A stretch of DNA of 64,000 bases from Vulcanimicrobiota bacterium (lineage in GTDB: Bacteria; Vulcanimicrobiota; Vulcanimicrobiia; Vulcanimicrobiales; Vulcanimicrobiaceae), in the NCBI GenBank assembly GCA_027459645.1, contig DAIDHQ010000010.1, positions 1 to 64,000 of the forward strand, in the 5' to 3' direction. Positions 1-64,000 of this stretch are shown piece by piece. The first letter of the stretch is position 1, and each line of letters opens with the position of its first letter. The notes under the pieces are model-generated. The model did no database searches, was not told the origin of the DNA, and saw only the letters and a program-made list of their open reading frames with translations. The position numbers were made by a program, and so were the translations under genes.

Positions 1-89
1 ACGACCCCTTGTAGGGATTCTTGATTGCGATTGAGATTGAGAAGAACGCTATTGGCCAACAGGTTGTTGGCAATGCTGAGGCCTGACAC
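1..89 (-). CDS. flagellin, N-terminal fragment (runs off window edge)
   Basis: Read on the minus strand, a GTG codon at 89-87 opens a frame that stays open to base 1 (29 codons). It begins M-S-G-L-S-I-A-N-N and continues with Asn/Leu-rich sequence ending LNRNQESLQG. Flagellins begin with this kind of conserved D0 helix (SGLSINTN...LN..Q..L), so the family call is good although only the first residues are visible. A strong Shine-Dalgarno AAGGAGG (98-104) sits 8 nt upstream and fixes the start. Flagellin is the secreted subunit of the flagellar filament. The gene follows comM in the same direction but has its own leader with alternative hairpins. A different secreted D0-like protein cannot be excluded without the rest of the gene. 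Confidence 0.72.
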   Translation of the reverse strand, partial: MSGLSIANNLLANSVLLNLNRNQESLQGV

Positions 90-97
90 CGTTTGAA

Positions 98-141
98 CCT
101 CCTTGCCGCACGGTGATAAGCGGCACTATCCATCATGCCGC
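98..141 (-). promoter_or_regulatory. flagellin 5' leader: Shine-Dalgarno plus two mutually exclusive hairpins
   Basis: The six-base arms TGCCGC (104-109), GCGGCA (120-125) and TGCCGC (136-141) are evenly spaced by 10-nt loops. The central arm can pair with either flank, but not with both. The promoter-proximal stem (120-141) displays a GGA at 131-129 in its loop. The alternative stem (104-125) abuts the Shine-Dalgarno AAGGAGG, which also contains GGA. This resembles CsrA-controlled flagellin leaders, but no csrA gene is in view and no promoter was convincingly found. Confidence 0.5.
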
Positions 142-260
142 GGCTTGTCTGCTTCGTTACGGGTGACCGGAGTCCCTAGAGCGGCGTTGTGATAGAAAGA
201 CTCAAGCGCGATGCTAAATTTGCGGAAGATGTCAACTACGGTCGCAGCAATAGGGGCAAT

Positions 261-1799
261 TTAGGCCGCGCGGCCGCCCAGCCGCTCCAGGCTGCGGTAC
301 TGAATCGCTTCGGCGACGTGCTCGGCTTGGATGCGCTCGCAGCACGCCAAATCGGCAATGGTGCGGGCGACGCGCGCGATTCTATCGAGGGCGCGGGCGG
401 AGAATTGCCGTTTGGCGCTTGCGAGCGCGAGCAGCTTCATTGCGGCATCGTCGAGCGCGCAGTAGGTGCGCATGGCGCTCGGCGCGATTTCGGCATTCGC
501 GGCAATCGCGGTGCCGCTGAAGCGCTGTTGGGCGATCGCACGAGCGGCGACGACCCTTTCGCGAATGCGCGCCGACGTCTCCGCGCCGCCGGGACGCGCC
601 ATCTCCTCGAACGGCACGCGCGCGATTTCAACCTGGAGATCGATGCGGTCGAGCAGCGGCCCCGAAAGCTTCCCGACGTATTTTGCAACCGCCGCGTCGT
701 CGCAGCGGCATTCTGCGTTACGCACGCCGCGATAGCCGCACGGACACGGGTTCATCGACGCAACCAACGCAAAACGCGCGGGATACGTGAACGTTCCCGC
801 GGCGCGTGCAATCGTCACGGTGCCTTCCTCGAGCGGTTGCCGCATCACCTCGATCGCCGAGCGGTTGAATTCCGCAAGCTCGTCGAGAAACAAGACGCCG
901 TTGTGCGCTAAACTGATCTCCCCCGGTTTCACCGTACTTCCGCCGCCGACGAGCGCCGTCTGACTTATCGTGTGATGCGGGAAGCGAAACGGCCTTGCGC
1001 TCACGATGCCGTTACGGTTCGCGAGCAGTCCCGCAACGCTGTAGATTTTCGTCACTTCCAGCGCTTCGTCTAGCGTCATCGGCGGCAAGATCGACGGGAG
1101 GCGTCGCGCGAGCATCGTTTTGCCGCACCCGGGCGGCCCGACGAAGAGCACGTTATGACCACCCGCTGCCGCAATTTCGAGAGCGCGTTTGGCGACGGTC
1201 TGCCCGCGAACGTCCTTCAGGTCACCGTGAACGCGTTCGTCGCTCGGTTCGTATGCGGGCTTTTGCGACTGCCGCCGCCATTTTTCACCGTTGCCCAAAA
1301 CGACGGCAACTGCCGATGCGAGCGTGTCGACGGCGTACAATTCGATTCCGTCGACCAGCGCGGCTTCCGCGGCGTTGCGCTCCGGTAAGATCAGTTTGGC
1401 GAAGCCGGCGTTGCGCGCGCCGATGACCATCGGCAAAATGCCGTTGACCGGGCGCAGCGTGCCGTCGAGCGCGAGTTCGCCGAGTGCGACGAATTGTTGG
1501 AGTGCAAGACGGTCGATCTGTTCGTCGATCGCAAGAAGGCCTAGCGCGATTGCTAAATCGAACGCCGGTCCCTCCTTGCGCACGTCCGCCGGGGAGAGAT
1601 TGACGAGTAATCGTCCCGCGGGATATGCAAAGCCCGAATGAAAGATGGCGGCGCGAACGCGCTCGCGCGCTTCCCCGAGCGCCCGGTCCGGCAAGCCGAT
1701 GATCGCGAAATGCGGCGAACCGGCGGACGAATCGGCTTCAACCCGCACCACATAGCCTTCGATGCCGAGCATTCCGGCCGAGAACGAGAGCGCAAGCAT
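261..1799 (-). CDS. comM: YifB/ComM family magnesium-chelatase-like AAA+ ATPase
   Basis: A 512-aa protein with the full ComM/YifB layout: an N-terminal Lon-protease-like fold (IIGLPD, DLAIALGLLA), a central AAA+ module with Walker A GPPGCGKT and Walker B FLDELAEF, a cysteine-rich insert (PCPCGYRG), and a C-terminal chelatase-like helical domain (RALDRIARVARTIADL). In studied species ComM is a hexameric helicase that drives branch migration when transforming DNA is integrated. The ATG at 1799 gives normal family length. It is the last gene before the flagellin leader and shares no overlap with neighbours. Family assignment is firm; a role in natural competence here is inferred only. Confidence 0.93.
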   Translation of the reverse strand: MLALSFSAGMLGIEGYVVRVEADSSAGSPHFAIIGLPDRALGEARERVRAAIFHSGFAYPAGRLLVNLSPADVRKEGPAFDLAIALGLLAIDEQIDRLALQQFVALGELALDGTLRPVNGILPMVIGARNAGFAKLILPERNAAEAALVDGIELYAVDTLASAVAVVLGNGEKWRRQSQKPAYEPSDERVHGDLKDVRGQTVAKRALEIAAAGGHNVLFVGPPGCGKTMLARRLPSILPPMTLDEALEVTKIYSVAGLLANRNGIVSARPFRFPHHTISQTALVGGGSTVKPGEISLAHNGVLFLDELAEFNRSAIEVMRQPLEEGTVTIARAAGTFTYPARFALVASMNPCPCGYRGVRNAECRCDDAAVAKYVGKLSGPLLDRIDLQVEIARVPFEEMARPGGAETSARIRERVVAARAIAQQRFSGTAIAANAEIAPSAMRTYCALDDAAMKLLALASAKRQFSARALDRIARVARTIADLACCERIQAEHVAEAIQYRSLERLGGRAA

Positions 1800-1922
1800 G
1801 ATTGCGTATCACTCCCGCGTTACGCAAAGGACGGCTAGAGGTACGCTCGCTGCCGGCCAAAAGAATGAATGACGCAGCCAGTCGCGTAAGCTCCAGCCAT
1901 TTGCGGCCCCTACGAGGTTATA

Positions 1923-2564
1923 ATGCTGCAGCCGATCATCGAGATCGACCGTAGAACATCGCTTTCGCCCGCGCCTCACGCCGTCGCTATCGACGGCGCG
2001 CTGCTGTACGTGTCGTCGCGCGCAACCCAGCGAATCGACGTCGTCGACGTCGAGTCGTGGAAGAAGACCGGCGAGATCGTGCCGCCGGGCATGCCGTGGG
2101 GCCTGACCTACGGCGACGGTGAACTGGTCATGACGTGCGGCGAACCGCCGGACGACCTTCGCCGCATTCGGCGCTACTCGCTTCAGCACGGCTTTGCCGA
2201 CGGATACGTGGCGTGTCCCGACGACAGCGGATCGCATCTCGCGCTCTATCGCGGCCGCGTGCTGCTGGGCCAGTGGTACAACAAGCGCCTGCTGCTGCTC
2301 GATGCGCGGGGCGGCATCGAACGCGAATGGAGCGTGCCGCACGGCATCGCCGGCATCGCGGTCCACGGTGATCTTGCCTATTGCGTGACGACCGACGATG
2401 AAGACGAAGGCGAATACTGGCTGACGCGCGTCGATCTTGGCAGCGGTGACGCGCAGGATCTCGCAACGATTCCCTTTCACGCTCGCGGCCTCGCGTTCGA
2501 CGGAACGCGTTTCTGGACGAACTACCGCGCGGGCGATCGAACCGTGGCGTTCACATGCACCTGA
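1923..2564 (+). CDS. beta-propeller-like protein of unknown function
   Basis: 213 aa, no signal peptide. The sequence consists of repeated short beta-strand patterns such as GALLYVSSRATQRIDVVDVESW, spaced as in YncE/SMP30-type propellers, and the length suits only a partial propeller. The ATG at 1923 is preceded by GAGG with a 6-nt spacer. The final codons overlap the start of the symporter by 10 nt, so the two are probably co-translated, which hints at a sensor or accessory to the transporter. No catalytic motif is recognised; the function is unknown. Confidence 0.6.
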   Translation: MLQPIIEIDRRTSLSPAPHAVAIDGALLYVSSRATQRIDVVDVESWKKTGEIVPPGMPWGLTYGDGELVMTCGEPPDDLRRIRRYSLQHGFADGYVACPDDSGSHLALYRGRVLLGQWYNKRLLLLDARGGIEREWSVPHGIAGIAVHGDLAYCVTTDDEDEGEYWLTRVDLGSGDAQDLATIPFHARGLAFDGTRFWTNYRAGDRTVAFTCT

Positions 2565-4339
2565 CCGCACTGGACTGGGTCATCGTCGTCGTATCGCTCG
2601 GCGTCACGTTCGTGCCGGCGATCGTGCTTGCGCGCCGCGCAGGAAAGAACACGACGGAATTCTTTGCCGCGGGACGGCAGGCGCCGTGGTGGCTGATCGG
2701 CATTTCGCTGGTCGCGACGACGTTTTCCACCGACACGCCCAACTTGGTGACCAATCTCGTTCGCGAAGGCGGCGTTGCGGAGAACTGGGTGTGGTGGTCG
2801 TTTCTTCTGACCGGCATGGCGACGGTGTTCTTTTACGCGCGGCTCTGGCGTCGCAGCGGCGTGCTCACCGATCTTGAATTCTACGAACTGCGCTACGAAG
2901 GAAAAGCGGCGTCATTCGTGCGCGGCTTTCGCGCCGTATATCTCGGCTTTTTCTTTAATTGTTTCATCATCGCGACCGTCAATCTTGCGGCGGTCAAGAT
3001 CGCTGCAGTGCTCTTCGGCTGGCCGCGGTGGGAGACGTTGCTCTTCGTCGCGTTCGTGCCGATCATTTTCGCGGCGGCCGCGGGCTTGTGGGGCGTGATG
3101 GTCACCGACATGATCCAGTTCTGCATCACGATCACCGGTGCGTTCGCCGCCGCCTTCTTTGCCTTACACGCGCCCGGCGTGGGCGGCTTGGCCGGCGCGA
3201 TTGCGAAGGTGCACCTCGCGCATCCCGGTATGCTTTCGATCCTGCCGAGCTTTCAGGATTGGCAGACAACGCTCGCAATCTTTATCATTCCGCTCACCGT
3301 TCAATGGTGGTCCGTGTGGTATCCGGGTGCCGAGCCCGGCGGCGGCAGTTATGTCGCGCAGCGCATGCTCTCGGCAAAAACCGAGAACGATTCGCTCTTC
3401 GGCACGCTCGCGTTTCAAGTGATGCACTACGCGCTGCGTCCGTGGCCCTGGATTATTGTCGCGCTCGCCTCGACGATCGTCTACCCGACGCTCGCCAGCA
3501 TCCATTCGGCGTTTCCTGCGGTGCCGAAATCGCTTATCGGCGACGACATCGCGTATCCCGCGATGCTGGTGTTTCTCCCGTCGGGATTTGCGGGCTTGAT
3601 GGTGGCGGGAATCTTCGCGGCCTACCGCAGTACGATCGAAACGCATTTGAACTGGGGCACGTCGTATCTCGTGCACGATTTATACCGGCGCTTCATGCGC
3701 AAGGGTGCCGACGAGCGCCACTACGTGCTCGTCGGCCGTATCGTCACCGTCGTGCTCATGATCTGCGGCGTCGCGCTGACGCTCGTCTTTGACACGGCGA
3801 AACAGGGCTTCGAATTTTTACTGACGATCGGCGCGGGCACCGGGCTCATCTATTTGCTGCGCTGGTATTGGTCGCGCATCAACGCGTGGAGCGAAGTCGC
3901 CGGCATGGCGGTCTCGTTCGTCGTCTCCGTGTCGTTCCTCGTGGCGGCGAAGATGGGGCATCCGGTGCCCGATACCGTGGCGCTGCTGATCACCGTCGGC
4001 GTGACGACCGTGGCATGGCTGACGGTGACCTTCCTGACCCCGCCCGTCGACGACGCGACCCTGGCCGCGTTCTATGCCCGGGTTCGCCCTCCAGGGCCCG
4101 GCTGGGCTCGGATTCGCGCCCTCACCGGCATTGCCCATTCGCCGGACTCCCCTGCGGCCTCGCTCGGCGCCTGGGTTCTAGGCCTCGCCGCCGTCTACGG
4201 GGCGCTCTTCGCCACCGGCGGCTTCGTGTACGGGGCACAGGCGATGGCCATAATCTGGACTATTGTCACCCTCGCGGCCGTAATCGGCTTGGTCCTTTTG
4301 GTTAAAAGGACCCCTTCTCCACAGATTGCACAAGAGTAA
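2555..4339 (+). CDS. sodium:solute symporter family (SSS/SLC5) transporter
   Basis: 594 aa, hydrophobic throughout, with about 13-15 predicted membrane segments beginning near residue 7. The early FFAAGRQAPWWLIGISLVATTFSTDTPN is typical of SSS proteins: a GR.....W....S...T..S segment that forms part of the sodium and substrate site in the LeuT-fold core. These inner-membrane proteins import sugars, amino acids, nucleosides or vitamins with sodium. The start overlaps the preceding propeller-like gene by 10 nt, and a sugar ABC transporter follows closely, so a sugar-like substrate is possible. The exact substrate cannot be read from sequence. Confidence 0.88.
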   Translation: MHLTALDWVIVVVSLGVTFVPAIVLARRAGKNTTEFFAAGRQAPWWLIGISLVATTFSTDTPNLVTNLVREGGVAENWVWWSFLLTGMATVFFYARLWRRSGVLTDLEFYELRYEGKAASFVRGFRAVYLGFFFNCFIIATVNLAAVKIAAVLFGWPRWETLLFVAFVPIIFAAAAGLWGVMVTDMIQFCITITGAFAAAFFALHAPGVGGLAGAIAKVHLAHPGMLSILPSFQDWQTTLAIFIIPLTVQWWSVWYPGAEPGGGSYVAQRMLSAKTENDSLFGTLAFQVMHYALRPWPWIIVALASTIVYPTLASIHSAFPAVPKSLIGDDIAYPAMLVFLPSGFAGLMVAGIFAAYRSTIETHLNWGTSYLVHDLYRRFMRKGADERHYVLVGRIVTVVLMICGVALTLVFDTAKQGFEFLLTIGAGTGLIYLLRWYWSRINAWSEVAGMAVSFVVSVSFLVAAKMGHPVPDTVALLITVGVTTVAWLTVTFLTPPVDDATLAAFYARVRPPGPGWARIRALTGIAHSPDSPAASLGAWVLGLAAVYGALFATGGFVYGAQAMAIIWTIVTLAAVIGLVLLVKRTPSPQIAQE

Positions 4340-4391
4340 CGTCGCACGTTGTGGACAATTACTGCTCACCAACATGTCCAGGAGTAACGCA

Positions 4392-5360
4392 TTGAAGCAG
4401 ATTCGCCCGGTTGCCCTCGTCCTCGCTGCGGCCGTTTTGGCCGCCTGTTCCAGCAACACGTCGAGCAGTTCGAGCAGCACGACCGCATCGAGCCCCGGTC
4501 CGCAAGGCAGCGCCGTCAAAACGATCGGCGTTTCGATTCAGGACCGCGAGGCGCAATTCTATCAAGATATGGAAAGCGGCATGCAAGCGCAGGCCAAAAA
4601 ATACGGCTACAAACTGATCGTCGTCGACGCTAATCGCGACAACGCGAAGCAGCAGAGCCAAGTCGAGGACTTCATTTCGAATAAGGTCGATGCGATCGTC
4701 CTGACGCCGTACGACTCGACCGCCATCGGCAGCGCGATCGCCGAAGCGAACCGCGCGAAGATTCCCGTTTTTACCGCCGATATCGCGAGTACGAGCAAGC
4801 TCGGCAAAGTGGTCGCGCACGTAGCGAGCGACAACGTGCAGGGCGGCGCCGAAGCCGCGAAGTTGATGTGCAAAGCCGTCGGTAAGACGGGCACCGTCGC
4901 CATCATCGACGAGCCCGAAGTCACGAGCGTGCAGGATCGCGTCAAGGGATTTCGCGCGACGCTGAAATCGACGTGCCCCGGCGTTACCGTGGTCGCCGAC
5001 GTCGATGCCGGCGGTCAGCGCGACAAGGCCAACCAAGACATGAGCGATCTCTTGCAGTCGAACAAGAATCTCAAAGGCGTGTTCGGCATCAACGACGACT
5101 CCGCACTCGGTGCGCTCACCGCGATTCGCGCGGCGGGCCTGAACGGAAAGATCGCCGTCGTCGGATACGACGCGACGCCTGAAGCGCGCACCGCAATTGC
5201 GTCGGGCGACATGTACGGCGACGCGGTGCAACATCCCGATCAAATCGGCAAGCTCACGATCCAGACGATTCACGATTACTTCGCCGGCAAGAAGGTGCAG
5301 CCGGTCGTGCACGTTCCCGTCGGCTCCTTTACGCAAGCCGACGCCAAGAAAGCCCAGTAG
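4392..5360 (+). CDS. periplasmic sugar-binding lipoprotein of an ABC importer (RbsB-like)
   Basis: I start this at the TTG at 4392 because AGGAG (4380-4384) lies 7 nt upstream and the product then begins directly with a lipoprotein signal (KQIRPVALVLAAAVLAAC, lipid-anchored Cys at residue 19). Upstream in-frame ATGs at 4326 and 4374 lack a comparable ribosome site. After a Ser-rich linker comes a type I periplasmic-binding-protein fold: IGVSIQDREAQFYQDMESGM, DAIVLTPYDSTAIGSAIAEA and VVGYDATPEARTAIASGDM, as in ribose/galactose-binding proteins. It is 322 aa. It would deliver a monosaccharide to the ATPase and permease encoded just downstream. The sugar is unknown. Confidence 0.88.
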   Translation: MKQIRPVALVLAAAVLAACSSNTSSSSSSTTASSPGPQGSAVKTIGVSIQDREAQFYQDMESGMQAQAKKYGYKLIVVDANRDNAKQQSQVEDFISNKVDAIVLTPYDSTAIGSAIAEANRAKIPVFTADIASTSKLGKVVAHVASDNVQGGAEAAKLMCKAVGKTGTVAIIDEPEVTSVQDRVKGFRATLKSTCPGVTVVADVDAGGQRDKANQDMSDLLQSNKNLKGVFGINDDSALGALTAIRAAGLNGKIAVVGYDATPEARTAIASGDMYGDAVQHPDQIGKLTIQTIHDYFAGKKVQPVVHVPVGSFTQADAKKAQ

Positions 5361-5363
5361 CGC

Positions 5364-6866
5364 TTGGCGCAACCGCTGCTCGAAATGCGCGGCATCGGGA
5401 AAAGTTTTCCCGGTGTCCGCGCGCTTTCGGACGTCTCATTGACGCTCAATGCCGGCGAAGTGCTCGCGCTCGTCGGCGAGAACGGCGCCGGAAAATCGAC
5501 GTTGATGAAGATCCTTGCGGGCGCGCAACGCGCCGACGCGGGTAGCATCGCGATCGATGGAAACGAGGTGTCGATCGCTTCGCCGCACGATGCCGAGGCG
5601 CTCGGCATCGGGATGATCTATCAGGAACTCAATCTCGTTCCGCAGATGACGGGCATCGAAAACATCGTGCTCGGCAACGAGCCGCAGCGCGGCGTCTTCA
5701 TCGACGAGCGCGCTTCCGGCGAGCGCGCGCGCGCCATCGTCGACGAACTCGGCATGCAGCTTCCGCTCGATGTGCCGATTTCGCGCCTTTCCGTCGGCGC
5801 GCAGCAGCTCATCGAGATCGCAAAAGCGCTCTCGCGGCGCGCGCGCATCATCGTGATGGACGAACCGACCGCCGCCCTCACCGAACGCGAGATCGATGCG
5901 CTCTTCGCGATCATCGAGCGCTTGAAAAAAGGCGGCGCCGGCATCATTTATATCTCCCACCGCATGGAAGAACTTCCGCGCATCGCGGATCGGGTGACGG
6001 TGCTGCGCGACGGCAGCGTAATCGAAACGCGTGCGGTTGCCGATTTTCCGCCGAACGACATTATCCGCGCGATGGTCGGGCGGCCGCTCGACGCGCACTT
6101 CCCCGAACTTCCGCCGGTGCCGGAAGGCGCTCCGGTGATGCTCGAGGTCTCGCATCTCGTGCGCCGTCCCGCCGTCAACGACGTTTCGTTTTCGGTACGG
6201 GCGGGCGAGATCGTCGGTTTGGCCGGATTGGTGGGTGCCGGACGTACCGAGATATCGCGGGCGATCGCCGGAGCTGACGTGCCCGATTCCGGCACGATTC
6301 GCGTGGCCGGCGAGGCCGTGCGCGTGGGAGCTCCGGGCGACGCGATTGCCGCAGGCATTGCGTTTATCACCGAGGATCGCAAGGGACAGGGCCTCGTGCT
6401 CGGCATGAGCGTACGCGAAAATATCACGCTCGCGCACCTGGCGCAGTTCGTGAATCGCGATATGCTGATCGACGAGAACAAAGAAACCGCGACGGCCGAT
6501 TCGCTGATCGAGGAGTTGCGCATTCGCACGCCAAGCCCGGAACAGCGCGTGCGCAATCTCTCGGGCGGCAATCAACAAAAAGTCGTGCTCGCAAAATGGC
6601 TGATAGGAAAAGCGAAAGTCTTGCTCTTCGACGAGCCGACCCGCGGCATCGACGTCGGTGCGAAGGCCGAAATTTATCACCTCATGCTCAACCTGCTCAA
6701 GAACGGAGCCGCCATCGTCATGGTATCGAGCGAACTGCCCGAAGTGCTCGGCATGTCGCATCGCGTTCTCGCCATTCGCGGCGGAACGATCGCTCAAGAA
6801 TTTTCACGGGCCGAAGCGACGCCTGATGCCGTAATTGCGGCGGCGACCGGGACGGCGGCGGCATGA
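5364..6866 (+). CDS. sugar ABC transporter ATP-binding protein, duplicated ATPase (RbsA/XylG type)
   Basis: 500 aa with two fused nucleotide-binding domains. Domain 1 has Walker A GENGAGKS near residue 38, a degenerate signature (LSVGAQQ) and Walker B IVMDEPT. Domain 2 lacks a normal Walker A (GLVGAGRTE) but has a canonical LSGGNQQK signature and LLFDEPTRGID. This asymmetry is the hallmark of the CUT2 family of monosaccharide importers. The TTG start at 5364 is 3 nt after the binding-protein stop, and the end overlaps the permease start by 4 nt, so the three subunits form one operon. It acts at the cytoplasmic face of the inner membrane. Confidence 0.93.
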   Translation: MAQPLLEMRGIGKSFPGVRALSDVSLTLNAGEVLALVGENGAGKSTLMKILAGAQRADAGSIAIDGNEVSIASPHDAEALGIGMIYQELNLVPQMTGIENIVLGNEPQRGVFIDERASGERARAIVDELGMQLPLDVPISRLSVGAQQLIEIAKALSRRARIIVMDEPTAALTEREIDALFAIIERLKKGGAGIIYISHRMEELPRIADRVTVLRDGSVIETRAVADFPPNDIIRAMVGRPLDAHFPELPPVPEGAPVMLEVSHLVRRPAVNDVSFSVRAGEIVGLAGLVGAGRTEISRAIAGADVPDSGTIRVAGEAVRVGAPGDAIAAGIAFITEDRKGQGLVLGMSVRENITLAHLAQFVNRDMLIDENKETATADSLIEELRIRTPSPEQRVRNLSGGNQQKVVLAKWLIGKAKVLLFDEPTRGIDVGAKAEIYHLMLNLLKNGAAIVMVSSELPEVLGMSHRVLAIRGGTIAQEFSRAEATPDAVIAAATGTAAA

Positions 6867-7864
6867 AGGCGGTCCTAAACAACTATTGGCTGCGCATCGG
6901 CGCGGCTATCGTCGTCGTGATCGTCATGATGGCTGGGGTGAATGTTGCCGCGCACGGTGCCTTCTTGCAGCCTGGCAACATCGTGCAAGTGTTACGGCAG
7001 ATCACCTACAACTGCATTCTCGGCGTCGGCCAGACGTTCGTCATTATCACCGCAGGCATCGACCTTTCGATCGGTTCGCTCGTCTCCATGACGGGCGTAA
7101 TCATGGCGACAATAGCGAACGCACTACCGTTCGGCGGTCTGCCGCTGCTCGTCGTGACGCTGGTCGTCGGGCTTGCGGTCGGTGCGGCAGCCGGCTACGT
7201 CAACGCGCTTCCCGTCGTCAAGCTGAATCTGCCGCCGTTTATCACGACATTTGCGATGCTCGAAGTGACGCTCGGCCTTTCGTACATTATCTCGCGCGGG
7301 CGTCCCGTCGCGCTTAAATCCGATGCGTTCGGCGGCGTCGGCTATGGCTCGTTCCTCAAACCCGTGACGAATCTACTGCACCTGCCGAGCATTCCGATGC
7401 CCGTCATCTGGATGATCGTAGTGATCGTGATCGCGTCGATCCTCTTGATGCGCACGCGTTTCGGACGCTATGTTTTTGCGCTCGGCGGAAACGAAGAAGC
7501 GGCGCGACTGGCCGGCGTGAACGTCGCGCGCGTAAAGACGCTCGTGTACGTGATCAGCGGCATGTGCGCGGCGGTCGTCGGATTTCTCTACATGGCACTC
7601 TTCTCTTCGGGCTCGCCGCAAACCGGCACGGGCGATGAGTTGCTGGAAGCAATCGCGGCGGTCGTCGTGGGCGGTACGAGCTTGATGGGCGGCTCGGGAT
7701 CCATCATCGGCACGTTTTTCGGCGCGCTGCTCATCGGGTTATTGTATAACGCGATGAACTTGATTCATGTCGATTCGTACCTGCAGAAGGTCGTGCTCGG
7801 CGTCGTGATCTTACTCGCCGTGGTGCTCGACGAGCTGCGGAAGCGTTACTTGGCGCGTACCTGA
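6863..7864 (+). CDS. sugar ABC transporter permease (RbsC-like)
   Basis: 333 aa with around 9-10 hydrophobic segments. It carries the CUT2 permease signature FVIITAGIDLSIGSLVSMTG in the first third and the conserved AVVVGGTSLMGGSGSIIGTFFGA loop near the end. It forms the membrane channel with the preceding ATPase and lipoprotein. The start ATG overlaps the ATPase stop (ATGA). A hairpin terminator at 7915-7946 closes the operon. Substrate specificity within the CUT2 sugars cannot be told. Confidence 0.92.
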   Translation: MKAVLNNYWLRIGAAIVVVIVMMAGVNVAAHGAFLQPGNIVQVLRQITYNCILGVGQTFVIITAGIDLSIGSLVSMTGVIMATIANALPFGGLPLLVVTLVVGLAVGAAAGYVNALPVVKLNLPPFITTFAMLEVTLGLSYIISRGRPVALKSDAFGGVGYGSFLKPVTNLLHLPSIPMPVIWMIVVIVIASILLMRTRFGRYVFALGGNEEAARLAGVNVARVKTLVYVISGMCAAVVGFLYMALFSSGSPQTGTGDELLEAIAAVVVGGTSLMGGSGSIIGTFFGALLIGLLYNAMNLIHVDSYLQKVVLGVVILLAVVLDELRKRYLART

Positions 7865-7914
7865 CGCGCCGCGCGGTATTTTGGAAAACTACATTCAAGG
7901 GCGGATGCATACAA

Positions 7915-7946
7915 AAAGGATCGCCCAAGTACTCCAGCGATCCTTT
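7915..7946 (+). terminator. intrinsic terminator-like hairpin after the sugar transporter operon
   Basis: Arms AAAGGATCGC (7915-7924) and GCGATCCTTT (7937-7946) form a perfect 10-bp stem with a 12-nt loop, 50 nt past the permease stop. The A-run ahead of the left arm and the Ts ending the right arm would let it act in both directions; the opposite-strand operon ends at 8021. Confidence 0.7.
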
Positions 7947-7956
7947 GACTTCGCGT

Positions 7957-8008
7957 TGTCATCCCGAGCCCTGAGCGAGCGAAGCGAGTCGAAGGGCTCA
8001 GGATGACA
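7957..8008. repeat. short palindromic repeat, TGTCATCC family, copy 1
   Basis: Starts TGTCATCCCGAG and ends CAGGATGACA, with an inner perfect stem GAGCCCT/AGGGCTC around GCGAGCGAAGCGAG. It lies in the gap between two convergent operons. Other copies are at 37732, 40066, 40669-41063 and 46819. Confidence 0.75.
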
Positions 8009-8020
8009 TCGCGGCGCGTA

Positions 8021-8692
8021 TTAGAAGGGGAAGTCGCCTTGTGAGAGGTGCGCGTCGAGGTTCCAATTGAGGAACGATTGATCGAGCACCACGGTGCTTC
8101 CGGCAAACAGAATTTGGCGAACGGGGAAGTGCGTTTTCTGCGAAAGATACAGGCGCTGTTCGCTGATACCGCTGTTGGCGGCGGGATCGGCGACCTTCAG
8201 ATCGAGCATGTCGGTTTGCGCACCGTCGATCATGCCGGCGTTGTGGAACTCTTTCAAGTCGCCTTTGACGCTCGTGTACGTGGCGACGATGTTCTGCGGG
8301 AGGCCATCGGGGATCGTGTATCCCCGCAGCGACACGGCGCGCCCGTCGTGCAGCCCGACTTTCAAGTGAATTCCCGACAAGAAGCCGCCTTGATGTCCGC
8401 TGACTTGATCGCCGCCGGTCCACACGCCGCCGGAACCTTTGCCGTCGCCCGATTCGATGAGCGTCTTCGCAAAGTGTGGCTTCATGAACCAGTAATCGTA
8501 CACGCGGTCTTGGACCGAACTGCCCTTTACTTCGTGCGAGCGAAGTTTATACGTGAAACTCGTCGTCTTTGCGAAAGCCGCGTTGAAGGCGGCGATCGCC
8601 GGGGCACTCTGCGCGGCGCTGGTAGCGACGGGCAAGGCTACGGCGAGCAGCGATGCCGCGAGCATCAGGAGCCGGGGGCGTGAGATGTGCAT
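8021..8692 (-). CDS. LolA-like secreted protein (outer-membrane lipoprotein-sorting fold), function unknown
   Basis: 223 aa with a classic signal peptide (HISRPRLLMLAASLLAVALPVATSAAQS, cleavage near AAQ-S). The mature part is a run of amphipathic strands (TTSFTYKLRSHEV, RVYDYWFMKPHFAKTLIESG, RLYLSQKTHFPVRQILFAGSTVVLDQSFLNWNLDA) like LolA/LolB/DUF1571 half-barrels that bind lipid. GGAGG is 4 nt before the ATG. It is the last gene of a minus-strand run kinase-permease-small protein-Usp-this gene. The LolA relationship is by fold pattern only; true lipoprotein carrier activity is not shown. Confidence 0.6.
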   Translation of the reverse strand: MHISRPRLLMLAASLLAVALPVATSAAQSAPAIAAFNAAFAKTTSFTYKLRSHEVKGSSVQDRVYDYWFMKPHFAKTLIESGDGKGSGGVWTGGDQVSGHQGGFLSGIHLKVGLHDGRAVSLRGYTIPDGLPQNIVATYTSVKGDLKEFHNAGMIDGAQTDMLDLKVADPAANSGISEQRLYLSQKTHFPVRQILFAGSTVVLDQSFLNWNLDAHLSQGDFPF

Positions 8693-8707
8693 ATATCCTC
8701 CATTAAG

Positions 8708-9331
8708 CTACGGGCTTGCGGGCGATCCCGGCTCTTCGTAGAGCAAGGTCCCGTGTTTGCCCTCTACACCGATCAAGACGTCGCACTTGGCGTCCGCCGC
8801 AATCTCCTCGATGGTTCGTCCCAGCGGCGCACCGCTATACTTGCCTTCGCGGAACGAGCCGAGAACGATCAGATTGGCCTTTTCGCGCTTGGCCAGGTCG
8901 AGTACCGCCTGCTTGGTCGAACGCGCCTTGATTATGTCGGTCCGTACGGAAACGTCGGTATTGGTAGCAATCGTTTCGGCGGCGCCCAGGGCGTCCAGGG
9001 CGGCGCGCTCTTCGACCGGCATGGCTGCGTCGGGCGGCAGCGTGTACGGCACCTCGATCACGTAGATCGCGAGCAGTTCGGATTTCTCGCCGCTGGCCAG
9101 TTTCGCGGCCAGCGCCATCATGTGGTTCGACTCGATTTCCTGCGAGAAGACGACCACGACCGAGCCCACCATGCGCTCGAGTTCCGTTTCCGCTTCGCGC
9201 GCGAGTTTCTGGACGAACGAAGCGGGCGGATGGAGCATCCACCAGAGCGTCGCGACGATGGCCACCATAATAACGGCGGCTATAACGACGCCGGCCACCG
9301 TGATGGTCACTGCATCGTTGTGATAGATCAT
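8708..9331 (-). CDS. membrane-anchored universal stress protein (UspA domain)
   Basis: 207 aa. Residues about 8-30 form one membrane helix (TITVAGVVIAAVIMVAIVATLWW), followed by a UspA domain: VVVVFSQEI, KSELLAIYVIEVPYTLPPDA, ARSTKQAVLDLAKREKANLIVLGSF, and the nucleotide-binding end GAPLGRTIEEIAADAKCDVLIG. Most Usp proteins are soluble, so the N-terminal anchor is a distinctive feature. The start ATG overlaps the stop of a 58-aa membrane protein by 4 nt. Placed after an APC permease, it may be a regulatory partner of that transporter, as Usp domains are in several transporter families; this is inference. Confidence 0.85.
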   Translation of the reverse strand: MIYHNDAVTITVAGVVIAAVIMVAIVATLWWMLHPPASFVQKLAREAETELERMVGSVVVVFSQEIESNHMMALAAKLASGEKSELLAIYVIEVPYTLPPDAAMPVEERAALDALGAAETIATNTDVSVRTDIIKARSTKQAVLDLAKREKANLIVLGSFREGKYSGAPLGRTIEEIAADAKCDVLIGVEGKHGTLLYEEPGSPASP

Positions 9332-9504
9332 CGGCGCATCGCCTCGCGTACTTGGCGCAGCCGAATCGCGCCCAGCACCATCATCGCCCCTCCGAGCACG
9401 ATGCCGACGAACGACTGTGCGAGCGGAAAATAGAACATGCGAACGACGATCATCGAACCGATAACGACCATGGCCAGCGATAGTATGCCGCGCGCGATCA
9501 GCAT
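9328..9504 (-). CDS. 58-aa two-helix membrane protein
   Basis: A short frame between the permease and Usp genes. Its ATG (9504-9502) shares one base with the permease stop (TGATG) and its TGA overlaps the Usp ATG by 4 nt. Both junctions indicate translational coupling and make this a real gene despite its size. The product begins MLIARGILSLAMVVIGSM and ends LRQVREAMRR: two hydrophobic stretches separated by a short polar turn, with a basic cytoplasmic tail. No family is recognised. A small subunit or regulator of the preceding permease is a reasonable guess. Confidence 0.7.
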   Translation of the reverse strand: MLIARGILSLAMVVIGSMIVVRMFYFPLAQSFVGIVLGGAMMVLGAIRLRQVREAMRR

Positions 9505-11123
9505 CAGACGGCCGCTTTCGCGCGACGCTCGTCGCTTGCTTTCAGGTTGGCGGCGTATTCGTCCATCAGTTCCAGTTCGCCGGCGCGGCGAAGAATCTCG
9601 AGCTGCTCGTTGCGCCAGTCGCGCTTATGCGAATGCAGCAGCGGCAACCCTTTGCGCTTGCGGTAGATGAAGTACAGGATCAGGCCCAGCACGATCCACG
9701 ACGGCCCCGCGATTCGGCCGATCGGATGCGTGATCATCGTGAAAACCAGAATCGCCACGATGCCGATGAAACCAAGAACCGCGATGACCGGGAATTCGGC
9801 GCGTTCCCCACGGAAATTTACCGGAATGTTGAGCGGAATCTTGAACTTGCGCGGGCTCAGCGGGTCCGTGAGCCGTAGCGCGATGAGCGCGATGAAGACG
9901 AACGAATAGCTAGTTGCGGCGCCGAATGCGTAGAGGTCGCCGAGAAAATCGATGCCGCTCTCGCCGTTGAACAGGCGCGCGTAGAGCGCGGCCATGTTCG
10001 GGTCGAGCGACGGCAACGCAGCGAAGATCAGTTCGAGAATCGAAACGGACGTGAAGACCAGCAGCGAGACCGTCGGCGTTCTAAAGCGGGGATGCACGCG
10101 TTCGAAGATCGACGGCAATAGGCCGCCCTTCGACATCGCGTAGGCGATGCGCGAACTTCCGAAGACGCCCGAGTTCGAAGAAATCAACAGCAGGATGGCG
10201 CCGAGCACCGGCACGTAAAACGCCGCGATCGCACCCCAATACGGAACCTGCTTCGCGATCAACGCCACGGCCTTACCGTTGTTGTCGGTATTACCCAGCC
10301 ACTGCCAGAGCATTTGCGGATGCCCGTGCGCGTCGAGCGGAATGGGATGCCACGTGTGCATGCCCAGCGCCAGGTTCGCATACGAGAGCGCGAAGATGAG
10401 AATCGTTAGAATCAGCGCCGTCGAGGTTCGGGGAATGATCGACGCCGGTCGCTGCGTCTCTTCGGCCGCTTGTGAGATCGATTCCAACCCGACGAACGAC
10501 ACGATTGCGAGCGATATGCCCTTCATGAATTCGAAGGGCGTGGGCCAACTCGTTTGCATCGTGTGCACGAGCAGATGCGGCGAAAATGCAAAAAGAAAGC
10601 CCAGGGTGAGAATCGCCGTTTCGCTGATGATGTCGAGGCCGCTCACGAACCCGTTGAACGCGGTCGATTCGCGGACGCCGATGAAGTTGAGCGTGCACAG
10701 GCCGATCATTAAGCCGAGCACCACGATAAAGTGCGCCCACGGGTGCGGAGCGTTGTTGAGAACCGGCAGCAGTTCGCTCAAGTAATCGACGCAGCTCCAT
10801 GCGAAGAGCGCGATGTCGATCGTGAAATCGAGCAGCACCGCCCAGCCGGCGATGAATCCGAAGATATCGCCCAAACCTCGCAGGACGAAGTACTGCCCGC
10901 CGCCGGCGACGGGATAGGTCGCGGCTAGCTCCGTATAGGCGAGGCCGATACAGACATAGACGATGCCGGCGAAGAGGAAGGCGACGTTGGAGGCACCGGC
11001 TGCCGCACCGAGCACGAGGCCGAGACCGACGAAGATGTCGGCGCCCACGTCGGAATAGCCCCAGGAAAACGAACCCCAGGGCGTGACGGAGCGCCGAAGC
11101 TCGGGTTGACTTGTCTTCGACAT
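9504..11123 (-). CDS. APC superfamily amino acid permease
   Basis: 539 aa with about 12 membrane segments. The N-terminal part carries the APC substrate-site motif region (SWGYSDVGADIFVGLGLVLGAAAGASNVAFLFAGIVYVCIGLAYTELAATYPVAGGGQYFVLRGLG), followed by the middle-domain SFVGLESISQAAEETQRPASIIPR typical of these transporters. The C-terminal cytoplasmic tail is long and charged (RKRKGLPLLHSHKRDWRNEQLEILRRAGELELMDEYAANLKASDERRAKAAV). It lies 7 nt downstream of a Ser/Thr kinase gene and is coupled to a small membrane protein and a Usp. The tail could be a phosphorylation or docking site. Likely substrate: amino acids or amines; specificity unknown. Confidence 0.9.
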   Translation of the reverse strand: MSKTSQPELRRSVTPWGSFSWGYSDVGADIFVGLGLVLGAAAGASNVAFLFAGIVYVCIGLAYTELAATYPVAGGGQYFVLRGLGDIFGFIAGWAVLLDFTIDIALFAWSCVDYLSELLPVLNNAPHPWAHFIVVLGLMIGLCTLNFIGVRESTAFNGFVSGLDIISETAILTLGFLFAFSPHLLVHTMQTSWPTPFEFMKGISLAIVSFVGLESISQAAEETQRPASIIPRTSTALILTILIFALSYANLALGMHTWHPIPLDAHGHPQMLWQWLGNTDNNGKAVALIAKQVPYWGAIAAFYVPVLGAILLLISSNSGVFGSSRIAYAMSKGGLLPSIFERVHPRFRTPTVSLLVFTSVSILELIFAALPSLDPNMAALYARLFNGESGIDFLGDLYAFGAATSYSFVFIALIALRLTDPLSPRKFKIPLNIPVNFRGERAEFPVIAVLGFIGIVAILVFTMITHPIGRIAGPSWIVLGLILYFIYRKRKGLPLLHSHKRDWRNEQLEILRRAGELELMDEYAANLKASDERRAKAAV

Positions 11124-11130
11124 GTTTTAG

Positions 11131-12420
11131 TTAAAAGACGATTCCTATAGCGGTACGCTCGAGTGCGTTGATCGTGTATTCCGCATGGGCGTACTGTTCG
11201 TGCAACCCGTAATCGTGAAAGATGCGCAGGGCTTCGTTCAAGCGGTTGATCGCATCGCGCAACTCGTTGCGCTCCCGCCGTCCGTCCGCCGCTTTCTGTA
11301 AGATCATCGTCGCGTACTTCAATGCCGTCTTGGCGTATTCGGACTCGTTGTTGCTCACGGAGAGTTCGTGCATGGCGGCGATGTAGGCGTCTTTGGCTTC
11401 GTCGTAGTCGCGGCGCCGCGTCGCAATCATGCCCTTGAGAACGTTTTCCAACGCGTCGGTACGATTGCGCGAACTCGCAAGCGCGCGATCGAGCGCTTGA
11501 CGAAGCGTGGGATCGGTCGTCTTTGCAGACGGTGTAAACGTTTTGAGCGTTTTGCTTTCCGGCGGCGTCGCGGCTGCCGCATGAGCGGGCGCCGGACTCG
11601 GTCCGAGCAGCGTCTGAATTTCGGCCATGAACTCGCGCGCGCTCTGGTAGCGCCGCCCCGGGTCCTTTTCGATCGCACGCATGACGATCGTTTCGAGCGG
11701 TTCGGGAATGTTGCGGTTGATCTCGCGCGGAGGGGTCGGAAGATCGTGCACGTGCGAGTACATGGTTGCGACGATGTCGTCGCGATCGTTGCGGAACGGC
11801 AACGTGCCGGTGAAGATTTCGTACATGACGATGCCGACGGAGTAGAGGTCGCTGCGCGCGTCGGCGGGCTTACTCAAGAAGCGTTCCGGCGCGAGATACG
11901 AGATCGTTCCGACGATTTGCCCCGTGCGGGTCGTCTGCGTCACCTCGCTCGCGCGGCGCGCCAGCCCGAAGTCGGTGAGCTTCGTGTGTTTGCCGTCTTC
12001 GACGATCATGATGTTCGACGGCTTGATGTCGCGATGGATGATGCCTTGAGAATTGGCGTAGTCGAGCGCTTCGAGCACTTCGAGAATGTAGCCGAGCGCC
12101 TGGCGATAGCCGAGCTCGCCGCCTTCGAGTTGCGAGAGCGTCTTGCCGCGCACGAGCTCCATGACGATGTGCGAGATGCCGTTATCTTCGCCCGCGTCGT
12201 AGACCGCGACGATGTTCGGGTGGTTCAACCGCGCCATCGCGCGCGCTTCCATCAGCAGGCGGGCGTTCGTTTCGTCGGAGCGCTCGATGAGCACCTTGAC
12301 CGCCACGTCGCGATGCAAAGTCTTGTCGACGGCGCGATAGGTATCTGCCGTTCCACCGCGACCGATCAGTTCGATGATCTCGTACCGGCCGCCGAGCGTC
12401 CGTCCTTGGAGCGATTCCAC
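11131..12420 (-). CDS. serine/threonine protein kinase (PknB-like) with C-terminal helical repeat region
   Basis: 429 aa. The kinase domain occupies residues about 10-270: glycine loop GRGGTADTY, catalytic Lys42 in VAVKVL, HRDIKPSN with Asp131, DFG at 150-152, and the APERF segment. A Pro/Ala-rich linker follows, then a helical part (about 310-429; RDYDEAKDAYIAAMHELSVSNNESEYAKTALKYA) resembling TPR-like repeats. Unlike most PknB proteins there is no transmembrane helix or PASTA domain, so it should be cytoplasmic. It leads the permease-small protein-Usp-LolA-like run, which suggests the transporter or Usp as substrates (inference). All catalytic residues are present. Confidence 0.92.
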   Translation of the reverse strand: MESLQGRTLGGRYEIIELIGRGGTADTYRAVDKTLHRDVAVKVLIERSDETNARLLMEARAMARLNHPNIVAVYDAGEDNGISHIVMELVRGKTLSQLEGGELGYRQALGYILEVLEALDYANSQGIIHRDIKPSNIMIVEDGKHTKLTDFGLARRASEVTQTTRTGQIVGTISYLAPERFLSKPADARSDLYSVGIVMYEIFTGTLPFRNDRDDIVATMYSHVHDLPTPPREINRNIPEPLETIVMRAIEKDPGRRYQSAREFMAEIQTLLGPSPAPAHAAAATPPESKTLKTFTPSAKTTDPTLRQALDRALASSRNRTDALENVLKGMIATRRRDYDEAKDAYIAAMHELSVSNNESEYAKTALKYATMILQKAADGRRERNELRDAINRLNEALRIFHDYGLHEQYAHAEYTINALERTAIGIVF

Positions 12421-12442
12421 TAGCCGCTAACTTCCATAGCTT

Positions 12443-12778
12443 TCAGAAGGCGTTTCGATGCAGGGCCAAGCGATTACCGTCTATCGCGACGACATCGAAG
12501 CGGATTCGCCGGCCGGGCGCGACGATCTGCCCAACGTCTGCAGCAATGCGGCGAAGTTTCGTCTGCTTCCGGCAATCCACCGCCGCGAGCGCGGACCCGA
12601 AGGTACGCCTATCGCGCCGCTTGACCTCGACGATCACGAGGAAGCCGGCCTCCAGGCAGATGAGATCCGCTTCGCCGTCCGGGGTGCGGTAGTTGCGCGC
12701 CAGGATCCGGTACCCGTGGCGCTCGAGAAACGCGGCCGCGGCATCCTCACCCCGGCGCCCCTTGCTGCTCGTGCTCAT
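12443..12778 (-). CDS. yraN: YraN/UPF0102 family endonuclease-like protein
   Basis: I place the start at the ATG 12778-12776, giving MSTSSKGRRGEDAAAAFLERHGY (111 aa), the usual YraN length; a longer upstream frame is only the rnhB gene read in another phase. The core has the PD-(D/E)XK pattern: E at GEDAA, D in DGEADLICLE, and E-x-K in VIVEVKRR, then QTKLRRIA. Members sit next to rnhB in many genomes, as here (32-nt overlap). Biochemical role is unproven; DNA processing is assumed from the nuclease fold. Confidence 0.88.
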   Translation of the reverse strand: MSTSSKGRRGEDAAAAFLERHGYRILARNYRTPDGEADLICLEAGFLVIVEVKRRDRRTFGSALAAVDCRKQTKLRRIAADVGQIVAPGRRIRFDVVAIDGNRLALHRNAF

Positions 12779-13490
12779 ACGGCGCCTCTGCGCGCTCCTC
12801 GCCGTCGAACAAGAGTTCGAGCTGAGCATCGCGCACCCGCCACCAGGCCGAGCGGTGGTGGATGCTCGGCCCGTGCTGCTTGAGGGCTTCGATGTGCATC
12901 GGCGTGCCGTACCCTTTGTGCTCGTTGAAGCCGTAGCGGGGATCGGCTTCGTGCAGTTCGACCAGCAGCCGGTCGCGATGCACCTTCGCAAGGATCGACG
13001 CGGCCGAGACTACGGCGCAGATGGCGTCGCCCTTGATGAGCGGCTCTTGCGGGCCTGGAAATGACTTGATGCGCACTGCGTCGGTGAACAGATACTCCGG
13101 CGGAGGACACGTGAGCGCGGCGATCGCGCGCTCCATGGCGAGCACGCTCGCCCAATAGATGTTCAGCCGATTGATCTCCTCGACGCTGGCGAGACCGATG
13201 CCCCATCCTGCAGCACACGTGCGAATCTCGTCGTAGAGTGCCTCGCGCACGTCTGCGCGCACCTGTTTTGAATCGTTGAGCCCTTTGATCATCAGCGGTT
13301 CGTGCGCCACGACGCACGCGGCCACGACGGGGCCCGCGAGCGGTCCGCGTCCCGCTTCGTCGACGCCGCCGAGGTAGACGTAGCCTTTTTCGCGCGCCGC
13401 GTTTTCGTAGCGGTGCAGACGGTGGAGCCGCCGGCGTTCGCGCTCGTAGGCGTTGCGCGCTTTCTTGGATTTCTCGAGTTTGGTCGTCAC
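12747..13490 (-). CDS. rnhB: ribonuclease HII
   Basis: 247 aa. Contains the RNase HII signature GGVDEAGRGPLAGPVVAACV with the first acidic pair (DE), the second acidic residue in LFTDAV, and the C-terminal YGFNEHKGYGTPMHIEALKQHGPS.HHR block. It cleaves RNA in RNA-DNA hybrids and starts removal of misincorporated ribonucleotides. The N-terminal about 35 residues are basic and rich in Arg/Lys (KLEKSKKARNAYERERRRLHRLHRYENAAREKG), longer than in many orthologues. It overlaps ylqF by 4 nt upstream and yraN by 32 nt downstream, within a housekeeping operon. Confidence 0.95.
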   Translation of the reverse strand: MTTKLEKSKKARNAYERERRRLHRLHRYENAAREKGYVYLGGVDEAGRGPLAGPVVAACVVAHEPLMIKGLNDSKQVRADVREALYDEIRTCAAGWGIGLASVEEINRLNIYWASVLAMERAIAALTCPPPEYLFTDAVRIKSFPGPQEPLIKGDAICAVVSAASILAKVHRDRLLVELHEADPRYGFNEHKGYGTPMHIEALKQHGPSIHHRSAWWRVRDAQLELLFDGEERAEAPYEHEQQGAPG

Positions 13491-14281
13491 GGTCTCTCTA
13501 AACTCAATCGGCCGAACGCGCCTTCGTTGAAGGCCCGGACGTACGATTGCGCCGCGTTATGGTAATCGACCTCGCCGCCGCGCCGAACGAACCCGCGCGA
13601 GCGCGCAAAACTTTCGAGATCGGGAACGTTCGTGCGTCCGTTGCTTGCCTCGAGCAGCCACGCATGAAAGCGCGCCGAAACTTCTTCGGGATCGTAGCGC
13701 TCCCGCGGAACCGCGCCGATCATCGCGAGCTTCCATTGCGATTCCGGCGTCTCGATCTTCGGCACCAAGATGCCGGGCGAATCCATCAATTCGATGGTCG
13801 GCGAAAGACGAAACCATTGTAGTTGCCGCGTCACGCCTGCACGATCTTCCGTCTTGGCGGCCGCCCGCTTGAGCAATCCATTGATGATCGAAGATTTGCC
13901 GGAATTCGGCAAGCCTACGATAATCGCGCGCGTCATGCCGGTCCGTGCGTTGGCTACCGTCTTGACCGCCTGCAAGATGCGCCCCACGCTCTGTTGCTGG
14001 CGCCCTTCGACGGCGATCACCATGCGCTCGCGGCGTTTAAAATCATCGAGCCACGCCGCCGTAATCTGCGGATCGGCGAGATCGTCGCGATTGAGAATCG
14101 TCAGGCGGGCGCGCGAGCCGATCATGGCATCGAGCATGGGATTCGCGTCGCTACGCGGCGCGCGCGCGTCGATCACCTCGATGACGAGGTCGACGAGTTT
14201 GACGTACTCGGCCATCTTGCGCATAGCGCGCACCATATGGCCCGGGTACCATTGCACGGCGCGCTGCAGATCGGCGTTCAT
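13487..14281 (-). CDS. ylqF: ribosome biogenesis GTPase YlqF/RbgA
   Basis: 264 aa with the circularly permuted GTPase order: an N-terminal segment QWYPGHMVRAMRKM (family signature), G4-like LNRDDLAD, then G1 GLPNSGKSSIINGLL and G3 DSPGI. The C-terminal AmiR/NasR-like part is short. RbgA assists late assembly of the 50S subunit. The start overlaps the end of the signal peptidase gene by 4 nt and the stop overlaps rnhB by 4 nt. The G4 motif NRDD departs from the common NKxD but is seen in this family. Confidence 0.93.
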   Translation of the reverse strand: MNADLQRAVQWYPGHMVRAMRKMAEYVKLVDLVIEVIDARAPRSDANPMLDAMIGSRARLTILNRDDLADPQITAAWLDDFKRRERMVIAVEGRQQQSVGRILQAVKTVANARTGMTRAIIVGLPNSGKSSIINGLLKRAAAKTEDRAGVTRQLQWFRLSPTIELMDSPGILVPKIETPESQWKLAMIGAVPRERYDPEEVSARFHAWLLEASNGRTNVPDLESFARSRGFVRRGGEVDYHNAAQSYVRAFNEGAFGRLSLERP

Positions 14282-14778
14282 AACGCTCCGAGATCCTTTA
14301 TGGGCCAGATGCCGGCGAGCGCGCGTCCGACCAGCGCCGTTTCCGGAACCGGCCCAAAAAAGCGCGAATCTTCGCTATTAGCGCGATTGTCGCCGAGCAC
14401 GTAGAGCTCTGCCGGCGGAACCGTGACTTCGGGAAAGCTACGCGTGTCGGGGAAGCGCACGTACGGCTCGCTCAACGCAGCGCCGTCGACATAGACGGTT
14501 CCGCGGTCGATGCGCACGCGGTCGCCGGGAAGTCCGATCACGCGCTTGATGTAGAGTTCCGCCGTTCCGTTGTCGGCGTGCCTGAAGGCGACGATCTGGC
14601 CCCGCTGCGGGGGTTGGAAACGATAGGCCAGCGTGTTGATCAGCACGATCTCGCCCGAAACGATGCGCGGTTCCATCGAAGGGCCGCTCACCTGCGGCGT
14701 GCGCATGAAGAATGCCGCGATCAGGGCGACCAAGATGGCCACTTGAAGAACTAAGCCCGCGAACGAGCGCAGTTTCAT
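14278..14778 (-). CDS. lepB: type I signal peptidase, copy 3 of 3 (shortest)
   Basis: 166 aa. One N-terminal membrane helix, then the catalytic serine Ser34 in SGPSMEP and the general-base lysine Lys78 in YIKRVIGLPGD, and the box E element VLGDNRANSEDSR. It removes signal peptides from exported proteins at the outer face of the inner membrane. Two longer homologues lie directly upstream in the same orientation; this copy lacks their extra beta-insert and the long N-terminal region with two helices. A 1-nt gap separates it from the copy upstream. Confidence 0.94.
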   Translation of the reverse strand: MKLRSFAGLVLQVAILVALIAAFFMRTPQVSGPSMEPRIVSGEIVLINTLAYRFQPPQRGQIVAFRHADNGTAELYIKRVIGLPGDRVRIDRGTVYVDGAALSEPYVRFPDTRSFPEVTVPPAELYVLGDNRANSEDSRFFGPVPETALVGRALAGIWPIKDLGAL

Positions 14779-14779
14779 G

Positions 14780-15514
14780 TTACAAAATCTTGGCTTGTGA
14801 GAGCGGCCAGAAGATCAAGATGGCGCGTCCGGTAAAGCCGGCGGGTTTACCCGCGCGCTCTCCGGTTGCAAAGTCTCCCGAAAACTGCGCGAAGCCCCAC
14901 ATGTGCGAGTCGTCGGAATCGTTGCGATTGTCGCCCATCATGAAATAGCAATGCGGCGGAATCGTATCGGGCGACGTCCACATGCGCTTGGGGGGAATGT
15001 TCGCTTGTGACGGATCGAGCGGATGCCAGCCAAAGCCTTCGTTTACGTAGATGTTGTAGTTGCGAATCTGCAGATCGTAAGAGGGGGGCTGCGCGATGTA
15101 CGGTTCCTTGAGGGCGACGCCGTTGACGTACACGGTGCCGTTCTTGATGCTCAAGCGATCGCCGGGAAGGCCGATCACGCGTTTGATGAAATCGTCGGGG
15201 GTGTGCACGGGCGGCGGGAAGACGACGATGTCGCCTTCGCCCGGTTTGCGAAAGCGGTATTCGATTTTATCGACCAGCAGCACGTCGTGCACTTCGAGCG
15301 TCGGGACCATCGATGCCGACGGAATATAGTACGTGCGCGCGATAAACGTGATCAGGAGCCACGCCGCGATACCCGCGTAGATGAACGGGTCGAGATACTC
15401 GCGAGCGACGACCGTCGTGCGGCCGCCCGATGCAGCCGTTACCGGTTTGAGCGAGAGCACCACGCGCAGAATCGCGATGACCGCGACGATTTCTAAGAGT
15501 TCGATTGGAGTCAT
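14780..15514 (-). CDS. lepB: type I signal peptidase, copy 2 of 3
   Basis: 244 aa with two N-terminal hydrophobic helices (residues about 5-22 and 45-60), the catalytic serine Ser68 in SASMVPTL, the lysine Lys111 in DFIKRVIGLPGD, and MMGDNRNDSDDSHMWGF. An aromatic-rich insert (about 140-185: PSYDLQIRNYNIYVNEGF) is shared with the copy upstream. Paralogue of the two flanking genes by tandem duplication. All catalytic residues are intact, so it should be active. Confidence 0.94.
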   Translation of the reverse strand: MTPIELLEIVAVIAILRVVLSLKPVTAASGGRTTVVAREYLDPFIYAGIAAWLLITFIARTYYIPSASMVPTLEVHDVLLVDKIEYRFRKPGEGDIVVFPPPVHTPDDFIKRVIGLPGDRLSIKNGTVYVNGVALKEPYIAQPPSYDLQIRNYNIYVNEGFGWHPLDPSQANIPPKRMWTSPDTIPPHCYFMMGDNRNDSDDSHMWGFAQFSGDFATGERAGKPAGFTGRAILIFWPLSQAKIL

Positions 15515-15531
15515 GTGTTCCTAGTCAAGTT

Positions 15532-16269
15532 CTATTGCAGAATCCGCACACGCGAGAGCGGCCAAAAGATCATGAAAGCGCGACCGGCGAACGACGCCTT
15601 TGCGGGGGTATTCGCGAGCGGGCCGCTCGCGAACCGTCCGCGCCACTGAGCGAAGCCCCAGACGTGCGAATCGTCGGAATAATTGCGATTGTCGCCGAGC
15701 ATAAAGAAGAAGCCTGCCGGAATACGGTTAGGACTTGCCCAGTCGCGTTTGGGAGGAATGTTGGCCGATCGCGTGTCGAGCCGCATTCCGTTGACGTAGA
15801 TTCCGTAATTCTTGATCTCCAAGTCATAATTCGGCGGCTGATTCTCGTAGGGTTCGAGCAGCGCCCGGCCGTTGCGGTAGACGATACCGCCGTGAATGGA
15901 GATGGTGTCACCGGGGACGCCGATGACCCGTTTGATGAAATCGTCGCCGCCCGAAGGCACGGGGGCCTTAAAGACGGCGATGTCGCCGAAGGCCGGCTGC
16001 GCGATGCGGTAGTGGAGTTCGTCGACGAGCAGCACGTCGCGAACCTGCAGCGTCGGAATCATCGAAATCGAGGGAATGTAGAACGTCCGTACGACGAACG
16101 TCACCAGCAGCATCGCCGCCAGACCGGCCACGATAAAGGCGTCGAGATAGTCGCGAACGACGGCAACGGCCGACGACTCTCCGTCGTCGGCCGTAAAGGG
16201 TTTGATACTCAGAATCACGCGGGCGACCGCGAAAACCGCGACCAGCCCCACGAGCTGCAGCGGCGTCAG
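15532..16269 (-). CDS. lepB: type I signal peptidase, copy 1 of 3, probable CTG start
   Basis: Catalytic serine in SISMIPTL (Ser69 with the start used here) and lysine in DFIKRVIGVPGD (Lys113), plus MLGDNRNYSDDSHVWGF. A GTG at 16251 would trim the protein within its first helix. Six codons further upstream a CTG (16269-16267) gives an N-terminus L-T-P-L-Q-L that matches the M-T-P-I-E-L start of the neighbouring copy, and AGGG, shared with the rplS stop, lies about 9 nt ahead of it. I therefore prefer CTG and a 245-aa product, as long as copy 2. It follows rplS by 11 nt. Confidence 0.85.
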   Translation of the reverse strand: MTPLQLVGLVAVFAVARVILSIKPFTADDGESSAVAVVRDYLDAFIVAGLAAMLLVTFVVRTFYIPSISMIPTLQVRDVLLVDELHYRIAQPAFGDIAVFKAPVPSGGDDFIKRVIGVPGDTISIHGGIVYRNGRALLEPYENQPPNYDLEIKNYGIYVNGMRLDTRSANIPPKRDWASPNRIPAGFFFMLGDNRNYSDDSHVWGFAQWRGRFASGPLANTPAKASFAGRAFMIFWPLSRVRILQ

Positions 16270-16280
16270 GGTACGCGACC

Positions 16281-16634
16281 CTAGGCTTTGGTCGCCTTCT
16301 TTTCCTTGATGCGCGCGGCCTTACCGATCTTATCGCTCAAGTAGTAGAGGCGGCTGCGGCGAACGATGCCGCGTTTGCTGACTTCGATGCGATCGACGCG
16401 CGGGCTGTTGAGGAGAAAGGCCTTCTCGACGCCGACGCCGTGCGCAACGCGACGCACCGTGATCGATTCGTGCGCGCCGCCGCCCTTGCGAACGGTGACG
16501 ACGCCTTCGAACATCTGAATGCGTTCCTTGCCGCCTTCAACGACCTTCGAGTAAACCTTGACCGTGTCTCCGGGACGGAAATCCGGGACGGTATCCTTGA
16601 GTTGTTCTTTATTGAGGACGTCGATGACGTTCAT
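16281..16634 (-). CDS. rplS: 50S ribosomal protein L19
   Basis: 117 aa. Recognisable L19 sequence: [45 protein letters not shown], then [55 protein letters not shown]. It sits at the interface of the 30S and 50S subunits. The trmD-rplS order is conserved in bacteria; here rimM and rpsP, usually just upstream of trmD, are absent and a divergent gene lies there instead. The three signal peptidases follow, an association common in other phyla too. Confidence 0.97.
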
Positions 16635-16718
16635 GGCGATCTCTCGATGGCGGATGGCGAACGAATAGACGCGCGGGGGACCCGGCGCGACAACCTCGGC
16701 AATATAGCACAGGCGGCG

Positions 16719-17399
16719 CTACTCCAGCAAGTCCTTGCGACGCTGTTGCGTACGAAGACGCGATTGTTCGCGCCGCCATGCCTTGATCTTGGCATGATCG
16801 CCCGAGAGCAGCACCTCGGGAACTTCCACCCCCCGGAAGACCGGCGGCCGGGTGTAGGCCGGATAATCCAGAAGGCCCTCGGAGAAGGATTCCTCTTGCG
16901 AGGACTCGGCCGCGATCGCCCCTTCGAGCAAGCGAACCGTCGCATCCATGAAGGCAAGGGCCGGCAGCTCGCCCCCCGTTAACACGAAGTCCCCAAGGGA
17001 GAGTTCTTCGAGCGGATAGAGCTCGGCAATCCGCTCGTCGATGCCCTCGTAGTGCCCGCAGACGATGATCAGCCGATCCAGGGCCGCAAAGCGTTGGGCG
17101 TCGCTCTGCTGGAACCGGCGGCCCGCCGGCGTCGGCATGACGATGACGCGGCGCTCGTCCGGCGGTGCGGCGGCAATGATCTCGTCCAGCACCCGGGCGA
17201 TCGGCTCCGCCCGCAGTACCATGCCGGCTCCGCCGCCGTAGGGCGAATCGTCGGCCCGTTCGCTGCCCGAAAGCGCGTCGAGCAAGTGGTGATAGCGCAC
17301 GTCGGTGAGGCCCGCTTCCACGGCGCGCCCGACGATCGAGAGCCCGACGAAGGGCGCGAAGACTTCCGGAAAGAGCGTGACGATATCCACGACGAGCAT
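16719..17399 (-). CDS. trmD: tRNA (guanine-N1)-methyltransferase
   Basis: Start set at the ATG 17399-17397 (MLVVDIVTLFPEVF), the conserved TrmD N-terminus; the frame is open further upstream, but that extension is not TrmD-like. 226 aa with the SpoU-TrmD trefoil-knot fold: DDSPYGGGAGMVLRAEP, VCGHYEGIDERI and LSLGDFVLTGGELPALAFMDATVRLLEGAI. It methylates G37 of tRNAs that read CNN codons, preventing +1 frameshifts. It lies about 85 nt upstream of rplS. Confidence 0.95.
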   Translation of the reverse strand: MLVVDIVTLFPEVFAPFVGLSIVGRAVEAGLTDVRYHHLLDALSGSERADDSPYGGGAGMVLRAEPIARVLDEIIAAAPPDERRVIVMPTPAGRRFQQSDAQRFAALDRLIIVCGHYEGIDERIAELYPLEELSLGDFVLTGGELPALAFMDATVRLLEGAIAAESSQEESFSEGLLDYPAYTRPPVFRGVEVPEVLLSGDHAKIKAWRREQSRLRTQQRRKDLLE

Positions 17400-17426
17400 G
17401 CCACGGCAGGGTTCGCGCTTGCTCGC

Positions 17427-17951
17427 ATGAACCCGCCGTCTATGAGCGAGACGGCGCACGAACCGATCTACCTCTCCGAGGAGATTCTGGCGTTGATGCG
17501 GCGCGCGGCGCAGATCGCGGTGACCTCGCGCGAACCGTTCATCACGATCCGCACGCTGCTGCTGGCGCTCTTGGACGACCCGTACGTCGGCGAGGCGCTG
17601 CACGAGGTGGTGCCGCGCGAAAAGCTCGAAAATTACGTGCCCGAAGAGGCGGAAACGCGCTTCATCGCCTCGCGCGTCGCCGAGCCCAATCTTCCGGCCG
17701 GCGAACGTCCTGCGATGCTTCGTTTTAATACGCTCGCCTTCAAATTACCCGACGGTTCGCGAAGCGTGTGGCTCAGCCGCGAGGGATTCAACGCGTGGAA
17801 CGAAGCGGCCAAACGCGTCAATGAAGGGGAATCGTTCAAGCCGAAGCATCTGGCCTTCGGCATCGCGGCCGACGCGATTCGTCATCCTGGAATTCTCGCG
17901 CAGATGAAGATCAATCCGGGCGACGTTAACGAAGTGATTCTGAAGCTTTGA
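17427..17951 (+). CDS. uncharacterised protein with Clp N-domain-like helices
   Basis: 174 aa from the ATG at 17427 (an in-frame ATG at 17442 is an equal alternative; no clear ribosome site for either). Residues about 20-60 (SEEILALMRRAAQIAVTSREPFITIRTLLLALLDDPYVGEALHE) look like the paired helices of the Clp N-terminal repeat (A...A......I...HLL.ALL.D). The rest contains LPDGSRSVWLSREGFNAWNEAAKRV and KPKHLAFGIAADAIRHPGI, and a second Clp_N-like half is possible there. There is no ATPase domain, so it could be a stand-alone adaptor. The family link is weak. Confidence 0.55.
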   Translation: MNPPSMSETAHEPIYLSEEILALMRRAAQIAVTSREPFITIRTLLLALLDDPYVGEALHEVVPREKLENYVPEEAETRFIASRVAEPNLPAGERPAMLRFNTLAFKLPDGSRSVWLSREGFNAWNEAAKRVNEGESFKPKHLAFGIAADAIRHPGILAQMKINPGDVNEVILKL

Positions 17952-18352
17952 TGCATGCCGCCGTCGCCGTCACGCACGCTGCCGCCGCGCGGCCGTTGCA
18001 TGGAACGTTCAAATGCGACCACGTCGTCGTATCGTTCAAAACGAACGCTCTGCAGACGATCGTGTATTTCCGCGTCACAAGCAGCGAGCCCGATTCCGCC
18101 GACGTCGGTTTTGGTATTACGCTCGTCGCGCAAGACGGGCGCCAACGTGAGATACCGTGGGGGCAAGGACCGGATATCGACCCTCTCGCGCCGGGGCGCC
18201 CGTACGATATGCGGCCGATCGACGCTGGGTTCAAGGGTATGCCGCTTAAGGAGATACGCGTCGCTCCGATCAGCGTCTCGTATGCGACGCCGCACGCCTT
18301 GCACAGCATGCAAAACCTTTATTGTCTGATGACGGACGAATCGATTCCCTAA
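17951..18352 (+). CDS. uncharacterised 133-aa protein
   Basis: The ATG at 17951 shares its first base with the stop of the preceding gene (TGATG), implying co-translation. The product has an Ala-rich start and beta-rich body: HVVVSFKTNALQTIVYFRVTSS, ADVGFGITLVAQDGR and PLKEIRVAPISVSYAT. It has no clear signal peptide or membrane segment. Other open frames over the same bases on both strands are low-complexity Arg-rich readings. Function unknown. Confidence 0.5.
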   Translation: MHAAVAVTHAAAARPLHGTFKCDHVVVSFKTNALQTIVYFRVTSSEPDSADVGFGITLVAQDGRQREIPWGQGPDIDPLAPGRPYDMRPIDAGFKGMPLKEIRVAPISVSYATPHALHSMQNLYCLMTDESIP

Positions 18353-18368
18353 TGGATGCGTCGAGCGC

Positions 18369-18860
18369 TTAAAACTTGGTGGTCTCGACCGTCGTCAACT
18401 CTTCCAAATATTCGAAGAGCTGCGGAAGCGTGATCTTTTCGAGCGCCGTCTGTTCCTTGATCGCGGCTTCGTCTTCGCCTTCGTCGCGAATGTAGCAGCG
18501 CGTCTCGACGCCGTTTTCGCTTTCGGTGATGAACGACACGGCGAATCCGCGTCCCGGCATCTCGTCGTAGATGCGCATCGTCTGAGGATTCAGTATCTCG
18601 ATCGAGTGCGATTGATGATGTGCGTCAAAGATCAGAATCTTCAGATGCTCGTAGTTGGTGACTTCGATCAATCCGACCACGAAGATGTTTTTTGCTGAAA
18701 AGAACTCGTGGCCGCGTTTGCTGCGACTGGAGATCTCGTAGAAGACGCGGTGTGCCACGAACCTGTTGAGGATCTTTCGCAGCGTCGCGAGCGAAGCAAG
18801 CGTCTCGGTACGGTTGCCACGCGTGTAGATAATCTTCACGGCGGACCGGTCTGCTTGCAC
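18369..18860 (-). CDS. uncharacterised 163-aa protein
   Basis: The GTG at 18860 opens the frame, and a GTG at 18839 is an alternative. The body is a well-formed mixed alpha/beta sequence (KIIYTRGNRTETLASLATLRKILNRFVAHRVFYEIS, FFSAKNIFVVGLIEVTNYEHLKILIFDAHHQSHSIEIL, YDEMPGRGFAVSFITESENG), with an acidic C-terminal helix. No known domain recognised. It lies convergent with the 133-aa gene and divergent from the TatA-like gene; nothing here indicates its role. Confidence 0.55.
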   Translation of the reverse strand: MQADRSAVKIIYTRGNRTETLASLATLRKILNRFVAHRVFYEISSRSKRGHEFFSAKNIFVVGLIEVTNYEHLKILIFDAHHQSHSIEILNPQTMRIYDEMPGRGFAVSFITESENGVETRCYIRDEGEDEAAIKEQTALEKITLPQLFEYLEELTTVETTKF

Positions 18861-18925
18861 GGCTGCGGGAGGAGGACCTTCTTTGCCCAGGCGGCGGCGG
18901 GCCGGGCCGGGAACGATAGAAGACG

Positions 18926-19129
18926 ATGTTTTCGGTCCCCGATATCATGGTCGTCTCGGTCCTGGCACTCTTGCTCTTCGGGCCCGACCAGTTGCCGAAG
19001 ATGATGCGCCAAGCGGGACGCGTCATGCGCGAGGTGCAGAACACCTCGCATTCGTTCATTGCGGAAATGGAAAGGGCGGCCGATCTCGACGACCGCCGCC
19101 CTGAAGAACCACCGAAACCGCAGCCCTAG
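18926..19129 (+). CDS. tatA: TatA/TatE-like twin-arginine translocase subunit
   Basis: 67 aa. Short N-terminal membrane helix (DIMVVSVLALLLFG) followed directly by the hinge FGPDQLPKMMRQAGRVMRE, then an amphipathic helix and an acidic Pro-rich tail. TatA proteins have exactly this layout with an FGP hinge and form the pore that exports folded proteins. No tatB or tatC gene is in view, so it is a solitary copy. The tail overlaps the stop of a convergent gene by 4 nt. TatB-like function cannot be excluded. Confidence 0.85.
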   Translation: MFSVPDIMVVSVLALLLFGPDQLPKMMRQAGRVMREVQNTSHSFIAEMERAADLDDRRPEEPPKPQP

Positions 19130-19416
19130 ATATTGAAATTCTTGCGGATTTCGTTCACGCGCTCCGAGACGAGCGTGCGGACCTGCGAATGCAGCCGGTC
19201 CTTCTGTTCGTCGGGGAGGCGCCGGTAGATCATATACCCCGCCGCTGAAACCAAGCCGCCGAGTACGCCGACCAGCAGCGCCTTACCGACTTCGTTTCCG
19301 TCGTCTTCATGCGACGATTGCGGCTCCTTACCGAACGCGCCTTGGTAGCCGTTTCCACTGGAATTCGAGCTGCTCCATTGTTGATCGGCGGGCGTCGTTC
19401 GAAAACTGTCCGTCAT
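19126..19416 (-). CDS. small single-helix membrane protein (YtxH-like)
   Basis: 96 aa. A polar, Ser/Gln/Gly-rich N-terminal half is followed by one membrane helix (VGKALLVGVLGGLVSAAGYMIYRRL) and a charged helical tail (DEQKDRLHSQVRTLVSERVNEIRKNFNI). The Gly-rich helix followed by an amphipathic tail is similar to YtxH-domain stress proteins, but the match is loose. It follows prp on the same strand with a 13-nt gap, taking the position where rpmA is usually found. Confidence 0.65.
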   Translation of the reverse strand: MTDSFRTTPADQQWSSSNSSGNGYQGAFGKEPQSSHEDDGNEVGKALLVGVLGGLVSAAGYMIYRRLPDEQKDRLHSQVRTLVSERVNEIRKNFNI

Positions 19417-19429
19417 GATGCCTCCTTCG

Positions 19430-19762
19430 CTAGATGCCTATCTTACCCGAAAAGTACCGCACGTGTTGCGGGTACTGCGCGGCAATTTGACGCACCGAGA
19501 GGGCTGCCGCGGCGAGAATCGCGCGCACCCCTTCGTCGTCGCGGCGCGTTTCGGGCACCGTGAGCCGCATGTTGCCTGATTTTTGTTCGACCGCCAGGTC
19601 GACGCGCTCGTATTCTTCCAGCCCCAGGCGCGCGGCTTGGAGGACGGCCGAAACGGCGGCGCAGACGACGTCTTCGCCATGCACGCCGGCATCGGCATGA
19701 CCGGTCGCAAAAAACGAGGACAGCCGCTGGCGGCCGTCCTCGTAAAAGGTTACCTCAAGCAC
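19430..19762 (-). CDS. prp: ribosomal-processing cysteine protease Prp
   Basis: 110 aa, matching the Prp family: His22 in ATGHADAG and Cys34 in EDVVCAAVSAVLQAARLGL form the catalytic dyad, both present. In Firmicutes and relatives Prp trims the N-terminus of ribosomal protein L27 and is encoded between rplU and rpmA. Here it is 8 nt downstream of rplU as expected, but rpmA does not follow. Acts in the cytoplasm. Confidence 0.93.
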   Translation of the reverse strand: MLEVTFYEDGRQRLSSFFATGHADAGVHGEDVVCAAVSAVLQAARLGLEEYERVDLAVEQKSGNMRLTVPETRRDDEGVRAILAAAALSVRQIAAQYPQHVRYFSGKIGI

Positions 19763-19770
19763 GACGCTCC

Positions 19771-20082
19771 TTAGAGCGAAATCTTCGTGATCTTGACTTC
19801 GGCGAAGCGCTGGCGGTGGCCGTTGAGCTTGCGAACGCGCTTCTTCGGCTTGTAGCGGAAGACGAGGATCTTCTTGTCTTTCGCCTGCCGCAGCACGGTG
19901 CCGCTGACGGTCGCGCCCGAGACGAGCGGTGCGCCGACCTTCACGTCGCTGCCGGTGCTGGCCAGAACGACGCGGTCGAAGGTGACGTCGGCGCCGGCTT
20001 CGGCGTCGACCAAATCGGTGCGGATGATGTCACCCTCGGCGACGCGCATCTGCTTGCCGCCGGTCTCAATGATCGCGTACAT
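19771..20082 (-). CDS. rplU: 50S ribosomal protein L21
   Basis: 103 aa from the ATG at 20082 (MYAIIETGGKQMRVAEGD, the conserved L21 start); an upstream extension to 20121 has no family match. It ends KKRVRKLNGHRQRFAEVKITKI, the rRNA-binding tail of L21. First gene of rplU-prp. A 21-nt periodic sequence lies directly upstream. Confidence 0.97.
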   Translation of the reverse strand: MYAIIETGGKQMRVAEGDIIRTDLVDAEAGADVTFDRVVLASTGSDVKVGAPLVSGATVSGTVLRQAKDKKILVFRYKPKKRVRKLNGHRQRFAEVKITKISL

Positions 20083-20117
20083 AACCGGGATACGATACCA
20101 GGGCCCCCGGTCCACTG

Positions 20118-20270
20118 TCAACGACGCCGGGCACGTTCCAGGCCGTCGAGGCGAGTCACGACCTTTCCCAGGCCGGTCTCGACTTTGTCCAGGCGAGTTT
20201 CGACCTTACCCAGGCGACTCTCGACGCCATCCAGGCGAATTTCCACGGCTTCCACCCGGCCCTTTGACAA
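20118..20270 (-). CDS. possible 50-aa heptad-repeat coiled-coil peptide upstream of rplU
   Basis: A TTG-started frame bounded upstream by an in-frame stop. Five consecutive 21-nt units (20142-20246) encode heptads of the type V-E-x-R-L-x-K, giving an almost perfect left-handed coiled coil, with a basic end RARRR. No good ribosome site precedes the TTG, and the product is small, so it may be a remnant of a larger coiled-coil gene or a repeat in the rplU leader. I am not sure it is expressed. Confidence 0.3.
   Translation of the reverse strand: MSKGRVEAVEIRLDGVESRLGKVETRLDKVETGLGKVVTRLDGLERARRR
20142..20246. repeat. five tandem 21-nt units
   Basis: On the minus strand each unit starts GTC/GTG-GA(A/G) and contains CGCCTG; differences fall mostly at third codon positions, which suggests selection for the encoded heptad rather than for DNA structure. 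Confidence 0.65.
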
Positions 20271-20303
20271 CCGGGCTCTAAAACGTTAGTCTGCAGATGA
20301 GTC

Positions 20304-20330
20304 TAAAATATAGATTGATCTACGGAGGGG
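20304..20330 (+). promoter_or_regulatory. operator-like palindrome and ribosome site before the HTH/ABC operon
   Basis: TAGATTGATCTA (20311-20322) is a perfect inverted repeat with a 2-nt centre, and TCTA/TAGA (20302-20314) overlaps it. TAAAAT (20304-20309) resembles a -10 box, although no good -35 fits it; TTGACA at 20264-20269 with TAGTCT 17 nt later is an alternative promoter. GGAGG (20324-20328) sits 4 nt before the ATG at 20333. The encoded winged-helix regulator is the natural candidate binder. Confidence 0.4.
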
Positions 20331-20332
20331 CC

Positions 20333-20899
20333 ATGGACGCATCGGAAGCCCGGGAGCACTTGGAGATGGTCGAGCGCATCGTTGCGGCGACGTCTCGGCG
20401 GTTGGAGGGGGGCGGCGAGTTCTTCGTCGTTTGGGGTGTGGTCTCGGCGTACGCCTGCTTCACGTTCCAGATGATCATTCAGGGCACGTGGCCGTGGCAG
20501 ATGTTGTGGCTCGCGGGGGCCGCCGACGTGTGCGCGATCGTGTTTTCGATCGTGCGCGGTCGTTACTATCGCCGAAATGTAGCGCGCATGTCCTTCATTC
20601 AACGCGAGTTCTATAACGTGCTCTGGCTCTCGTTCGGCATGGCATTCGTCGTCGACGTGCTCGGTTTCAATATTTTCCCGGCGTGGGCGCAATCGGCAAT
20701 CTGGTCGGTTGCGGAGACGTTCGTATTGCTCTACATCGGCGTGCACGGAAACGCGCGAGCGATCGTCGGCGCGCTCGCGATCGTCGTCTCGATTGCCGTT
20801 GCAAATTTCGCGCCGCATTACGTCGGCTATTGGCTGGCGGGCGGAATGCTCGTGGGCTATGCCGGCTTCGGCCTGCTGGAGTTGCTCGCGCACAGCTAA
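20333..20899 (+). CDS. multi-pass membrane protein of unknown function
   Basis: 188 aa from the ATG at 20333; GGAGG 4 nt upstream decides this start over one at 20297. After a soluble helix (ASEAREHLEMVERIVAATSRRLEGGGE) there are about five membrane segments, e.g. FFVVWGVVSAYACFTFQMII and YVGYWLAGGMLVGYAGFGLLELL. Similar proteins are commonly found next to HTH_34 regulators and ABC exporters. The following regulator begins 2 nt after its stop. No motif tells its function. Confidence 0.75.
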   Translation: MDASEAREHLEMVERIVAATSRRLEGGGEFFVVWGVVSAYACFTFQMIIQGTWPWQMLWLAGAADVCAIVFSIVRGRYYRRNVARMSFIQREFYNVLWLSFGMAFVVDVLGFNIFPAWAQSAIWSVAETFVLLYIGVHGNARAIVGALAIVVSIAVANFAPHYVGYWLAGGMLVGYAGFGLLELLAHS

Positions 20900-20900
20900 C

Positions 20901-21188
20901 GTGGACGAACTCTTGCTCTCCAAGATTCGGCTGGGGATCATCGCCGAGTTGCTCGGTGACGAGTGGGTGACGTTTTCGGCACTCCAGCGCGCGATCAATA
21001 CGACCAACGGCAACCTCGGTGCGCACATTGGCAAACTCGTCGACGCCGGCTACGTGCGCGAGGAGAAGATCTTCGTCGATCGCCGGCCTCAATCGCGCTA
21101 TCAACTCACCAATGCCGGACGCAACGCGTTCGTCGCACACGTCAGAAGCTTAGAAAGCCTGCTCGGAGGAGCCAAAGAAACACGATGA
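20901..21188 (+). CDS. winged-helix transcriptional regulator (HTH_34-like)
   Basis: 95 aa from a GTG start. Clear winged-helix domain: LLLSKIRLGIIAELLGDEWVTFSALQRAINTTNGNLGAHIGKLVDAGYVREEKIFVDRRPQSRYQLTNAGRNAF. The segment TNGNLGAHIGKLVDAGYV is the recognition helix and wing region typical of HTH_34/MarR-like repressors. It overlaps the ABC ATPase start by 4 nt and likely represses this operon, perhaps via the palindrome at 20311-20322. The ligand is unknown. Confidence 0.88.
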   Translation: MDELLLSKIRLGIIAELLGDEWVTFSALQRAINTTNGNLGAHIGKLVDAGYVREEKIFVDRRPQSRYQLTNAGRNAFVAHVRSLESLLGGAKETR

Positions 21189-21982
21189 ATCCGGTTATCA
21201 CCATGCGCGACGTGCGCAAATCGTACGGAACGGTCGAAGCCCTTCGATCGGTATCATTCGAAATCGAACGCGGCGAATGCGTTGCGCTGCTCGGCCCGAA
21301 CGGCGCAGGGAAAACGACGGCGCTCGAAATCTTACTGGGCCTGCGCCGTCCCGACGCGGGTGAGGCGACGATCGACGGGAGCGTTTCGTGCACACCGCAG
21401 TCGACCGGGTTTCCCGATTCGATCACAACCGTCGAACTCGTCGCTTTTGCCGCGGAACATTATGCCAATGCAGCCGATCCGATGGCGACGTTGCAGGTCT
21501 TCGATCTGGAGAGGTTTGCGAACAAACGCGTAGGCGGACTTTCCGGCGGAGAACAACGCCGCATCGCGCTTGCACTCGCCTTTGTCGCCAACGCCGATGT
21601 GGTCGTGCTGGACGAACCCTCGTCGGGGCTCGATGCCGAATCGCGCCGGCGCCTGTGGGCGCAGCTGCGCGAGGGGACGGCGTCCCGCACGACGCTGTTC
21701 ACCACGCATTATTTAGAGGAGGCGGAAGCGCTCGCGACGCGCATCATCGTGATCGAACGCGGCACCATTCGCTTCGACGGGACGCCGAACGAGTTCCGTA
21801 TGCGCTTCGGGATGAAGCGCGTCGAATTCACGGACGCCGAGGGCAGCCGTCAGGTTCTTGCAACGCTCGATACCGACGAAGCGGTGCGCGACCTGGTCCG
21901 CTCCGGCGCTCCATTCAAAGATCTGCTCGTGTCGCAATCGTCCTTCGAAGAGATCTTCCTTTCGCTAACGGGAGTGTCATAA
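21185..21982 (+). CDS. ABC transporter ATP-binding protein (exporter type)
   Basis: 265 aa from the ATG at 21185. Walker A GPNGAGKT, signature LSGGEQRR, Walker B VVVLDEPSSGLD and the H-loop TTHYLEEAE are all present. The C-terminal tail (VEFTDAEGSRQVLATLDTDEAVRDLV...SFEEIFLSLTG) is of the drug/NatA exporter type. Coupled to the regulator (ATGA) and to the permease (TAATG). It probably exports a small toxic molecule, lipid or peptide. Confidence 0.92.
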   Translation: MNPVITMRDVRKSYGTVEALRSVSFEIERGECVALLGPNGAGKTTALEILLGLRRPDAGEATIDGSVSCTPQSTGFPDSITTVELVAFAAEHYANAADPMATLQVFDLERFANKRVGGLSGGEQRRIALALAFVANADVVVLDEPSSGLDAESRRRLWAQLREGTASRTTLFTTHYLEEAEALATRIIVIERGTIRFDGTPNEFRMRFGMKRVEFTDAEGSRQVLATLDTDEAVRDLVRSGAPFKDLLVSQSSFEEIFLSLTGVS

Positions 21983-22725
21983 TGAACCCGCGTCTGGTTT
22001 TAACGCACGCAGCACTGCTGTTTCGCGCGATCTTTCGCACGCCGGCTTTTGCCGTGCCTGCCGTCGTTTTTCCGGCAATGTTCTACACGATCTTTGCCCT
22101 GCAGTTCGCAAGGGGAAGCCCCGCGATGGCCGATCAAGTATTAGGGTCGTACGTCGCCTTCGGCATCATGGGCGTCGCGCTGTTTCAGTTCGGCGTCGCA
22201 ATCTCGGCCGAGCGCGGGCGCCCCTGGGAGCGCTATCTCCGCTCGCTCCCCGTGAACGCGCAGACGCGCTTCGCCGCGCGCGTGATCGTTGCCACCGCGT
22301 TTGCCCTGATGGCCGGCGGTTTGGTTGCCGTAATTGGCGCACTCTTTACGCCGGTCACATTTACCGCCGCGCAATGGCTGTTGCTCGCGCTCTACGCGCT
22401 GGCCGGCGCGATACCGTTCGTCTTGATCGGTCTGGCTATCGCCTATCTCGTGCCTCCCGCTGGAGCGCTCCCCATCACGAACATTCTGTTCTTGCTCGGC
22501 GCTTTTGCGGGCGGCCTGTTCTTGCCGCCGCAATTTTTGCCCGCGTTCGCGCAGCGAATCTCGGCATATCTTCCGATGCGCGCGTATGGCGAACTGCTGT
22601 GGGGTATCGGTCTGCCGGGTCACGGGTTCGCTCGTTGGGTCGTCGTGCTCGCCGTCTACGCAATCGCGTTCGGGATCATCGGCGTCGTGGCATACCGTCG
22701 TGACGAGCGGGTGCGCTATGCCTGA
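21982..22725 (+). CDS. ABC-2 type transporter permease
   Basis: 247 aa from the ATG at 21982. Six membrane segments in the ABC-2 layout: FRTPAFAVPAVVFPAMFYTIFAL, QVLGSYVAFGIMGVALFQFGVAISAERGRPWERYLRSLPV (the conserved cytoplasmic coupling region), and ITNILFLLGAFAGGLFLPPQFLPAFAQRISAYLPM. Forms the membrane part with the ATPase encoded immediately upstream. The last codons overlap the next gene by 8 nt. Confidence 0.9.
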   Translation: MNPRLVLTHAALLFRAIFRTPAFAVPAVVFPAMFYTIFALQFARGSPAMADQVLGSYVAFGIMGVALFQFGVAISAERGRPWERYLRSLPVNAQTRFAARVIVATAFALMAGGLVAVIGALFTPVTFTAAQWLLLALYALAGAIPFVLIGLAIAYLVPPAGALPITNILFLLGAFAGGLFLPPQFLPAFAQRISAYLPMRAYGELLWGIGLPGHGFARWVVVLAVYAIAFGIIGVVAYRRDERVRYA

Positions 22726-23107
22726 GTCGTATCGTTTTCCGATCTTCATCGTCGCATCGCTCGCGGTATTCGTCGGCTTACTATACTTCGTGCTTCGCGG
22801 GCGCGCGTCGCGGCCTTCATGGGCGAGCGTGGTGGCCGTGTCGGCTATCGTCGTCGTCGCAGGAATGGTCTACGGAAAGTACATGATGCTTGCGGGGTTC
22901 TCGCCGGTCGTCTACTACGGCGTTCCCGCTCTGGTTACGGTTCTGCTGCCGCCGCTCGTTTATCGGATGAACGGGAGGGAAGCCGGAACGTACGTAGTTC
23001 TCGCCTATGCATCCGCTCCGTTCATTCACGCCTCTTTTTCATTCTTGCTCGGCTGGCACAACTACATGCCGTTCATGCATGTGCCGTACTGGCACGACGT
23101 CTTTTAA
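22718..23107 (+). CDS. small multi-pass membrane protein of unknown function
   Basis: 129 aa from the ATG at 22718, overlapping the permease by 8 nt. About four hydrophobic segments (FPIFIVASLAVFVGLLYFVL, SVVAVSAIVVVAGMVYG, VVYYGVPALVTVLLPPLVY, YVVLAYASAPFIHASFSFLL) and an aromatic C-terminus (HVPYWHDVF). No family known to me. By position it is part of the regulator/exporter operon and precedes the hydrolase by 15 nt. Confidence 0.7.
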   Translation: MPESYRFPIFIVASLAVFVGLLYFVLRGRASRPSWASVVAVSAIVVVAGMVYGKYMMLAGFSPVVYYGVPALVTVLLPPLVYRMNGREAGTYVVLAYASAPFIHASFSFLLGWHNYMPFMHVPYWHDVF

Positions 23108-23122
23108 CGCGAAGGTTGTTCT

Positions 23123-24043
23123 ATGCTCGATCTCGTTCTTGCCGCGACGCTCTGTTCGCCCGTCACCAAACCGTTCGCCGGTACGCTCTGCACGCCGAAC
23201 GACGGCAAGCGTCATGCCGCGATGATCCTGCTCGGCGGATCGGAGGGCGGCGACTCCATGAAGTACGTGGCGAAGGCCTTTGCGGATCGCGGTTACGTCG
23301 CGGCGTCGGTCGCATATTTCGGCGAGAAGGGCTTGCCGCCGGTGCTCGTCGACGTTCCGGTCGAAACGGTCGGACGTGCGATCGACGCGCTCGCCGTGCG
23401 TTCCGACGTTGATGGATCGCGCATCGGCATTCTCGGCGGCTCCAAAGGTGGCGAGTTCGCGTTGCTGGCCGCGTCGACGTATCCGCAAATCAAAGCGGTC
23501 GTGGCGATCGTTCCGTCACCGGTTGCGTTCATGGGATTGGGGCCGAACGGCATCCCCAGCGGATGCTCGTGGTCGGAAGGCGGAAAACCGCTTCCGTGCG
23601 TTGCGCCCGACGCGGCCGCCGGAGGGCAGATCGGCCAAGAGTTCATGACGCATCAACCGATCGTCCTCAAACCGCTCTACGATGCGTCGCTCGCTGCCGA
23701 TCCGAAGATCGCTAAAGCCGCCTTCTTTCCGTTACAGCGCATTCACGGCCCGGTGCTCTGTCTTGCCGGCGGCGACGACCAAATGTGGGACAGCCCAAAA
23801 TATTGCGACATGGCGATGCAGTATCTGCACGCACACGCGCATCCATACCACGATCGCGAGATCGTCTATCCGAATGCCGGACATACGTTTATCGGGGCGA
23901 TCCACGGTCCGAAGAGCGCTATTACGCAGATGAGTTACGGCGGCGCAACGATGGAGTTCGGCGGAACCGTGAAGGGCGATCTCGCGGCGGGAAGCTCCGC
24001 GTGGCAAACGATCTGGAGTTTTCTCGCTACGGCGTTAAAGTAA
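23123..24043 (+). CDS. secreted or membrane-bound alpha/beta hydrolase (BAAT C-terminal / dienelactone-hydrolase-like)
   Basis: 306 aa. Alpha/beta-hydrolase core with the nucleophile elbow GGSKGGEF (Ser107), acid residue region LCLAGGDDQMWDS and histidine in NAGHTFIG. This matches the BAAT_C / acyl-CoA thioester hydrolase family, which uses Ser or Cys as nucleophile; here it is Ser. The first about 10 residues are hydrophobic but a full signal peptide is doubtful. Last gene of the regulator-ABC operon, so it may modify the exported compound. It overlaps the convergent penicillin acylase by 17 nt. Confidence 0.75.
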   Translation: MLDLVLAATLCSPVTKPFAGTLCTPNDGKRHAAMILLGGSEGGDSMKYVAKAFADRGYVAASVAYFGEKGLPPVLVDVPVETVGRAIDALAVRSDVDGSRIGILGGSKGGEFALLAASTYPQIKAVVAIVPSPVAFMGLGPNGIPSGCSWSEGGKPLPCVAPDAAAGGQIGQEFMTHQPIVLKPLYDASLAADPKIAKAAFFPLQRIHGPVLCLAGGDDQMWDSPKYCDMAMQYLHAHAHPYHDREIVYPNAGHTFIGAIHGPKSAITQMSYGGATMEFGGTVKGDLAAGSSAWQTIWSFLATALK

Positions 24044-26120
24044 GGCGGTCGACCGTCGCGCGATCGACGGCGGCGTTCGAATACGGAAGCGGAATCATCG
24101 TTCCCGAAACCCAGTCCGCAGCTTGATCCGTGTAATGACCGCTTCCGGGGCGTCCCGATTCACCTTGCGGAACGATCATGCCGCCGGCATCCCAGTTGCC
24201 GGCATCCCAGACCGCGCGATAGCTCTGCGAGAATCCGTAATTCTGACGGTGCACGGTGAACGCATCACCGTCGCCCGGCAGCGTGGTGCCGTTCAGGAAT
24301 GAAAAGCCGAGCGCGGCGAGCGGATGTTTCACCACGACGGCTCCGGCGACGCCCCAAGGTTGCGGAGAAGCCGGCGGATCGACCGACGCGAGCGAGATGT
24401 CGTGCGCGCGCGTTCCCATCACGACGTCCATCGTATCGCCGTCGTCGTGTTTCGTGAGGTGCTCGCGCACGTCGTAAATGGCGGTGGCGCGACGAGACTG
24501 CGGCGTGAATCGCCCGTTCCAGCCGGCGAACTGCCGAAAGTGTCGGCTCAACTCGCGCTCGGGAAGTGAAAGCGTGTCCATCTGCATCGCTTCGAAATAG
24601 GCGACGTCGTACGCCGGCTTCGCGCGAAGCATCTGCGCGATCCGATACGCCCGATACGGCGCTTTAAAATCCGCGCTCAAGCGATAGGGATAGCCCGCAC
24701 CGTACATTTTATTGTTCGCAGTCCAAACGATCGCGTTGCGCGACGGTGCGACGTGCGGAAGCCGGTCGAAGGGAATATCCGCATAGGTCTCGGCGAGATC
24801 GCTCGCGGGATGGATGTTGCGGCCCCACAGCGGATCGTCGGGGATCTTTCCGGCGAGTTGATAGGCGACGCGCCCGGTACGATCGGCGAGGACGAAGTTT
24901 TGCGTCGGTCCCGGATATCGGCGCAGCGCCAAGAGCGCTTGCTGCATCGTATGCGAACGCGCCAGCTGGTCGAACGTGGCGATCGGCGATTGAGGATGCG
25001 CGTATGCATCCCAGCGCACCAACGCAAAGCGTTTGCGGCCTTGCACCGTAAGCGTTACTCCGAAAGCCTCCGGCGCGCGATAATAGCGCTTCGTTACGGT
25101 GCCGCCGAAGCGGACGTGGAAACGCTCCGTTTGCCAGTAGCGCGGGTCGAGGTGCTTCGGCGGATAAAAGACGGAGAGCGCCGTCACCGTCCCGTTCGTA
25201 ACGCCCCACGCAAGATCGTCGTTGTGTCCGAGGATGACGCCCGGCGTCCCGGCGAGCGTAGCGCCTGCAACGTGATACCCCGGGGCCTGCAGATCGACGA
25301 GATACCATACTCCCGGAATCTGCAAACGCAGATGCGGATCGCTTGCGAGCAAGGCACGATGATCGGTGGTATGCGCGGCTCCCGCCGCCCAAGCGTTGCT
25401 GCCTTTTGCAGGGTGCAACGATCGTAAAAATTCGTAGAGAGCAACGCGCGACGCGGTGCAATGCGTGCCGTCGTTGATGCGCGCGAGCCCCGCGGTAACG
25501 GGGGCATCGTAACAGGGATCCGTCAACGGCGTTGCCTTGCCGATGCGCCGGGCAATGTCGTCCCACGTGTCGGTGAGATCGAGCACGGTGGCAAAACCGA
25601 CTGCGAGCGAATCGTACGGCTGCCACGTCTGCGGCCGGTACATCAGGGCGCGAAATTCGACCGGCGTCGATTCGCGGGCATAAGCAGCATTCACGCCGGC
25701 GGCGAATGCATCCAAGAGCATGCGGTCGCGCGGCGAGAGCGCCGCGTATTGACGCTTGACCAGTTGCAGCACCGGAACCTGACGCGCGTGTTCGTCCGCA
25801 GCGAGAAGACTCGGCCCGAGTACTTCGGAGAGGCGGCCATAGACGTATCGGCGGAGCAAATCGAGTTGAAAGCCGCGATCCTGCGCCTCGACGAAACCGT
25901 CGGCGAAGAAGAGATCGCGTTCGTTTTGCGCGCGAATGTGCGGAACGCCGCGGCTGTCGCGCAGGATCTGCACGGGCGCGCTCAGGCCGAGGCCCGCAAT
26001 CGTCCCCGACGTTTGCGCGGTCGCGCGCATGCCGAGCCACACGTTGATCGCGTATCCGGCCACTAACACCAATGCAAGCGCAAAGAGCGGGAGTACGATG
26101 CGCCGCACCCAGAGCATCAA
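24027..26120 (-). CDS. penicillin acylase family Ntn-hydrolase
   Basis: 697 aa. One N-terminal membrane helix or signal anchor (VLPLFALALVLVAGYAINVWLG), then the acylase pattern: VQILRDSRGVPHIRAQNERDLFFADGFVEAQDRGFQLDLLRR, and Ser241 after the Gly in PAKGSNAWAAG, the autocatalytically exposed N-terminal nucleophile. Later HNDDLAWGVTNG and FVLADRTGRVAYQLAGKIP are also typical. Members cleave amides such as beta-lactam side chains or acyl-homoserine lactones. The start overlaps the Rieske gene by 4 nt. The true substrate is unknown; quorum-signal quenching is a possibility. Confidence 0.92.
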   Translation of the reverse strand: MMLWVRRIVLPLFALALVLVAGYAINVWLGMRATAQTSGTIAGLGLSAPVQILRDSRGVPHIRAQNERDLFFADGFVEAQDRGFQLDLLRRYVYGRLSEVLGPSLLAADEHARQVPVLQLVKRQYAALSPRDRMLLDAFAAGVNAAYARESTPVEFRALMYRPQTWQPYDSLAVGFATVLDLTDTWDDIARRIGKATPLTDPCYDAPVTAGLARINDGTHCTASRVALYEFLRSLHPAKGSNAWAAGAAHTTDHRALLASDPHLRLQIPGVWYLVDLQAPGYHVAGATLAGTPGVILGHNDDLAWGVTNGTVTALSVFYPPKHLDPRYWQTERFHVRFGGTVTKRYYRAPEAFGVTLTVQGRKRFALVRWDAYAHPQSPIATFDQLARSHTMQQALLALRRYPGPTQNFVLADRTGRVAYQLAGKIPDDPLWGRNIHPASDLAETYADIPFDRLPHVAPSRNAIVWTANNKMYGAGYPYRLSADFKAPYRAYRIAQMLRAKPAYDVAYFEAMQMDTLSLPERELSRHFRQFAGWNGRFTPQSRRATAIYDVREHLTKHDDGDTMDVVMGTRAHDISLASVDPPASPQPWGVAGAVVVKHPLAALGFSFLNGTTLPGDGDAFTVHRQNYGFSQSYRAVWDAGNWDAGGMIVPQGESGRPGSGHYTDQAADWVSGTMIPLPYSNAAVDRATVDRLTLTP

Positions 26121-26422
26121 ACGTTGACCACCACGTCGTCGCCTTCGACACGCAGATCGAAGGTCATCACGGGAATGACTGCCGGCAGCGTCAGCGCTTC
26201 ACCGGTCTCCACGTCGAAGGTCGCACCGTGACGCGGACAGACGATGCATTTGCCTTCGAGCCGGCCTTGATCGAGCGGAGCGCCGTCGTGCGTGCAGACG
26301 TCCTCGATGGCGTAGTACTTGCCGTCGACGTTGCAGACGAGAACCTCGATGCCGTCGGCGGGAAAGCTGCGGGCGGTGCCCGGCGTGACGGCTTTTGCGG
26401 CGCCCTCGAAACGGCGTTCCAT
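26117..26422 (-). CDS. Rieske [2Fe-2S] ferredoxin
   Basis: 101 aa, a single Rieske domain with both cluster motifs: Cys43-x-His45 in CTHDGAPL and Cys62-x2-His65 in CPRHGATF. Soluble Rieske ferredoxins carry electrons to dioxygenases or nitrite reductases, and similar stand-alone versions occur in SUF iron-sulfur operons. The latter fits, since sufB lies upstream on the same strand. The start follows the preceding stop directly and the end overlaps the acylase start by 4 nt. Confidence 0.92.
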   Translation of the reverse strand: MERRFEGAAKAVTPGTARSFPADGIEVLVCNVDGKYYAIEDVCTHDGAPLDQGRLEGKCIVCPRHGATFDVETGEALTLPAVIPVMTFDLRVEGDDVVVNV

Positions 26423-26953
26423 CTACGAGCCCACCTTTCGGCACGGCGATGTTTTGCGCGGGTCGCCGAGTGCGATGACTTTGAAAATAAAGCCGGGTCC
26501 GATCGTAATATTCTTGCCGTTGCGCACTTCGTTGACTGCGGTGCGAACGATGCCGGGGATCGGCAGCCAATTTGACGCACGGTCGGCAATCGTCATCGCG
26601 GGAGCCCAGACGTTCGAAGTGAGCGGGTCGATCATCACCTCAATCAAATGGTTGCGATAGACGAGTTCGCGCATTTCGAGGATCAGCGATCCGTTGCGGT
26701 TGCGGTTGCTCGCTCCCGTTACGTCGCGCACGTAGCCGTAACCGATCGTGCCTTTGGGAACGAGCGCGCCCAGAAAGCGCCCCGCTTCGATCGTCTTCCA
26801 GCGGAATTTCATGCCGGGGTACGCGGTTCCCGAATCGACTTTGTCGACCATGGTTGCCGAGATGGCGGCGTTACATTGTGTCACCCACGCGCTTGCGGGA
26901 GCGACGGTGGCAATGATTGCCGCGAAAAGAAAAGAGAAGAGCGGCCAACGCAT
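26423..26953 (-). CDS. secreted protein of unknown function
   Basis: 176 aa with a signal peptide (RWPLFSFLFAAIIATVAPASA, cleavage near ASA-W). The mature region includes KFRWKTIEAGRFLGALVPKGTIGYGYVRDV and MRELVYRNHLIEVMIDPLTSNVWAP, probably beta-rich, resembling proteins that report on surface or cell-wall features, but no family is recognised. Two cysteines only (near residues 27 and 171). It sits between sufB and the Rieske gene, with its stop touching the Rieske start. Confidence 0.65.
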   Translation of the reverse strand: MRWPLFSFLFAAIIATVAPASAWVTQCNAAISATMVDKVDSGTAYPGMKFRWKTIEAGRFLGALVPKGTIGYGYVRDVTGASNRNRNGSLILEMRELVYRNHLIEVMIDPLTSNVWAPAMTIADRASNWLPIPGIVRTAVNEVRNGKNITIGPGFIFKVIALGDPRKTSPCRKVGS

Positions 26954-26995
26954 CTGGCCGCCCTTCTCCTCGCGGGTATCTACAACCTCGGCAAG

Positions 26996-27014
26996 GATTC
27001 GGCATAGCCGAATC
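26996..27014 (-). terminator. perfect 8-bp hairpin after sufB
   Basis: GATTCGGC/GCCGAATC with a 3-nt loop lies 4 nt past the sufB stop. There is no T-run on the minus strand, so it may protect or process the sufB mRNA end, or partly attenuate the genes below, rather than fully terminate. Confidence 0.45.
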
Positions 27015-27017
27015 CAC

Positions 27018-28433
27018 TTAGCCGACGGCGCCTTCCATTTCCATCTTTACCAGGCGATTGAGCTCGACGGCGTATTCCATCGGCAGTTCCTTCACGAAGA
27101 AATCGAAGAAGCCGTTGACGATCATCGCGGTTGCGTCGGCTTCGCTGAGCCCGCGCGACATCGCGTAAAAGAGCTGATCTTCGCCGATCTTCGAGACGCT
27201 CGCTTCGTGCTCGACCGTCGAGCGCGATTCGTGAATCTTCATCGTCGGTTTCGTGTCGCTCGAGGAGTGGTCGTCCATGATGAGCGCGTCGCACTTCACG
27301 CGCGTCTTGGCTCCGAGCGCGCCCGGGAATATCTCTACCAGGCCACGATAGGTCGTCTTGCCGCCGTGCGCGCTGACGCTCTTGTTTGTGACGACCGACG
27401 TGGTGTTCGGCGCGGCGTGAATGACCTTGGCGCCCGCGTCTTGATGCTGCCCTTCGCCGGCAAACGCCATCGAAAGAATCTCGCCGCGCGCGCCTTCGCC
27501 CATCAGGTAGATCGCCGGATACTTCATCGTGAGCTTCGAGCCGATATTGCCGTCGACCCATTCGACCGTCGCGTTCTTCTGCGCGACCGCGCGCTTCGTC
27601 ACGAGATTATAGATGTTGCGATACCAGTTTTGGATCGTCGTATAGCGGATCGAAGCGCCTTCCAGCGCGATCAATTCGACGACGGCACTGTGCAGCGACG
27701 AGGTCGAGAATTTCGGTGCGGTGCAGCCCTCGATGTAGTGCACCTTTGCGCCCTCGTCCGCGATGATCAGCGTGCGCTCGAATTGGCCCATGTTCTCCGC
27801 GTTGATGCGGAAGTAGGCTTGCAGCGGCATTTTTACTTCGACGCCCGGCGGCACGTAGACGAACGATCCGCCCGACCATACCGCGGAATTGAGCGCGGCG
27901 AATTTATTGTCGGCCGACGGAATGACGGTGGCGAAATACTTCTGGACGATCTCGGGATACTGTTTGACGGCGGTATCCATGTCGCAGAACAGCACGCCGA
28001 GTGCTTCGAGTTCTTTGCTGACGTTGTGGTAGACGACTTCGGATTCGTACTGCGCGGAAACGCCCGCCAAGAACTTACGTTCGGCTTCGGGAATGCCGAG
28101 GCGGTCGAAGGTGCGCTTGATGTCGTCCGGCACGTCGTCCCACGAACGTTCCGTGCGGTCGGTCGATCGCACGAAGTAATGGATGTCCGCGAAATCGATC
28201 TGACCGAGCAGCTCCGTATCGCCCCACGCCGGCATCGGCTTATTAATGAAGAGCTCGTAGGCCTTGAGGCGGAAGTCGCGCATCCACTGCGGCTCGTCCT
28301 TCATGGCGCTAATGCGCTCGACGATCTCGCGCGTCAGCCCCTTATCCGATTTAAAGACGTACTTTTCTTCGGAATCGTGGAAGCCGTGGCGGTAGTCGTC
28401 GGAGACTGGGAGCTGTTGGAGTTCGGTCGACAT
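27018..28433 (-). CDS. sufB: Fe-S cluster assembly scaffold SufB
   Basis: 471 aa from the ATG 28433-28431; an upstream GTG-led extension of 8 residues is not conserved. Typical Suf[75 protein letters not shown], and [25 protein letters not shown]. SufB, with SufC and SufD, builds Fe-S clusters in the cytoplasm. Neither sufC nor sufD is in the window, and the genes below are a secreted unknown and a Rieske protein, so the locus is atypical. The remaining suf genes are presumably elsewhere. Confidence 0.95.
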
Positions 28434-28536
28434 TGCTCTACGAGGGTACGCCCCCACCCGGGCTTAGTCAAGATAGTGAAGTCTGATCTTCAAAATCTAG
28501 GGAGGGCGGAACTCCCCAACTTGCCGCTCCAAGGGG

Positions 28537-28565
28537 TTTACAGGGGGGGCCAGGGGGGTTATCAT
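28537..28565 (+). promoter_or_regulatory. promoter of speH
   Basis: TTTACA (28537-28542) and TATCAT (28560-28565) are separated by exactly 17 nt; each differs from the consensus at one position. The spacer carries G7 and G6 runs. Transcription would start near 28572, about 190 nt before speH. Confidence 0.6.
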
Positions 28566-28598
28566 GTTCGCCGGACCTTTGGTAGGGGTCCACGGTAG

Positions 28599-28616
28599 GG
28601 GCGGGCGCGCCCTTTT
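28599..28616 (+). terminator. terminator-like hairpin in the speH leader
   Basis: GGGCG (28599-28603), loop GGCG, CGCCC (28608-28612), followed by TTTT (28613-28616). It lies only about 30-45 nt after the predicted transcription start and so would work as an attenuator, not as an end-of-gene terminator. Confidence 0.45.
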
Positions 28617-28760
28617 CGCGCCATCGCGACGAATCGTCCGCGCACCGAAAAGCGCCGGCAAGAGTTCGTCGATAGGTCGGGGACGTGACGCTGCACAGCA
28701 GGCGCCAGCCGACATGTCCGGAGGTGGGATTCCCCCGAGGCTCAAGGAGAGCGGAGAAAA

Positions 28761-29171
28761 TTGAAAGCACTCGGTACGCACATCGTGTGTGAGCTGTCTG
28801 GCTGCGACGCGGCCGCGCTTACGGATGTGGATGCCGTCCGTGAGATGATGATCGGAGCGGCGAAGGCATCTCGGGCGACCGTTATGGAAGTCGCCTTCCA
28901 TCGTTTTGAGCCTCATGGGGTAAGCGGCGTGGTGATACTCGCCGAGTCCCATATCTCGATCCACACCTGGCCGGAGACCGGCTATGCCGCCATGGATTTT
29001 TACACCTGCGGCGACCACACCGACCCCTCACTCGCTTGTGAGTATGCAGCTAAGCATCTCGAGGCGAAGGTCATGCAGACGACCGAAGTCAAGCGCGGGA
29101 TCGCTCAGCCGAGCGGAACGTACACCCACGCCGTGACGCGCGACCACGAAACGGTCGCTCTCTCCGCCTAG
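28761..29171 (+). CDS. speH: S-adenosylmethionine decarboxylase proenzyme (prokaryotic class 1b)
   Basis: 136 aa from a TTG at 28761, with GGAG 4-5 nt upstream. The self-processing site is in AESHISIHTWPETGYAAMDFYTCG: cleavage between Glu62 and Ser63 creates the pyruvoyl group, with His68 and Cys83 as catalytic residues, all present. It makes decarboxylated AdoMet, the aminopropyl donor for spermidine. Spermidine synthase lies 5 kb downstream after the two sedolisins. A strong terminator (29230-29257) ends its transcript. Confidence 0.95.
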   Translation: MKALGTHIVCELSGCDAAALTDVDAVREMMIGAAKASRATVMEVAFHRFEPHGVSGVVILAESHISIHTWPETGYAAMDFYTCGDHTDPSLACEYAAKHLEAKVMQTTEVKRGIAQPSGTYTHAVTRDHETVALSA

Positions 29172-29229
29172 CACTCGCGACACCTGGCCAGCGCGCGAAA
29201 TCAGGTGCGCCACCTACGCAAATAGGAAG

Positions 29230-29257
29230 AAGGCACCACGTTACGCGGTGCCTTTTT
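29230..29257 (+). terminator. intrinsic terminator after speH
   Basis: AAGGCACC/GGTGCCTT stem (29230-29252, inner CG-TTA-CG) followed by T5, 58 nt after the speH stop. Confidence 0.85.
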
Positions 29258-29337
29258 CGCATGAAAAATCGGTGCAGGCGCATAACATACCATGCCCTCG
29301 GCTACTTTCTCACTCGGATAAATTGAGGTTCGCGCCT

Positions 29338-31602
29338 ATGAACGCCCGGATTGGTTTTCGCGCCGGCGGTATTGCCGCGGCGCTAGCATGTGCATTCCTC
29401 GCCGCCTGCGGCGGTGGAGGCGGAGGCAGTCCCACGCCGATCACGCCGCAGGCCACACCCACACCCACGATCGCGCCGACCGCGCAAGCGACGAGCGCGC
29501 CCTTAAGCACAACTACGACGACGCCGATTAATCTCGGCGGCGTTTCGAGCGGTGGCGTCAACGTCGTCAGCAGTGCTTCGCTCACGATGCCTTCGGTTAG
29601 TGCTGCATCGACGGCCAGCGTTACGTTGACTGCTGTTGCCCCCTCCGGCGTGCCGACGCCCTCCGCGATGAGCATCCATTTGAAGAAGCCCTCGACGCTC
29701 GGCGTTCCCTCGACGCCGCTTGCGTATTTCGCCGTGTCGGTGAATTCGGCCGTGACGATTACCCAGAGCCCGGCCTTCACCGTGAACTTCGTAGCGGCGC
29801 AAACCGGCAATTGCTACGTCGTCGTCTTTGATACGGCAAATCAGGCGAACGGATGGAACGGCATGCTGGGTCCGCAGCCCTGCGGATCGTCGGTGTCGTT
29901 CCCGTCAGTGGCGTTGAACCCGCCGTTCACACTCGCTGCGAATGACGTGTACGTCTTCGCGATCGTCACGACGTCCGCCAGCATTGCGACGCCGACGCCG
30001 ACGCCATCGCCGACGCCGACCATTGCGCCAACAAACGCGCCTGCCGGCCAATCGTCGCCGCTTCCGAACATTCTGGCGCCGACGTCCGCACCAGGCTGGG
30101 CGCCCTATCAAGTCGCTACGGCGTTCCAATTCCCCGTTCAATCGGGATACGACGGTGCGGGTCAAACCGTCGTCATCATCGGCGATAATCCGCCGCTGCA
30201 GAGCGATTTGACCGCTTTCCAGTCGTATTTCCAAACGACGGTGGCCGGCTACGGGACGTACAATATCGTCAACGTCGGTACGGGCCAAACTACGAGCGAT
30301 ACCGGCGGCCAAGCCGAAGCGACGCTCGACGTCGAGACCGTGATGGCGCTCGCACCGGGTGCAAACATCGAGTTCTACTGGGTCGGAGGCTTGAGCAATC
30401 AAAACTTTACCCAGGCCTACAATCAGGCGATCACCGACACGAACAAACCGCACGTCTTCAGCATCTCGTTCGGCGGCTGCGAAAACAGCTACACGAACAC
30501 GACGCAAGACACGACGCTCGTGCAAGGTGCCGCGGCGGGCATCGCGTACGTCGCCTCGGCCGGCGATCAAGGCGATGAGTGCTACATCGGCCCCGGATAT
30601 CAAATCGGCGTCAACAGCCCGGCGAGCGATCCGAATGTGGTTGGCGTCGGCGGAAACGAAACATACGATCCGGCGCCCAATGGATCGCTGACCAGCACGT
30701 ACGCCTGGAACGACACCGACTTCTTCTCGGGCCAAGGCGCGACGGGCGGCGGCGTTTCCGCGTACTTCACGCCTCCGCCGTATCAAGCCGGCGTCAGCAA
30801 CGCATCGACGTCATTCCGCAGCGTTCCCGATGTCGCCATGCCGGCGGTCAACGTGGCGATTTACCTGAACGGTAAGTTCCAGCAATACGGCGGTACGTCG
30901 TGGAGCGCACCGCAGATGGCGGCGATGCTCGCGACCCTCAACCAATATTGCGGCGGCTCGTTGGGTGCGAACCCGGGAACGTGGCTCTATACGGCGTTCA
31001 AGCGCGGCGCTTCGAACTTCTTCGACGTCACGCAGGGCAACAATCAATTCGGAACCGACGCCACCTACTACAAAGCCGCCGTCGGTTACGACATGACGAC
31101 CGGCCTCGGCATCCCGTATGGCATGAAGGTTGCGCAATCGATCTGCGGCAACGGCGGCGTTGGTCCGGCGTTCGGTTATAAGCCGGCAGCGCAGAGCATC
31201 GAACCCATCGACGGCTACGGTGCTGCGCGCGACACGCTGATGCCGGCGGCTCCGCACAATTACGTGCAAGACCTCGGCGCGCGTGCCGCGTCGCAGTCGT
31301 CCGACGTGACGATCGTGCTGCGCGCTACGTCGACGCTCGCTCTGGATGAATCGAAGGTGACCGCGGCGCTGCGTAGCGCGGGCTTCACGATCGCCAAGAC
31401 CTATCCGGATCATCTCGTCATTGTCGCAAACGCTCCGGCGTCGACGATAGATGGATACTTCCGCACGCAGATGCACGACGTGAGCCAAGGCGCACGCGGC
31501 GTCCGGTATGTGAACGTCACGCCGGCTACCGTTCCCGCCGAGATCGCGCCGTACGTCAAAGGCGTACTGCTCGACAACCTCGACGTGTACACGCACCTCT
31601 AG
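29338..31602 (+). CDS. sedolisin-like serine-carboxyl peptidase lipoprotein (S53) with C-terminal propeptide-like domain, copy A
   Basis: 754 aa from the ATG at 29338 (GAGG about 9 nt upstream). A lipoprotein signal (FRAGGIAAALACAFLAAC) is followed by a G6 run and Thr/Pro linker. Residues about 60-230 form a beta-rich domain and about 245-280 a second Pro/Thr linker. The S53 catalytic domain (about 285-630) has Glu327 and Asp331 in EATLDVE, Asp410 in SAGDQGD (oxyanion hole) and Ser521 in GGTSWSAP, with calcium-site residues near Asp563 and Asp585. Residues about 650-754 resemble the pro-kumamolisin activation domain, which normally precedes the protease. It probably acts on the cell surface or in the periplasm at acid pH. 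Confidence 0.85.
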   Translation: MNARIGFRAGGIAAALACAFLAACGGGGGGSPTPITPQATPTPTIAPTAQATSAPLSTTTTTPINLGGVSSGGVNVVSSASLTMPSVSAASTASVTLTAVAPSGVPTPSAMSIHLKKPSTLGVPSTPLAYFAVSVNSAVTITQSPAFTVNFVAAQTGNCYVVVFDTANQANGWNGMLGPQPCGSSVSFPSVALNPPFTLAANDVYVFAIVTTSASIATPTPTPSPTPTIAPTNAPAGQSSPLPNILAPTSAPGWAPYQVATAFQFPVQSGYDGAGQTVVIIGDNPPLQSDLTAFQSYFQTTVAGYGTYNIVNVGTGQTTSDTGGQAEATLDVETVMALAPGANIEFYWVGGLSNQNFTQAYNQAITDTNKPHVFSISFGGCENSYTNTTQDTTLVQGAAAGIAYVASAGDQGDECYIGPGYQIGVNSPASDPNVVGVGGNETYDPAPNGSLTSTYAWNDTDFFSGQGATGGGVSAYFTPPPYQAGVSNASTSFRSVPDVAMPAVNVAIYLNGKFQQYGGTSWSAPQMAAMLATLNQYCGGSLGANPGTWLYTAFKRGASNFFDVTQGNNQFGTDATYYKAAVGYDMTTGLGIPYGMKVAQSICGNGGVGPAFGYKPAAQSIEPIDGYGAARDTLMPAAPHNYVQDLGARAASQSSDVTIVLRATSTLALDESKVTAALRSAGFTIAKTYPDHLVIVANAPASTIDGYFRTQMHDVSQGARGVRYVNVTPATVPAEIAPYVKGVLLDNLDVYTHL

Positions 31603-31622
31603 TCAAGCTCCGGCTTGTGGGG

Positions 31623-31648
31623 AAGGGCGCTGCTACGGCGGCGCTCTT
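31623..31648 (+). terminator. intrinsic terminator-like hairpin between the two sedolisins
   Basis: AAGGGCGC (31623-31630) pairs with GCGCTCTT (31641-31648) with one G-U pair and a 10-nt loop, followed by TTCC. It lies 20 nt after copy A, so copy B probably has its own transcript. Confidence 0.6.
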
Positions 31649-31720
31649 TCCACATCTCTCCCGCGTAGTGGATAAAAAGACATTTTGCTACTTCTCAATT
31701 CACATAAGGAAATCAACCCC

Positions 31721-33997
31721 ATGATGACCCGTACGAGACTGCGAGTTGGCGGTCTTATCACGATCGTCGCTGCGGCTGCGCTTGCGGCTTGCGGCGGCGG
31801 TGGAGGCGGCACCCCGACTCCCGTTACCCCGCCCGGCACTCCCACCCCGACCATTGCGCCGACCACGCAAGCGACGACGGCGGCGCTGAGCCCCAGCGCC
31901 ACCACGCCGATCAACTTCGGCGGCATTTCCGAGAACGGCGTGAACATCCTCAACAGCGCATCGATGACGATGCCCGCCGTCAGTGTTGCAACCACCGCGC
32001 AGATTACGCTGGAGGCGCCCGTCCCGAGCGGCGTCGCGACGCCGTCGGCAATGAGCGTGCATCTAAAGAAGCCCTCCACCCTCGGCGTTCCGACCACGCC
32101 GATCGCCTATTTCGCCGTTACCGTCAATCCGACCGTAACGATCACGCAGAGCCCGGCGTTCACGATCAATTTCACGACCGCGCAAACCGGCAACTGTTAC
32201 ATCATCGTGTTTGACACGTCGAATCCGACGCAAGGGTGGAACGGCTTGCTCGGGCCGCAGCCGTGCAGCTCGTCCGTCTCGTTCCCGGCCGTGCCGATCA
32301 ATCCGCCATACACGCTGAACTCGTCCAGCGAGTACATTTTTGCGATCGTGGCGACGTCGGGGACGATTGAAACGCCGACGCCTTCACCGTCCCCGAGCTC
32401 GAGCCCAGGAGCGGCAGCGACGCTTCCGCCGGTCACCGGCTCGACCTTCGGCGGCTATGCGCCGTGGGATGTCGCGACCGCGTTTAACTTCCCCGTGCAG
32501 TCCGGCTACAACGGTGCAGGCGAGACCGTTGCCATCATTGGCGACGAAACCCCGTCCCCGGGTGACCTGCAAGGCTACCAAAACGACTGGAGCTTGCCGG
32601 GTAATCCGGCCGGTAACGTCACGGTGAAGAACGTCAGCGGCGTTACGCCCGGCGGTAGCGATCCCTCGGGATTGGGCGAAGCGACCCTCGACGTCGAAAC
32701 GGTCATGGGCCTTGCTCCGGGTGCAAACATCGTGTTCTATAACACGCAAGGCGACCTGAGCAACTCGGCATTCTTGCTCGCCGAGCAACAAGTGAAAACC
32801 GACAATCCCAACGTCTTCTCGCTCTCGTTCGGTGGATGCGAAAGCTACCCGGTGAGCCAAGCGACGCCTGCCCCCGACTCACCCGTTTTTGCGGCTATGA
32901 ACGCAAACGGCATGGCGGTCACGGCATCGTCGGGCGACCAGGGAGACAACTGCTTCACCGGTCAGACCTCGCCGCAATTCACGTTTGGCGTGAACTACCC
33001 GGCGAGCGACCCGAGCGTGATCGGCGTCGGTGGCAACGAGACGATTCCGACGACGTCCTCGCTCACCGCGCCGGTCGCTTGGAACGACACCGCGTTCAGC
33101 GGCAGCCAAGGTGCAACCGGCGGTGGCGTTTCCGTTGCTTACGCAATCCCGTCGTTCCAAGCCGGCGTTAGCGGAATGTTCTCCACCACGCAACGCAACG
33201 TCCCCGACGTTGCGATGCCGGCCGAAGGCGTGTTGATCCAACTCAACGGCAAGATGCAGGAATTCGGCGGAACGTCGTGGGCCGCACCGCAAACCGCGGC
33301 GCTCATGGCGGAACTCGACGAATACTGCAACGGTCGTCCGACCAATGCCGTCGCGGAACTCTATAAAGCCTACTCGCAGAGTGCGGGCAAGGACTTTATC
33401 GCGATCACGAGCGGCAACAACGCCTACGGTGCTGAGTCGGTGACGTACAAAGCCAACGCCAACGGTGGATACAACAACACAACCGGCCTCGGCTTGCTCA
33501 AAGGCATGTCGATCGCACAGACGATGTGCCCGAGCGGCACGTGGACCGGCGGCGTCGGCGGCGCGACCCGTCCGATGGCGCTCGCCAGCAACTACGGTGC
33601 CGCACGTCCGACCCAACTGCCGTACGTACGGCGCTTCACCGACTCGCAAGATCGCGGGCCGGTGGCCGCAGGTACGCAGACCAACGTGTTGCTCGTTCTT
33701 CGCAACACGCCGACGGCCGGCAGCGACCAGCAGAAGATCATCGACGATTTGACGGCCCATGGCTTCACCGTGAAGCAGACCTTCGCCGATCACTCGATGA
33801 TCCAAGTGAGCGCCCCGGCATCGGCCATAGCGAGCTACTTCAACACGGAGATTCACCAGGTCGACGGAGGCAAGTACGGCATGCTCTACTCGAACGCATC
33901 GCCGATCGTGCTTCCCGCGTCGATCGCGCCGTACGTCAGCACGGTGTTCGCCGACAACTTGCCGGCGCGCATCCCGCTGTCGTACCGCATCCGGTAA
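31721..33997 (+). CDS. sedolisin-like serine-carboxyl peptidase lipoprotein (S53) with C-terminal propeptide-like domain, copy B
   Basis: 758 aa from the ATG at 31721 (AAGGA 10 nt upstream). Same architecture as copy A: lipobox LAAC, Gly run, Thr/Pro linker, a beta-rich domain (about 60-230; AMSVHLKKPSTLGVP is shared), S53 domain with Glu320 and Asp324 (EATLDVE), Asp406 (SSGDQGD) and Ser519 (GGTSWAAP), and a C-terminal domain from about residue 650 (NVLLVLRNTPTAGS ... IAPYVSTVFADNLP). Every catalytic residue is intact. Divergence from A is spread over the whole length, so the duplication is not recent. A hairpin at 34030 follows. Confidence 0.85.
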   Translation: MMTRTRLRVGGLITIVAAAALAACGGGGGGTPTPVTPPGTPTPTIAPTTQATTAALSPSATTPINFGGISENGVNILNSASMTMPAVSVATTAQITLEAPVPSGVATPSAMSVHLKKPSTLGVPTTPIAYFAVTVNPTVTITQSPAFTINFTTAQTGNCYIIVFDTSNPTQGWNGLLGPQPCSSSVSFPAVPINPPYTLNSSSEYIFAIVATSGTIETPTPSPSPSSSPGAAATLPPVTGSTFGGYAPWDVATAFNFPVQSGYNGAGETVAIIGDETPSPGDLQGYQNDWSLPGNPAGNVTVKNVSGVTPGGSDPSGLGEATLDVETVMGLAPGANIVFYNTQGDLSNSAFLLAEQQVKTDNPNVFSLSFGGCESYPVSQATPAPDSPVFAAMNANGMAVTASSGDQGDNCFTGQTSPQFTFGVNYPASDPSVIGVGGNETIPTTSSLTAPVAWNDTAFSGSQGATGGGVSVAYAIPSFQAGVSGMFSTTQRNVPDVAMPAEGVLIQLNGKMQEFGGTSWAAPQTAALMAELDEYCNGRPTNAVAELYKAYSQSAGKDFIAITSGNNAYGAESVTYKANANGGYNNTTGLGLLKGMSIAQTMCPSGTWTGGVGGATRPMALASNYGAARPTQLPYVRRFTDSQDRGPVAAGTQTNVLLVLRNTPTAGSDQQKIIDDLTAHGFTVKQTFADHSMIQVSAPASAIASYFNTEIHQVDGGKYGMLYSNASPIVLPASIAPYVSTVFADNLPARIPLSYRIR

Positions 33998-34029
33998 CGC
34001 TCGAGGCTACGCCTGCGTTGAAAAAAATG

Positions 34030-34055
34030 AAGGGCATCCCCGCGGGGGTGCCCTT
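34030..34055. terminator. bidirectional terminator-like hairpin after sedolisin B
   Basis: AAGGGCATCCCC (34030-34041) pairs with GGGGTGCCCTT (34045-34055) (the inner G run gives a short loop). An A-run ahead of it (34019-34027) becomes a T-run for the minus strand; on the plus strand the tail is CGTCTTTG, with few Ts. It lies 30 nt after sedolisin B and 26 nt before speE. Confidence 0.65.
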
Positions 34056-34080
34056 CGTCTTTGCCGAAACGGCGCTCGCT

Positions 34081-34971
34081 ATGCCTAAAACCGAACATTG
34101 GCAGTGGTACGTTGAAGAATCGGCACCCACCGAGCAGCATCACCACGCGATCGACAACGTCTATTACACGGGTCGCTCCGAATTTCAGCAAGTCGCGGTC
34201 ATTAGCACGCCGGTCTTCGGCAAGATGTTGATTCTCGACGGCGACACGCAGAGTTCGGAACACGACGAAAAGATCTACCACGAGACGCTCGTTCATCCGG
34301 CGATGGCCGGCGCGAGCGACCGTTCCGACGTGTTGATTCTGGGCGGCGGCGAAGGGGCGACGCTGCGCGAGGTGTTGCGCCGCAACGACGTGCGCCGCTG
34401 CACGATGGTCGACATCGACGGCCTCGTCGTCGACCTTTCGAAAGAGTTTTTGCCCGAGTGGTCCGACGGTGCCTTCGACGATCCGCGCGCGCGTGTAATC
34501 GTCGGCGACGCGCTGCAGTTCATGCGCGACGACAAAGACCGCTACGGCGTCATCATTTCCGATCTCACCGAGCCGCTCGAAGATTCACCGAGCAACATGC
34601 TCTTCAACGACGAAGTGTTTGCGCTCATCAAGTCGCGTCTAGCGGACGACGGCGTCTACGTACTCCAAGCGAGCACGCTTGCCTTCCACAATCTCTCGCT
34701 GCACTGCAAGATGGCGCGCACGCTGCGTCAGCACTATAAATACGTCGCGTCGTTCTTCCACTATGTGCCGGCCTTTGACACCGATTGGGCGTTTCTGGCC
34801 TGTAGCGACCGGGTCGATCTCGCGACTCTGAGCGAGGTTGCCGTCAACGACTACTGCGCTGGCCTGAAGGGCGAGAACTTTTTCTACGACGGCGAGACCC
34901 ACAAACGGCTCTTCTCGCTGCCGCTCTACGTGCGCCGCGCGATCGCCAAGCCGGGGCCGGTGTTTAGCTAA
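34081..34971 (+). CDS. speE: spermidine synthase
   Basis: 296 aa from the ATG at 34081; frames open further upstream run across the terminator and are not conserved. Key motifs: QSSEHDEKIYHETLVHPAM, the AdoMet-binding LILGGGEGATLREVLR, MVDIDGLVVDLSKEFLP, and VIISDLTEPLED with the catalytic Asp. It transfers the aminopropyl group made by SpeH to putrescine. It lies apart from speH with the two sedolisin genes in between. Confidence 0.95.
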   Translation: MPKTEHWQWYVEESAPTEQHHHAIDNVYYTGRSEFQQVAVISTPVFGKMLILDGDTQSSEHDEKIYHETLVHPAMAGASDRSDVLILGGGEGATLREVLRRNDVRRCTMVDIDGLVVDLSKEFLPEWSDGAFDDPRARVIVGDALQFMRDDKDRYGVIISDLTEPLEDSPSNMLFNDEVFALIKSRLADDGVYVLQASTLAFHNLSLHCKMARTLRQHYKYVASFFHYVPAFDTDWAFLACSDRVDLATLSEVAVNDYCAGLKGENFFYDGETHKRLFSLPLYVRRAIAKPGPVFS

Positions 34972-35404
34972 GGAGCGTCTCGAGCAAGAAGCTTACTTCA
35001 CGGCTCGACGAGAATGACCAGAGCCGGCCCTCGGAACGCGCGGCCGCCGCGAGAGCTTTGTCTGTGGTCGCAAGGCTTGAGTCCGTTTCAATTGATGCCG
35101 CGAGATATGCGGCGTCATAAGCGGTGAGGGCATGCTTATGTGCTGTTTCAATAATCAGTGAAAGTCGCGGCGCATAGGTTTCGATGTCGATGCCCTCAAT
35201 CGCATTGAGCATAAGCGTCATTTCAGCACCATCGACGTTGCCGGCAAGCTGCTCGCGTAGGAGCATGGCCGAAATTTCGGTTTGAAAGTTTCCAGGCGCG
35301 TACAATTGGAAAGCAAGGATCGCTTCTTGTACCTCGTTCCGGCGCTCTTGAATGAATGCCGAAATGAAGGCCGACGCATCGATCACTAGTCGTTGTGCTG
35401 CCAC
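34964..35404 (-). CDS. PIN-domain toxin (VapC-like)
   Basis: 146 aa. The PIN metal-binding acidic residues are at VIDASAF (Asp9), ISAMLL region Glu, TAYDAAYLA (Asp) and LATTDKALA (Asp), so the RNase site is complete. VapC toxins cut tRNA or rRNA when the antitoxin is degraded. Its start overlaps the antitoxin by 19 nt, and its 3' end overlaps speE by 8 nt convergently. Confidence 0.9.
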   Translation of the reverse strand: MAAQRLVIDASAFISAFIQERRNEVQEAILAFQLYAPGNFQTEISAMLLREQLAGNVDGAEMTLMLNAIEGIDIETYAPRLSLIIETAHKHALTAYDAAYLAASIETDSSLATTDKALAAAARSEGRLWSFSSSREVSFLLETLLS

Positions 35405-35676
35405 CGGCGCCCCTCTCGAATGCCCGTCTGAATGTCTTCCTGGGAAAGGGGACGTCCCCGTCGCGCGGCCATCGCCCGGCCAACCGCGACCAACTGATCC
35501 GCCGCCTGCCGCCGCTTCCGATCGATAGATGTCTGCGGATCTATCGGAGCGATCTTCGCAACCGGCTTTCCGTTGCGAAGGATAATCGTCTCTTGGCCTC
35601 GTTCGGCCGCGCCGACGAGCTCGGAAAACCGGGTCTTGGCTTCGAAGCTTCCAACCCGTGGCGCATCTCGCTTCAT
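35386..35676 (-). CDS. Phd/YefM-family antitoxin
   Basis: 96 aa from the ATG at 35676. The N-terminal Phd fold, VGSFEAKTRFSELVGAAERGQETIILRNGKPVAKIAPID, is the DNA-binding and dimerisation part. The C-terminal helix (EDIQTGIREGRRWQHND) should mask the PIN toxin. The gene overlaps the toxin by 19 nt, typical for coupled pairs. It is likely autoregulated. GC content is a bit lower than in surrounding genes, suggesting transfer. Confidence 0.88.
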   Translation of the reverse strand: MKRDAPRVGSFEAKTRFSELVGAAERGQETIILRNGKPVAKIAPIDPQTSIDRKRRQAADQLVAVGRAMAARRGRPLSQEDIQTGIREGRRWQHND

Positions 35677-35800
35677 CAATCTAGTTTACCAGATAGGTCA
35701 ACTTATTTGACGGAGCGATGCGAATGGAGCGGCCTCGTACTCGCCGCCAGCGAAAAGCCGTAGCGTCCCGCGCGCCGGTAGGAGTACGCTTCGGAGGTTC

Positions 35801-36232
35801 ATGAGCATCGATTTCGCCTCGGCCCCGCACCGCTGGGAAAAGGAAAAGTCGCACTTCGTCGCGCTCCTCGACCTGAAACTCGAGTTGGTCGAGCACGGCA
35901 AAGCGGTCATGCGCATGCCCTTCCGGCCCGAGATAGCGAACGGCGCGGGCGCCGTGCACGGCGGCGCGATCGTCAGCCTCTGCGACACGGTTTTTTACGT
36001 GGCGCTCGCTTCGATTTACGGCCGCGAGCAAGAGACCGTCACCGTTTCGCTGCAATGCAACTTCCTTGCGCCCGCGTTGCCGCCCCACGACTTGATCGCC
36101 GAGGCGACCGTGTTGCGAGCCGGTCGGCGCGTTTGTTACGGCGAAGTGCAAGTGAAGAGCAACGACAAGCTCGTCGCGCACGCGACGCTCAACTTCCTCA
36201 ACTCTTATTCTGACGAGGCCCCGAAGACATGA
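35801..36232 (+). CDS. PaaI-type hotdog thioesterase
   Basis: 143 aa. The hotdog fold with the active-site helix NGAGAVHGGAIVSLCDTVFYVAL (HGG motif, catalytic Asp), as in PaaI/YbgC acyl-CoA thioesterases. C-terminal RAGRRVCYGEVQVKSNDKLVAHATLNFL is the usual beta-end. The ATG at 35801 is preceded by GGAGG (about 35792). It overlaps gcvT by 4 nt, so it belongs to the glycine cleavage operon, though the reason for this pairing is not obvious. Confidence 0.9.
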   Translation: MSIDFASAPHRWEKEKSHFVALLDLKLELVEHGKAVMRMPFRPEIANGAGAVHGGAIVSLCDTVFYVALASIYGREQETVTVSLQCNFLAPALPPHDLIAEATVLRAGRRVCYGEVQVKSNDKLVAHATLNFLNSYSDEAPKT

Positions 36233-37332
36233 CCGCTTCGACCGATTTGCGCCGTACCGCGCTCTACGACGAGCACGTGAAGCTGGGCGCGCGCCTGGTG
36301 CCGTTCGCCGGCTTTGAAATGCCCGTGCAATACTCCGGCATCTTGAAAGAGCACGACGCCGTACGCCATCGCGCCGGATTGTTCGATCTCTCGCACATGG
36401 GGCAGTTCATTCTCGAGGGTCCCAACGTTGCGGAGTGGGCAGATACGCTTGCGATCAATGCGGTTGCGACGATGAAGCCGATGCAAGCGCGCTACAATAT
36501 TTTTTGCAACCCGCATGGCGGCGCGCACGACGATACGATTTTCTATCGGTTGGACGGACGGTGGATGCTCGTGGTCAACGGCGCAAATGCGGACAAGATG
36601 TGGGATCATCTCAACGCCAATCTTGCCGACGGCGTGCGCTTGCAGAACCTGCACGGACGTAACGCGCTCATCGCGATTCAAGGGCCGAAATCGGTCGAGG
36701 TGCTTGCGCCGCACACGGACGTGGACGTGGCGAACGTGAAATATTATTTCTGCGCCGAAGGCACCGTCTACGGAAAACCGGCGATCATCGCGCGTACGGG
36801 CTACACCGGCGAAGACGGTTTCGAACTCTTCGTCTTCGGCGAACACGCACCGGAGATTTGGAGCAATCTGCTTCGCGACGGCAAAGATCTCGGGCTCGAA
36901 GCCTGCGGTCTGGGCGCGCGCGACGTGCTGCGGCTCGAGGCGGGCATGCCGCTCTACGGCCACGAGCTCACCGAAGAGATTACGCCGGTTCAAGCCGGCT
37001 TGCAGTGGGCGCTCAAGACGAGCAAGCCCGAATTTATCGGGCGCAATGCGTTGATCGAACAGCTTGAACGCGACGATTACCCGCGCATCGTCGGCTTGAT
37101 GATGAACGGCCGCGCGCCGGCGCGCGAGGGCTACAAGGTCTTTCTCGGTGACCGGGAAGTCGGGGACGTTCGCAGCGGCTCCATGGCGCCCGCGGTCGGG
37201 GGGAAGAACATCGCGACGGCACTCGTCGCAAAAGACGCCGCAACCGAAGGCACCGCGCTGACGGTCGATATACGCGGCACGAAACACGATGCGACCGTAG
37301 TCGCACTGCCATTCTACAAACGCGCAAAGTAA
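36229..37332 (+). CDS. gcvT: aminomethyltransferase (glycine cleavage T protein)
   Basis: 367 aa. GcvT landmarks: LGARLVPFAGFEMPVQY, GLFDLSHMGQF, ARYNIFCNPHGGAHDDTIFYRL, ARTGYTGEDGFELF and LGARDVLRLEAGMPLYGHEL. It releases ammonia from the H-protein-bound aminomethyl group and forms 5,10-methylene-THF. It overlaps the thioesterase by 4 nt, and gcvH follows after 15 nt. Confidence 0.96.
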   Translation: MTASTDLRRTALYDEHVKLGARLVPFAGFEMPVQYSGILKEHDAVRHRAGLFDLSHMGQFILEGPNVAEWADTLAINAVATMKPMQARYNIFCNPHGGAHDDTIFYRLDGRWMLVVNGANADKMWDHLNANLADGVRLQNLHGRNALIAIQGPKSVEVLAPHTDVDVANVKYYFCAEGTVYGKPAIIARTGYTGEDGFELFVFGEHAPEIWSNLLRDGKDLGLEACGLGARDVLRLEAGMPLYGHELTEEITPVQAGLQWALKTSKPEFIGRNALIEQLERDDYPRIVGLMMNGRAPAREGYKVFLGDREVGDVRSGSMAPAVGGKNIATALVAKDAATEGTALTVDIRGTKHDATVVALPFYKRAK

Positions 37333-37347
37333 CAGGAGAAGAAGCCA

Positions 37348-37728
37348 GTGGCGCAGCCTGCAGATCTGCTGTACAGCAAAGAACACGAATGGGTGAAACT
37401 CGACGGCGATACGGCGCTGATCGGCATCACCGATTACGCTCAGAATTCACTCGGCGATATCGTCTACGTCGAACTTCCGCGTGTCGGTAAGCAGATCGAT
37501 CAGTTCGGGAACGTCGGCGTCGTCGAATCGGTAAAGGCCGTTTCCGATCTTTTCACGCCGATCGGCGGCGAAGTGCTCGAAGTCAACGCCAATCTCGAAA
37601 ACGACCCGGCCGTCGTCAATCGCGACCCTTACGGCGAAGGCTGGCTCTTCAAAGTCAAGCTCAAAGACGTGACCGAAAAGACGAACCTGCTCTCCGCCGA
37701 CGACTACGAAAAGATCGCTCACGACTAA
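37348..37728 (+). CDS. gcvH: glycine cleavage system H protein
   Basis: 126 aa from a GTG start with AGGAGAAG upstream. The lipoylated lysine is Lys63 in VVESVKAVSDLFTP. Begins SKEHEWVKLDGDTALIGITDYAQNSLGDIVYVELP, standard for GcvH. The lipoyl arm shuttles the aminomethyl group between the P, T and L proteins. A repeat fragment follows directly. Confidence 0.97.
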   Translation: MAQPADLLYSKEHEWVKLDGDTALIGITDYAQNSLGDIVYVELPRVGKQIDQFGNVGVVESVKAVSDLFTPIGGEVLEVNANLENDPAVVNRDPYGEGWLFKVKLKDVTEKTNLLSADDYEKIAHD

Positions 37729-37731
37729 AGC

Positions 37732-37786
37732 GATCCTTCGACCGCACCGGCTGCGCGTTGCGCAACCAGTTCCGCTCAGGATGACA
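37732..37786. repeat. TGTCATCC-family repeat, partial copy
   Basis: Begins GATCCTTCG and ends GCTCAGGATGACA: the right half of the element, with an inner stem GCGCGTTGCGC. It fills the gap between gcvH and gcvPA. Confidence 0.7.
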
Positions 37787-37793
37787 ACCAGAC

Positions 37794-39155
37794 GTGTATA
37801 CACCCCACACTGAACAAGACATTGGCGCGATGCTCGCCGCGATCGGCGTCGGCTCGCTCGAAGAACTGCTGAAAGTTCCCGACGCGGTCGCGCTTAAAGC
37901 GCCGCTGGACGTCGTGCCGGCGCTGCCCGAATATCAGATCGCGCGACGCTTCGATCATTTCGCGTCGAAGAACGCGGGCGTCGATTACACGTCGTTCCTT
38001 GGAGCGGGGTCGTACCGCCATTACGCGCCGCCCGCAATTGGAGCGCTTGCAATGCGCGGCGAGTTCTTGACGGCGTACACGCCGTATCAGGCGGAAGTCT
38101 CGCAAGGCTATTTGCAGGCGATCTACGAGTGGCAGAGTTACATCTGCCTGCTCACCGGCATGGATATCGCGAACGCGTCGGTCTACGACGGCGCAACGGC
38201 GCTCGCGGAAGGCGCGATCATGGCCATCAACGCGAACGGGCGCAAGAAGGTGCTCGTGTCGCGCGCCGTCGATCCGAATTATCGTGCGGTACTGAAGACC
38301 TACTGCGACGGTCTCGACGTCGAGATCGACGAGTTGCCGTGGAGCGCCGATGGAACGACCGACCTCGCGGCGTTGCGCGCGGCGGTTGCCGGCAAAGAGT
38401 ATGCGGCGGTCGCGATTCAAACGCCGAATTTCTTCGGCAACCTCGATGCCTTTGATGCGCAGACGGCCGCGGCAGTTCGCGCGAGCGGTACCGTGCCGAT
38501 CTGCGTCGTCTCCGAAGCGCTCTCCCTCGCCGCACTCGCGACGCCCGCGTCGTGGGGCGCCGAAATCGTCGTCGGCGAAGCGCAGAGCTTCGGCGTTGCG
38601 ATGGCCTACGGCGGTCCGTACGTCGGCTTTATCGCCTCGACCAAAGAACACATGCGCCGCATTCCGGGACGGCTCGTCGGCAAGACGGTCGATAAGGACG
38701 GCCGGACCGCGTTCGTCCTGACGCTGCAGGCGCGCGAGCAGCATATTCGCCGCGAACGTGCGACGTCGAACATCTGCACGAACCAAGCGCATTGCGCCCT
38801 GATCGCCACGATCTATCTCGCACTGATGGGAAAGACCGGGCTGCGCGACGCCGCTGCGCTGAACTTGCATCGCTCGCGCGAACTCGCGACCGCCGTGTCG
38901 AGCATCGACGGGATCGACCTGAAATTCACCGCGCCGTTCTTCAACGAAGTCGTCGTCGACGTGCATCAGCCGGCGAGCGAAGTGCTCGCGAAGCTGCAGG
39001 AGCGAAAGATTCTAGGCGGCGTCGATCTCGGGCGCTGGTATCCCGAACTCTCGACGTGCATCTTGATGAACGCGACCGAGTTGACCACGAGCGGCGAGAT
39101 CGCCGCGCTTGCTACCGCCCTTGGAGAAATCGTCCGTGTCCACGCAAACGTCTAG
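37794..39155 (+). CDS. gcvPA: glycine dehydrogenase (decarboxylating) subunit 1
   Basis: 453 aa from a GTG start placed just after the repeat fragment. Family pattern: YTPHTEQDIGAMLAAIGV, FLGAGSYRHYAPPAI, FLTAYTPYQAEVSQGYLQAIYEWQSYICLLTGMDIANASVYDGATALAEG and FGVAMAYGGPYVGF. It is the non-PLP-binding half of the two-subunit P protein and pairs with GcvPB. The 3' end overlaps gcvPB by 20 nt. Confidence 0.95.
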   Translation: MYTPHTEQDIGAMLAAIGVGSLEELLKVPDAVALKAPLDVVPALPEYQIARRFDHFASKNAGVDYTSFLGAGSYRHYAPPAIGALAMRGEFLTAYTPYQAEVSQGYLQAIYEWQSYICLLTGMDIANASVYDGATALAEGAIMAINANGRKKVLVSRAVDPNYRAVLKTYCDGLDVEIDELPWSADGTTDLAALRAAVAGKEYAAVAIQTPNFFGNLDAFDAQTAAAVRASGTVPICVVSEALSLAALATPASWGAEIVVGEAQSFGVAMAYGGPYVGFIASTKEHMRRIPGRLVGKTVDKDGRTAFVLTLQAREQHIRRERATSNICTNQAHCALIATIYLALMGKTGLRDAAALNLHRSRELATAVSSIDGIDLKFTAPFFNEVVVDVHQPASEVLAKLQERKILGGVDLGRWYPELSTCILMNATELTTSGEIAALATALGEIVRVHANV

Positions 39156-40665
39156 CTTCGATCGTACCGAGAGCCCGTTGATCTTCGATTTGGGCGCACC
39201 GGGCCGCGCAAACCGTTACGTGGAGCAAGGGCCGCCGCTGGAATCGTTCTTGCCCAAGAACGTGCTGCGCGACGATCTGCCGTTGCCCGACAACAGCGAA
39301 CTCGACGTGGTGCGCCATTTCACCAAGCTCTCGCAGCGCACATTCGGTATCGATCTCGGCTTTTATCCGCTCGGATCGTGCACGATGAAGTACAACCCGC
39401 GCGTGAACGACGCCATGGCGACCAAGCGTGAGTTCGCGCAATTGCATCCGTATACGCCCGACGAACTCGCGCAGGGCGCGCTGCAGGTCATGTACGAACT
39501 CGAGCGCTCGCTCGCGTCGCTCTTCGGGATGGCAGCGTTCAGTCTGAATCCGTCGGCCGGCGCGCACGCCGAACTCGCGGCGCTGCTGATCGCGAAGAAA
39601 TATTTCAAAGATCGCGGTGAGAGCAAGCGCGACAAGGTCATCGTTCCCGACACGGCGCACGGAACGAATCCGGCATCGGCCGCGATGTGCGGTTTCAAGG
39701 TCATCAGCTTACCTTCCGACGAGCGTGGCCGCGTGAGCGTCGAAGAGATCAAGAAGGTGCTCGGACCCGATACGGCCGTGTGCATGATGACCAACCCCAA
39801 CACGCTCGGGCTTTTCGAAGACCACATTCACGAGATCGCCAAAGCGGTGCACGACGCCGGCGGCCTGATGTACTACGACGGAGCCAACGCCAACGCGATC
39901 ATGGGCAACGTGCGTCCGGGCGACATGGGCTTCGACCTGATGCATCTCAATACGCATAAGACGTTCACCATTCCGCACGGCGGCGGCGGCGCGGGCCACG
40001 GTCCCTTGGGCGTGGCCGCACACTTGGTCGACTATTTGCCGACGCCGGTGGTACGGGCCGAACCGTGTCATCCTGTGCGGAGCGAAGCGGAGTCAAAGGA
40101 TCGCCCGCACGCACCCAGCGACCGTCTGCAGTTCTCGCTGGATTTCGATCGTCCGAAATCGATCGGACCCATGCGTTCGTTCTGGTCGAATTTCGCTCAC
40201 GCCGTGCGTGCGCTTGCGTATATCTATGCAAACGGCGCCGATGGCTTGAAGAAAGTCTCTCAGCTTGCGGTTCTCAACGCGAACTACGTGCGCGTGAAGG
40301 TCGCCGATTTCTTAGAGACTCCCTACCCGGAGATCTGCCGTCACGAGTTCGTCGCTTCAGCGCAAGATCTCAAGAAAGAAACGGGCGTCAAAGCGCTCGA
40401 TCTTGCGAAGGCCCTGCTCGATCACGGCATGATGGCGCCGACCATGTACTTCCCGCTGATCGTTCCCGAATGCTTGATGATCGAGCCGACGGAGACGGAG
40501 TCGAAGGAAACGCTCGATCAGTTTATCGCGGTGCTTCGCGACATCGTCGAAGAAGCGAAGCGAAATCCGGACGCGATTATGGCCGCGCCGGTGACGACGG
40601 TCGTCGGGCGCGTCGACGAAACGCGCGCCGCCCGCCAGCCCGACCTGAAATGGACGCCGGCCTAA
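39136..40665 (+). CDS. gcvPB: glycine dehydrogenase (decarboxylating) subunit 2, with in-frame repeat insertion
   Basis: 509 aa from a GTG at 39136 (GGAG upstream). PLP-binding lysine Lys275 in NTHKTFTIPHGGGGAG; NPSAGAHAELA, DTAHGTNPASA and YYDGANANAI are typical. Between LVDYLPTPVV and the conserved RLQFSLDFDRPKSIG lies an insert, residues 311-323 and flanks, encoded by a TGTCATCC-family repeat (40066-40104). The frame is kept and the catalytic core seems untouched, so the enzyme is probably still functional. It decarboxylates glycine with GcvPA. Confidence 0.94.
   Translation: MSTQTSSFDRTESPLIFDLGAPGRANRYVEQGPPLESFLPKNVLRDDLPLPDNSELDVVRHFTKLSQRTFGIDLGFYPLGSCTMKYNPRVNDAMATKREFAQLHPYTPDELAQGALQVMYELERSLASLFGMAAFSLNPSAGAHAELAALLIAKKYFKDRGESKRDKVIVPDTAHGTNPASAAMCGFKVISLPSDERGRVSVEEIKKVLGPDTAVCMMTNPNTLGLFEDHIHEIAKAVHDAGGLMYYDGANANAIMGNVRPGDMGFDLMHLNTHKTFTIPHGGGGAGHGPLGVAAHLVDYLPTPVVRAEPCHPVRSEAESKDRPHAPSDRLQFSLDFDRPKSIGPMRSFWSNFAHAVRALAYIYANGADGLKKVSQLAVLNANYVRVKVADFLETPYPEICRHEFVASAQDLKKETGVKALDLAKALLDHGMMAPTMYFPLIVPECLMIEPTETESKETLDQFIAVLRDIVEEAKRNPDAIMAAPVTTVVGRVDETRAARQPDLKWTPA
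40066..40104 (+). repeat. TGTCATCC-family half-repeat inside gcvPB
   Basis: Reads TGTCATCCTGTGCGGAGCGA and continues to AAAGGATCGC, the left half of the element, in frame with gcvPB codons 311-323. One base differs from the common TGAGCG end (TGTGCG), which removes a TGA that would otherwise be out of frame here. Confidence 0.8.
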
Positions 40666-40668
40666 CTC

Positions 40669-41063
40669 TGTCATCCTGAGCGGAGCGAGCATTAGCGAGC
40701 GCAGTCGAAGGACCGCCTCAAGACAAACGCTCGTTACGATCCTTCGTCTTCGCTCGTTCGCGTTGCGAACTCGCTTCGCTCAGGATGACACGGTGAGACG
40801 CGACGCAAACGCGTTTGTGTCATCCTGAGCGGAGCGTTGCGCAGCAACGCGCAGACGAAGGACCGCCTCAAGACAAACGCTCGTTACGATCCTTCGTCTT
40901 CGCTCAGGATGACACGGTGAGACGCGACGCAAACGCGTTTGTGTCATCCTGAGCGGAGCGAGCATTAGCGAGCGCAGTCGAAGGACCGCCTCAAGACAAA
41001 CGCTCGTTACGATCCTTCGTCTTCGCTCGTTCGCGTTGCGAACTCGCTTCGCTCAGGATGACA
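40669..41063. repeat. tandem array of three TGTCATCC-family palindromic elements
   Basis: Units at 40669-40790, 40818-40914 and 40942-41063, separated by two identical 27-nt linkers (40791-40817, 40915-40941) that contain the palindrome CAAACGCGTTTG. Units 1 and 3 are identical over 122 bp; unit 2 shares the core but has a different left loop (GTTGCGCAGCAAC) and lacks about 25 bp of the right arm. Each unit begins TGTCATCCTGAGCGGAGCG and ends CTCAGGATGACA. The array fills the gap between gcvPB and the convergent topoisomerase gene. Confidence 0.88.
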
Positions 41064-42138
41064 TACTGAGACTCGCTTTGAGTTTCTTCGTCGTTCGTTG
41101 CGCGGGCGTTTCGCGTTCGCGCTTTTTGAGAAAGTCGACGACGAACCGTTCCTCCGGCAGCAAGCCTTTGGCGGGTTTGCCGCGCAACATCTGTCCGATC
41201 GTTCCGTCTTCGGTGTACGCGGCGATAATCTCGGGGTGAATGTAGCTTTTCTTCGCTACCGCCGGCGTGTTGCCGAGCCGTTCCGCGACTGCCTTCACGA
41301 CGTCGTTGAGCCGCCGCTTGCGCTCGGATTGCGTCTCGACGTACTCGTGTTCTGCTAGAAGGAGCGCCGCTTGCACCGTGCCGACCCACGTGCGAAAGTC
41401 TTTCGCGGTGAAGTCGCCGCCCGAGACCTCCCTGATATAATCGTTGACATCGCTCGAGGTCACGTCGCGCGGCGTGCCATCGGCGTCGACGTAGCTGAAG
41501 AGTTCTTGGCCCGGAATGTCTTGGCACGCGCGGATGATCTTGGCAAGCGGTTTATCGCGCAGGGCGATCGTGTGGCGGACGCCGCTCTTGCCTTTGAAGC
41601 TGAAGCGGACATTTGCGCCGTCGACTCTCGCGTGCTTGTTCAGCATCGTCGTTAGGCCGTACGAGTCGTTCTCTTTCGCGTACTCCTCGTTGCCAACGCG
41701 AATCGTCGTCTCTTCGAGTAAACGGACGACCGCCGCCAGCACCTTGTTGCGTTGCATGCCCGGCAGCGCCAAGTCGTGCTCGACGCGCTCCCGAATCTTG
41801 GGCAACGCCGCGGCGAAGTCGATCATGCGATGGTACTTGGTCTCATCGCGAACCTCGCGCCACTTCTTGTGATACCGATACTGCTTGCGCCCGCGCGCGT
41901 CGAACGCCGTGGCTTGCAGGTGGCCGTTGGCGTGCGGGCAGATCCAGACGCGTTCGTAGGCCGGCGGAACGCCGATCGCCTTGATGCGCCGCAGCTCGGC
42001 GTCGTTCGTGATGGGCTTGCCCTCGGCGGTAAGGTAGGCGAAGCTCTTGCCCTTGCGGACCCTGCGGATGCCCGGTTGCTCGTCGTTGACGTAGCGGAGG
42101 CCGGCGGCCCGGGCGATGCCGGCTGGGTTCTCGTTCAC
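41053..42138 (-). CDS. DNA topoisomerase IB (poxvirus/eukaryote type)
   Basis: 361 aa. Bacterial TopIB signatures: GRKQYRYHKKWREVRDETKYHRM, EETTIRVGNEEYAKENDSYGLTTM, FSFKGKSGVRHTI, KDFRTWVGT, and the nucleophile Tyr299 in AKKSYIHPEI. The enzyme relaxes supercoils by a 3'-phosphotyrosyl intermediate. The last residues, S-S-stop, and the stop codon itself come from the end of the neighbouring repeat element (unit 3). Divergent from the Nudix gene. Confidence 0.95.
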   Translation of the reverse strand: MNENPAGIARAAGLRYVNDEQPGIRRVRKGKSFAYLTAEGKPITNDAELRRIKAIGVPPAYERVWICPHANGHLQATAFDARGRKQYRYHKKWREVRDETKYHRMIDFAAALPKIRERVEHDLALPGMQRNKVLAAVVRLLEETTIRVGNEEYAKENDSYGLTTMLNKHARVDGANVRFSFKGKSGVRHTIALRDKPLAKIIRACQDIPGQELFSYVDADGTPRDVTSSDVNDYIREVSGGDFTAKDFRTWVGTVQAALLLAEHEYVETQSERKRRLNDVVKAVAERLGNTPAVAKKSYIHPEIIAAYTEDGTIGQMLRGKPAKGLLPEERFVVDFLKKRERETPAQRTTKKLKASLSMSS

Positions 42139-42208
42139 GGCCGAAGGTTTACCCCAAACCCGCTGAAAAGGTGCATCCTCCTGGCAGGCGCTTCTTGGGG
42201 CCGGACGC

Positions 42209-42247
42209 TATAATGGGAGTAATTGGGGGGCATCGCTTGGCGCCCCC
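42209..42247 (+). promoter_or_regulatory. promoter -10 box and leader hairpin of the Nudix-scpAB operon
   Basis: TATAAT (42209-42214) is a perfect -10 box; no good -35 is seen 16-18 nt upstream. Shortly after the expected start, GGGGGC (42226-42231) and GCCCCC (42242-42247) form a 6-bp GC-only stem ahead of the ATG at 42274. Confidence 0.55.
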
Positions 42248-42273
42248 TTCCCTGTCTCCTACGGGTTAGCGAC

Positions 42274-42753
42274 ATGCGAATCAAGTACGAAGTGTCGGCC
42301 GGTGGACTGGTCTTGCGCCCGCGCGAGACCGGGTTTGACGCATTGCTGATCGGGCGCGGTCAGCCGCGCATTTGGACGCTGCCGAAAGGCCACGTCGAAG
42401 CGCGCGAATCAAACGAGCAGGCCGGCTTGCGCGAAGTGCGCGAGGAGACGGGATGCTGGGCCGAGATCCTCACCCGGCTCAACGAGATCTCCTACTGGTT
42501 CTACGTCGGCAAAGCCAAGCACAAGAAGTCCGTGACGTTCTTCCTGATGCGCTATCTTTCGGGCGATACGGCCAATCACGACCACGAAGTCGATGAGGCT
42601 CGGTGGTTCGAAGTGATGGCCGCCCGCAAAGCGCTGAAGTACGTCAACGAAAAGCGCCTCGTCGATATGGCGCTGGAATATATCGCTGCAAATCCCGCCG
42701 TGTTCGGCGACATTCCCATCGTCGCGAGAACGGCCGAACAGAAGAGCTCTTGA
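42274..42753 (+). CDS. Nudix hydrolase
   Basis: 159 aa from the ATG at 42274. Complete Nudix box GHVEARESNEQAGLREVREETGC. Preceded by SAGGLVLRPRETGFDALLIGRGQPRIWTLPKG, as in diadenosine-polyphosphate hydrolases (MutT/Ap4A type), which clear damaged or signalling nucleotides. First gene of an operon with scpA, scpB, a methyltransferase, nfo and dinB. The scpA start overlaps its stop. Confidence 0.93.
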   Translation: MRIKYEVSAGGLVLRPRETGFDALLIGRGQPRIWTLPKGHVEARESNEQAGLREVREETGCWAEILTRLNEISYWFYVGKAKHKKSVTFFLMRYLSGDTANHDHEVDEARWFEVMAARKALKYVNEKRLVDMALEYIAANPAVFGDIPIVARTAEQKSS

Positions 42754-43502
42754 ACGAGACCGCAACCCAGGAATCGTCCCTCCGCGTACAACTCGACGTC
42801 TTCGATGGCCCTCTCGATCTGCTGCTGAGCCTTATCAAGGAGCAGCAGCTCGATATCGCCACCGTGCCGCTTGCGAGCGTCGCGGAGCAGTATCTCGCGT
42901 ACGTCCGGATGATGGACGCCCTCGACGTCGAGGTGGCCGCGGAATATCTGGTCATCGCTGCGACGCTCGTCTTCCTGAAATCCAAAGCGCTGCTGCCGCC
43001 GATTCCGCAAGAGTTCATCGACGAAACGGAAGAGACGCCCGAGCAGGTGGAAGAGCGCCTGCGCCGCCGCCTGATCGCTTACTCGAAATATCGCGAGCTC
43101 GGGCAGCAGTTGAAAGAACGGCAGGATCAGGCAAGCGGCTTTTACTTCCGCGATTCCGGCGATCCGACGAGCGAATTGATCCAGCGTTATCGCATCGATC
43201 CCGAAAAGCTCAAGCGAGCTTTCATGACGATGCTACAGCAAGCGCGTCCCGAAAAGCGCGAGATCGTTCGCGAAACCTTTTCGCTTATCGCGACGATGGA
43301 TTACGTGTCGCGCTCGGTCAAAGAGCGAGGCGAGGTGCTCTTTTCGACGCTCTGCCACGAGATGGGCATGACGCGCGAAGCGATCATCATCACGTTTCTC
43401 GCCGTACTCGAATTGGTTCGTCGTCATCGCGTTTCGTTCGATCAACCGGATATCGACGACGATATCCGCATCTTCCCAGCCCCGAAAGCCGCCGAAGGAT
43501 AA
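42750..43502 (+). CDS. scpA: segregation and condensation protein A
   Basis: 250 aa from a TTG at 42750, overlapping the Nudix stop (TTGA); the frame is open upstream but lies over the Nudix gene. ScpA features: VQLDVFDGPLDLLLSLIKEQQLDIATVPLASVAEQYL at the N-terminus (SMC-binding helices), and a C-terminal winged helix (REAIIITFLAVLELVRRHRVSFDQPDIDDDIRIF). The kleisin subunit that bridges SMC heads to compact and separate sister chromosomes. Confidence 0.95.
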   Translation: MNETATQESSLRVQLDVFDGPLDLLLSLIKEQQLDIATVPLASVAEQYLAYVRMMDALDVEVAAEYLVIAATLVFLKSKALLPPIPQEFIDETEETPEQVEERLRRRLIAYSKYRELGQQLKERQDQASGFYFRDSGDPTSELIQRYRIDPEKLKRAFMTMLQQARPEKREIVRETFSLIATMDYVSRSVKERGEVLFSTLCHEMGMTREAIIITFLAVLELVRRHRVSFDQPDIDDDIRIFPAPKAAEG

Positions 43503-43504
43503 TC

Positions 43505-44179
43505 GTGCAAACCGAAGAGCTCATCGTCGCCGACGAAACCGAAGAACTGCACCTCGCCGCCGAAGGCATCATACCGGCGATCGAAGCGCTGCTCTTCGTC
43601 GCAAGCGAGCCGCTCGAAACCAAGCGCATCGCGAAGCTGACGGGTGAAGACGAACGCGCGATCGCCCTTGCGATTCAGCAGTTGCAGGAACGCTATAGCA
43701 ACGGCGGCATCGTCTTGCGCGAGGTTGCCGGAGGCTACCGGTTCGCGACCGCCTCGACCGTTCGAGACGTCGTCGAAGCGTATCTGTTGCCGCCGAAGGC
43801 ATCGTTGTCGACGCCCGCGCTCGAAGCGCTTGCGATCGTCGCGCACATGCAGCCCGTCACCAAGAGCGAAATCGAAGCGATTCGCGGCGTCAACTCCGAT
43901 AGCGTGGTCAATACGCTCGTCGACCGGAACCTCATCGCCGAAGCCGGACGCAAGGACGTCGTCGGGCGCCCGATGACGTATAAGACGACTTCGCTCTTTC
44001 TCGAATCGTTCGGGTTGAACTCGCTCGACGATCTCCCGCAACTCGAATTGGAACCCGGGCAACCGCTCGAACTGAATCTGCTCATCCCGCAGCAAGAGCT
44101 CCCCGAAGTGCAGCCGCAGGAGCCCGAAGCGCAGCAGGAGGAGCCCGAAGCGCAATCGGAAGTGCCCGCCGAATCATGA
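43505..44179 (+). CDS. scpB: segregation and condensation protein B
   Basis: 224 aa from a GTG start. Two winged helices: IPAIEALLFVASEPLETKRIAKLTG and LSTPALEALAIVAHMQPVTKSEIEAIRGVNSDSVVNTLVDRNLIAEAGRKDVVGRPMTYKTT, the conserved ScpB core. The C-terminal about 35 residues are an acidic tail of repeated E-P-E-A-Q units, not part of the core fold. Coupled to scpA (2-nt gap) and overlapping the methyltransferase by 4 nt. Confidence 0.94.
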   Translation: MQTEELIVADETEELHLAAEGIIPAIEALLFVASEPLETKRIAKLTGEDERAIALAIQQLQERYSNGGIVLREVAGGYRFATASTVRDVVEAYLLPPKASLSTPALEALAIVAHMQPVTKSEIEAIRGVNSDSVVNTLVDRNLIAEAGRKDVVGRPMTYKTTSLFLESFGLNSLDDLPQLELEPGQPLELNLLIPQQELPEVQPQEPEAQQEEPEAQSEVPAES

Positions 44180-44910
44180 GTTCTGCGTACGACAACTTAG
44201 CCGGCGACTATGATTCGTCGCGGCTCGGCTATGCCGACGAAGTTTACGACTTATTGGTCTCCTTCGGCTTGCGCCCGGGAGCGCGGGTGCTGGACATTGG
44301 CTGCGGCACCGGTCTTGCCAGCGGGCCGCTGATCGACAATCATTTCGACGTGACGGGCATCGACCCGTCGGAGAGCATGCTGGAACACGCGCGCCGCCAC
44401 TTCCCGAGCGCGACCTGGCGCACCGGCCGTGCGGAAGCGGTACCGTTCGCAGAAGATACCTTCGACGTCGCCATTAGCGCGCAAGTCTTTCACAAAGTCG
44501 ATCGCACCGCCGCGATGGAAGAGATCGTGCGCGTGCTCAAGCCCGGCGGCATAACCGCGATTTGGTGGAAGCACCTGATGGGCGACGACGCCGCGAAAGT
44601 GTTGCGCGACGAAGCGGCCCGCGAGCTTGGGTTCGATCCGCCGCAGAGCGGCCTGGCCGGCGGATTCACAGAGTTTTACGGCTCGGCGCTGCGCGAGCAA
44701 ATCGTGCGCGTCGTTCCATGGCGTACCGGCACGACGCTCTCGCGCTATATGCGTTACGAACGTTCGCGCGAAAATATTCGGGAAACGCTGGGAGGCCGAG
44801 CCGAAGAGTATTTCTCGCTGCTGGAATCCAAGCTGCACGACCGCTACGGAACGGGCGACGCGTTCGTACCGCTCCTCTACACGCATTACGTCTATCTGGC
44901 GAAGAAGTAG
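44176..44910 (+). CDS. class I SAM-dependent methyltransferase
   Basis: 244 aa. Motif I VLDIGCGTGLASGP, motif II region VTGIDPSESMLEHARRHFP, then FDVAISAQVFHKVDRTAAMEEIVRVLKPGGI. Related to UbiE/Ycgj small-molecule methyltransferases; the C-terminal part (TTLSRYMRYERSRENIRETLGGRAEEYF) is like SAM enzymes acting on small aromatic or lipid substrates. Overlaps scpB by 4 nt. Substrate unknown. Confidence 0.88.
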   Translation: MSSAYDNLAGDYDSSRLGYADEVYDLLVSFGLRPGARVLDIGCGTGLASGPLIDNHFDVTGIDPSESMLEHARRHFPSATWRTGRAEAVPFAEDTFDVAISAQVFHKVDRTAAMEEIVRVLKPGGITAIWWKHLMGDDAAKVLRDEAARELGFDPPQSGLAGGFTEFYGSALREQIVRVVPWRTGTTLSRYMRYERSRENIRETLGGRAEEYFSLLESKLHDRYGTGDAFVPLLYTHYVYLAKK

Positions 44911-44913
44911 TCC

Positions 44914-45756
44914 GTGCGCATCGGCATTCACGTTCGCGTGTCCGGCGGATACGCAAAGGCGGTCGAGCACGCGCGTGCGGCCGGCTGCGATGCGATCCAA
45001 ATCTTTTCGAGCAACCCGCGTAGCTATCGGCCGAGTAAGATCGATCGCCCCGCACTCGACGCGTTTCTGGCATTGCGCCGGGAGGCGGGCATCGATCCGT
45101 GCGTCATTCATACGCCGTATCTGATCAATCTTGCAAGCGACGATCCCAAGGTGTTGGAAGGCTCCAAGACCTTACTGAAGGCCGATCTCGCAACCGCCGC
45201 TGCGGGCGAGATGCGCTACGTGAATACCCATCTCGGATCGTACGGAAAGCGCGATCGTCGCGAAGGTTTCGCCGGCATCGTCACGGCGCTGGAAGAAGTG
45301 CTCGGCACCATCGAACCGGGCGTATTTCTCGTGCTCGAGAATTCGGCGGGAGCGGGAAATTTGGCGGGCGGCACGTTGGAAGAGCTGGGCGAGTTCGTCG
45401 CCGCGCTCGATCACCCGCAACTCGGCGTCTGCTTGGATACGGCGCACGCATGGGCCGCCGGCTACGAAATCAATTCCGCTGAAGGCGTCAAACGTTTCAT
45501 CGATGAGGCCGAAACGAAGATCGGTCTGAATCGCCTGCACATGTTCCACTTCAACGACACGGAAGTGCCGCTCGGCGGAAGCCGCGACCGGCACTGGCAC
45601 ATCGGCGAAGGCGCGATCGGCTTCGAAGGCTTTCGCGCGCTGCTCGCGCACGAAGATCTGCGCGAGAAGACCGCGATCCTGGAAACGCCGGGAGAAGATA
45701 CCGACGACGTGCGTAACGTCCAAACGATATTGACGATCGCGAAAGCGGTCAAATGA
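44914..45756 (+). CDS. nfo: endonuclease IV (AP endonuclease)
   Basis: 280 aa from a GTG at 44914. TIM-barrel AP endonuclease with the zinc-ligand segments VIHTPYLINLAS, VNTHLGSYG, LENSAGAGN, GVCLDTAHAWAAGYE, HFNDTEVPLGGSRDRHWHIGEG and ILETPGED. Cleaves 5' to abasic sites in base-excision repair. It overlaps dinB by 4 nt, forming a DNA-repair pair. Confidence 0.96.
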   Translation: MRIGIHVRVSGGYAKAVEHARAAGCDAIQIFSSNPRSYRPSKIDRPALDAFLALRREAGIDPCVIHTPYLINLASDDPKVLEGSKTLLKADLATAAAGEMRYVNTHLGSYGKRDRREGFAGIVTALEEVLGTIEPGVFLVLENSAGAGNLAGGTLEELGEFVAALDHPQLGVCLDTAHAWAAGYEINSAEGVKRFIDEAETKIGLNRLHMFHFNDTEVPLGGSRDRHWHIGEGAIGFEGFRALLAHEDLREKTAILETPGEDTDDVRNVQTILTIAKAVK

Positions 45757-46829
45757 AGCCGGCGCGATTTATCGCGCACTTCGACATCGACGCCTTTTAC
45801 GCAAGCGTCGCGATTCGCGACGATCCTTCGCTTGCCGGTAAACCCGTCGCCATCGCAGGAAGTCATCGGCGTTCGGTCGTGCTGACCGCATCGTACGAAG
45901 CGCGGCCCTATGGCGTTCGCTCGGCGATCCCCCTCTATCGCGCGCGAGAGCTCTGCCCGCAGCTGGTCGTCGTTCCGCCCGACATGCCGAAATATAAGAG
46001 CGTGTCGCGTGACGTCTTCGCGATCTTCGAGCAGCACGCCGACGCCGTCGAAGGGCTTTCAATGGACGAAGCGTTTCTCGACTTCGGTGAAACGACGCTC
46101 GACGACGCGGTCGAGCGCGCGCAGTCGATCCGTGCGGCCGTGCTGGAAAGCACCAAACTCACGCTGAGCGCGGGCGTCGCAACCGGAAAACTCATTGCCA
46201 AAATCGCGTCGGACCGCTGCAAACCCAATGGATTGCTAGCCGTCGCGCCCGGAGACGAAGAATCGTTCCTCGCGCCGCTGCCCGCAAAGAGTTTGTGGGG
46301 CATCGGACCAAAGACCGCCGCGCGTTTGGAAACCTTCGGCATCACGACGATCGCGCAGATCGCCGCTCTCGACGACGACGCGTTGCGCAATCTCTTCGGG
46401 TCGTGGGGACGCGACGTGCGCGAACTCGCGCGCGGGATCGACAACCGCGCGGTGGAACCCGATCGCGAAACGAAGTCCATATCGTCGGAAGAGACGTTCG
46501 AATACGACGTTCGCGACGAGAAGCAGCTCATCGCCGCGTTGCGCGAGCAGACGCGCGACGTCGTCGCCAAGATGGAACGCGAGAATCTGAGCGCTTCGAC
46601 CGTCGGCGTCAAGATCAAACGGGCGAATTTCGCGGTCTTCGGGCGACAAACGCACCTCGAAGAGCCGACGCGCGATCCTCGCCGGATTTTTCGGGCGGCG
46701 GTCTACTGTTTGCAGCGCGCGCACCTCAACGGCGCGCCGGTGCGGCTGATCGGCCTGCGCGTCGCATCGTTTACCCAGGGCGAACCGAAGCAACTGTCGC
46801 TCTTTATCTCGCCCACCGTGTCACCCTGA
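45753..46829 (+). CDS. dinB: DNA polymerase IV (Y-family translesion polymerase)
   Basis: 358 aa. Catalytic acidic residues in HFDIDAFYASV and GLSMDEAFLD, plus LSAGVATGKLIAKIASDRCKPNGLLAV and GIGPKTAARL (helix-hairpin-helix). The little-finger domain ends about residue 340. No clear C-terminal clamp-binding motif after QLSLFI is needed, since QLSLF itself fits the beta-clamp box. The stop and last codons (VSP) are in a TGTCATCC-family repeat. It copies damaged DNA with low fidelity. Confidence 0.95.
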   Translation: MKPARFIAHFDIDAFYASVAIRDDPSLAGKPVAIAGSHRRSVVLTASYEARPYGVRSAIPLYRARELCPQLVVVPPDMPKYKSVSRDVFAIFEQHADAVEGLSMDEAFLDFGETTLDDAVERAQSIRAAVLESTKLTLSAGVATGKLIAKIASDRCKPNGLLAVAPGDEESFLAPLPAKSLWGIGPKTAARLETFGITTIAQIAALDDDALRNLFGSWGRDVRELARGIDNRAVEPDRETKSISSEETFEYDVRDEKQLIAALREQTRDVVAKMERENLSASTVGVKIKRANFAVFGRQTHLEEPTRDPRRIFRAAVYCLQRAHLNGAPVRLIGLRVASFTQGEPKQLSLFISPTVSP

Positions 46830-46966
46830 GCGGAGCATGTTTCGCGAAGCGAAACTGCGTAGTCGAAGGATCGAATCAAACCAAAAGCGCGACGCGATAC
46901 CGCCGGCCCTTTGTTCGTTGCGATCCTTCGTCTGCGCGCCCTTCGGGCGCTCCGTTCGGGATAACA
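46819..46966. repeat. TGTCATCC-family palindromic repeat overlapping the end of dinB
   Basis: Starts TGTCACCCTGAGCGGAGC, has the inner stem GTTTCGC/GCGAAAC, the CCTTCG/CGAAGG halves, and ends CGGGATAACA. It is more diverged than the array copies. The dinB stop codon (46827-46829) lies in its left end. Confidence 0.75.
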
Positions 46967-46987
46967 CATGCATGTCCGCACATCGCG

Positions 46988-47947
46988 CTATATGTGATCG
47001 GTATTCCATACGCCGTCGCCGGGCGAGGGTTCGCGGGCCGATGCCAACCATTGGGTGCCGGCTTTTGACAAGGCGACGGCCATAAAGATCGCGTCGGTGC
47101 GGCGGCGCACGGACGCGCGCGGCACGCGTTCGCGCACGAAGGCGGGCGGAAGCCAACCGACGACGCGCCGCAAATCACCGGCGGCGCTGCGCAGTAGCGG
47201 CGCGACCAATTCCCCGGCCGTATCATCGGCGTACCCGCATTCTTCCAAGATGAACGCATCGTGCTCGGGCGAGCGGACGCCGATCACGTATGCCGCAATG
47301 CTGCGTCCCCGGCGTACCACGAGATTTGCAGGCACGCCGCTCGCGCGATCGGCGGCTTGACGCAATTTCAGCCGGACGAAATCCCAGACGAGCGGCGAGC
47401 GCGAAAAGTGCCACGGCGAGAGCGCATTTCCGTTCGCAAAGCACCGGCGCACGCCGCTCCAATCCGCCTCTTCCAGCCGGCGCACCTCGATGCGCCGGTC
47501 GTCGAGTGAATCCGCTCGCAACGAAATCGCGCGCGATGCCAGGCGTTCGAAGCCTAAGTCCGCATAGAACTGCGGGCGGATGTCGCTGAAGAGATAGGCC
47601 GCGTCCGCGCCTTCGCTGCGAGCTGCATCCAAAGCCATCGCGAGCATCGCACTCGCATAGCCGCGGCCGCGCCGGTCCGGCGGTGTATACACGGCGCCGA
47701 TGCCGATCGCGCGTAAGCGCATGCGGCCGAATTCAATGAAACGCTCGTAGCGCTTGAACGACGCGAGCAGTTCTCGCCCGTTGAATAATCCCGCCAGGGC
47801 AAAATGTCGCCGCCCGTAGCCGCTGTTCGCGATTTCGACCGTGTGCGTCACGTATTGCTCGAAGTCGCGCCGGCCCGCCCACAGTTCGGCGGTCAACGGC
47901 AAGACGTCGCGCGCGTAGCTTTCCGCGTCGATGCGCTGGAGCCTCAC
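46988..47947 (-). CDS. GNAT-family N-acetyltransferase (Eis-like two-domain layout)
   Basis: 319 aa. The acetyl-CoA loop is in IGAVYTPPDRRGRGYASAMLAMALDAARSEGADAAYLFSD (R-x2-G-x-G/A), preceded by beta strands with ELLASFKRYERFI. The second half (about 150-319) is a further GNAT-like or SCP2-like region (RLEEADWSGVRRCFANGNALSPWHFSRSPLVWDFVRLKL), as in Eis-type proteins. Start overlaps the helicase gene by 4 nt. The substrate (amine or protein lysine) is unknown. Confidence 0.85.
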   Translation of the reverse strand: MRLQRIDAESYARDVLPLTAELWAGRRDFEQYVTHTVEIANSGYGRRHFALAGLFNGRELLASFKRYERFIEFGRMRLRAIGIGAVYTPPDRRGRGYASAMLAMALDAARSEGADAAYLFSDIRPQFYADLGFERLASRAISLRADSLDDRRIEVRRLEEADWSGVRRCFANGNALSPWHFSRSPLVWDFVRLKLRQAADRASGVPANLVVRRGRSIAAYVIGVRSPEHDAFILEECGYADDTAGELVAPLLRSAAGDLRRVVGWLPPAFVRERVPRASVRRRTDAIFMAVALSKAGTQWLASAREPSPGDGVWNTDHI

Positions 47948-50013
47948 AGCGTCTTGCGAAGCTCTTCCAGAAACTCCGGTGCGGTCGTGCCGCGCGTGGC
48001 CCGTCCGGAGGCGGTTACTACCACGCGCCGCTTGGCCCGGCGCATCGCATACTTGAACGCGCGCCGTTCCTCATCGTTGTATTGTTCGCGTGTCTTCATT
48101 CGTGCGACGTAGTAGCTGAACTTCGCCGTTCTGGAAGCCTTGGCGTCGCCGACGTTGTCTTTCGGAATCATGCCGTATTTCGGGCTGAAGAGAAACGCAT
48201 CGGGAACGTACCACCGTGGAAACGAGCCGGCTCTCGCGTCGGGAATAAAGACCGTTTCGAATGACCGTCCGCGCGCGGCATCGACGCTAAGGATCTGCAC
48301 GAACCGCGGATCGTCGGCCGGCTCGCAGCATTCAAGATCGCTTTGCGCGCGAAGGTCCGCGTCGGCCAAGACGTCGCCCAGCGTGGCCTGTGGATGCGAG
48401 CGTACGAATTCCTGTAGCCGGGCGAGCAATCTCCGTAAGAGCGCTTGTTGCGCGAGCGCCGTCGCGCTTCCGGGCGCGCCTTCCGAGGCGAGGCCTTCGC
48501 TCCACACGCGCCTTACGAACGCCGCGAACGGTTCGTTGCTCATCGCGTCGATCCAGCCGCTACGCAGCGAACGAAGGCGTTGAACCCGCTCGCGCGCATC
48601 TTCGGGCAACGCGGTATCGACGGTTCCGCGCACGACATTCCATCCAAGTCGGACGTCGCGTTTGGGATCCCAGCGGCCGGCGCGTTCGGTCGGCGCACGC
48701 TCGTCGTCGAATGCGAAGAGCGCTTCCTGATTGTCGGGAGGCTCCGCGCATAGCGTCGCAATCGAAGCGTCCGAGAGCGCGACGGCACGCCCGCGCAGCG
48801 TTCGAATGAGCCAGTCATGGCGAAACGGATCCCATACGTTCCAGAGCAGCGCGAGCGCGTCCAGCGCTCGGCGGTCGGCAAAGCAGTTAACGTCGCCGCC
48901 GACGGCGACCGGAATGCCCACATCGAGCAGCGCGCGTTCGTAGCGCTCCACGTCGCATACCGAGCGGAAGATCACGCCGATCTCGGATGGAGCAACGCCG
49001 TTGCGAAGTTCCGCGGCGACTGCTTCGGCAAGAGCTGCCGCTTCATGCGATTCATCGGGGAAACGTTGAGCGGAGCGTTCGGTCTTTTGCGGCCGGAACG
49101 GATCGACCAGCTCGATCCGCTCGACGTTCTTGAAGATCGCGTCGGGACGCGCGCCGCGAAACGTACTCGTCGCTCCGGCGGTATCTCCGGCGAGTGTCAC
49201 GCCTTCCAGCGACTCGCCGTAGATGGCTTCCAACAACAAGCGCGTGCCGAGGGTGGCCTCCTGCGCTTCATCGACGAAAATCGCCGGATACCGTTCGCGC
49301 ATGGCCGCTGCCGCCGCGGGTGCTTCGCGCGCGAGTTCGATCGCATCGGCAATGGCGTCGCGCGGCGTCATGCGTCCGGCCGCGCGCGAAGCGTCGACCC
49401 AGTGGCGGAACAAGCGCGCCAAGATCTTTGCCAGATCGATTTCACGACGGTACTGACGTTGTAACTCGGCAGGGTCGACGTCGAGCGAATCGCGGTACGC
49501 GTCTTTCGTTGCGTAGATCAGATCTGGGTGCGCGAAGTTCGGAGGGTTTGCGTAAAAGTGCGTCGCGCCGCCGAGCGCGCGATTCAAAAACTCATCGGGC
49601 GAAATCGCTGCGTCGCGAAGCTTTCGCACCAAGCGAAACGCCGAAGCAGCAAAGCGTTCGGGCGCGCGAAGGCCGCCGACTTCCGGGTCCAGCGTGCCGG
49701 CCTCGAACTCGTCCCATTCGAGCGCAAAGAGCGGGCCGGCGATGCGGCCGAACGCCGCTTCCGCCGCGACGTCGTCGAAGAGCGCGACCGGACGCCCGGC
49801 ATCGGCCAGTAGTTCGAGCGCAAGCTGCGCGAGCTCCGACGGGTGGGCGGCGTGCAGGTAGCGCGCATCGGGCCGCTCGCCGGCGTAACGCGCGATGCGC
49901 GCGCGCAGCGCGTGCGTCTTTCCGGTTCCGGCGGCGCCCGTTATGGCAACGGCGGCAGCGAACGGTGCTTGGACCGCGCGCTCTTGCAACGGCGAAAGCG
50001 TGACCAGCTTCAT
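47944..50013 (-). CDS. UvrD/Rep-like helicase, AddA/RecB-related without nuclease domain
   Basis: 689 aa. Walker A GAAGTGKTHALRARI near residue 26, helicase motif II AIFVDEAQEAT, motif III-like LAGDTAGATSTFRGARPD, and motif V/VI-like VDAARGRSFETVFIPDARAG and EERRAFKYAMRRAKRRVVVTASG. It is shorter than AddA (about 1,200 aa) and lacks the C-terminal nuclease. It overlaps a PD-(D/E)XK nuclease gene upstream by 4 nt, giving a split helicase/nuclease pair for end resection. Confidence 0.85.
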   Translation of the reverse strand: MKLVTLSPLQERAVQAPFAAAVAITGAAGTGKTHALRARIARYAGERPDARYLHAAHPSELAQLALELLADAGRPVALFDDVAAEAAFGRIAGPLFALEWDEFEAGTLDPEVGGLRAPERFAASAFRLVRKLRDAAISPDEFLNRALGGATHFYANPPNFAHPDLIYATKDAYRDSLDVDPAELQRQYRREIDLAKILARLFRHWVDASRAAGRMTPRDAIADAIELAREAPAAAAAMRERYPAIFVDEAQEATLGTRLLLEAIYGESLEGVTLAGDTAGATSTFRGARPDAIFKNVERIELVDPFRPQKTERSAQRFPDESHEAAALAEAVAAELRNGVAPSEIGVIFRSVCDVERYERALLDVGIPVAVGGDVNCFADRRALDALALLWNVWDPFRHDWLIRTLRGRAVALSDASIATLCAEPPDNQEALFAFDDERAPTERAGRWDPKRDVRLGWNVVRGTVDTALPEDARERVQRLRSLRSGWIDAMSNEPFAAFVRRVWSEGLASEGAPGSATALAQQALLRRLLARLQEFVRSHPQATLGDVLADADLRAQSDLECCEPADDPRFVQILSVDAARGRSFETVFIPDARAGSFPRWYVPDAFLFSPKYGMIPKDNVGDAKASRTAKFSYYVARMKTREQYNDEERRAFKYAMRRAKRRVVVTASGRATRGTTAPEFLEELRKTL

Positions 50014-51227
50014 CTCCCGAATCGCTCCCGCTCTTCATGGGGGCGGTCTGCGCACGCGTTCGCATACGAACAGTACGTGCATGCCGAAGGATCGCGCGCG
50101 ACCGGAAACGCGGTCAACTCGCCCGAGGTCAACTGCGTGCAGATCTCGATCATCCGCGCGCGCGCGCTTTCGAGTTCGCCGATTGTGATGGTCTTGCCGA
50201 CCTCGACGGAAACCGGAGCGACGTCTACCAGCGCGTCTTTGAGCGGAATCAACGCAAGGCGCGAGACCGTGTCGCCTGCGGCGGTGCGCGCCCAATAGTA
50301 GAACGGAAGCTGAAAATCGCGAAAGGTGCGAACCTTCTCGCGGTATTCCGCGGGCGTCGTGGCAATCGAGCCGGTCTTATAGTCGATGATCGCAACTTCT
50401 CCCGTTCGATTGTCGCGGTCCAGCCGATCGATGTATCCGACGAAGTCGAAACCGTCCAGCTCCAAGTTCGCGCCGATCTCCCGGCCGATCACCGTGAACG
50501 GTGCGCGCGCCGACTCCGCAACGAGCCAGTCGATATAGCGTTGCGCGGTGCGTTGTGCGCGCCGCTTTTGGAGTTCGACTTCGACCGAGGTGTCGAACTC
50601 GTTGCGGAAACGTTCGAACGCCCAGTTGACGTACCCGACGATCTTCGTCCGCATCTCCGCTTCGAGTGCGGGCGACGGTTCGGGAAACTCGCCGTGAAAA
50701 TCTTCGAGCGCGGCGTGAAACGCGGTGCCGTAGGTGGAAGCCGACGAGCTTTTGTCTTCGATTGCGGCGCAGACGTAGCGGAAATACCATTTGCGCGGAC
50801 ATTCGGCGTACGCGTTGAGTGCCGAAGCGCTGAAGTGGGCTTTGCGCGCGCGCACGCTGCTCGGCGCTTGCGCCGTACGCGCTTCGGCCAAGCGGAAATC
50901 CCCGGCAACTTCCGGCTCGTCGGATGCGACGGCAGGCTCCAGCTGCAGCTCGAAGAGGTCGAAAATATCGGTCTGCGGGGCGATCGAACGGACGCGTTCC
51001 GAAAAACGTAACAACGCCTCGCGTTCGGTCGCCGAAACGGCGATCCGAAGCCGGGAGATTGCGTCTAAAAGCGGTTCGTGTTGCGCGACGACCGCATATG
51101 CGGCGGCGACGTCGTGAGGCACGCCGGAGCACGGCGAACGGAACGCGCGGACGAGCCGAGCGTTGTCACCCGATTCGAACCATGCGAAGAGATCGTCGGC
51201 AAATGTGCGTGCGAGGCTCGGATTCAC
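50010..51227 (-). CDS. PD-(D/E)XK nuclease with AddB/Cas4-type iron-sulfur cluster ligands
   Basis: 405 aa. Nuclease motifs GYIDRLDRD and AIIDYKTG, with LPFYYWA (QxxxY type). Cysteines fit a 4Fe-4S staple: one in NAYAECPRKWYFR and three near the end, DPSACTYCSYANAC. This is the arrangement of AddB and RecB-family exonucleases. The first about 130 residues are helical and may be the leftover of an AddB-like domain. The gene overlaps the helicase by 4 nt. Confidence 0.88.
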   Translation of the reverse strand: MNPSLARTFADDLFAWFESGDNARLVRAFRSPCSGVPHDVAAAYAVVAQHEPLLDAISRLRIAVSATEREALLRFSERVRSIAPQTDIFDLFELQLEPAVASDEPEVAGDFRLAEARTAQAPSSVRARKAHFSASALNAYAECPRKWYFRYVCAAIEDKSSSASTYGTAFHAALEDFHGEFPEPSPALEAEMRTKIVGYVNWAFERFRNEFDTSVEVELQKRRAQRTAQRYIDWLVAESARAPFTVIGREIGANLELDGFDFVGYIDRLDRDNRTGEVAIIDYKTGSIATTPAEYREKVRTFRDFQLPFYYWARTAAGDTVSRLALIPLKDALVDVAPVSVEVGKTITIGELESARARMIEICTQLTSGELTAFPVARDPSACTYCSYANACADRPHEERERFGR

Positions 51228-51295
51228 GGTCGTTCTCGATCATCCCTTAGGCATGCTACCAGGCGCCCCTGCCGCCCGCGTGTAATGGGCGATTG

Positions 51296-51862
51296 ATGCG
51301 GCGCATCATCATCGGTATCAGCGGAGCGAGCGGAAGCGCGTACGGCTATATGGCGCTTCAGGCGCTTCGCGCCATCGGCGGCGTCGAAACGCACCTGTGC
51401 ATCAGCGAAGCGGCACGGCGCACGATCGAGCTGGAGATGGACATGCAGCCCGACGGCTTCGAGGCGCTGGCGGACGTGGTTCATCGCGACGACGATCTTG
51501 CTGCCGCGATTTCAAGCGGCTCCTTTATCACCGACGGCATGCTGGTAATTCCGTGCTCCATGAAGAGCGCGAGCGGGATCGCATATTCACTCAACGACAA
51601 TCTTCTCACCCGCGCCGCCGATGTCTGCCTGAAGGAGAAGCGCAAGCTCGTTTTGGTGGTGCGCGAAACGCCGCTCCATCTGGGCCATCTGCGCACGCTC
51701 TCGCGCCTGGCCGAGATCGGCGCCGTCATTCTGCCGCCGATTCCGGCGATGTACGCGGCGCCGCAGAGCGTCGACGACATTATCGCGCATACGGTCGGCA
51801 AGGCGCTCGATCAGTTCGGCATACCGAACGAGCTATTCAAGCGCTGGCGTACTCCCGACTAA
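51296..51862 (+). CDS. ubiX: UbiX-family flavin prenyltransferase
   Basis: 188 aa from the ATG at 51296. Signature IIIGISGASGSAYGYMALQALR, IPCSMKSASGIAYSLNDNLLTRAADVCLKEKRKLVLVVRETPLHLGHLRTLSRLAEIGAVILPPIPAMY: FMN site and dimethylallyl-phosphate binding. It makes prenylated FMN for UbiD-type decarboxylases. No ubiD lies in the window. The 3' end overlaps the convergent nucleotidyltransferase by 30 nt. Confidence 0.94.
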   Translation: MRRIIIGISGASGSAYGYMALQALRAIGGVETHLCISEAARRTIELEMDMQPDGFEALADVVHRDDDLAAAISSGSFITDGMLVIPCSMKSASGIAYSLNDNLLTRAADVCLKEKRKLVLVVRETPLHLGHLRTLSRLAEIGAVILPPIPAMYAAPQSVDDIIAHTVGKALDQFGIPNELFKRWRTPD

Positions 51863-52606
51863 CGTTTCCGCCAATGCCACGTCGCTAACGCGGTCAACGT
51901 TGACCGCGGTTTCCGCAAAAGGCGACACGAGCGCGCGCACCGGTGCGCCCAAAATCTGCGATGCGCGGCGTTCTGCTGCGGCAATCGAAAGACGGCGTAG
52001 CGCAAAGCGCAACAGCACGTCCCAGCCGAAAAGCGACGCAAGTGCAAGCGGATTTTTTCGCGCCGCGCCCAGGCTTTCGATGAACCGCTCGAGTTGCGGC
52101 ATCACGCGCGGCTTGACTGCGATAAAACCGCCGCCGCAATAGGTACCGTCGCGCAAACGCGCCCACGTATGCGGAACCTCCGGATATGCGGCTTCGTGCA
52201 CGCGCCGTTCCAAGCAGCCATAGCCGATATCGGCATCCGCCTCGAGCGCGCGGGCGACGAAATCCTCGATCGACGCGGGCGTCAGCACGGGCAGATCGGA
52301 GGTGCTGACGAGCACGATGTCATCCGGCGGCAGATCGCGCAGACCGTTGCGCAAACTCTCGCGGATCTTCGCGCCGTCGTCGCGGCGTTCGTCGGCCAGC
52401 GCCAGCGCCGGATTCCCTTGCGCCGAAGCCGGGGCGACGACGATGATGCGCCCGATCGAATCACAGGCGCGCAGTTGGCGCAGCACGCGTTCGACGAGCG
52501 CGACGCCGCCCACGCGCACGAAGGCCTTGTTCGCAGCGCCCGGCTGTAACCGTGCGACGTCGTCCGCGGGGCCGCCGGCGAGCACGATCGCCGTTATCCG
52601 CGCCAT
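51833..52606 (-). CDS. MobA-like nucleotidyltransferase (NTP_transf_3)
   Basis: 257 aa. N-terminal Rossmann-like ITAIVLAGGPADDVARLQPGAANKAFVRVGGVALVERVLRQL, the nucleotide-binding LAGG and K sites, and DIVLVSTSDLPVLTP with the metal-binding Asp. Members activate sugars, phospholipid precursors or molybdopterin. It overlaps ispE by 13 nt, which may be by chance. Substrate unknown. Confidence 0.82.
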   Translation of the reverse strand: MARITAIVLAGGPADDVARLQPGAANKAFVRVGGVALVERVLRQLRACDSIGRIIVVAPASAQGNPALALADERRDDGAKIRESLRNGLRDLPPDDIVLVSTSDLPVLTPASIEDFVARALEADADIGYGCLERRVHEAAYPEVPHTWARLRDGTYCGGGFIAVKPRVMPQLERFIESLGAARKNPLALASLFGWDVLLRFALRRLSIAAAERRASQILGAPVRALVSPFAETAVNVDRVSDVALAETLVGSTPALE

Positions 52607-53451
52607 GCCGCCGACTTCCGAAAGTTCGTGCGATAGCGCAGAAACGTTGCGGGAAGCTCCAAACGCTCGTCGAGCTCGGCTATTTCGCGCGCGGTCTGCG
52701 CGAGCGCAAATACGGCCGAGCCGGATCCTGCAAGCAACGCCTGCGCTCCAACGCCACGCAAGGCGTCGAGTGCGCGCGCAACGTCGGGCGTCGCCTGCGA
52801 GACGGGGCCTTCAAAATCGTTCGAGAGCAACGAGCACACGCTGCGAAAATCGGCGCGTTGCAGTGCCGCGACCATCGCGAGCGATCCCGAGGTGTTGCGG
52901 GGGCGTGACGGCCGCGGATGCCGGTCGATTTCGGCGTAGGCCGCGGCGGTCGAAATGGCGGCCGGCGGTTTGACGACCAGCACGTGCCACGGCGGCAGCG
53001 AGCCGAGCGCCGTCACGCGCTCGCCCGTGCCTTCCACCAGAGCGCCGGACTGCGCGAGAAAGAAGGGCACGTCAGATCCAAGCTCGCGGGCGATCTGCAT
53101 CCAGTCGAGCTCGGTAAGGTGGCCAAGCGCACCGTCCATCGCGGCGAGCAGCAACGAGGCTGCGTCGCTGGATCCGCCGCCCAGCCCCGCTTGAACCGGG
53201 ATACGCTTGCGCAGCGAAATGCGGACTGGCACGGTGGGCGCTACACGGTTTGCCGCGCGTACGACCAGATTTTCGTCGCCTGCCAGCGCCGTATCGTCGC
53301 AGCTAAAACCAAATGCGGCGGCCGGTTCGATCGTCAGCTCGTCGCTCAATTCGAGCGGAACCATGACGGTGCGAATACCGTGATAGCCGTCGGCACGCCG
53401 ATCGAGCACTTCGAGCGTCAGATTGATCTTCGCTGGAGCTGGAACGTTCAT
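52594..53451 (-). CDS. ispE: 4-diphosphocytidyl-2-C-methyl-D-erythritol kinase
   Basis: 285 aa from the ATG 53451-53449; the frame stays open far upstream, but only this part matches. GHMP kinase: PAPAKINLTLEVLDRRADGYHGIRTVMVPLELSDEL, the glycine-rich loop VQAGLGGGSSDAASLL and LLAGSGSAVFAL. It phosphorylates CDP-ME in the MEP isoprenoid pathway. It is divergent from the glycosidase gene. Confidence 0.95.
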   Translation of the reverse strand: MNVPAPAKINLTLEVLDRRADGYHGIRTVMVPLELSDELTIEPAAAFGFSCDDTALAGDENLVVRAANRVAPTVPVRISLRKRIPVQAGLGGGSSDAASLLLAAMDGALGHLTELDWMQIARELGSDVPFFLAQSGALVEGTGERVTALGSLPPWHVLVVKPPAAISTAAAYAEIDRHPRPSRPRNTSGSLAMVAALQRADFRSVCSLLSNDFEGPVSQATPDVARALDALRGVGAQALLAGSGSAVFALAQTAREIAELDERLELPATFLRYRTNFRKSAAWRG

Positions 53452-53532
53452 CCGAAAGCGCCCGTTTGGGGTCCTAGCGGGCCTCTCCTTGATGAAAAGG
53501 GTGCCCCGGCATAAAGGCGTAGGAAGGGGCGC

Positions 53533-55989
53533 ATGGGTCCGAGTTACGACGCGCAGCGCAATGAGTTTTGCGCCTACGTAGTTCCGGAAACGCAAACACC
53601 ATACGGTTTGCTGCTCGGAAACTATAAAGCCTACGCACAATCCACCGCAAAAGGCGGCGTGCGCGGCCTGTGGGATGCGGATACCGATCAAATTATCTTC
53701 GGTACCCATCAAATAGGTTACCGCGTGGTCGGCACCGACCAAACGTTCTTTCCGCACCAGATCACGCGAGAATTTACGTTTCTCCCGTACGCGCAGATTT
53801 CTGAATTCACGCTCGACCATCGCGTGCACGTGACCGAAGCGTTTTACGTGCCGTTCGGCCCGAAATTCGAACGTACGGTCGCCTTCGTCGTCGACGTCAC
53901 GCTCTATAATCCGGGTTCGGCGTCGCTCGATATCGCGATATTTCCGTGGGCGATGCTCGTGGGGCAGCGGTTTTACGGCGAGCCGGAACACGAAGTCGAA
54001 GCGTGGAGCGAAGGACCGTTCATCTGTTCCAAAAACGTCGAAACCGGCGCGGAGCGCTGGTGGGGCGGATCTCGCGAACCGCTTGCCGCCGAACTTTCGC
54101 TGCGCGAACAAGTTTTGCTCGAGAACATGCGGCGTGGAACGCTGCTGCCCGAAGACATTCCCGGCTTCGGTCACGTTACGCCCGAACTCGCGCGCTTCGT
54201 AAGCCGGCGCATCTTCGGCGCGTTCGAATATCGGCTGACGGTCGCACCGGGCGCGCGCGAGTCGCTGCGCCTTGCGGTCGTCTATAACAAAGAGGGGCGC
54301 GAAAAGAGCAAGTCCGCGCTCGAAGCGTTGCTCGTCGACAAACGCTCCCTGCACGACACGCAAAAATTCTACGCCGCCCGCTTGGCCGACGCGCGCTTTA
54401 TGACGCCCTCGCCGACGATCAGCCGCGGCGTCGTATGGGCGAAAGCCAACATGATCCGCATCGTGAAAGACTACCCGCAGGGCTGGGGATCGACGAACTC
54501 TCCGCCGTCGGATATTTTGGTTTCGCGCGACACGTCGTGGTTCGTGCACGGCTTCGACTATTTCTGGCCGCAGTTCAGCCGCGACTGCCTGGAAGTTTTC
54601 AACGACGCGATCGAAGAGTCGGGATTGATGGTCGAATACGTCCGCGGCGTAAGCGGCTTTCGCACCGCTTATGATCTGAACATCAACGACGACACGCCGC
54701 TGCATCTGATCGCGATGCTGCATTACTATAACGCGACGCTCGACGAATCGTGGGTACGCGATCGCCTGGCGCTGGTCGTCAAGCTGACGGACTATATGCT
54801 CTCGCAGCGCGACGATCAGGGGCTGCTGTTCTGCAAAGCCAAAGGCGTGGACATGTACGGCATCTCGTCCTGGCGCAACATCATTCCGTACTATACGCTC
54901 GACGGCGCCGTCACCGAGATCAACGCCGAAGGCGTCTTCGCGCTCGAAGCCGCCGCGATGTTGTGCGCGGTCGGTGGCGATACCGAGCATTGGGAGAAGT
55001 ATTCGTACGAAGCGCAGTCGCTGCGCGGCGCGATGATGGATTTTCTCTTCAACGACGATACCGGCGCGTTCGTGCTGAACTACGATCAAGATAAGAATTA
55101 TCAAGACAACTTCACGGCCGACGAAGTCTTCCCGGTGCTCTTTAACGTGGCAAATCCCGAACAGCGCCGAGCGATCCTCGAACGCCTGCTGGAAGCGGAT
55201 TTCGTCACGCCCGTCGGCTTGCGTACGATCTCGACCGCCGATGCGTGGTACTTTCCTTCGTACGGTTTCGGTCTGCTCGGCGGCATCTGGCCCGACCTGA
55301 CGCTCTGGTTTGCGATGACGCTCGCGCGCAACGGCTTCACCGATCAATGCGTGCACTTCCTCAACTGCGTTTACGACGCGATGGAAGGCGGAAGCCCGCG
55401 TAACACGGTGCCGGGCGAATTCGGGGAATGGTTCGACGGCGGTTCGCTTTCGAATCGCGGCATGTATCTTTCGCCCTGGACCGGCGCCAAGTACCTATGG
55501 GCCGTTGCCGAAACGGTGGGTGGTCTCGACGGCTATCGCACGAGCGGGCGGCCGCATCTTGCGCCCCTCCGCCCGCACGGTTGGAAGTGGGTTGCCGCAG
55601 CTCGCGTGCATTGGGGCGGACGGCGTTGCAGTTACGTGATCGACTTGCAGCACGACGTCATTTACGGCGACATGCCCGAACTTTCGGCCGAAGAGCCGTT
55701 CATGTGCATTTACGCCGGTCGCGACGTGAGCGAAGATGTGCAGATATCGCCGGTGGAGGTGGGCGCGATCGCTTTCGAAGATGAAGCGGGCGCGGTGCGC
55801 ATCTTCGTCTGTAACCTGCTGGATCGCGAGCGGCAAGTCATGGTGGAATTCCGCGGCCATACCGCGCGCTTCGCGATGGAAGCGGGCGAACTGCGCGAGG
55901 TGCAGATGATCGGCAAGCCGACCGATCGTCGCGCGCGCGCCGCGAAACTCGACGTGGTGCCGGCAAAACGCGCGCCGGCTATGCGTTGA
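53533..55989 (+). CDS. (alpha/alpha)6-barrel glycoside hydrolase, amylo-1,6-glucosidase/trehalase-like
   Basis: 818 aa. N-terminal beta-sandwich (about 1-280: YGLLLGNYKAYAQSTAKGGVRGLWDADTDQIIFGTH), then an (alpha/alpha)6 barrel from about 310 to 680 with RDTSWFVHGFDYFWPQFSRDCLEVF (likely acid/base Asp), WRNIIPYYTLDGAVTEINAEGVFALEAAAML, and NTVPGEFGEWFDGGSLSNRGMYLSPWTGAKYLW (possible base). A small beta-domain ends it. Matches glycogen-debranching/GH63/GH78-type folds, not any single family clearly. It lies just before a GalT-like gene (4-nt overlap), so sugar metabolism is likely. No signal peptide, so cytoplasmic. Confidence 0.7.
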   Translation: MGPSYDAQRNEFCAYVVPETQTPYGLLLGNYKAYAQSTAKGGVRGLWDADTDQIIFGTHQIGYRVVGTDQTFFPHQITREFTFLPYAQISEFTLDHRVHVTEAFYVPFGPKFERTVAFVVDVTLYNPGSASLDIAIFPWAMLVGQRFYGEPEHEVEAWSEGPFICSKNVETGAERWWGGSREPLAAELSLREQVLLENMRRGTLLPEDIPGFGHVTPELARFVSRRIFGAFEYRLTVAPGARESLRLAVVYNKEGREKSKSALEALLVDKRSLHDTQKFYAARLADARFMTPSPTISRGVVWAKANMIRIVKDYPQGWGSTNSPPSDILVSRDTSWFVHGFDYFWPQFSRDCLEVFNDAIEESGLMVEYVRGVSGFRTAYDLNINDDTPLHLIAMLHYYNATLDESWVRDRLALVVKLTDYMLSQRDDQGLLFCKAKGVDMYGISSWRNIIPYYTLDGAVTEINAEGVFALEAAAMLCAVGGDTEHWEKYSYEAQSLRGAMMDFLFNDDTGAFVLNYDQDKNYQDNFTADEVFPVLFNVANPEQRRAILERLLEADFVTPVGLRTISTADAWYFPSYGFGLLGGIWPDLTLWFAMTLARNGFTDQCVHFLNCVYDAMEGGSPRNTVPGEFGEWFDGGSLSNRGMYLSPWTGAKYLWAVAETVGGLDGYRTSGRPHLAPLRPHGWKWVAAARVHWGGRRCSYVIDLQHDVIYGDMPELSAEEPFMCIYAGRDVSEDVQISPVEVGAIAFEDEAGAVRIFVCNLLDRERQVMVEFRGHTARFAMEAGELREVQMIGKPTDRRARAAKLDVVPAKRAPAMR

Positions 55990-56858
55990 TACGCGATCCC
56001 CTTACCGGCGAAGCTGTCCTGCTCGGTTCGACGCGCTCCGCGCGCCCGAACGAATTCCGTCATGGTCCCCAAGAGCGCTGCGCGTTCTGTCCGGGAAACG
56101 AAGACCTGACGCCTCCCGAAATCGAGCGCATCGCGTCGGCGAACGGCGGATGGAGCGCGCGCGCGTTTCGCAATCTGTATCCTGCAATCTCCCCGCCGCA
56201 CGGCGATCACGAAGTGATCGTGGATTCGCCCGCGCACGATGCAGAGATCACGCGCGACGGCGCCGCCTTGTGGCGCCGGCGCTACGAACGGTCGCTGGAA
56301 CGCGAGCCATCGAGTTTTCCCGTACTCTTCAAGAATCGCGGGGCATACGCGGGTGCGACGATCCTGCATCCGCACACGCAAATGATCGTGCTTCCGGAAC
56401 GCCCGGAACGTTGGGCGAGGATGATGCAATCGGAACGCTGCTCGTTGTGCGACGCACGCACGCGCGCGAAACACGAAGGCACCGCCGTGTTGGAGGGCGA
56501 GCGGTGCAGTGCGTTCGTCCGGAACGGCTCCCGATTCGCGCTCGCGCTTTCGATCGTCCCGCATGCCTGCGCTCCGTCGCTGCTCGATGCTGATGCCGAG
56601 TGGGAGGCCGTGGTCGAGATGCTGCACCTTGCCGCTTCGTCGCTGCTTGCCGGATTCGGACCGGACACGGCGTTCAACGTTCTGGTATTGAGCGACCCGC
56701 ATGCCCCGGCGTTTCACTGGCACGTCGAACTGCTTCCGCGTCTCAACACGCTCGCCGGGTTCGAATTATCGACCGGAACCTTTATTCGGGGCGCGCACGC
56801 GCAGGAGTCGGCGGAGGCCTGGCGGCGAATGATAAGGCCGTCCGATGGATCCCTCTAA
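55986..56858 (+). CDS. galactose-1-phosphate uridylyltransferase-like (HIT superfamily) protein
   Basis: 290 aa from a TTG that overlaps the glycosidase stop. Two half-domains: IRDPLTGEAVLLGSTRSARPNEF, a zinc-type CAFCPGNEDLTPPEIERI, then GATILHPHTQMIVLPERP with the HxHxQ catalytic histidine (HPHTQ) and CSLCD. The C-terminal half has FHWHVELLPRLNTLAGFELSTG. This matches GalT and the related ADP-glucose phosphorylase; residue choice in HPHTQ is intact. The actual sugar nucleotide is unknown. Confidence 0.85.
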   Translation: MIRDPLTGEAVLLGSTRSARPNEFRHGPQERCAFCPGNEDLTPPEIERIASANGGWSARAFRNLYPAISPPHGDHEVIVDSPAHDAEITRDGAALWRRRYERSLEREPSSFPVLFKNRGAYAGATILHPHTQMIVLPERPERWARMMQSERCSLCDARTRAKHEGTAVLEGERCSAFVRNGSRFALALSIVPHACAPSLLDADAEWEAVVEMLHLAASSLLAGFGPDTAFNVLVLSDPHAPAFHWHVELLPRLNTLAGFELSTGTFIRGAHAQESAEAWRRMIRPSDGSL

Positions 56859-57297
56859 ACGCTTTCTTACCGTCGTGCTCGCCGCCGGCGTCGTCGTGCT
56901 GATTTCCGCGATCGCCATCGGAGAACGTATGGGCACCCGCGTCTTCGTGGCCCAGAGCAATTCGGGCAGCGTCGAGACGCAAGTCCTCGTAACGCCCCTT
57001 CCGCAGAGGACGCCCGACAACGGCGGATACGGCCCGGACTGGAAGCGTTCGCAGACCCTGACCGCGGCGCCTGACCCGCATTTCCCCGATCCTCGCGTGC
57101 CCCCGGTCCCGCTGCCGACGGCGCGGCCGCAATCGAAGGCGACCGCAACGCCGACGCCGGCCTGGACGCCGAATCCGAAGATCCCGATTTGGGACCAGAC
57201 GCCTCCGCCGAGTCCCTCCGCGAGTCCGAGCGCCAGCCCCTCGCCGGCAGCCACGCTGAACCCGAACATTACGCCGGCGCCTGCTTCGACCGCCTGA
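56845..57297 (+). CDS. membrane-anchored Pro/Ser/Thr-rich protein of unknown function
   Basis: 150 aa. One membrane helix (LTVVLAAGVVVLISAIAIG) near the N-terminus, then about 120 residues of low-complexity PPPSPSASPS / TPTP-type sequence, presumably outside the membrane. It overlaps the GalT-like gene by 14 nt. The linker resembles those in the sedolisin lipoproteins. No catalytic motif. Confidence 0.55.
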   Translation: MDPSKRFLTVVLAAGVVVLISAIAIGERMGTRVFVAQSNSGSVETQVLVTPLPQRTPDNGGYGPDWKRSQTLTAAPDPHFPDPRVPPVPLPTARPQSKATATPTPAWTPNPKIPIWDQTPPPSPSASPSASPSPAATLNPNITPAPASTA

Positions 57298-57341
57298 TTG
57301 TTCCTAATGTGCCCATTGGTCTTCCCTGATACGATAGGGAC

Positions 57342-58229
57342 ATGGAGACCGGAACCGTTACCGTCAAGCGCGGGCTCGCGCAGATGCTCAAGGGCGGCGT
57401 CATCATGGACGTCGTCACCCCCGAACAGGCCGCGATAGCGCAAGAGGCAGGCGCGGTCGCCGTCATGGCGCTCGAACGCATCCCTTCGGATATCCGCGCG
57501 GCCGGCGGCGTGGCGCGCATGAGCTCGATCGAATTGATTCAAGGCATCATGGATGCCGTCACTATTCCCGTCATGGCGAAAGTCCGCATCGGCCATTTTG
57601 CCGAAGCGCAAGTGCTGCAATCGATCGGCGTCGACTATATCGACGAATCGGAAGTGCTCACGCCGGCCGACGACCTGTATCACATCGACAAGCATCCGTT
57701 CACGACGCCGTTCGTCTGCGGCGCGCGCGATTTGGGCGAAGCGCTTCGGCGCATCACCGAAGGTGCGGCGATGATCCGCAGCAAGGGTGAAGCGGGCAGC
57801 GGCAACATCGTCGAAGCGGTGCGGCACATTCGCGCCATCCGAGACACGATCTCGGCGCTGACGGTCGCTCCGAAAGAAGAACTCGTCGCGCGGGCGCGCG
57901 ACATCGGCGCGAGCTACGAATTGGTGCGCGACGTCGCCGAAGCGGGCAAACTTCCGGTCGTGCTCTTTTGCGCGGGCGGCGTCTCGACGCCGGCCGACGC
58001 CGCGCTCATGATGCAGCTCGGCGCCGAAGGCATCTTCGTGGGCAGCGGAATCTTCAAATCGAACGATCCGAAGAAGTTCGCGCGGGCCATCGTCGATGCG
58101 ACGACGCATTTCAACGATCCGAAGATCGTTGCCGATGCGTGCCGCTCGCTCGGAACCAGCGACGCAATGCCCGGCATCGACGTGCGCAAGCTCGCCGAGT
58201 CGGAATTGCTCGCGACGCGCGGCAATTAG
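57342..58229 (+). CDS. pdxS: pyridoxal 5'-phosphate synthase, PdxS subunit
   Basis: 295 aa. Almost invariant family: [53 protein letters not shown], and [14 protein letters not shown]. Two Lys residues for ribose-phosphate binding are in the KRGLAQM and VMAKVRIG segments. It makes PLP from ribose 5-phosphate, glyceraldehyde 3-phosphate and ammonia with PdxT. Followed by pdxT after 13 nt. Confidence 0.97.
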
Positions 58230-58242
58230 CCGGATTCAGCAG

Positions 58243-58848
58243 ATGCTGGTAGGCGTATTGGCGTTGCAGGGCGATGTGGACGAACATATCGCCGCGCTGC
58301 ACCGCGCCGGCGCGGAAGCGATCGCGGTCAAGACGCCGGCCGATCTCGAACGTGTCGATGGCCTGGTGATTCCCGGCGGGGAATCCACGACGGTCATGAA
58401 GCTGCTCGACCGGTTCCATCTTGCGGCGCCGATCAAGGCGCGAGTGAAAGACGGAATGCCGCTCTGGGGCACGTGCATGGGCATGATCGTCGCAGCGCAC
58501 GATGTAGCGGATTTGGATCAGCCGACGCTCGACCTGATCGATATCACCGTGCGCCGCAACGCGTTCGGCCGGCAGAACGAATCGGCCGAGATCGGTCTCC
58601 CGGTCGCCGCCTTGGGTGAGGAGCCGTTCCCGGCGATCTTTATCCGGGCGCCATGGATCGAACGCACCGGCCCGTCGGTCGAACTGCTTGCCGAGCGAGA
58701 CGGTCACGGCGTGATGGTTCGCCAGCGCGACGTGCTGGGAACGTCGTTCCATCCGGAATTGACCTCGGACGCCCGCGTCCATGCGTATTTCCTGAAAATG
58801 GTCGCAGAGGCGAAGAAGAACGTAGGGAAGACCTCTACCGCCGCGTAA
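58243..58848 (+). CDS. pdxT: pyridoxal 5'-phosphate synthase, PdxT glutaminase subunit
   Basis: 201 aa from the ATG at 58243. Class I glutamine amidotransferase: IPGGESTTVMKLL, nucleophile Cys in LWGTCMGMIV, and the His-Glu pair SFHPELTSD. Motif QGDVDEHIAAL at the start is PdxT-typical. It supplies ammonia to PdxS. Together with pdxS it is a complete deoxyxylulose-independent B6 pathway. Confidence 0.96.
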   Translation: MLVGVLALQGDVDEHIAALHRAGAEAIAVKTPADLERVDGLVIPGGESTTVMKLLDRFHLAAPIKARVKDGMPLWGTCMGMIVAAHDVADLDQPTLDLIDITVRRNAFGRQNESAEIGLPVAALGEEPFPAIFIRAPWIERTGPSVELLAERDGHGVMVRQRDVLGTSFHPELTSDARVHAYFLKMVAEAKKNVGKTSTAA

Positions 58849-58859
58849 TTTCTTCGGAA

Positions 58860-59150
58860 ATGAGTCCGCACGCGACGCCGGAAGCGAACGCGACCGGGTT
58901 TCAAGGGCAAATTCCGCCGCTCGAGCCGTTGTTGAGCGAAGTGATCGCAACGCTTGCGCTGGCGGCGCATGCCTATCTCGCGGACTCCGACGGCCGCCAG
59001 CCGGATCTCGCCAGCGCCGAAGCCGCCATCGATGTGGCGACCAGCGCCTTCGAGCGGGTCAAAGAAAGGCTCCGGCCGGAAGAAAGGTTAGCCATCACGC
59101 AGATGCTGACCGAAACCCGAATGATGTTTGTTAGGAAGCGAGGCGCGTGA
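58860..59150 (+). CDS. DUF1844-like small helical protein
   Basis: 96 aa from the ATG at 58860. The region LLSEVIATLALAAHAYLADSDGRQPDLASAEAAIDVATSAFERVKERLRPEERLAITQMLTETRMMFV resembles DUF1844: a helical pair of about 60 residues with unknown function, often near translation-factor genes. It follows pdxT after 11 nt, so may be co-transcribed. Confidence 0.65.
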   Translation: MSPHATPEANATGFQGQIPPLEPLLSEVIATLALAAHAYLADSDGRQPDLASAEAAIDVATSAFERVKERLRPEERLAITQMLTETRMMFVRKRGA

Positions 59151-59223
59151 AATTGCGACCTCGCTTCTTCGCATTTTGCCATGCTTTCTCGCCGCCCACC
59201 CATGCTGAAGGAGGCCAGCAATC

Positions 59224-59754
59224 GTGAGCGACGTGCTCGTCTTGAACTTCACGTATGAAGCGCTGAACATCACGAGCTTTCAGCGCGCGGTCAAACTGTT
59301 GTTCTCGGGTAAGGCCGAGATCGTGCACGATCGCGACCGCATTCTCGCATCCACGCGATACGAGATGCGCATGCCGTCGATCATTAGGATGCTCTACTAT
59401 ATCCGCCGGCCGATGCAGAAGGTCGCCCTCACGAAGAAGAACGTGCTGATCCGCGACGATCACACGTGCCAGTACTGCGGAATACGGGGCGAAAAACTGA
59501 TGACGGTCGATCACGTGGTTCCGAAGAGCCGCGGCGGTCCTTCGACCTGGGAGAACTTGGTCTGCGCGTGCATGCGCTGCAACAATCGCAAGAACAACCG
59601 CACGCCCGAGGAATGCAACCTAACGCTCAAGCGCAAACCGCGCCAACCGAAGTACATTCCTTGGATTCAGATCAAGCGCAACACGCTGCCCGACGAGTGG
59701 GGCAAGTTCTTGTTCCTCTACAACGTTTCGATCGAGGAACGCGTCGAGTCGTAG
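59224..59754 (+). CDS. HNH endonuclease
   Basis: 176 aa from a GTG with AAGGAGG 8 nt upstream. C-terminal HNH domain: zinc cysteines CQYCGIRG and CMRCNNRK, catalytic DHVVPKSRGG and NLVCAC. N-terminal VLVLNFTYEALNITSFQRAVKLLFSGKAEIVHD is conserved in a family of chromosomal HNH proteins found in many bacteria, not in mobile elements only. Its DNA target is unknown. Confidence 0.92.
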   Translation: MSDVLVLNFTYEALNITSFQRAVKLLFSGKAEIVHDRDRILASTRYEMRMPSIIRMLYYIRRPMQKVALTKKNVLIRDDHTCQYCGIRGEKLMTVDHVVPKSRGGPSTWENLVCACMRCNNRKNNRTPEECNLTLKRKPRQPKYIPWIQIKRNTLPDEWGKFLFLYNVSIEERVES

Positions 59755-59758
59755 TGAG

Positions 59759-60034
59759 TTAGAGCCGGCTCTCGCGCTGCGACTTCCACCACTCGAGGCC
59801 GTAAAGGACGGAAGCCGTCAGTACGCCTAGTCCGATTACGAGCATGGCCGGCCGGCGGACGTCGATAGGTAAGCGGCTTTCGAACAACTGAAACGACAAC
59901 AAGATCGCCATCACGATCAGGAATGCCGCGTTGATCCGCGTGGGTTTGCGCGACGGACCCGCAAAGAAAAAGGCCCATGCCAGGACGACAATGACGAAGG
60001 CGAGTGCGAAAATATCGAGGACCGTGAAGATCAT
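59759..60034 (-). CDS. small membrane protein of unknown function
   Basis: 91 aa with about three hydrophobic segments (IFTVLDIFALAFVIVVLAWAFFFAGP, INAAFLIVMAILLSFQLF, PAMLVIGLGVLTASVLYGLEWW). It lies convergent with the HNH gene (4-nt gap) and 10 nt after a similar-sized membrane gene on the same strand, so the two may form a pair. No family recognised. Confidence 0.6.
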   Translation of the reverse strand: MIFTVLDIFALAFVIVVLAWAFFFAGPSRKPTRINAAFLIVMAILLSFQLFESRLPIDVRRPAMLVIGLGVLTASVLYGLEWWKSQRESRL

Positions 60035-60044
60035 GCGCGCTCCT

Positions 60045-60290
60045 TTAGGCCATCCGTCGCATGATTTGTGTGACCAGAAGCATGACGCTTGCGAGCAGCG
60101 TGACTACCCCGCCGGCCAAGCTGAGCGATCCTAACACCTGCGGCTGCAACTGGCCGATCAAGCTCATTAGTGAACCTGCGAAGAACGCGATGTAGCCGCT
60201 CATCAGGAGCGCGTCGGTATTCTTCCGCGAGATGATGATTGCGACCGACATCAGTATCGCCCCGGCGAAAAGGAGTATCGCAACGTGCAT
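60045..60290 (-). CDS. small membrane protein of unknown function
   Basis: 81 aa, about three hydrophobic segments (VAILLFAGAILMSVAIIIS, LMSGYIAFFAGSLMSLIGQL, LAGGVVTLLASVMLLVTQIMR). Its ATG abuts the stop of the FAD monooxygenase, with no gap, suggesting co-translation. No family recognised; perhaps a partner of the next small membrane protein. Confidence 0.6.
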   Translation of the reverse strand: MHVAILLFAGAILMSVAIIISRKNTDALLMSGYIAFFAGSLMSLIGQLQPQVLGSLSLAGGVVTLLASVMLLVTQIMRRMA

Positions 60291-61790
60291 TTATGCCGCT
60301 CCTTGCGGTAGGGGGATGGTCGAGCAGAACGCCTTTTCCCAGGCGCGCTCGATCTTTTCTTGCGTCGGCTTTTCGATCACGCAGGCGACGCAGCCGTCCG
60401 GCCGGACGATCAACACGACCGGGAGTTTGACGTGCCAACGTTTGGGCGGCACGGGCACGACGACGTGCGGAAGGTCGAGCGCGAATTCGCCCGCGACGAC
60501 GATCATCGTTCCGCCCGCGCGCCGGGTATCGAGCCGCGTGCCGTCGGGAAGCTGTAGATCGTCCAGCCGGCGCCCTGCAAGCGGGTGGCGCGCATCGACG
60601 ATCGGCGATTTGGTGTATCGGCCGCTCAACATTCCAAGCGCGCGGCAGGCTTTGCGTTGCATTCCGCGGCCGCGCACCGCGCGCGACATCGCGCGTACGG
60701 CCATCTGTTTTGCCCTTAGCGGAAAGCCCATCGCCACGCGCGTCAGCCGATCGGTGAAGCGCTCGATGGTGCCGGTAATCATCTCGCGCCGTTCGATATC
60801 GTAGGACTCGAACAGTGCGTCGCCGTCGCCTTCGCCGCGCAACGCATACGCAATCTTCCACGCGAGATTGGCCGCGTCTTGAATGCCGGCGTTCATGCCT
60901 TGTCCGCCGGCCGGGCTGTTCAGATGCGCCGCGTCGCCGGCGAGCGCCACGCGGCCGACGATAAAGCGTTGCGCGTGACGGCGATGGATCTGGAACAAAC
61001 TCGTCCATAACGTCGTCGTCTGCACGCCTTCGCCGAAGACTTCCGCAAGCCGCTGTTTGTGCGCGGCTTCGGAAAGGATCTCTTCCGTGGAGCCGTCTTT
61101 GCCGACGGGTGCGATGATGCGCCACGTGCGCGGCGCAAAACGAATCGCCGCGCGAAGCTGCGGATGATCCAGACGAACGCGAGCCAGCGCGTCTTCGTCC
61201 ACATCGTGATCGAGCACCTCGTCGCTCAAGACGACGCGCGTATCGTAGGTAATGCCCTCGAGCGTCAACCCGATCAGATGGCGCGTAATGCCGTGCGCTC
61301 CGTCGCATCCCACGGCGTACGAACCGCGCAACGTATGGCTTGCGTTTCCATCGTCGTAGGAAACGTCGACGAATTGTGTATCCTGTCGCAGCCCCGTCAC
61401 TTCGACGCCGGTGCGCAGTTCGCACAAGGGGTTCGCACGCACGAGCTCGCGCAAGACGCGCTCGGTCACGTTTTGCGGGATGACGAGCACACCGGGATCA
61501 GCCACGACGTCGCCCATGACGGTCCAGTCCAGGCGAATGAGTTCGCGTTCGGTGCGGGCATTGATCGCGCGAAAGGTCGTCGTAAAGGCGCCCGCCGCGC
61601 GCAGGGCGTCGTACACGCCCCAATCGCGGAAAATCTCTTGGGTTCGCGCCCAAATGACCACGGCGCGGGACTCCGGAACCGGCTCGGGCTTGCGCTCCAA
61701 CACGATGGATTGCGTGCCGTAGCGAGCCAAACCCAAGGCAAGCGAGAGGCCAACAGGGCCTCCGCCAACGATGATTACCGCGGCGTCCAA
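60291..61790 (-). CDS. FAD-dependent aromatic monooxygenase (UbiH/PheA type)
   Basis: 499 aa from a TTG at 61790, with GAGG ahead; the open frame upstream runs into the divergent bioA gene and is not part of it. FAD motifs: AVIIVGGGPVGLSLALGLARYGTQSIVLERK and RVALAGDAAHLNSPAGGQGMNAGIQDAANLAWKIAYALRGEG, plus DG at CDGAHG. C-terminal thioredoxin-like region after about 390 (LDDLQLPDGTRLDTRR...) is as in phenol-hydroxylase-type enzymes. It hydroxylates an aromatic or polyketide-like substrate with NAD(P)H; substrate unknown. Confidence 0.9.
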   Translation of the reverse strand: MDAAVIIVGGGPVGLSLALGLARYGTQSIVLERKPEPVPESRAVVIWARTQEIFRDWGVYDALRAAGAFTTTFRAINARTERELIRLDWTVMGDVVADPGVLVIPQNVTERVLRELVRANPLCELRTGVEVTGLRQDTQFVDVSYDDGNASHTLRGSYAVGCDGAHGITRHLIGLTLEGITYDTRVVLSDEVLDHDVDEDALARVRLDHPQLRAAIRFAPRTWRIIAPVGKDGSTEEILSEAAHKQRLAEVFGEGVQTTTLWTSLFQIHRRHAQRFIVGRVALAGDAAHLNSPAGGQGMNAGIQDAANLAWKIAYALRGEGDGDALFESYDIERREMITGTIERFTDRLTRVAMGFPLRAKQMAVRAMSRAVRGRGMQRKACRALGMLSGRYTKSPIVDARHPLAGRRLDDLQLPDGTRLDTRRAGGTMIVVAGEFALDLPHVVVPVPPKRWHVKLPVVLIVRPDGCVACVIEKPTQEKIERAWEKAFCSTIPLPQGAA

Positions 61791-61808
61791 GAGAACCTCG
61801 TGTGACTC

Positions 61809-62996
61809 ATGGTTTCGGTTCGGTCCCGCCTCTGGCTTCCGTTCACCCAGATGCAGTCCTTCGATGCGTCGGCACGTACCTTCGTGGCGGGTGACGGCAC
61901 GCGGCTGATTGACGCTGCCGGCCGCAGCGTGTTCGACGCCGTCAGCTCGATTTGGACGATCGTCCACGGGCACTCTCATCCGGCCATCGTCGCGGCGATC
62001 TCCCGGCAAGCGCAGATCCTGGACCACGCGACGACGCTCGGCGCGACCAACCCGGTCGCCGAAGCGCTGGCCTCACGCCTCTGCGCCCTGACCCGCATGG
62101 ACTACGCATTCTTCGCATCCGACGGCGCAAGTGCGATCGAAGCGGCGCTGAAGATGGCGTTGCAGTATTGGCAGCAGGCCGGGGAACCGCAGCGGACGCG
62201 TTTCGTGCGCCTCGTCGACGCCTATCACGGCGATACCGCCGGTGCGATGAGCCTCTCCGACATCGCGGTCTTCAAATCGCGCTTCGGCGCCGTGACGTTC
62301 GAGGCGATTCCATTCGACCGCCTGGAATCGATCGAGCGTAACGACGTGGCGGCGGTCATCGTCGAACCGATCGTTCAGGCCGCCGCCGGTATGCGCATCG
62401 TGCCGAAAACGGCCTACGAACCCTTACGTGCGATGACGCCGCTGCTGATCGTCGACGAAATCGCGACCGGCTTCGGACGCACCGGGACCATGTTCGCATT
62501 CGAGCAACTGCAGCTGCAACCCGATATTCTCTGCGCGGGCAAAGGCATTACGGGTGGAACGCTCGCGCTTTCGGCGACGCTTGCCCGCGCGAAGATCTAC
62601 GATGCGTTTCTGGGCGCGCCGGAAGCGCGCGTGCAGTTCTTTCACGGGCATTCGTACGCGGGCAATCCGATTGCATGCGCGGCGGCGCTCGCATCGCTCG
62701 ATCTCTTCCAAACCGAGGCGACGCTCGAAAACGCGCGCGTGCTTGCCGCGGCTGTCGCCGAACGCTTGGCGCGGTTCGACGAGAACGCGGCGATCGGCGC
62801 GACGCGCCAGGCCGGTTTGATGATCGGCGTAGATCTGCGCGATCCCGGTGCGGGTTGGCCGGTTGCAAATGCGCTCTACGAACGCGGACATTTTACCCGC
62901 CCCATCGGCGCGACGATTCAATTCGTGCCGCCGCTTTCGTCGGCGCGCGAAGACGTGCACGCATTTTTCGACGCGCTCGAAGGCGTCGTCGCGTGA
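61809..62996 (+). CDS. bioA: adenosylmethionine-8-amino-7-oxononanoate aminotransferase
   Basis: 395 aa. BioA traits: LWLPFTQMQSF near the start, VSSIWTIVHGHSHPAIVAAI, FFASDGASAIEAALKMALQYW, VRLVDAYHGDTAGAMSLSD, LIVDEIATGFGRTG and PLP lysine in CAGKGITGG. It transfers an amino group from AdoMet to KAPA in biotin synthesis. The start at 61809 faces the monooxygenase start; the stop overlaps bioF by 4 nt. Confidence 0.93.
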   Translation: MVSVRSRLWLPFTQMQSFDASARTFVAGDGTRLIDAAGRSVFDAVSSIWTIVHGHSHPAIVAAISRQAQILDHATTLGATNPVAEALASRLCALTRMDYAFFASDGASAIEAALKMALQYWQQAGEPQRTRFVRLVDAYHGDTAGAMSLSDIAVFKSRFGAVTFEAIPFDRLESIERNDVAAVIVEPIVQAAAGMRIVPKTAYEPLRAMTPLLIVDEIATGFGRTGTMFAFEQLQLQPDILCAGKGITGGTLALSATLARAKIYDAFLGAPEARVQFFHGHSYAGNPIACAAALASLDLFQTEATLENARVLAAAVAERLARFDENAAIGATRQAGLMIGVDLRDPGAGWPVANALYERGHFTRPIGATIQFVPPLSSAREDVHAFFDALEGVVA

Positions 62997-64000
62997 GTTA
63001 TCTCGATCGCATCGAGGCGCTGCTCGACGACGTGCGCGCGAACGGACGTTACCGCCACGTCGAGACGCATCAGCTGGAAAATCAGATCGACTTCTCGTCG
63101 AACGACTACTTGGGGCTTGCGACGAACGGGCAGGTCTTGCAGGCGTTTCGGTTTGCCACGCGGGCCGGTTCCGGCGGCGCGCGGCTACTGGGCGGAAGAC
63201 ATCGCGAACATTCGCTGCTCGAAGAAGACCTGGCGGCGTGGCTCGGCCGTGAGCGCGTGTTGCTCTTTACCTCGGGATATCATGCCGCGCTTGGAGCGAT
63301 CGCCGTGCTCTCGCGCACGGTGCGTACGATCTATTCGGACGCGTTGAACCACGCATCGCTCATCGACGGCATACGGCTCTCGCACGCCGACCGCGCCGTG
63401 TATCCGCACCTGCAGATGCCGTCGCGCGAGCAACGATCGGGCCCGTCGCTGATCGTTACGGAATCGATCTTCAGCATGGACGGCGACGTCGCCGATCTCG
63501 AGCGCATGCTGCGCGATCTGGGCGACGACGACGTTTTGCTTATCGACGAAGCGCACGCGCTGGGCGTCGCGGGCGATGCGGGCACCGGATTGGCGGCGAC
63601 GTTGCACGACCCGCGGGTCGTCGTGCTCGGAACGCTTTCCAAGGCATTCGGTCTGCTGGGCGGCTTCGTCGCCGGGCCTGCGCCGCTCATCGACGCGCTC
63701 GTGAATCTCGCGCGGACGTTCATCTTCGATACGGCGCTGCCGCCGGCGATCGCGCTTGCGGCTCGCGTCGCGCTGGTGCAGATTCGAAACGGCGATGCGT
63801 TACGCCGTCGCCTGCACGAAAACGTCGAACGCCTGCGATTGGGTTTGCAATCTCTCGGATATCCCACGATCGAGGGGCCGGCGCCCATCGTGCCGGTCGT
63901 TCTGGGAAGTGAGGACCGCGCGGTCGAAGTTTCGAAGGCGCTTCTGCGGCGGAATATCGTCGCGCCGGCGATTCGGCCGCCGACGGTTCCTCCCGGCACC
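62993..64000 (+). CDS. bioF: 8-amino-7-oxononanoate synthase, C-terminus cut by the window
   Basis: A GTG at 62993 (GTGA overlap with bioA) opens a frame of 336 codons still open at the window edge. N-terminus YLDRIEALLDDVRANGRYR; FSSNDYLGLATN, GSGGARLLGGRHREHSLLEEDLAAWLGRERVLLFTSGYHAALGAI, SIFSMDGDVADL, LLIDEAHALGVAGDAGTGLA and the PLP lysine region LGTLSKAFGLLGGFVAG. It condenses pimeloyl thioester with alanine. With bioA it makes a biotin operon; other bio genes presumably follow. Confidence 0.94.
   Translation, partial: MSYLDRIEALLDDVRANGRYRHVETHQLENQIDFSSNDYLGLATNGQVLQAFRFATRAGSGGARLLGGRHREHSLLEEDLAAWLGRERVLLFTSGYHAALGAIAVLSRTVRTIYSDALNHASLIDGIRLSHADRAVYPHLQMPSREQRSGPSLIVTESIFSMDGDVADLERMLRDLGDDDVLLIDEAHALGVAGDAGTGLAATLHDPRVVVLGTLSKAFGLLGGFVAGPAPLIDALVNLARTFIFDTALPPAIALAARVALVQIRNGDALRRRLHENVERLRLGLQSLGYPTIEGPAPIVPVVLGSEDRAVEVSKALLRRNIVAPAIRPPTVPPGT

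Follow-up and report, generated by a model that had tools for sequence, protein, structure and literature searches.

Tandem lipoprotein sedolisins with a C-terminal prodomain in the Vulcanimicrobiota

Gene organization and domain order

The window considered here is a stretch of 64,000 nucleotides of contig DAIDHQ010000010.1, from a 3.14 Mb genome of the phylum Vulcanimicrobiota, for which Candidatus Eremiobacterota is the older name that relatives still carry. Two genes, A and B, lie in tandem on the plus strand between speD and a speE-like gene, and their products are 55% identical (Table 1). The preliminary description of this DNA had proposed two tandem reading frames with a lipobox and with the protease ahead of the tail, and this is the arrangement found: both frames are open, and each product begins with a signal peptide that has a lipobox (by inspection of the translations LAAC, with Cys24, in both), after which come a Thr/Pro linker, the beta-domain, another linker rich in Pro, the S53 protease domain and finally a tail some 150 residues long.

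Table 1. Features of genes A and B and their neighbours (positions in the window)
Feature	Position	Strand	Evidence
speD, adenosylmethionine decarboxylase, upstream neighbour	28761..29171	+	TIGR03330, 150.6 bits, over cut-off
Gene A, 754 aa, S53 protease of lipoprotein type, prodomain at the C-terminus	29338..31602	+	ORF, Pfam and phmmer matches
A, lipobox signal peptide (LAAC, Cys24)	29338..29409	+	translation read by eye
A, N-terminal beta-domain, residues about 49-211	29482..29970	+	all-beta in model, no Pfam match
A, S53 protease domain, residues 253-603; Glu327, Asp331, Asp410, Ser521	30094..31146	+	homology, alignment, Foldseek
A, linker between protease and prodomain, conserved in length but not in sequence	31147..31269	+	alignment of relatives
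A, relocated prodomain, residues 645-745	31270..31572	+	PF09286 match at 31345-31569
Gene B, 758 aa, second S53 protease of this type, prodomain at the C-terminus	31721..33997	+	ORF, Pfam match
B, S53 protease domain; Glu320, Asp324, Asp406, Ser519	32456..33529	+	alignment
B, relocated prodomain	33650..33958	+	PF09286 match at 33731-33949
speE-like polyamine aminopropyltransferase, downstream neighbour	34081..34971	+	NF002010, 235.6 bits (cut-off 260, not reached)

The position between speD and speE is shared by part of the prodomain-last clade only, and a hairpin lies between speD and gene A (listed on the minus strand, with a T run following it on the plus strand also); for these two reasons an operon of A and B with the polyamine genes is unsupported. 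The same flanking genes were observed at L069, L074 and L076, and speE alone at L079, where the contig begins near the gene.

The protease domain

Residues 253-603 of A match kumamolisin-As (1sio) with an E-value of 2.3e-38 in phmmer, and Foldseek aligns the protease model with 1sn7 at a TM-score of 0.83 by target, which indicates the S53 subtilisin-like fold; by fold and sequence, A and B classify as S53 sedolisin/kumamolisin peptidases, a family of acid proteases. The catalytic Glu and Asp, the oxyanion Asp and the Ser, all of which had been described as intact in both copies, are indeed present in A and B and invariant in all 18 aligned relatives, a set that includes the two copies.

Copy B is nevertheless not intact in every respect, since Asp563 and Asp585 of A are replaced in it by Ala561 and Asn585. 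By comparison with kumamolisin, we take these positions of A for probable calcium ligands near the C-terminus of the protease, of which copy B would have lost two. Within residues 560-585 of copy B (33398-33477) the motifs read FIAIT and GGYNN, those of the relatives being FxDVT and GYDN; the catalytic residues are retained. Four cysteines of the protease domain (residues 381, 415, 538 and 603 of A, or 134, 168, 291 and 356 in the first row of the alignment) are invariant in the 18 proteins with a tail prodomain, a pattern that suggests two disulfides.

Identity of the C-terminal domain

In hmmscan, Pro-kuma_activ (PF09286, curated cut-off 23.5 bits) matches residues 670-744 of A with an E-value of 3.7e-9 and 37.4 bits, and a region close to the C-terminal end of B with an E-value of 1.6e-5 and 25.6 bits. 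The profile matches nowhere else in A or B, and no second prodomain appeared in either protein even with permissive thresholds. Taken one by one, all 18 tails of the alignment match PF09286 at E ≤ 0.01, and these single matches, together with the order kept in 23 proteins, argue against a chance similarity. The resemblance of the tail to Pro-kuma_activ, which the preliminary description had offered as a reading by eye, is thereby borne out above the curated cut-off in both tails; the outcome that would have spoken against it, a match of the N-terminal beta-domain to this profile instead, was not seen.

Aligned with the prodomains that stand first in related proteins, the tail has the same D-(L)G-RR lead-in, followed by the first strand, the helix, the GF-strand, the AP-helix, a strand and the (V/L)PA-IAP ending. 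It lacks a segment of about 35 residues, between the first strand and the first helix, that the other types keep; the YHxFLT segment is absent from the tail-type prodomain, and the match covers PF09286 at less than full length, beginning at profile position 63 owing to the shortened front half of the tail. AlphaFold2 predicts a succession of strand, helix, strand, strand, helix and strand, an order like that of a prodomain, with pLDDT mostly above 80. In a profile search of the PDB with the tails, pro-kumamolisin (1t1e) came up with two colinear stretches, one on either side of the lost segment, but at an E-value of 0.3, level with unrelated proteins, and we therefore do not take this match as proof of the identity of the tail. 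The tail of copy B is divergent, being only 40% identical to that of A. From the profile matches and the alignment, we regard the tails of A and B as true Pro-kuma_activ domains in reversed order with respect to the protease. A tail that represents the start of a following gene can be ruled out, as protease and tail share one reading frame in all relatives.

The order had also been said to look like a circular permutation. The prodomain does follow the protease, as this would have it, but what precedes the protease is an unrelated and exchangeable domain, and the change is better described as a relocation than as a neat permutation. Among the relatives the N-terminal position may be taken by the beta-domain, by a tectonin-like domain (PF19193) or by other sequence, or be almost empty; the beta-domain is a surface module that can be exchanged, and it is no prodomain. 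A disguised prodomain in this position is ruled out by the all-beta model and the lack of a PF09286 match, and also by the distribution of the domain, which is missing from proteins where some 45-68 mature residues precede the protease and present in lipoproteins that have no protease. The large protease-free lipoproteins in which the beta-domain of A and B recurs are L136 (G000:C27) and L139 (G011:C43); in neither A nor B does this shared module match a Pfam family.

Constraint on tail and linker

The tail prodomain is under purifying selection like that on the protease: in three close pairs, the only ones with unsaturated synonymous change, dN/dS is 0.09-0.12 for the prodomain, 0.13-0.14 for the protease and 0.19-0.44 for the linker. 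Mean identity over the 18 rows follows the same ranking of the linker, at 27% as against 49% for the prodomain and 51% for the protease. The spacing from the protease to the core of the prodomain is nevertheless 60-66 residues in 22 of 22 proteins, whereas upstream of the protease the mature chain measures anywhere from 45 to 369 residues; a linker constant in length and free in sequence is suited to serve as a tether. The C-terminus lies 7-25 residues beyond the end of the prodomain, so that the linker which in pro-kumamolisin runs on into the mature enzyme is missing.

Distribution and origin

The preliminary description had called for a search for further proteins of the same order. With a model of the protease end plus the tail, 149 genomes of the phylum Vulcanimicrobiota were surveyed, and 23 such proteins were recovered from 20 of them, in three families of one class, each matching the model over nearly its full length with 246-361 bits; the next-best matches fall to 112 bits and cover one half of the model only. 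A search of the whole genome that contains A and B recovered the two tails and three further Pro-kuma_activ domains, all three of them in the usual place before the protease. Outside the phylum, a scan of 84,980 species with two motifs of this family revealed no prodomain-last protein, and among 195 genomes from the phylum to which a Spartobacteria record belongs, none had a Pro-kuma_activ domain. At L080 (363-3053 and 3057-5786) another tandem pair of prodomain-last proteases was noted, whose reading frames, taken as ORFs, are one stop codon apart. Literature searches for a sedolisin with a C-terminal prodomain or a circular permutation, with most subscription journals outside their coverage, returned nothing relevant, and we found no description of the prodomain-last S53 layout in the literature so searched.

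In the protease trees the prodomain-last proteins form one clade with 99-100% bootstrap (100/99 with 15 rows and 99/96 with 22 rows), which is embedded in a group of lipoprotein sedolisins whose prodomain comes first. The nearest proteins to this clade are prodomain-first ones, including the head-to-tail tandem L119, and the prodomain of the prodomain-first relatives is about 40-54% identical to the tail. Trees of the prodomain, calculated from 81 columns, agree but are weaker (99/96, and 80/91 after adding the long split branch described below). Since the clade is single and lies inside the prodomain-first type, the simplest reading is a single relocation, from before to behind the protease; both the architecture and its single origin in the protease tree are well supported.

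A split form was found in G016:C175 (L126), where an ORF of 177 aa (4642-5172, minus strand) encodes a signal peptide and a PF09286 domain with 52.1 bits and ends just inside the beginning of an S53 lipoprotein gene lacking a prodomain (L126:3138-4649, minus strand; ATGCACCATGCGCGCTAACG). This pair presumably represents a split zymogen acting in trans, and it lends indirect support to the in-trans control suggested in the preliminary description. In the protease tree it is sister to the prodomain-last clade, though weakly supported (92/67) and on a long branch. The route of relocation may have led from a prodomain standing first, through a separate prodomain gene that acted in trans, to fusion behind the protease; alternatively, tandem copies may have fused and then been trimmed.

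Proposed control of the protease by the tail

Subtilisin and sedolisin proteases are a textbook case in which the prodomain comes first, assists folding, inhibits the enzyme and is cleaved away afterwards, and we know of no natural family in which a prodomain of the subtilisin propeptide type stands at the tail. The propeptide of subtilisin (I9) is small and ferredoxin-like and can act in trans, and in malaria parasites an inhibitor resembling the SUB1 propeptide reportedly provides an example of a prodomain-like protein doing so.

Prosegments of the sedolisin family form a domain that aids folding and inhibits the enzyme, and their linker to the catalytic domain is removed at low pH (PMC6278154). 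By analogy, we infer that the tail of A and B controls the protease in its folding, inhibition and pH gating. The chain would be exported protease first, and the tail, on a tether of fixed length, would fold back to the surface of the protease where an ordinary prodomain sits; docked there, it would help folding and keep the enzyme latent. Low pH would weaken the contact, and a cut in the fast-evolving linker would free the active site, the freed protease staying on the surface through its N-terminal lipid, with the N-terminal domain as a possible spacer or binding module. A and B are thus probably lipid-anchored sedolisins with a prodomain that was relocated once and now acts as a folding aid and a pH-gated inhibitor released by cutting of the linker. 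Several observations count against control by the tail: the AlphaFold2 models reach a pTM of only 0.53 and 0.67 and show no readable pose of the tail on the protease, the segment of 35 residues is lost, the continuing linker is missing and the tail of B is divergent.

The missing linker into the mature enzyme makes a serious rival of a permanent tethered lid, in which the tail would never be removed and would inhibit reversibly with pH, leaving an enzyme that, unlike ordinary sedolisins, could be closed again. A tail that does not continue into the mature enzyme could not be freed in the usual way by the usual self-cleavage, and the constant tether and the strong constraint on the tail also suit a lid. 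The variable linker would, however, lie open to proteases, this one included, and members of the family are normally cleaved on activation (PMC6278154); all in all we consider such a lid unlikely. Slightly more doubtful is a fuller scenario in which the zymogen domain was relocated by way of a two-gene stage acting in trans and is now a reversible pH-gated lid, latency and folding being independent of a prodomain-first order.

The loss of the 35-residue segment and the low identity between the two tails would also be expected of a domain with no role towards its own protease, be it surface-binding, dimerising or vestigial, but the low dN/dS of the tail in close pairs, its presence in 23 of 23 proteins and the fixed spacing make this improbable. 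That the layout is an artefact of assembly, gene calling or chance is scarcely conceivable: the relatives are all metagenome-assembled genomes, but the reading frame is uninterrupted in 20 genomes of separate assemblies and occurs twice in this one, and the phylogeny is coherent, so that the dismissal of an assembly artefact in the preliminary description, argued from the two copies, stands on broader ground.

A lineage that moved this domain to the end, and whose close relatives include both orders and a split form, is a natural setting in which to test whether folding, latency and activation need the prodomain to come first, and also allows one to ask which part of the prodomain is dispensable.

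Comparison with other S53 proteins

Kumamolisin, kumamolisin-As and pro-kumamolisin (1t1e) share with A and B the protease fold, the catalytic residues and the prodomain family PF09286; the kumamolisin prodomain is, however, N-terminal and longer, whereas that of A and B is C-terminal and about 35 residues shorter, in a protein that is lipid-anchored. The N-type lipoprotein sedolisins of the phylum (L021, L022, L119) have in common with A and B the lipobox, the DLGRR lead-in, the Pro-rich linker and a related S53 domain, but in them the prodomain precedes the protease and an extra domain with NPGFE(S/T)G lies between the two. The split form is, like A and B, a lipoprotein S53 without an N-terminal prodomain, and is related to them in the protease tree; it differs in that its prodomain resides in a separate gene upstream, which overlaps that of the protease and encodes a signal peptide of its own. 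The proform of human tripeptidyl-peptidase 1 (3edy, 3ee6) is an S53 protein with an inhibitory prosegment, and its structure matches the protease domain of A and B; unlike these, it has the prosegment at the N-terminus and is a lysosomal exopeptidase. Subtilisin has a related protease fold (Foldseek) but a catalytic triad different from that of S53.

Among seven plasmid-borne S53 proteins from Pseudomonadota, Actinomycetota and Deinococcota, Pro-kuma_activ was detected in five and is N-terminal in each of these. One plasmid match that seemed to reach into the tail was set aside, as it lies beyond the stop codon of that gene as annotated. A prodomain-first S53 protein on a plasmid of Methylocella tundrae (L141:1485-4175) carries a class 3 lipase domain (PF01764) at its C-terminus.
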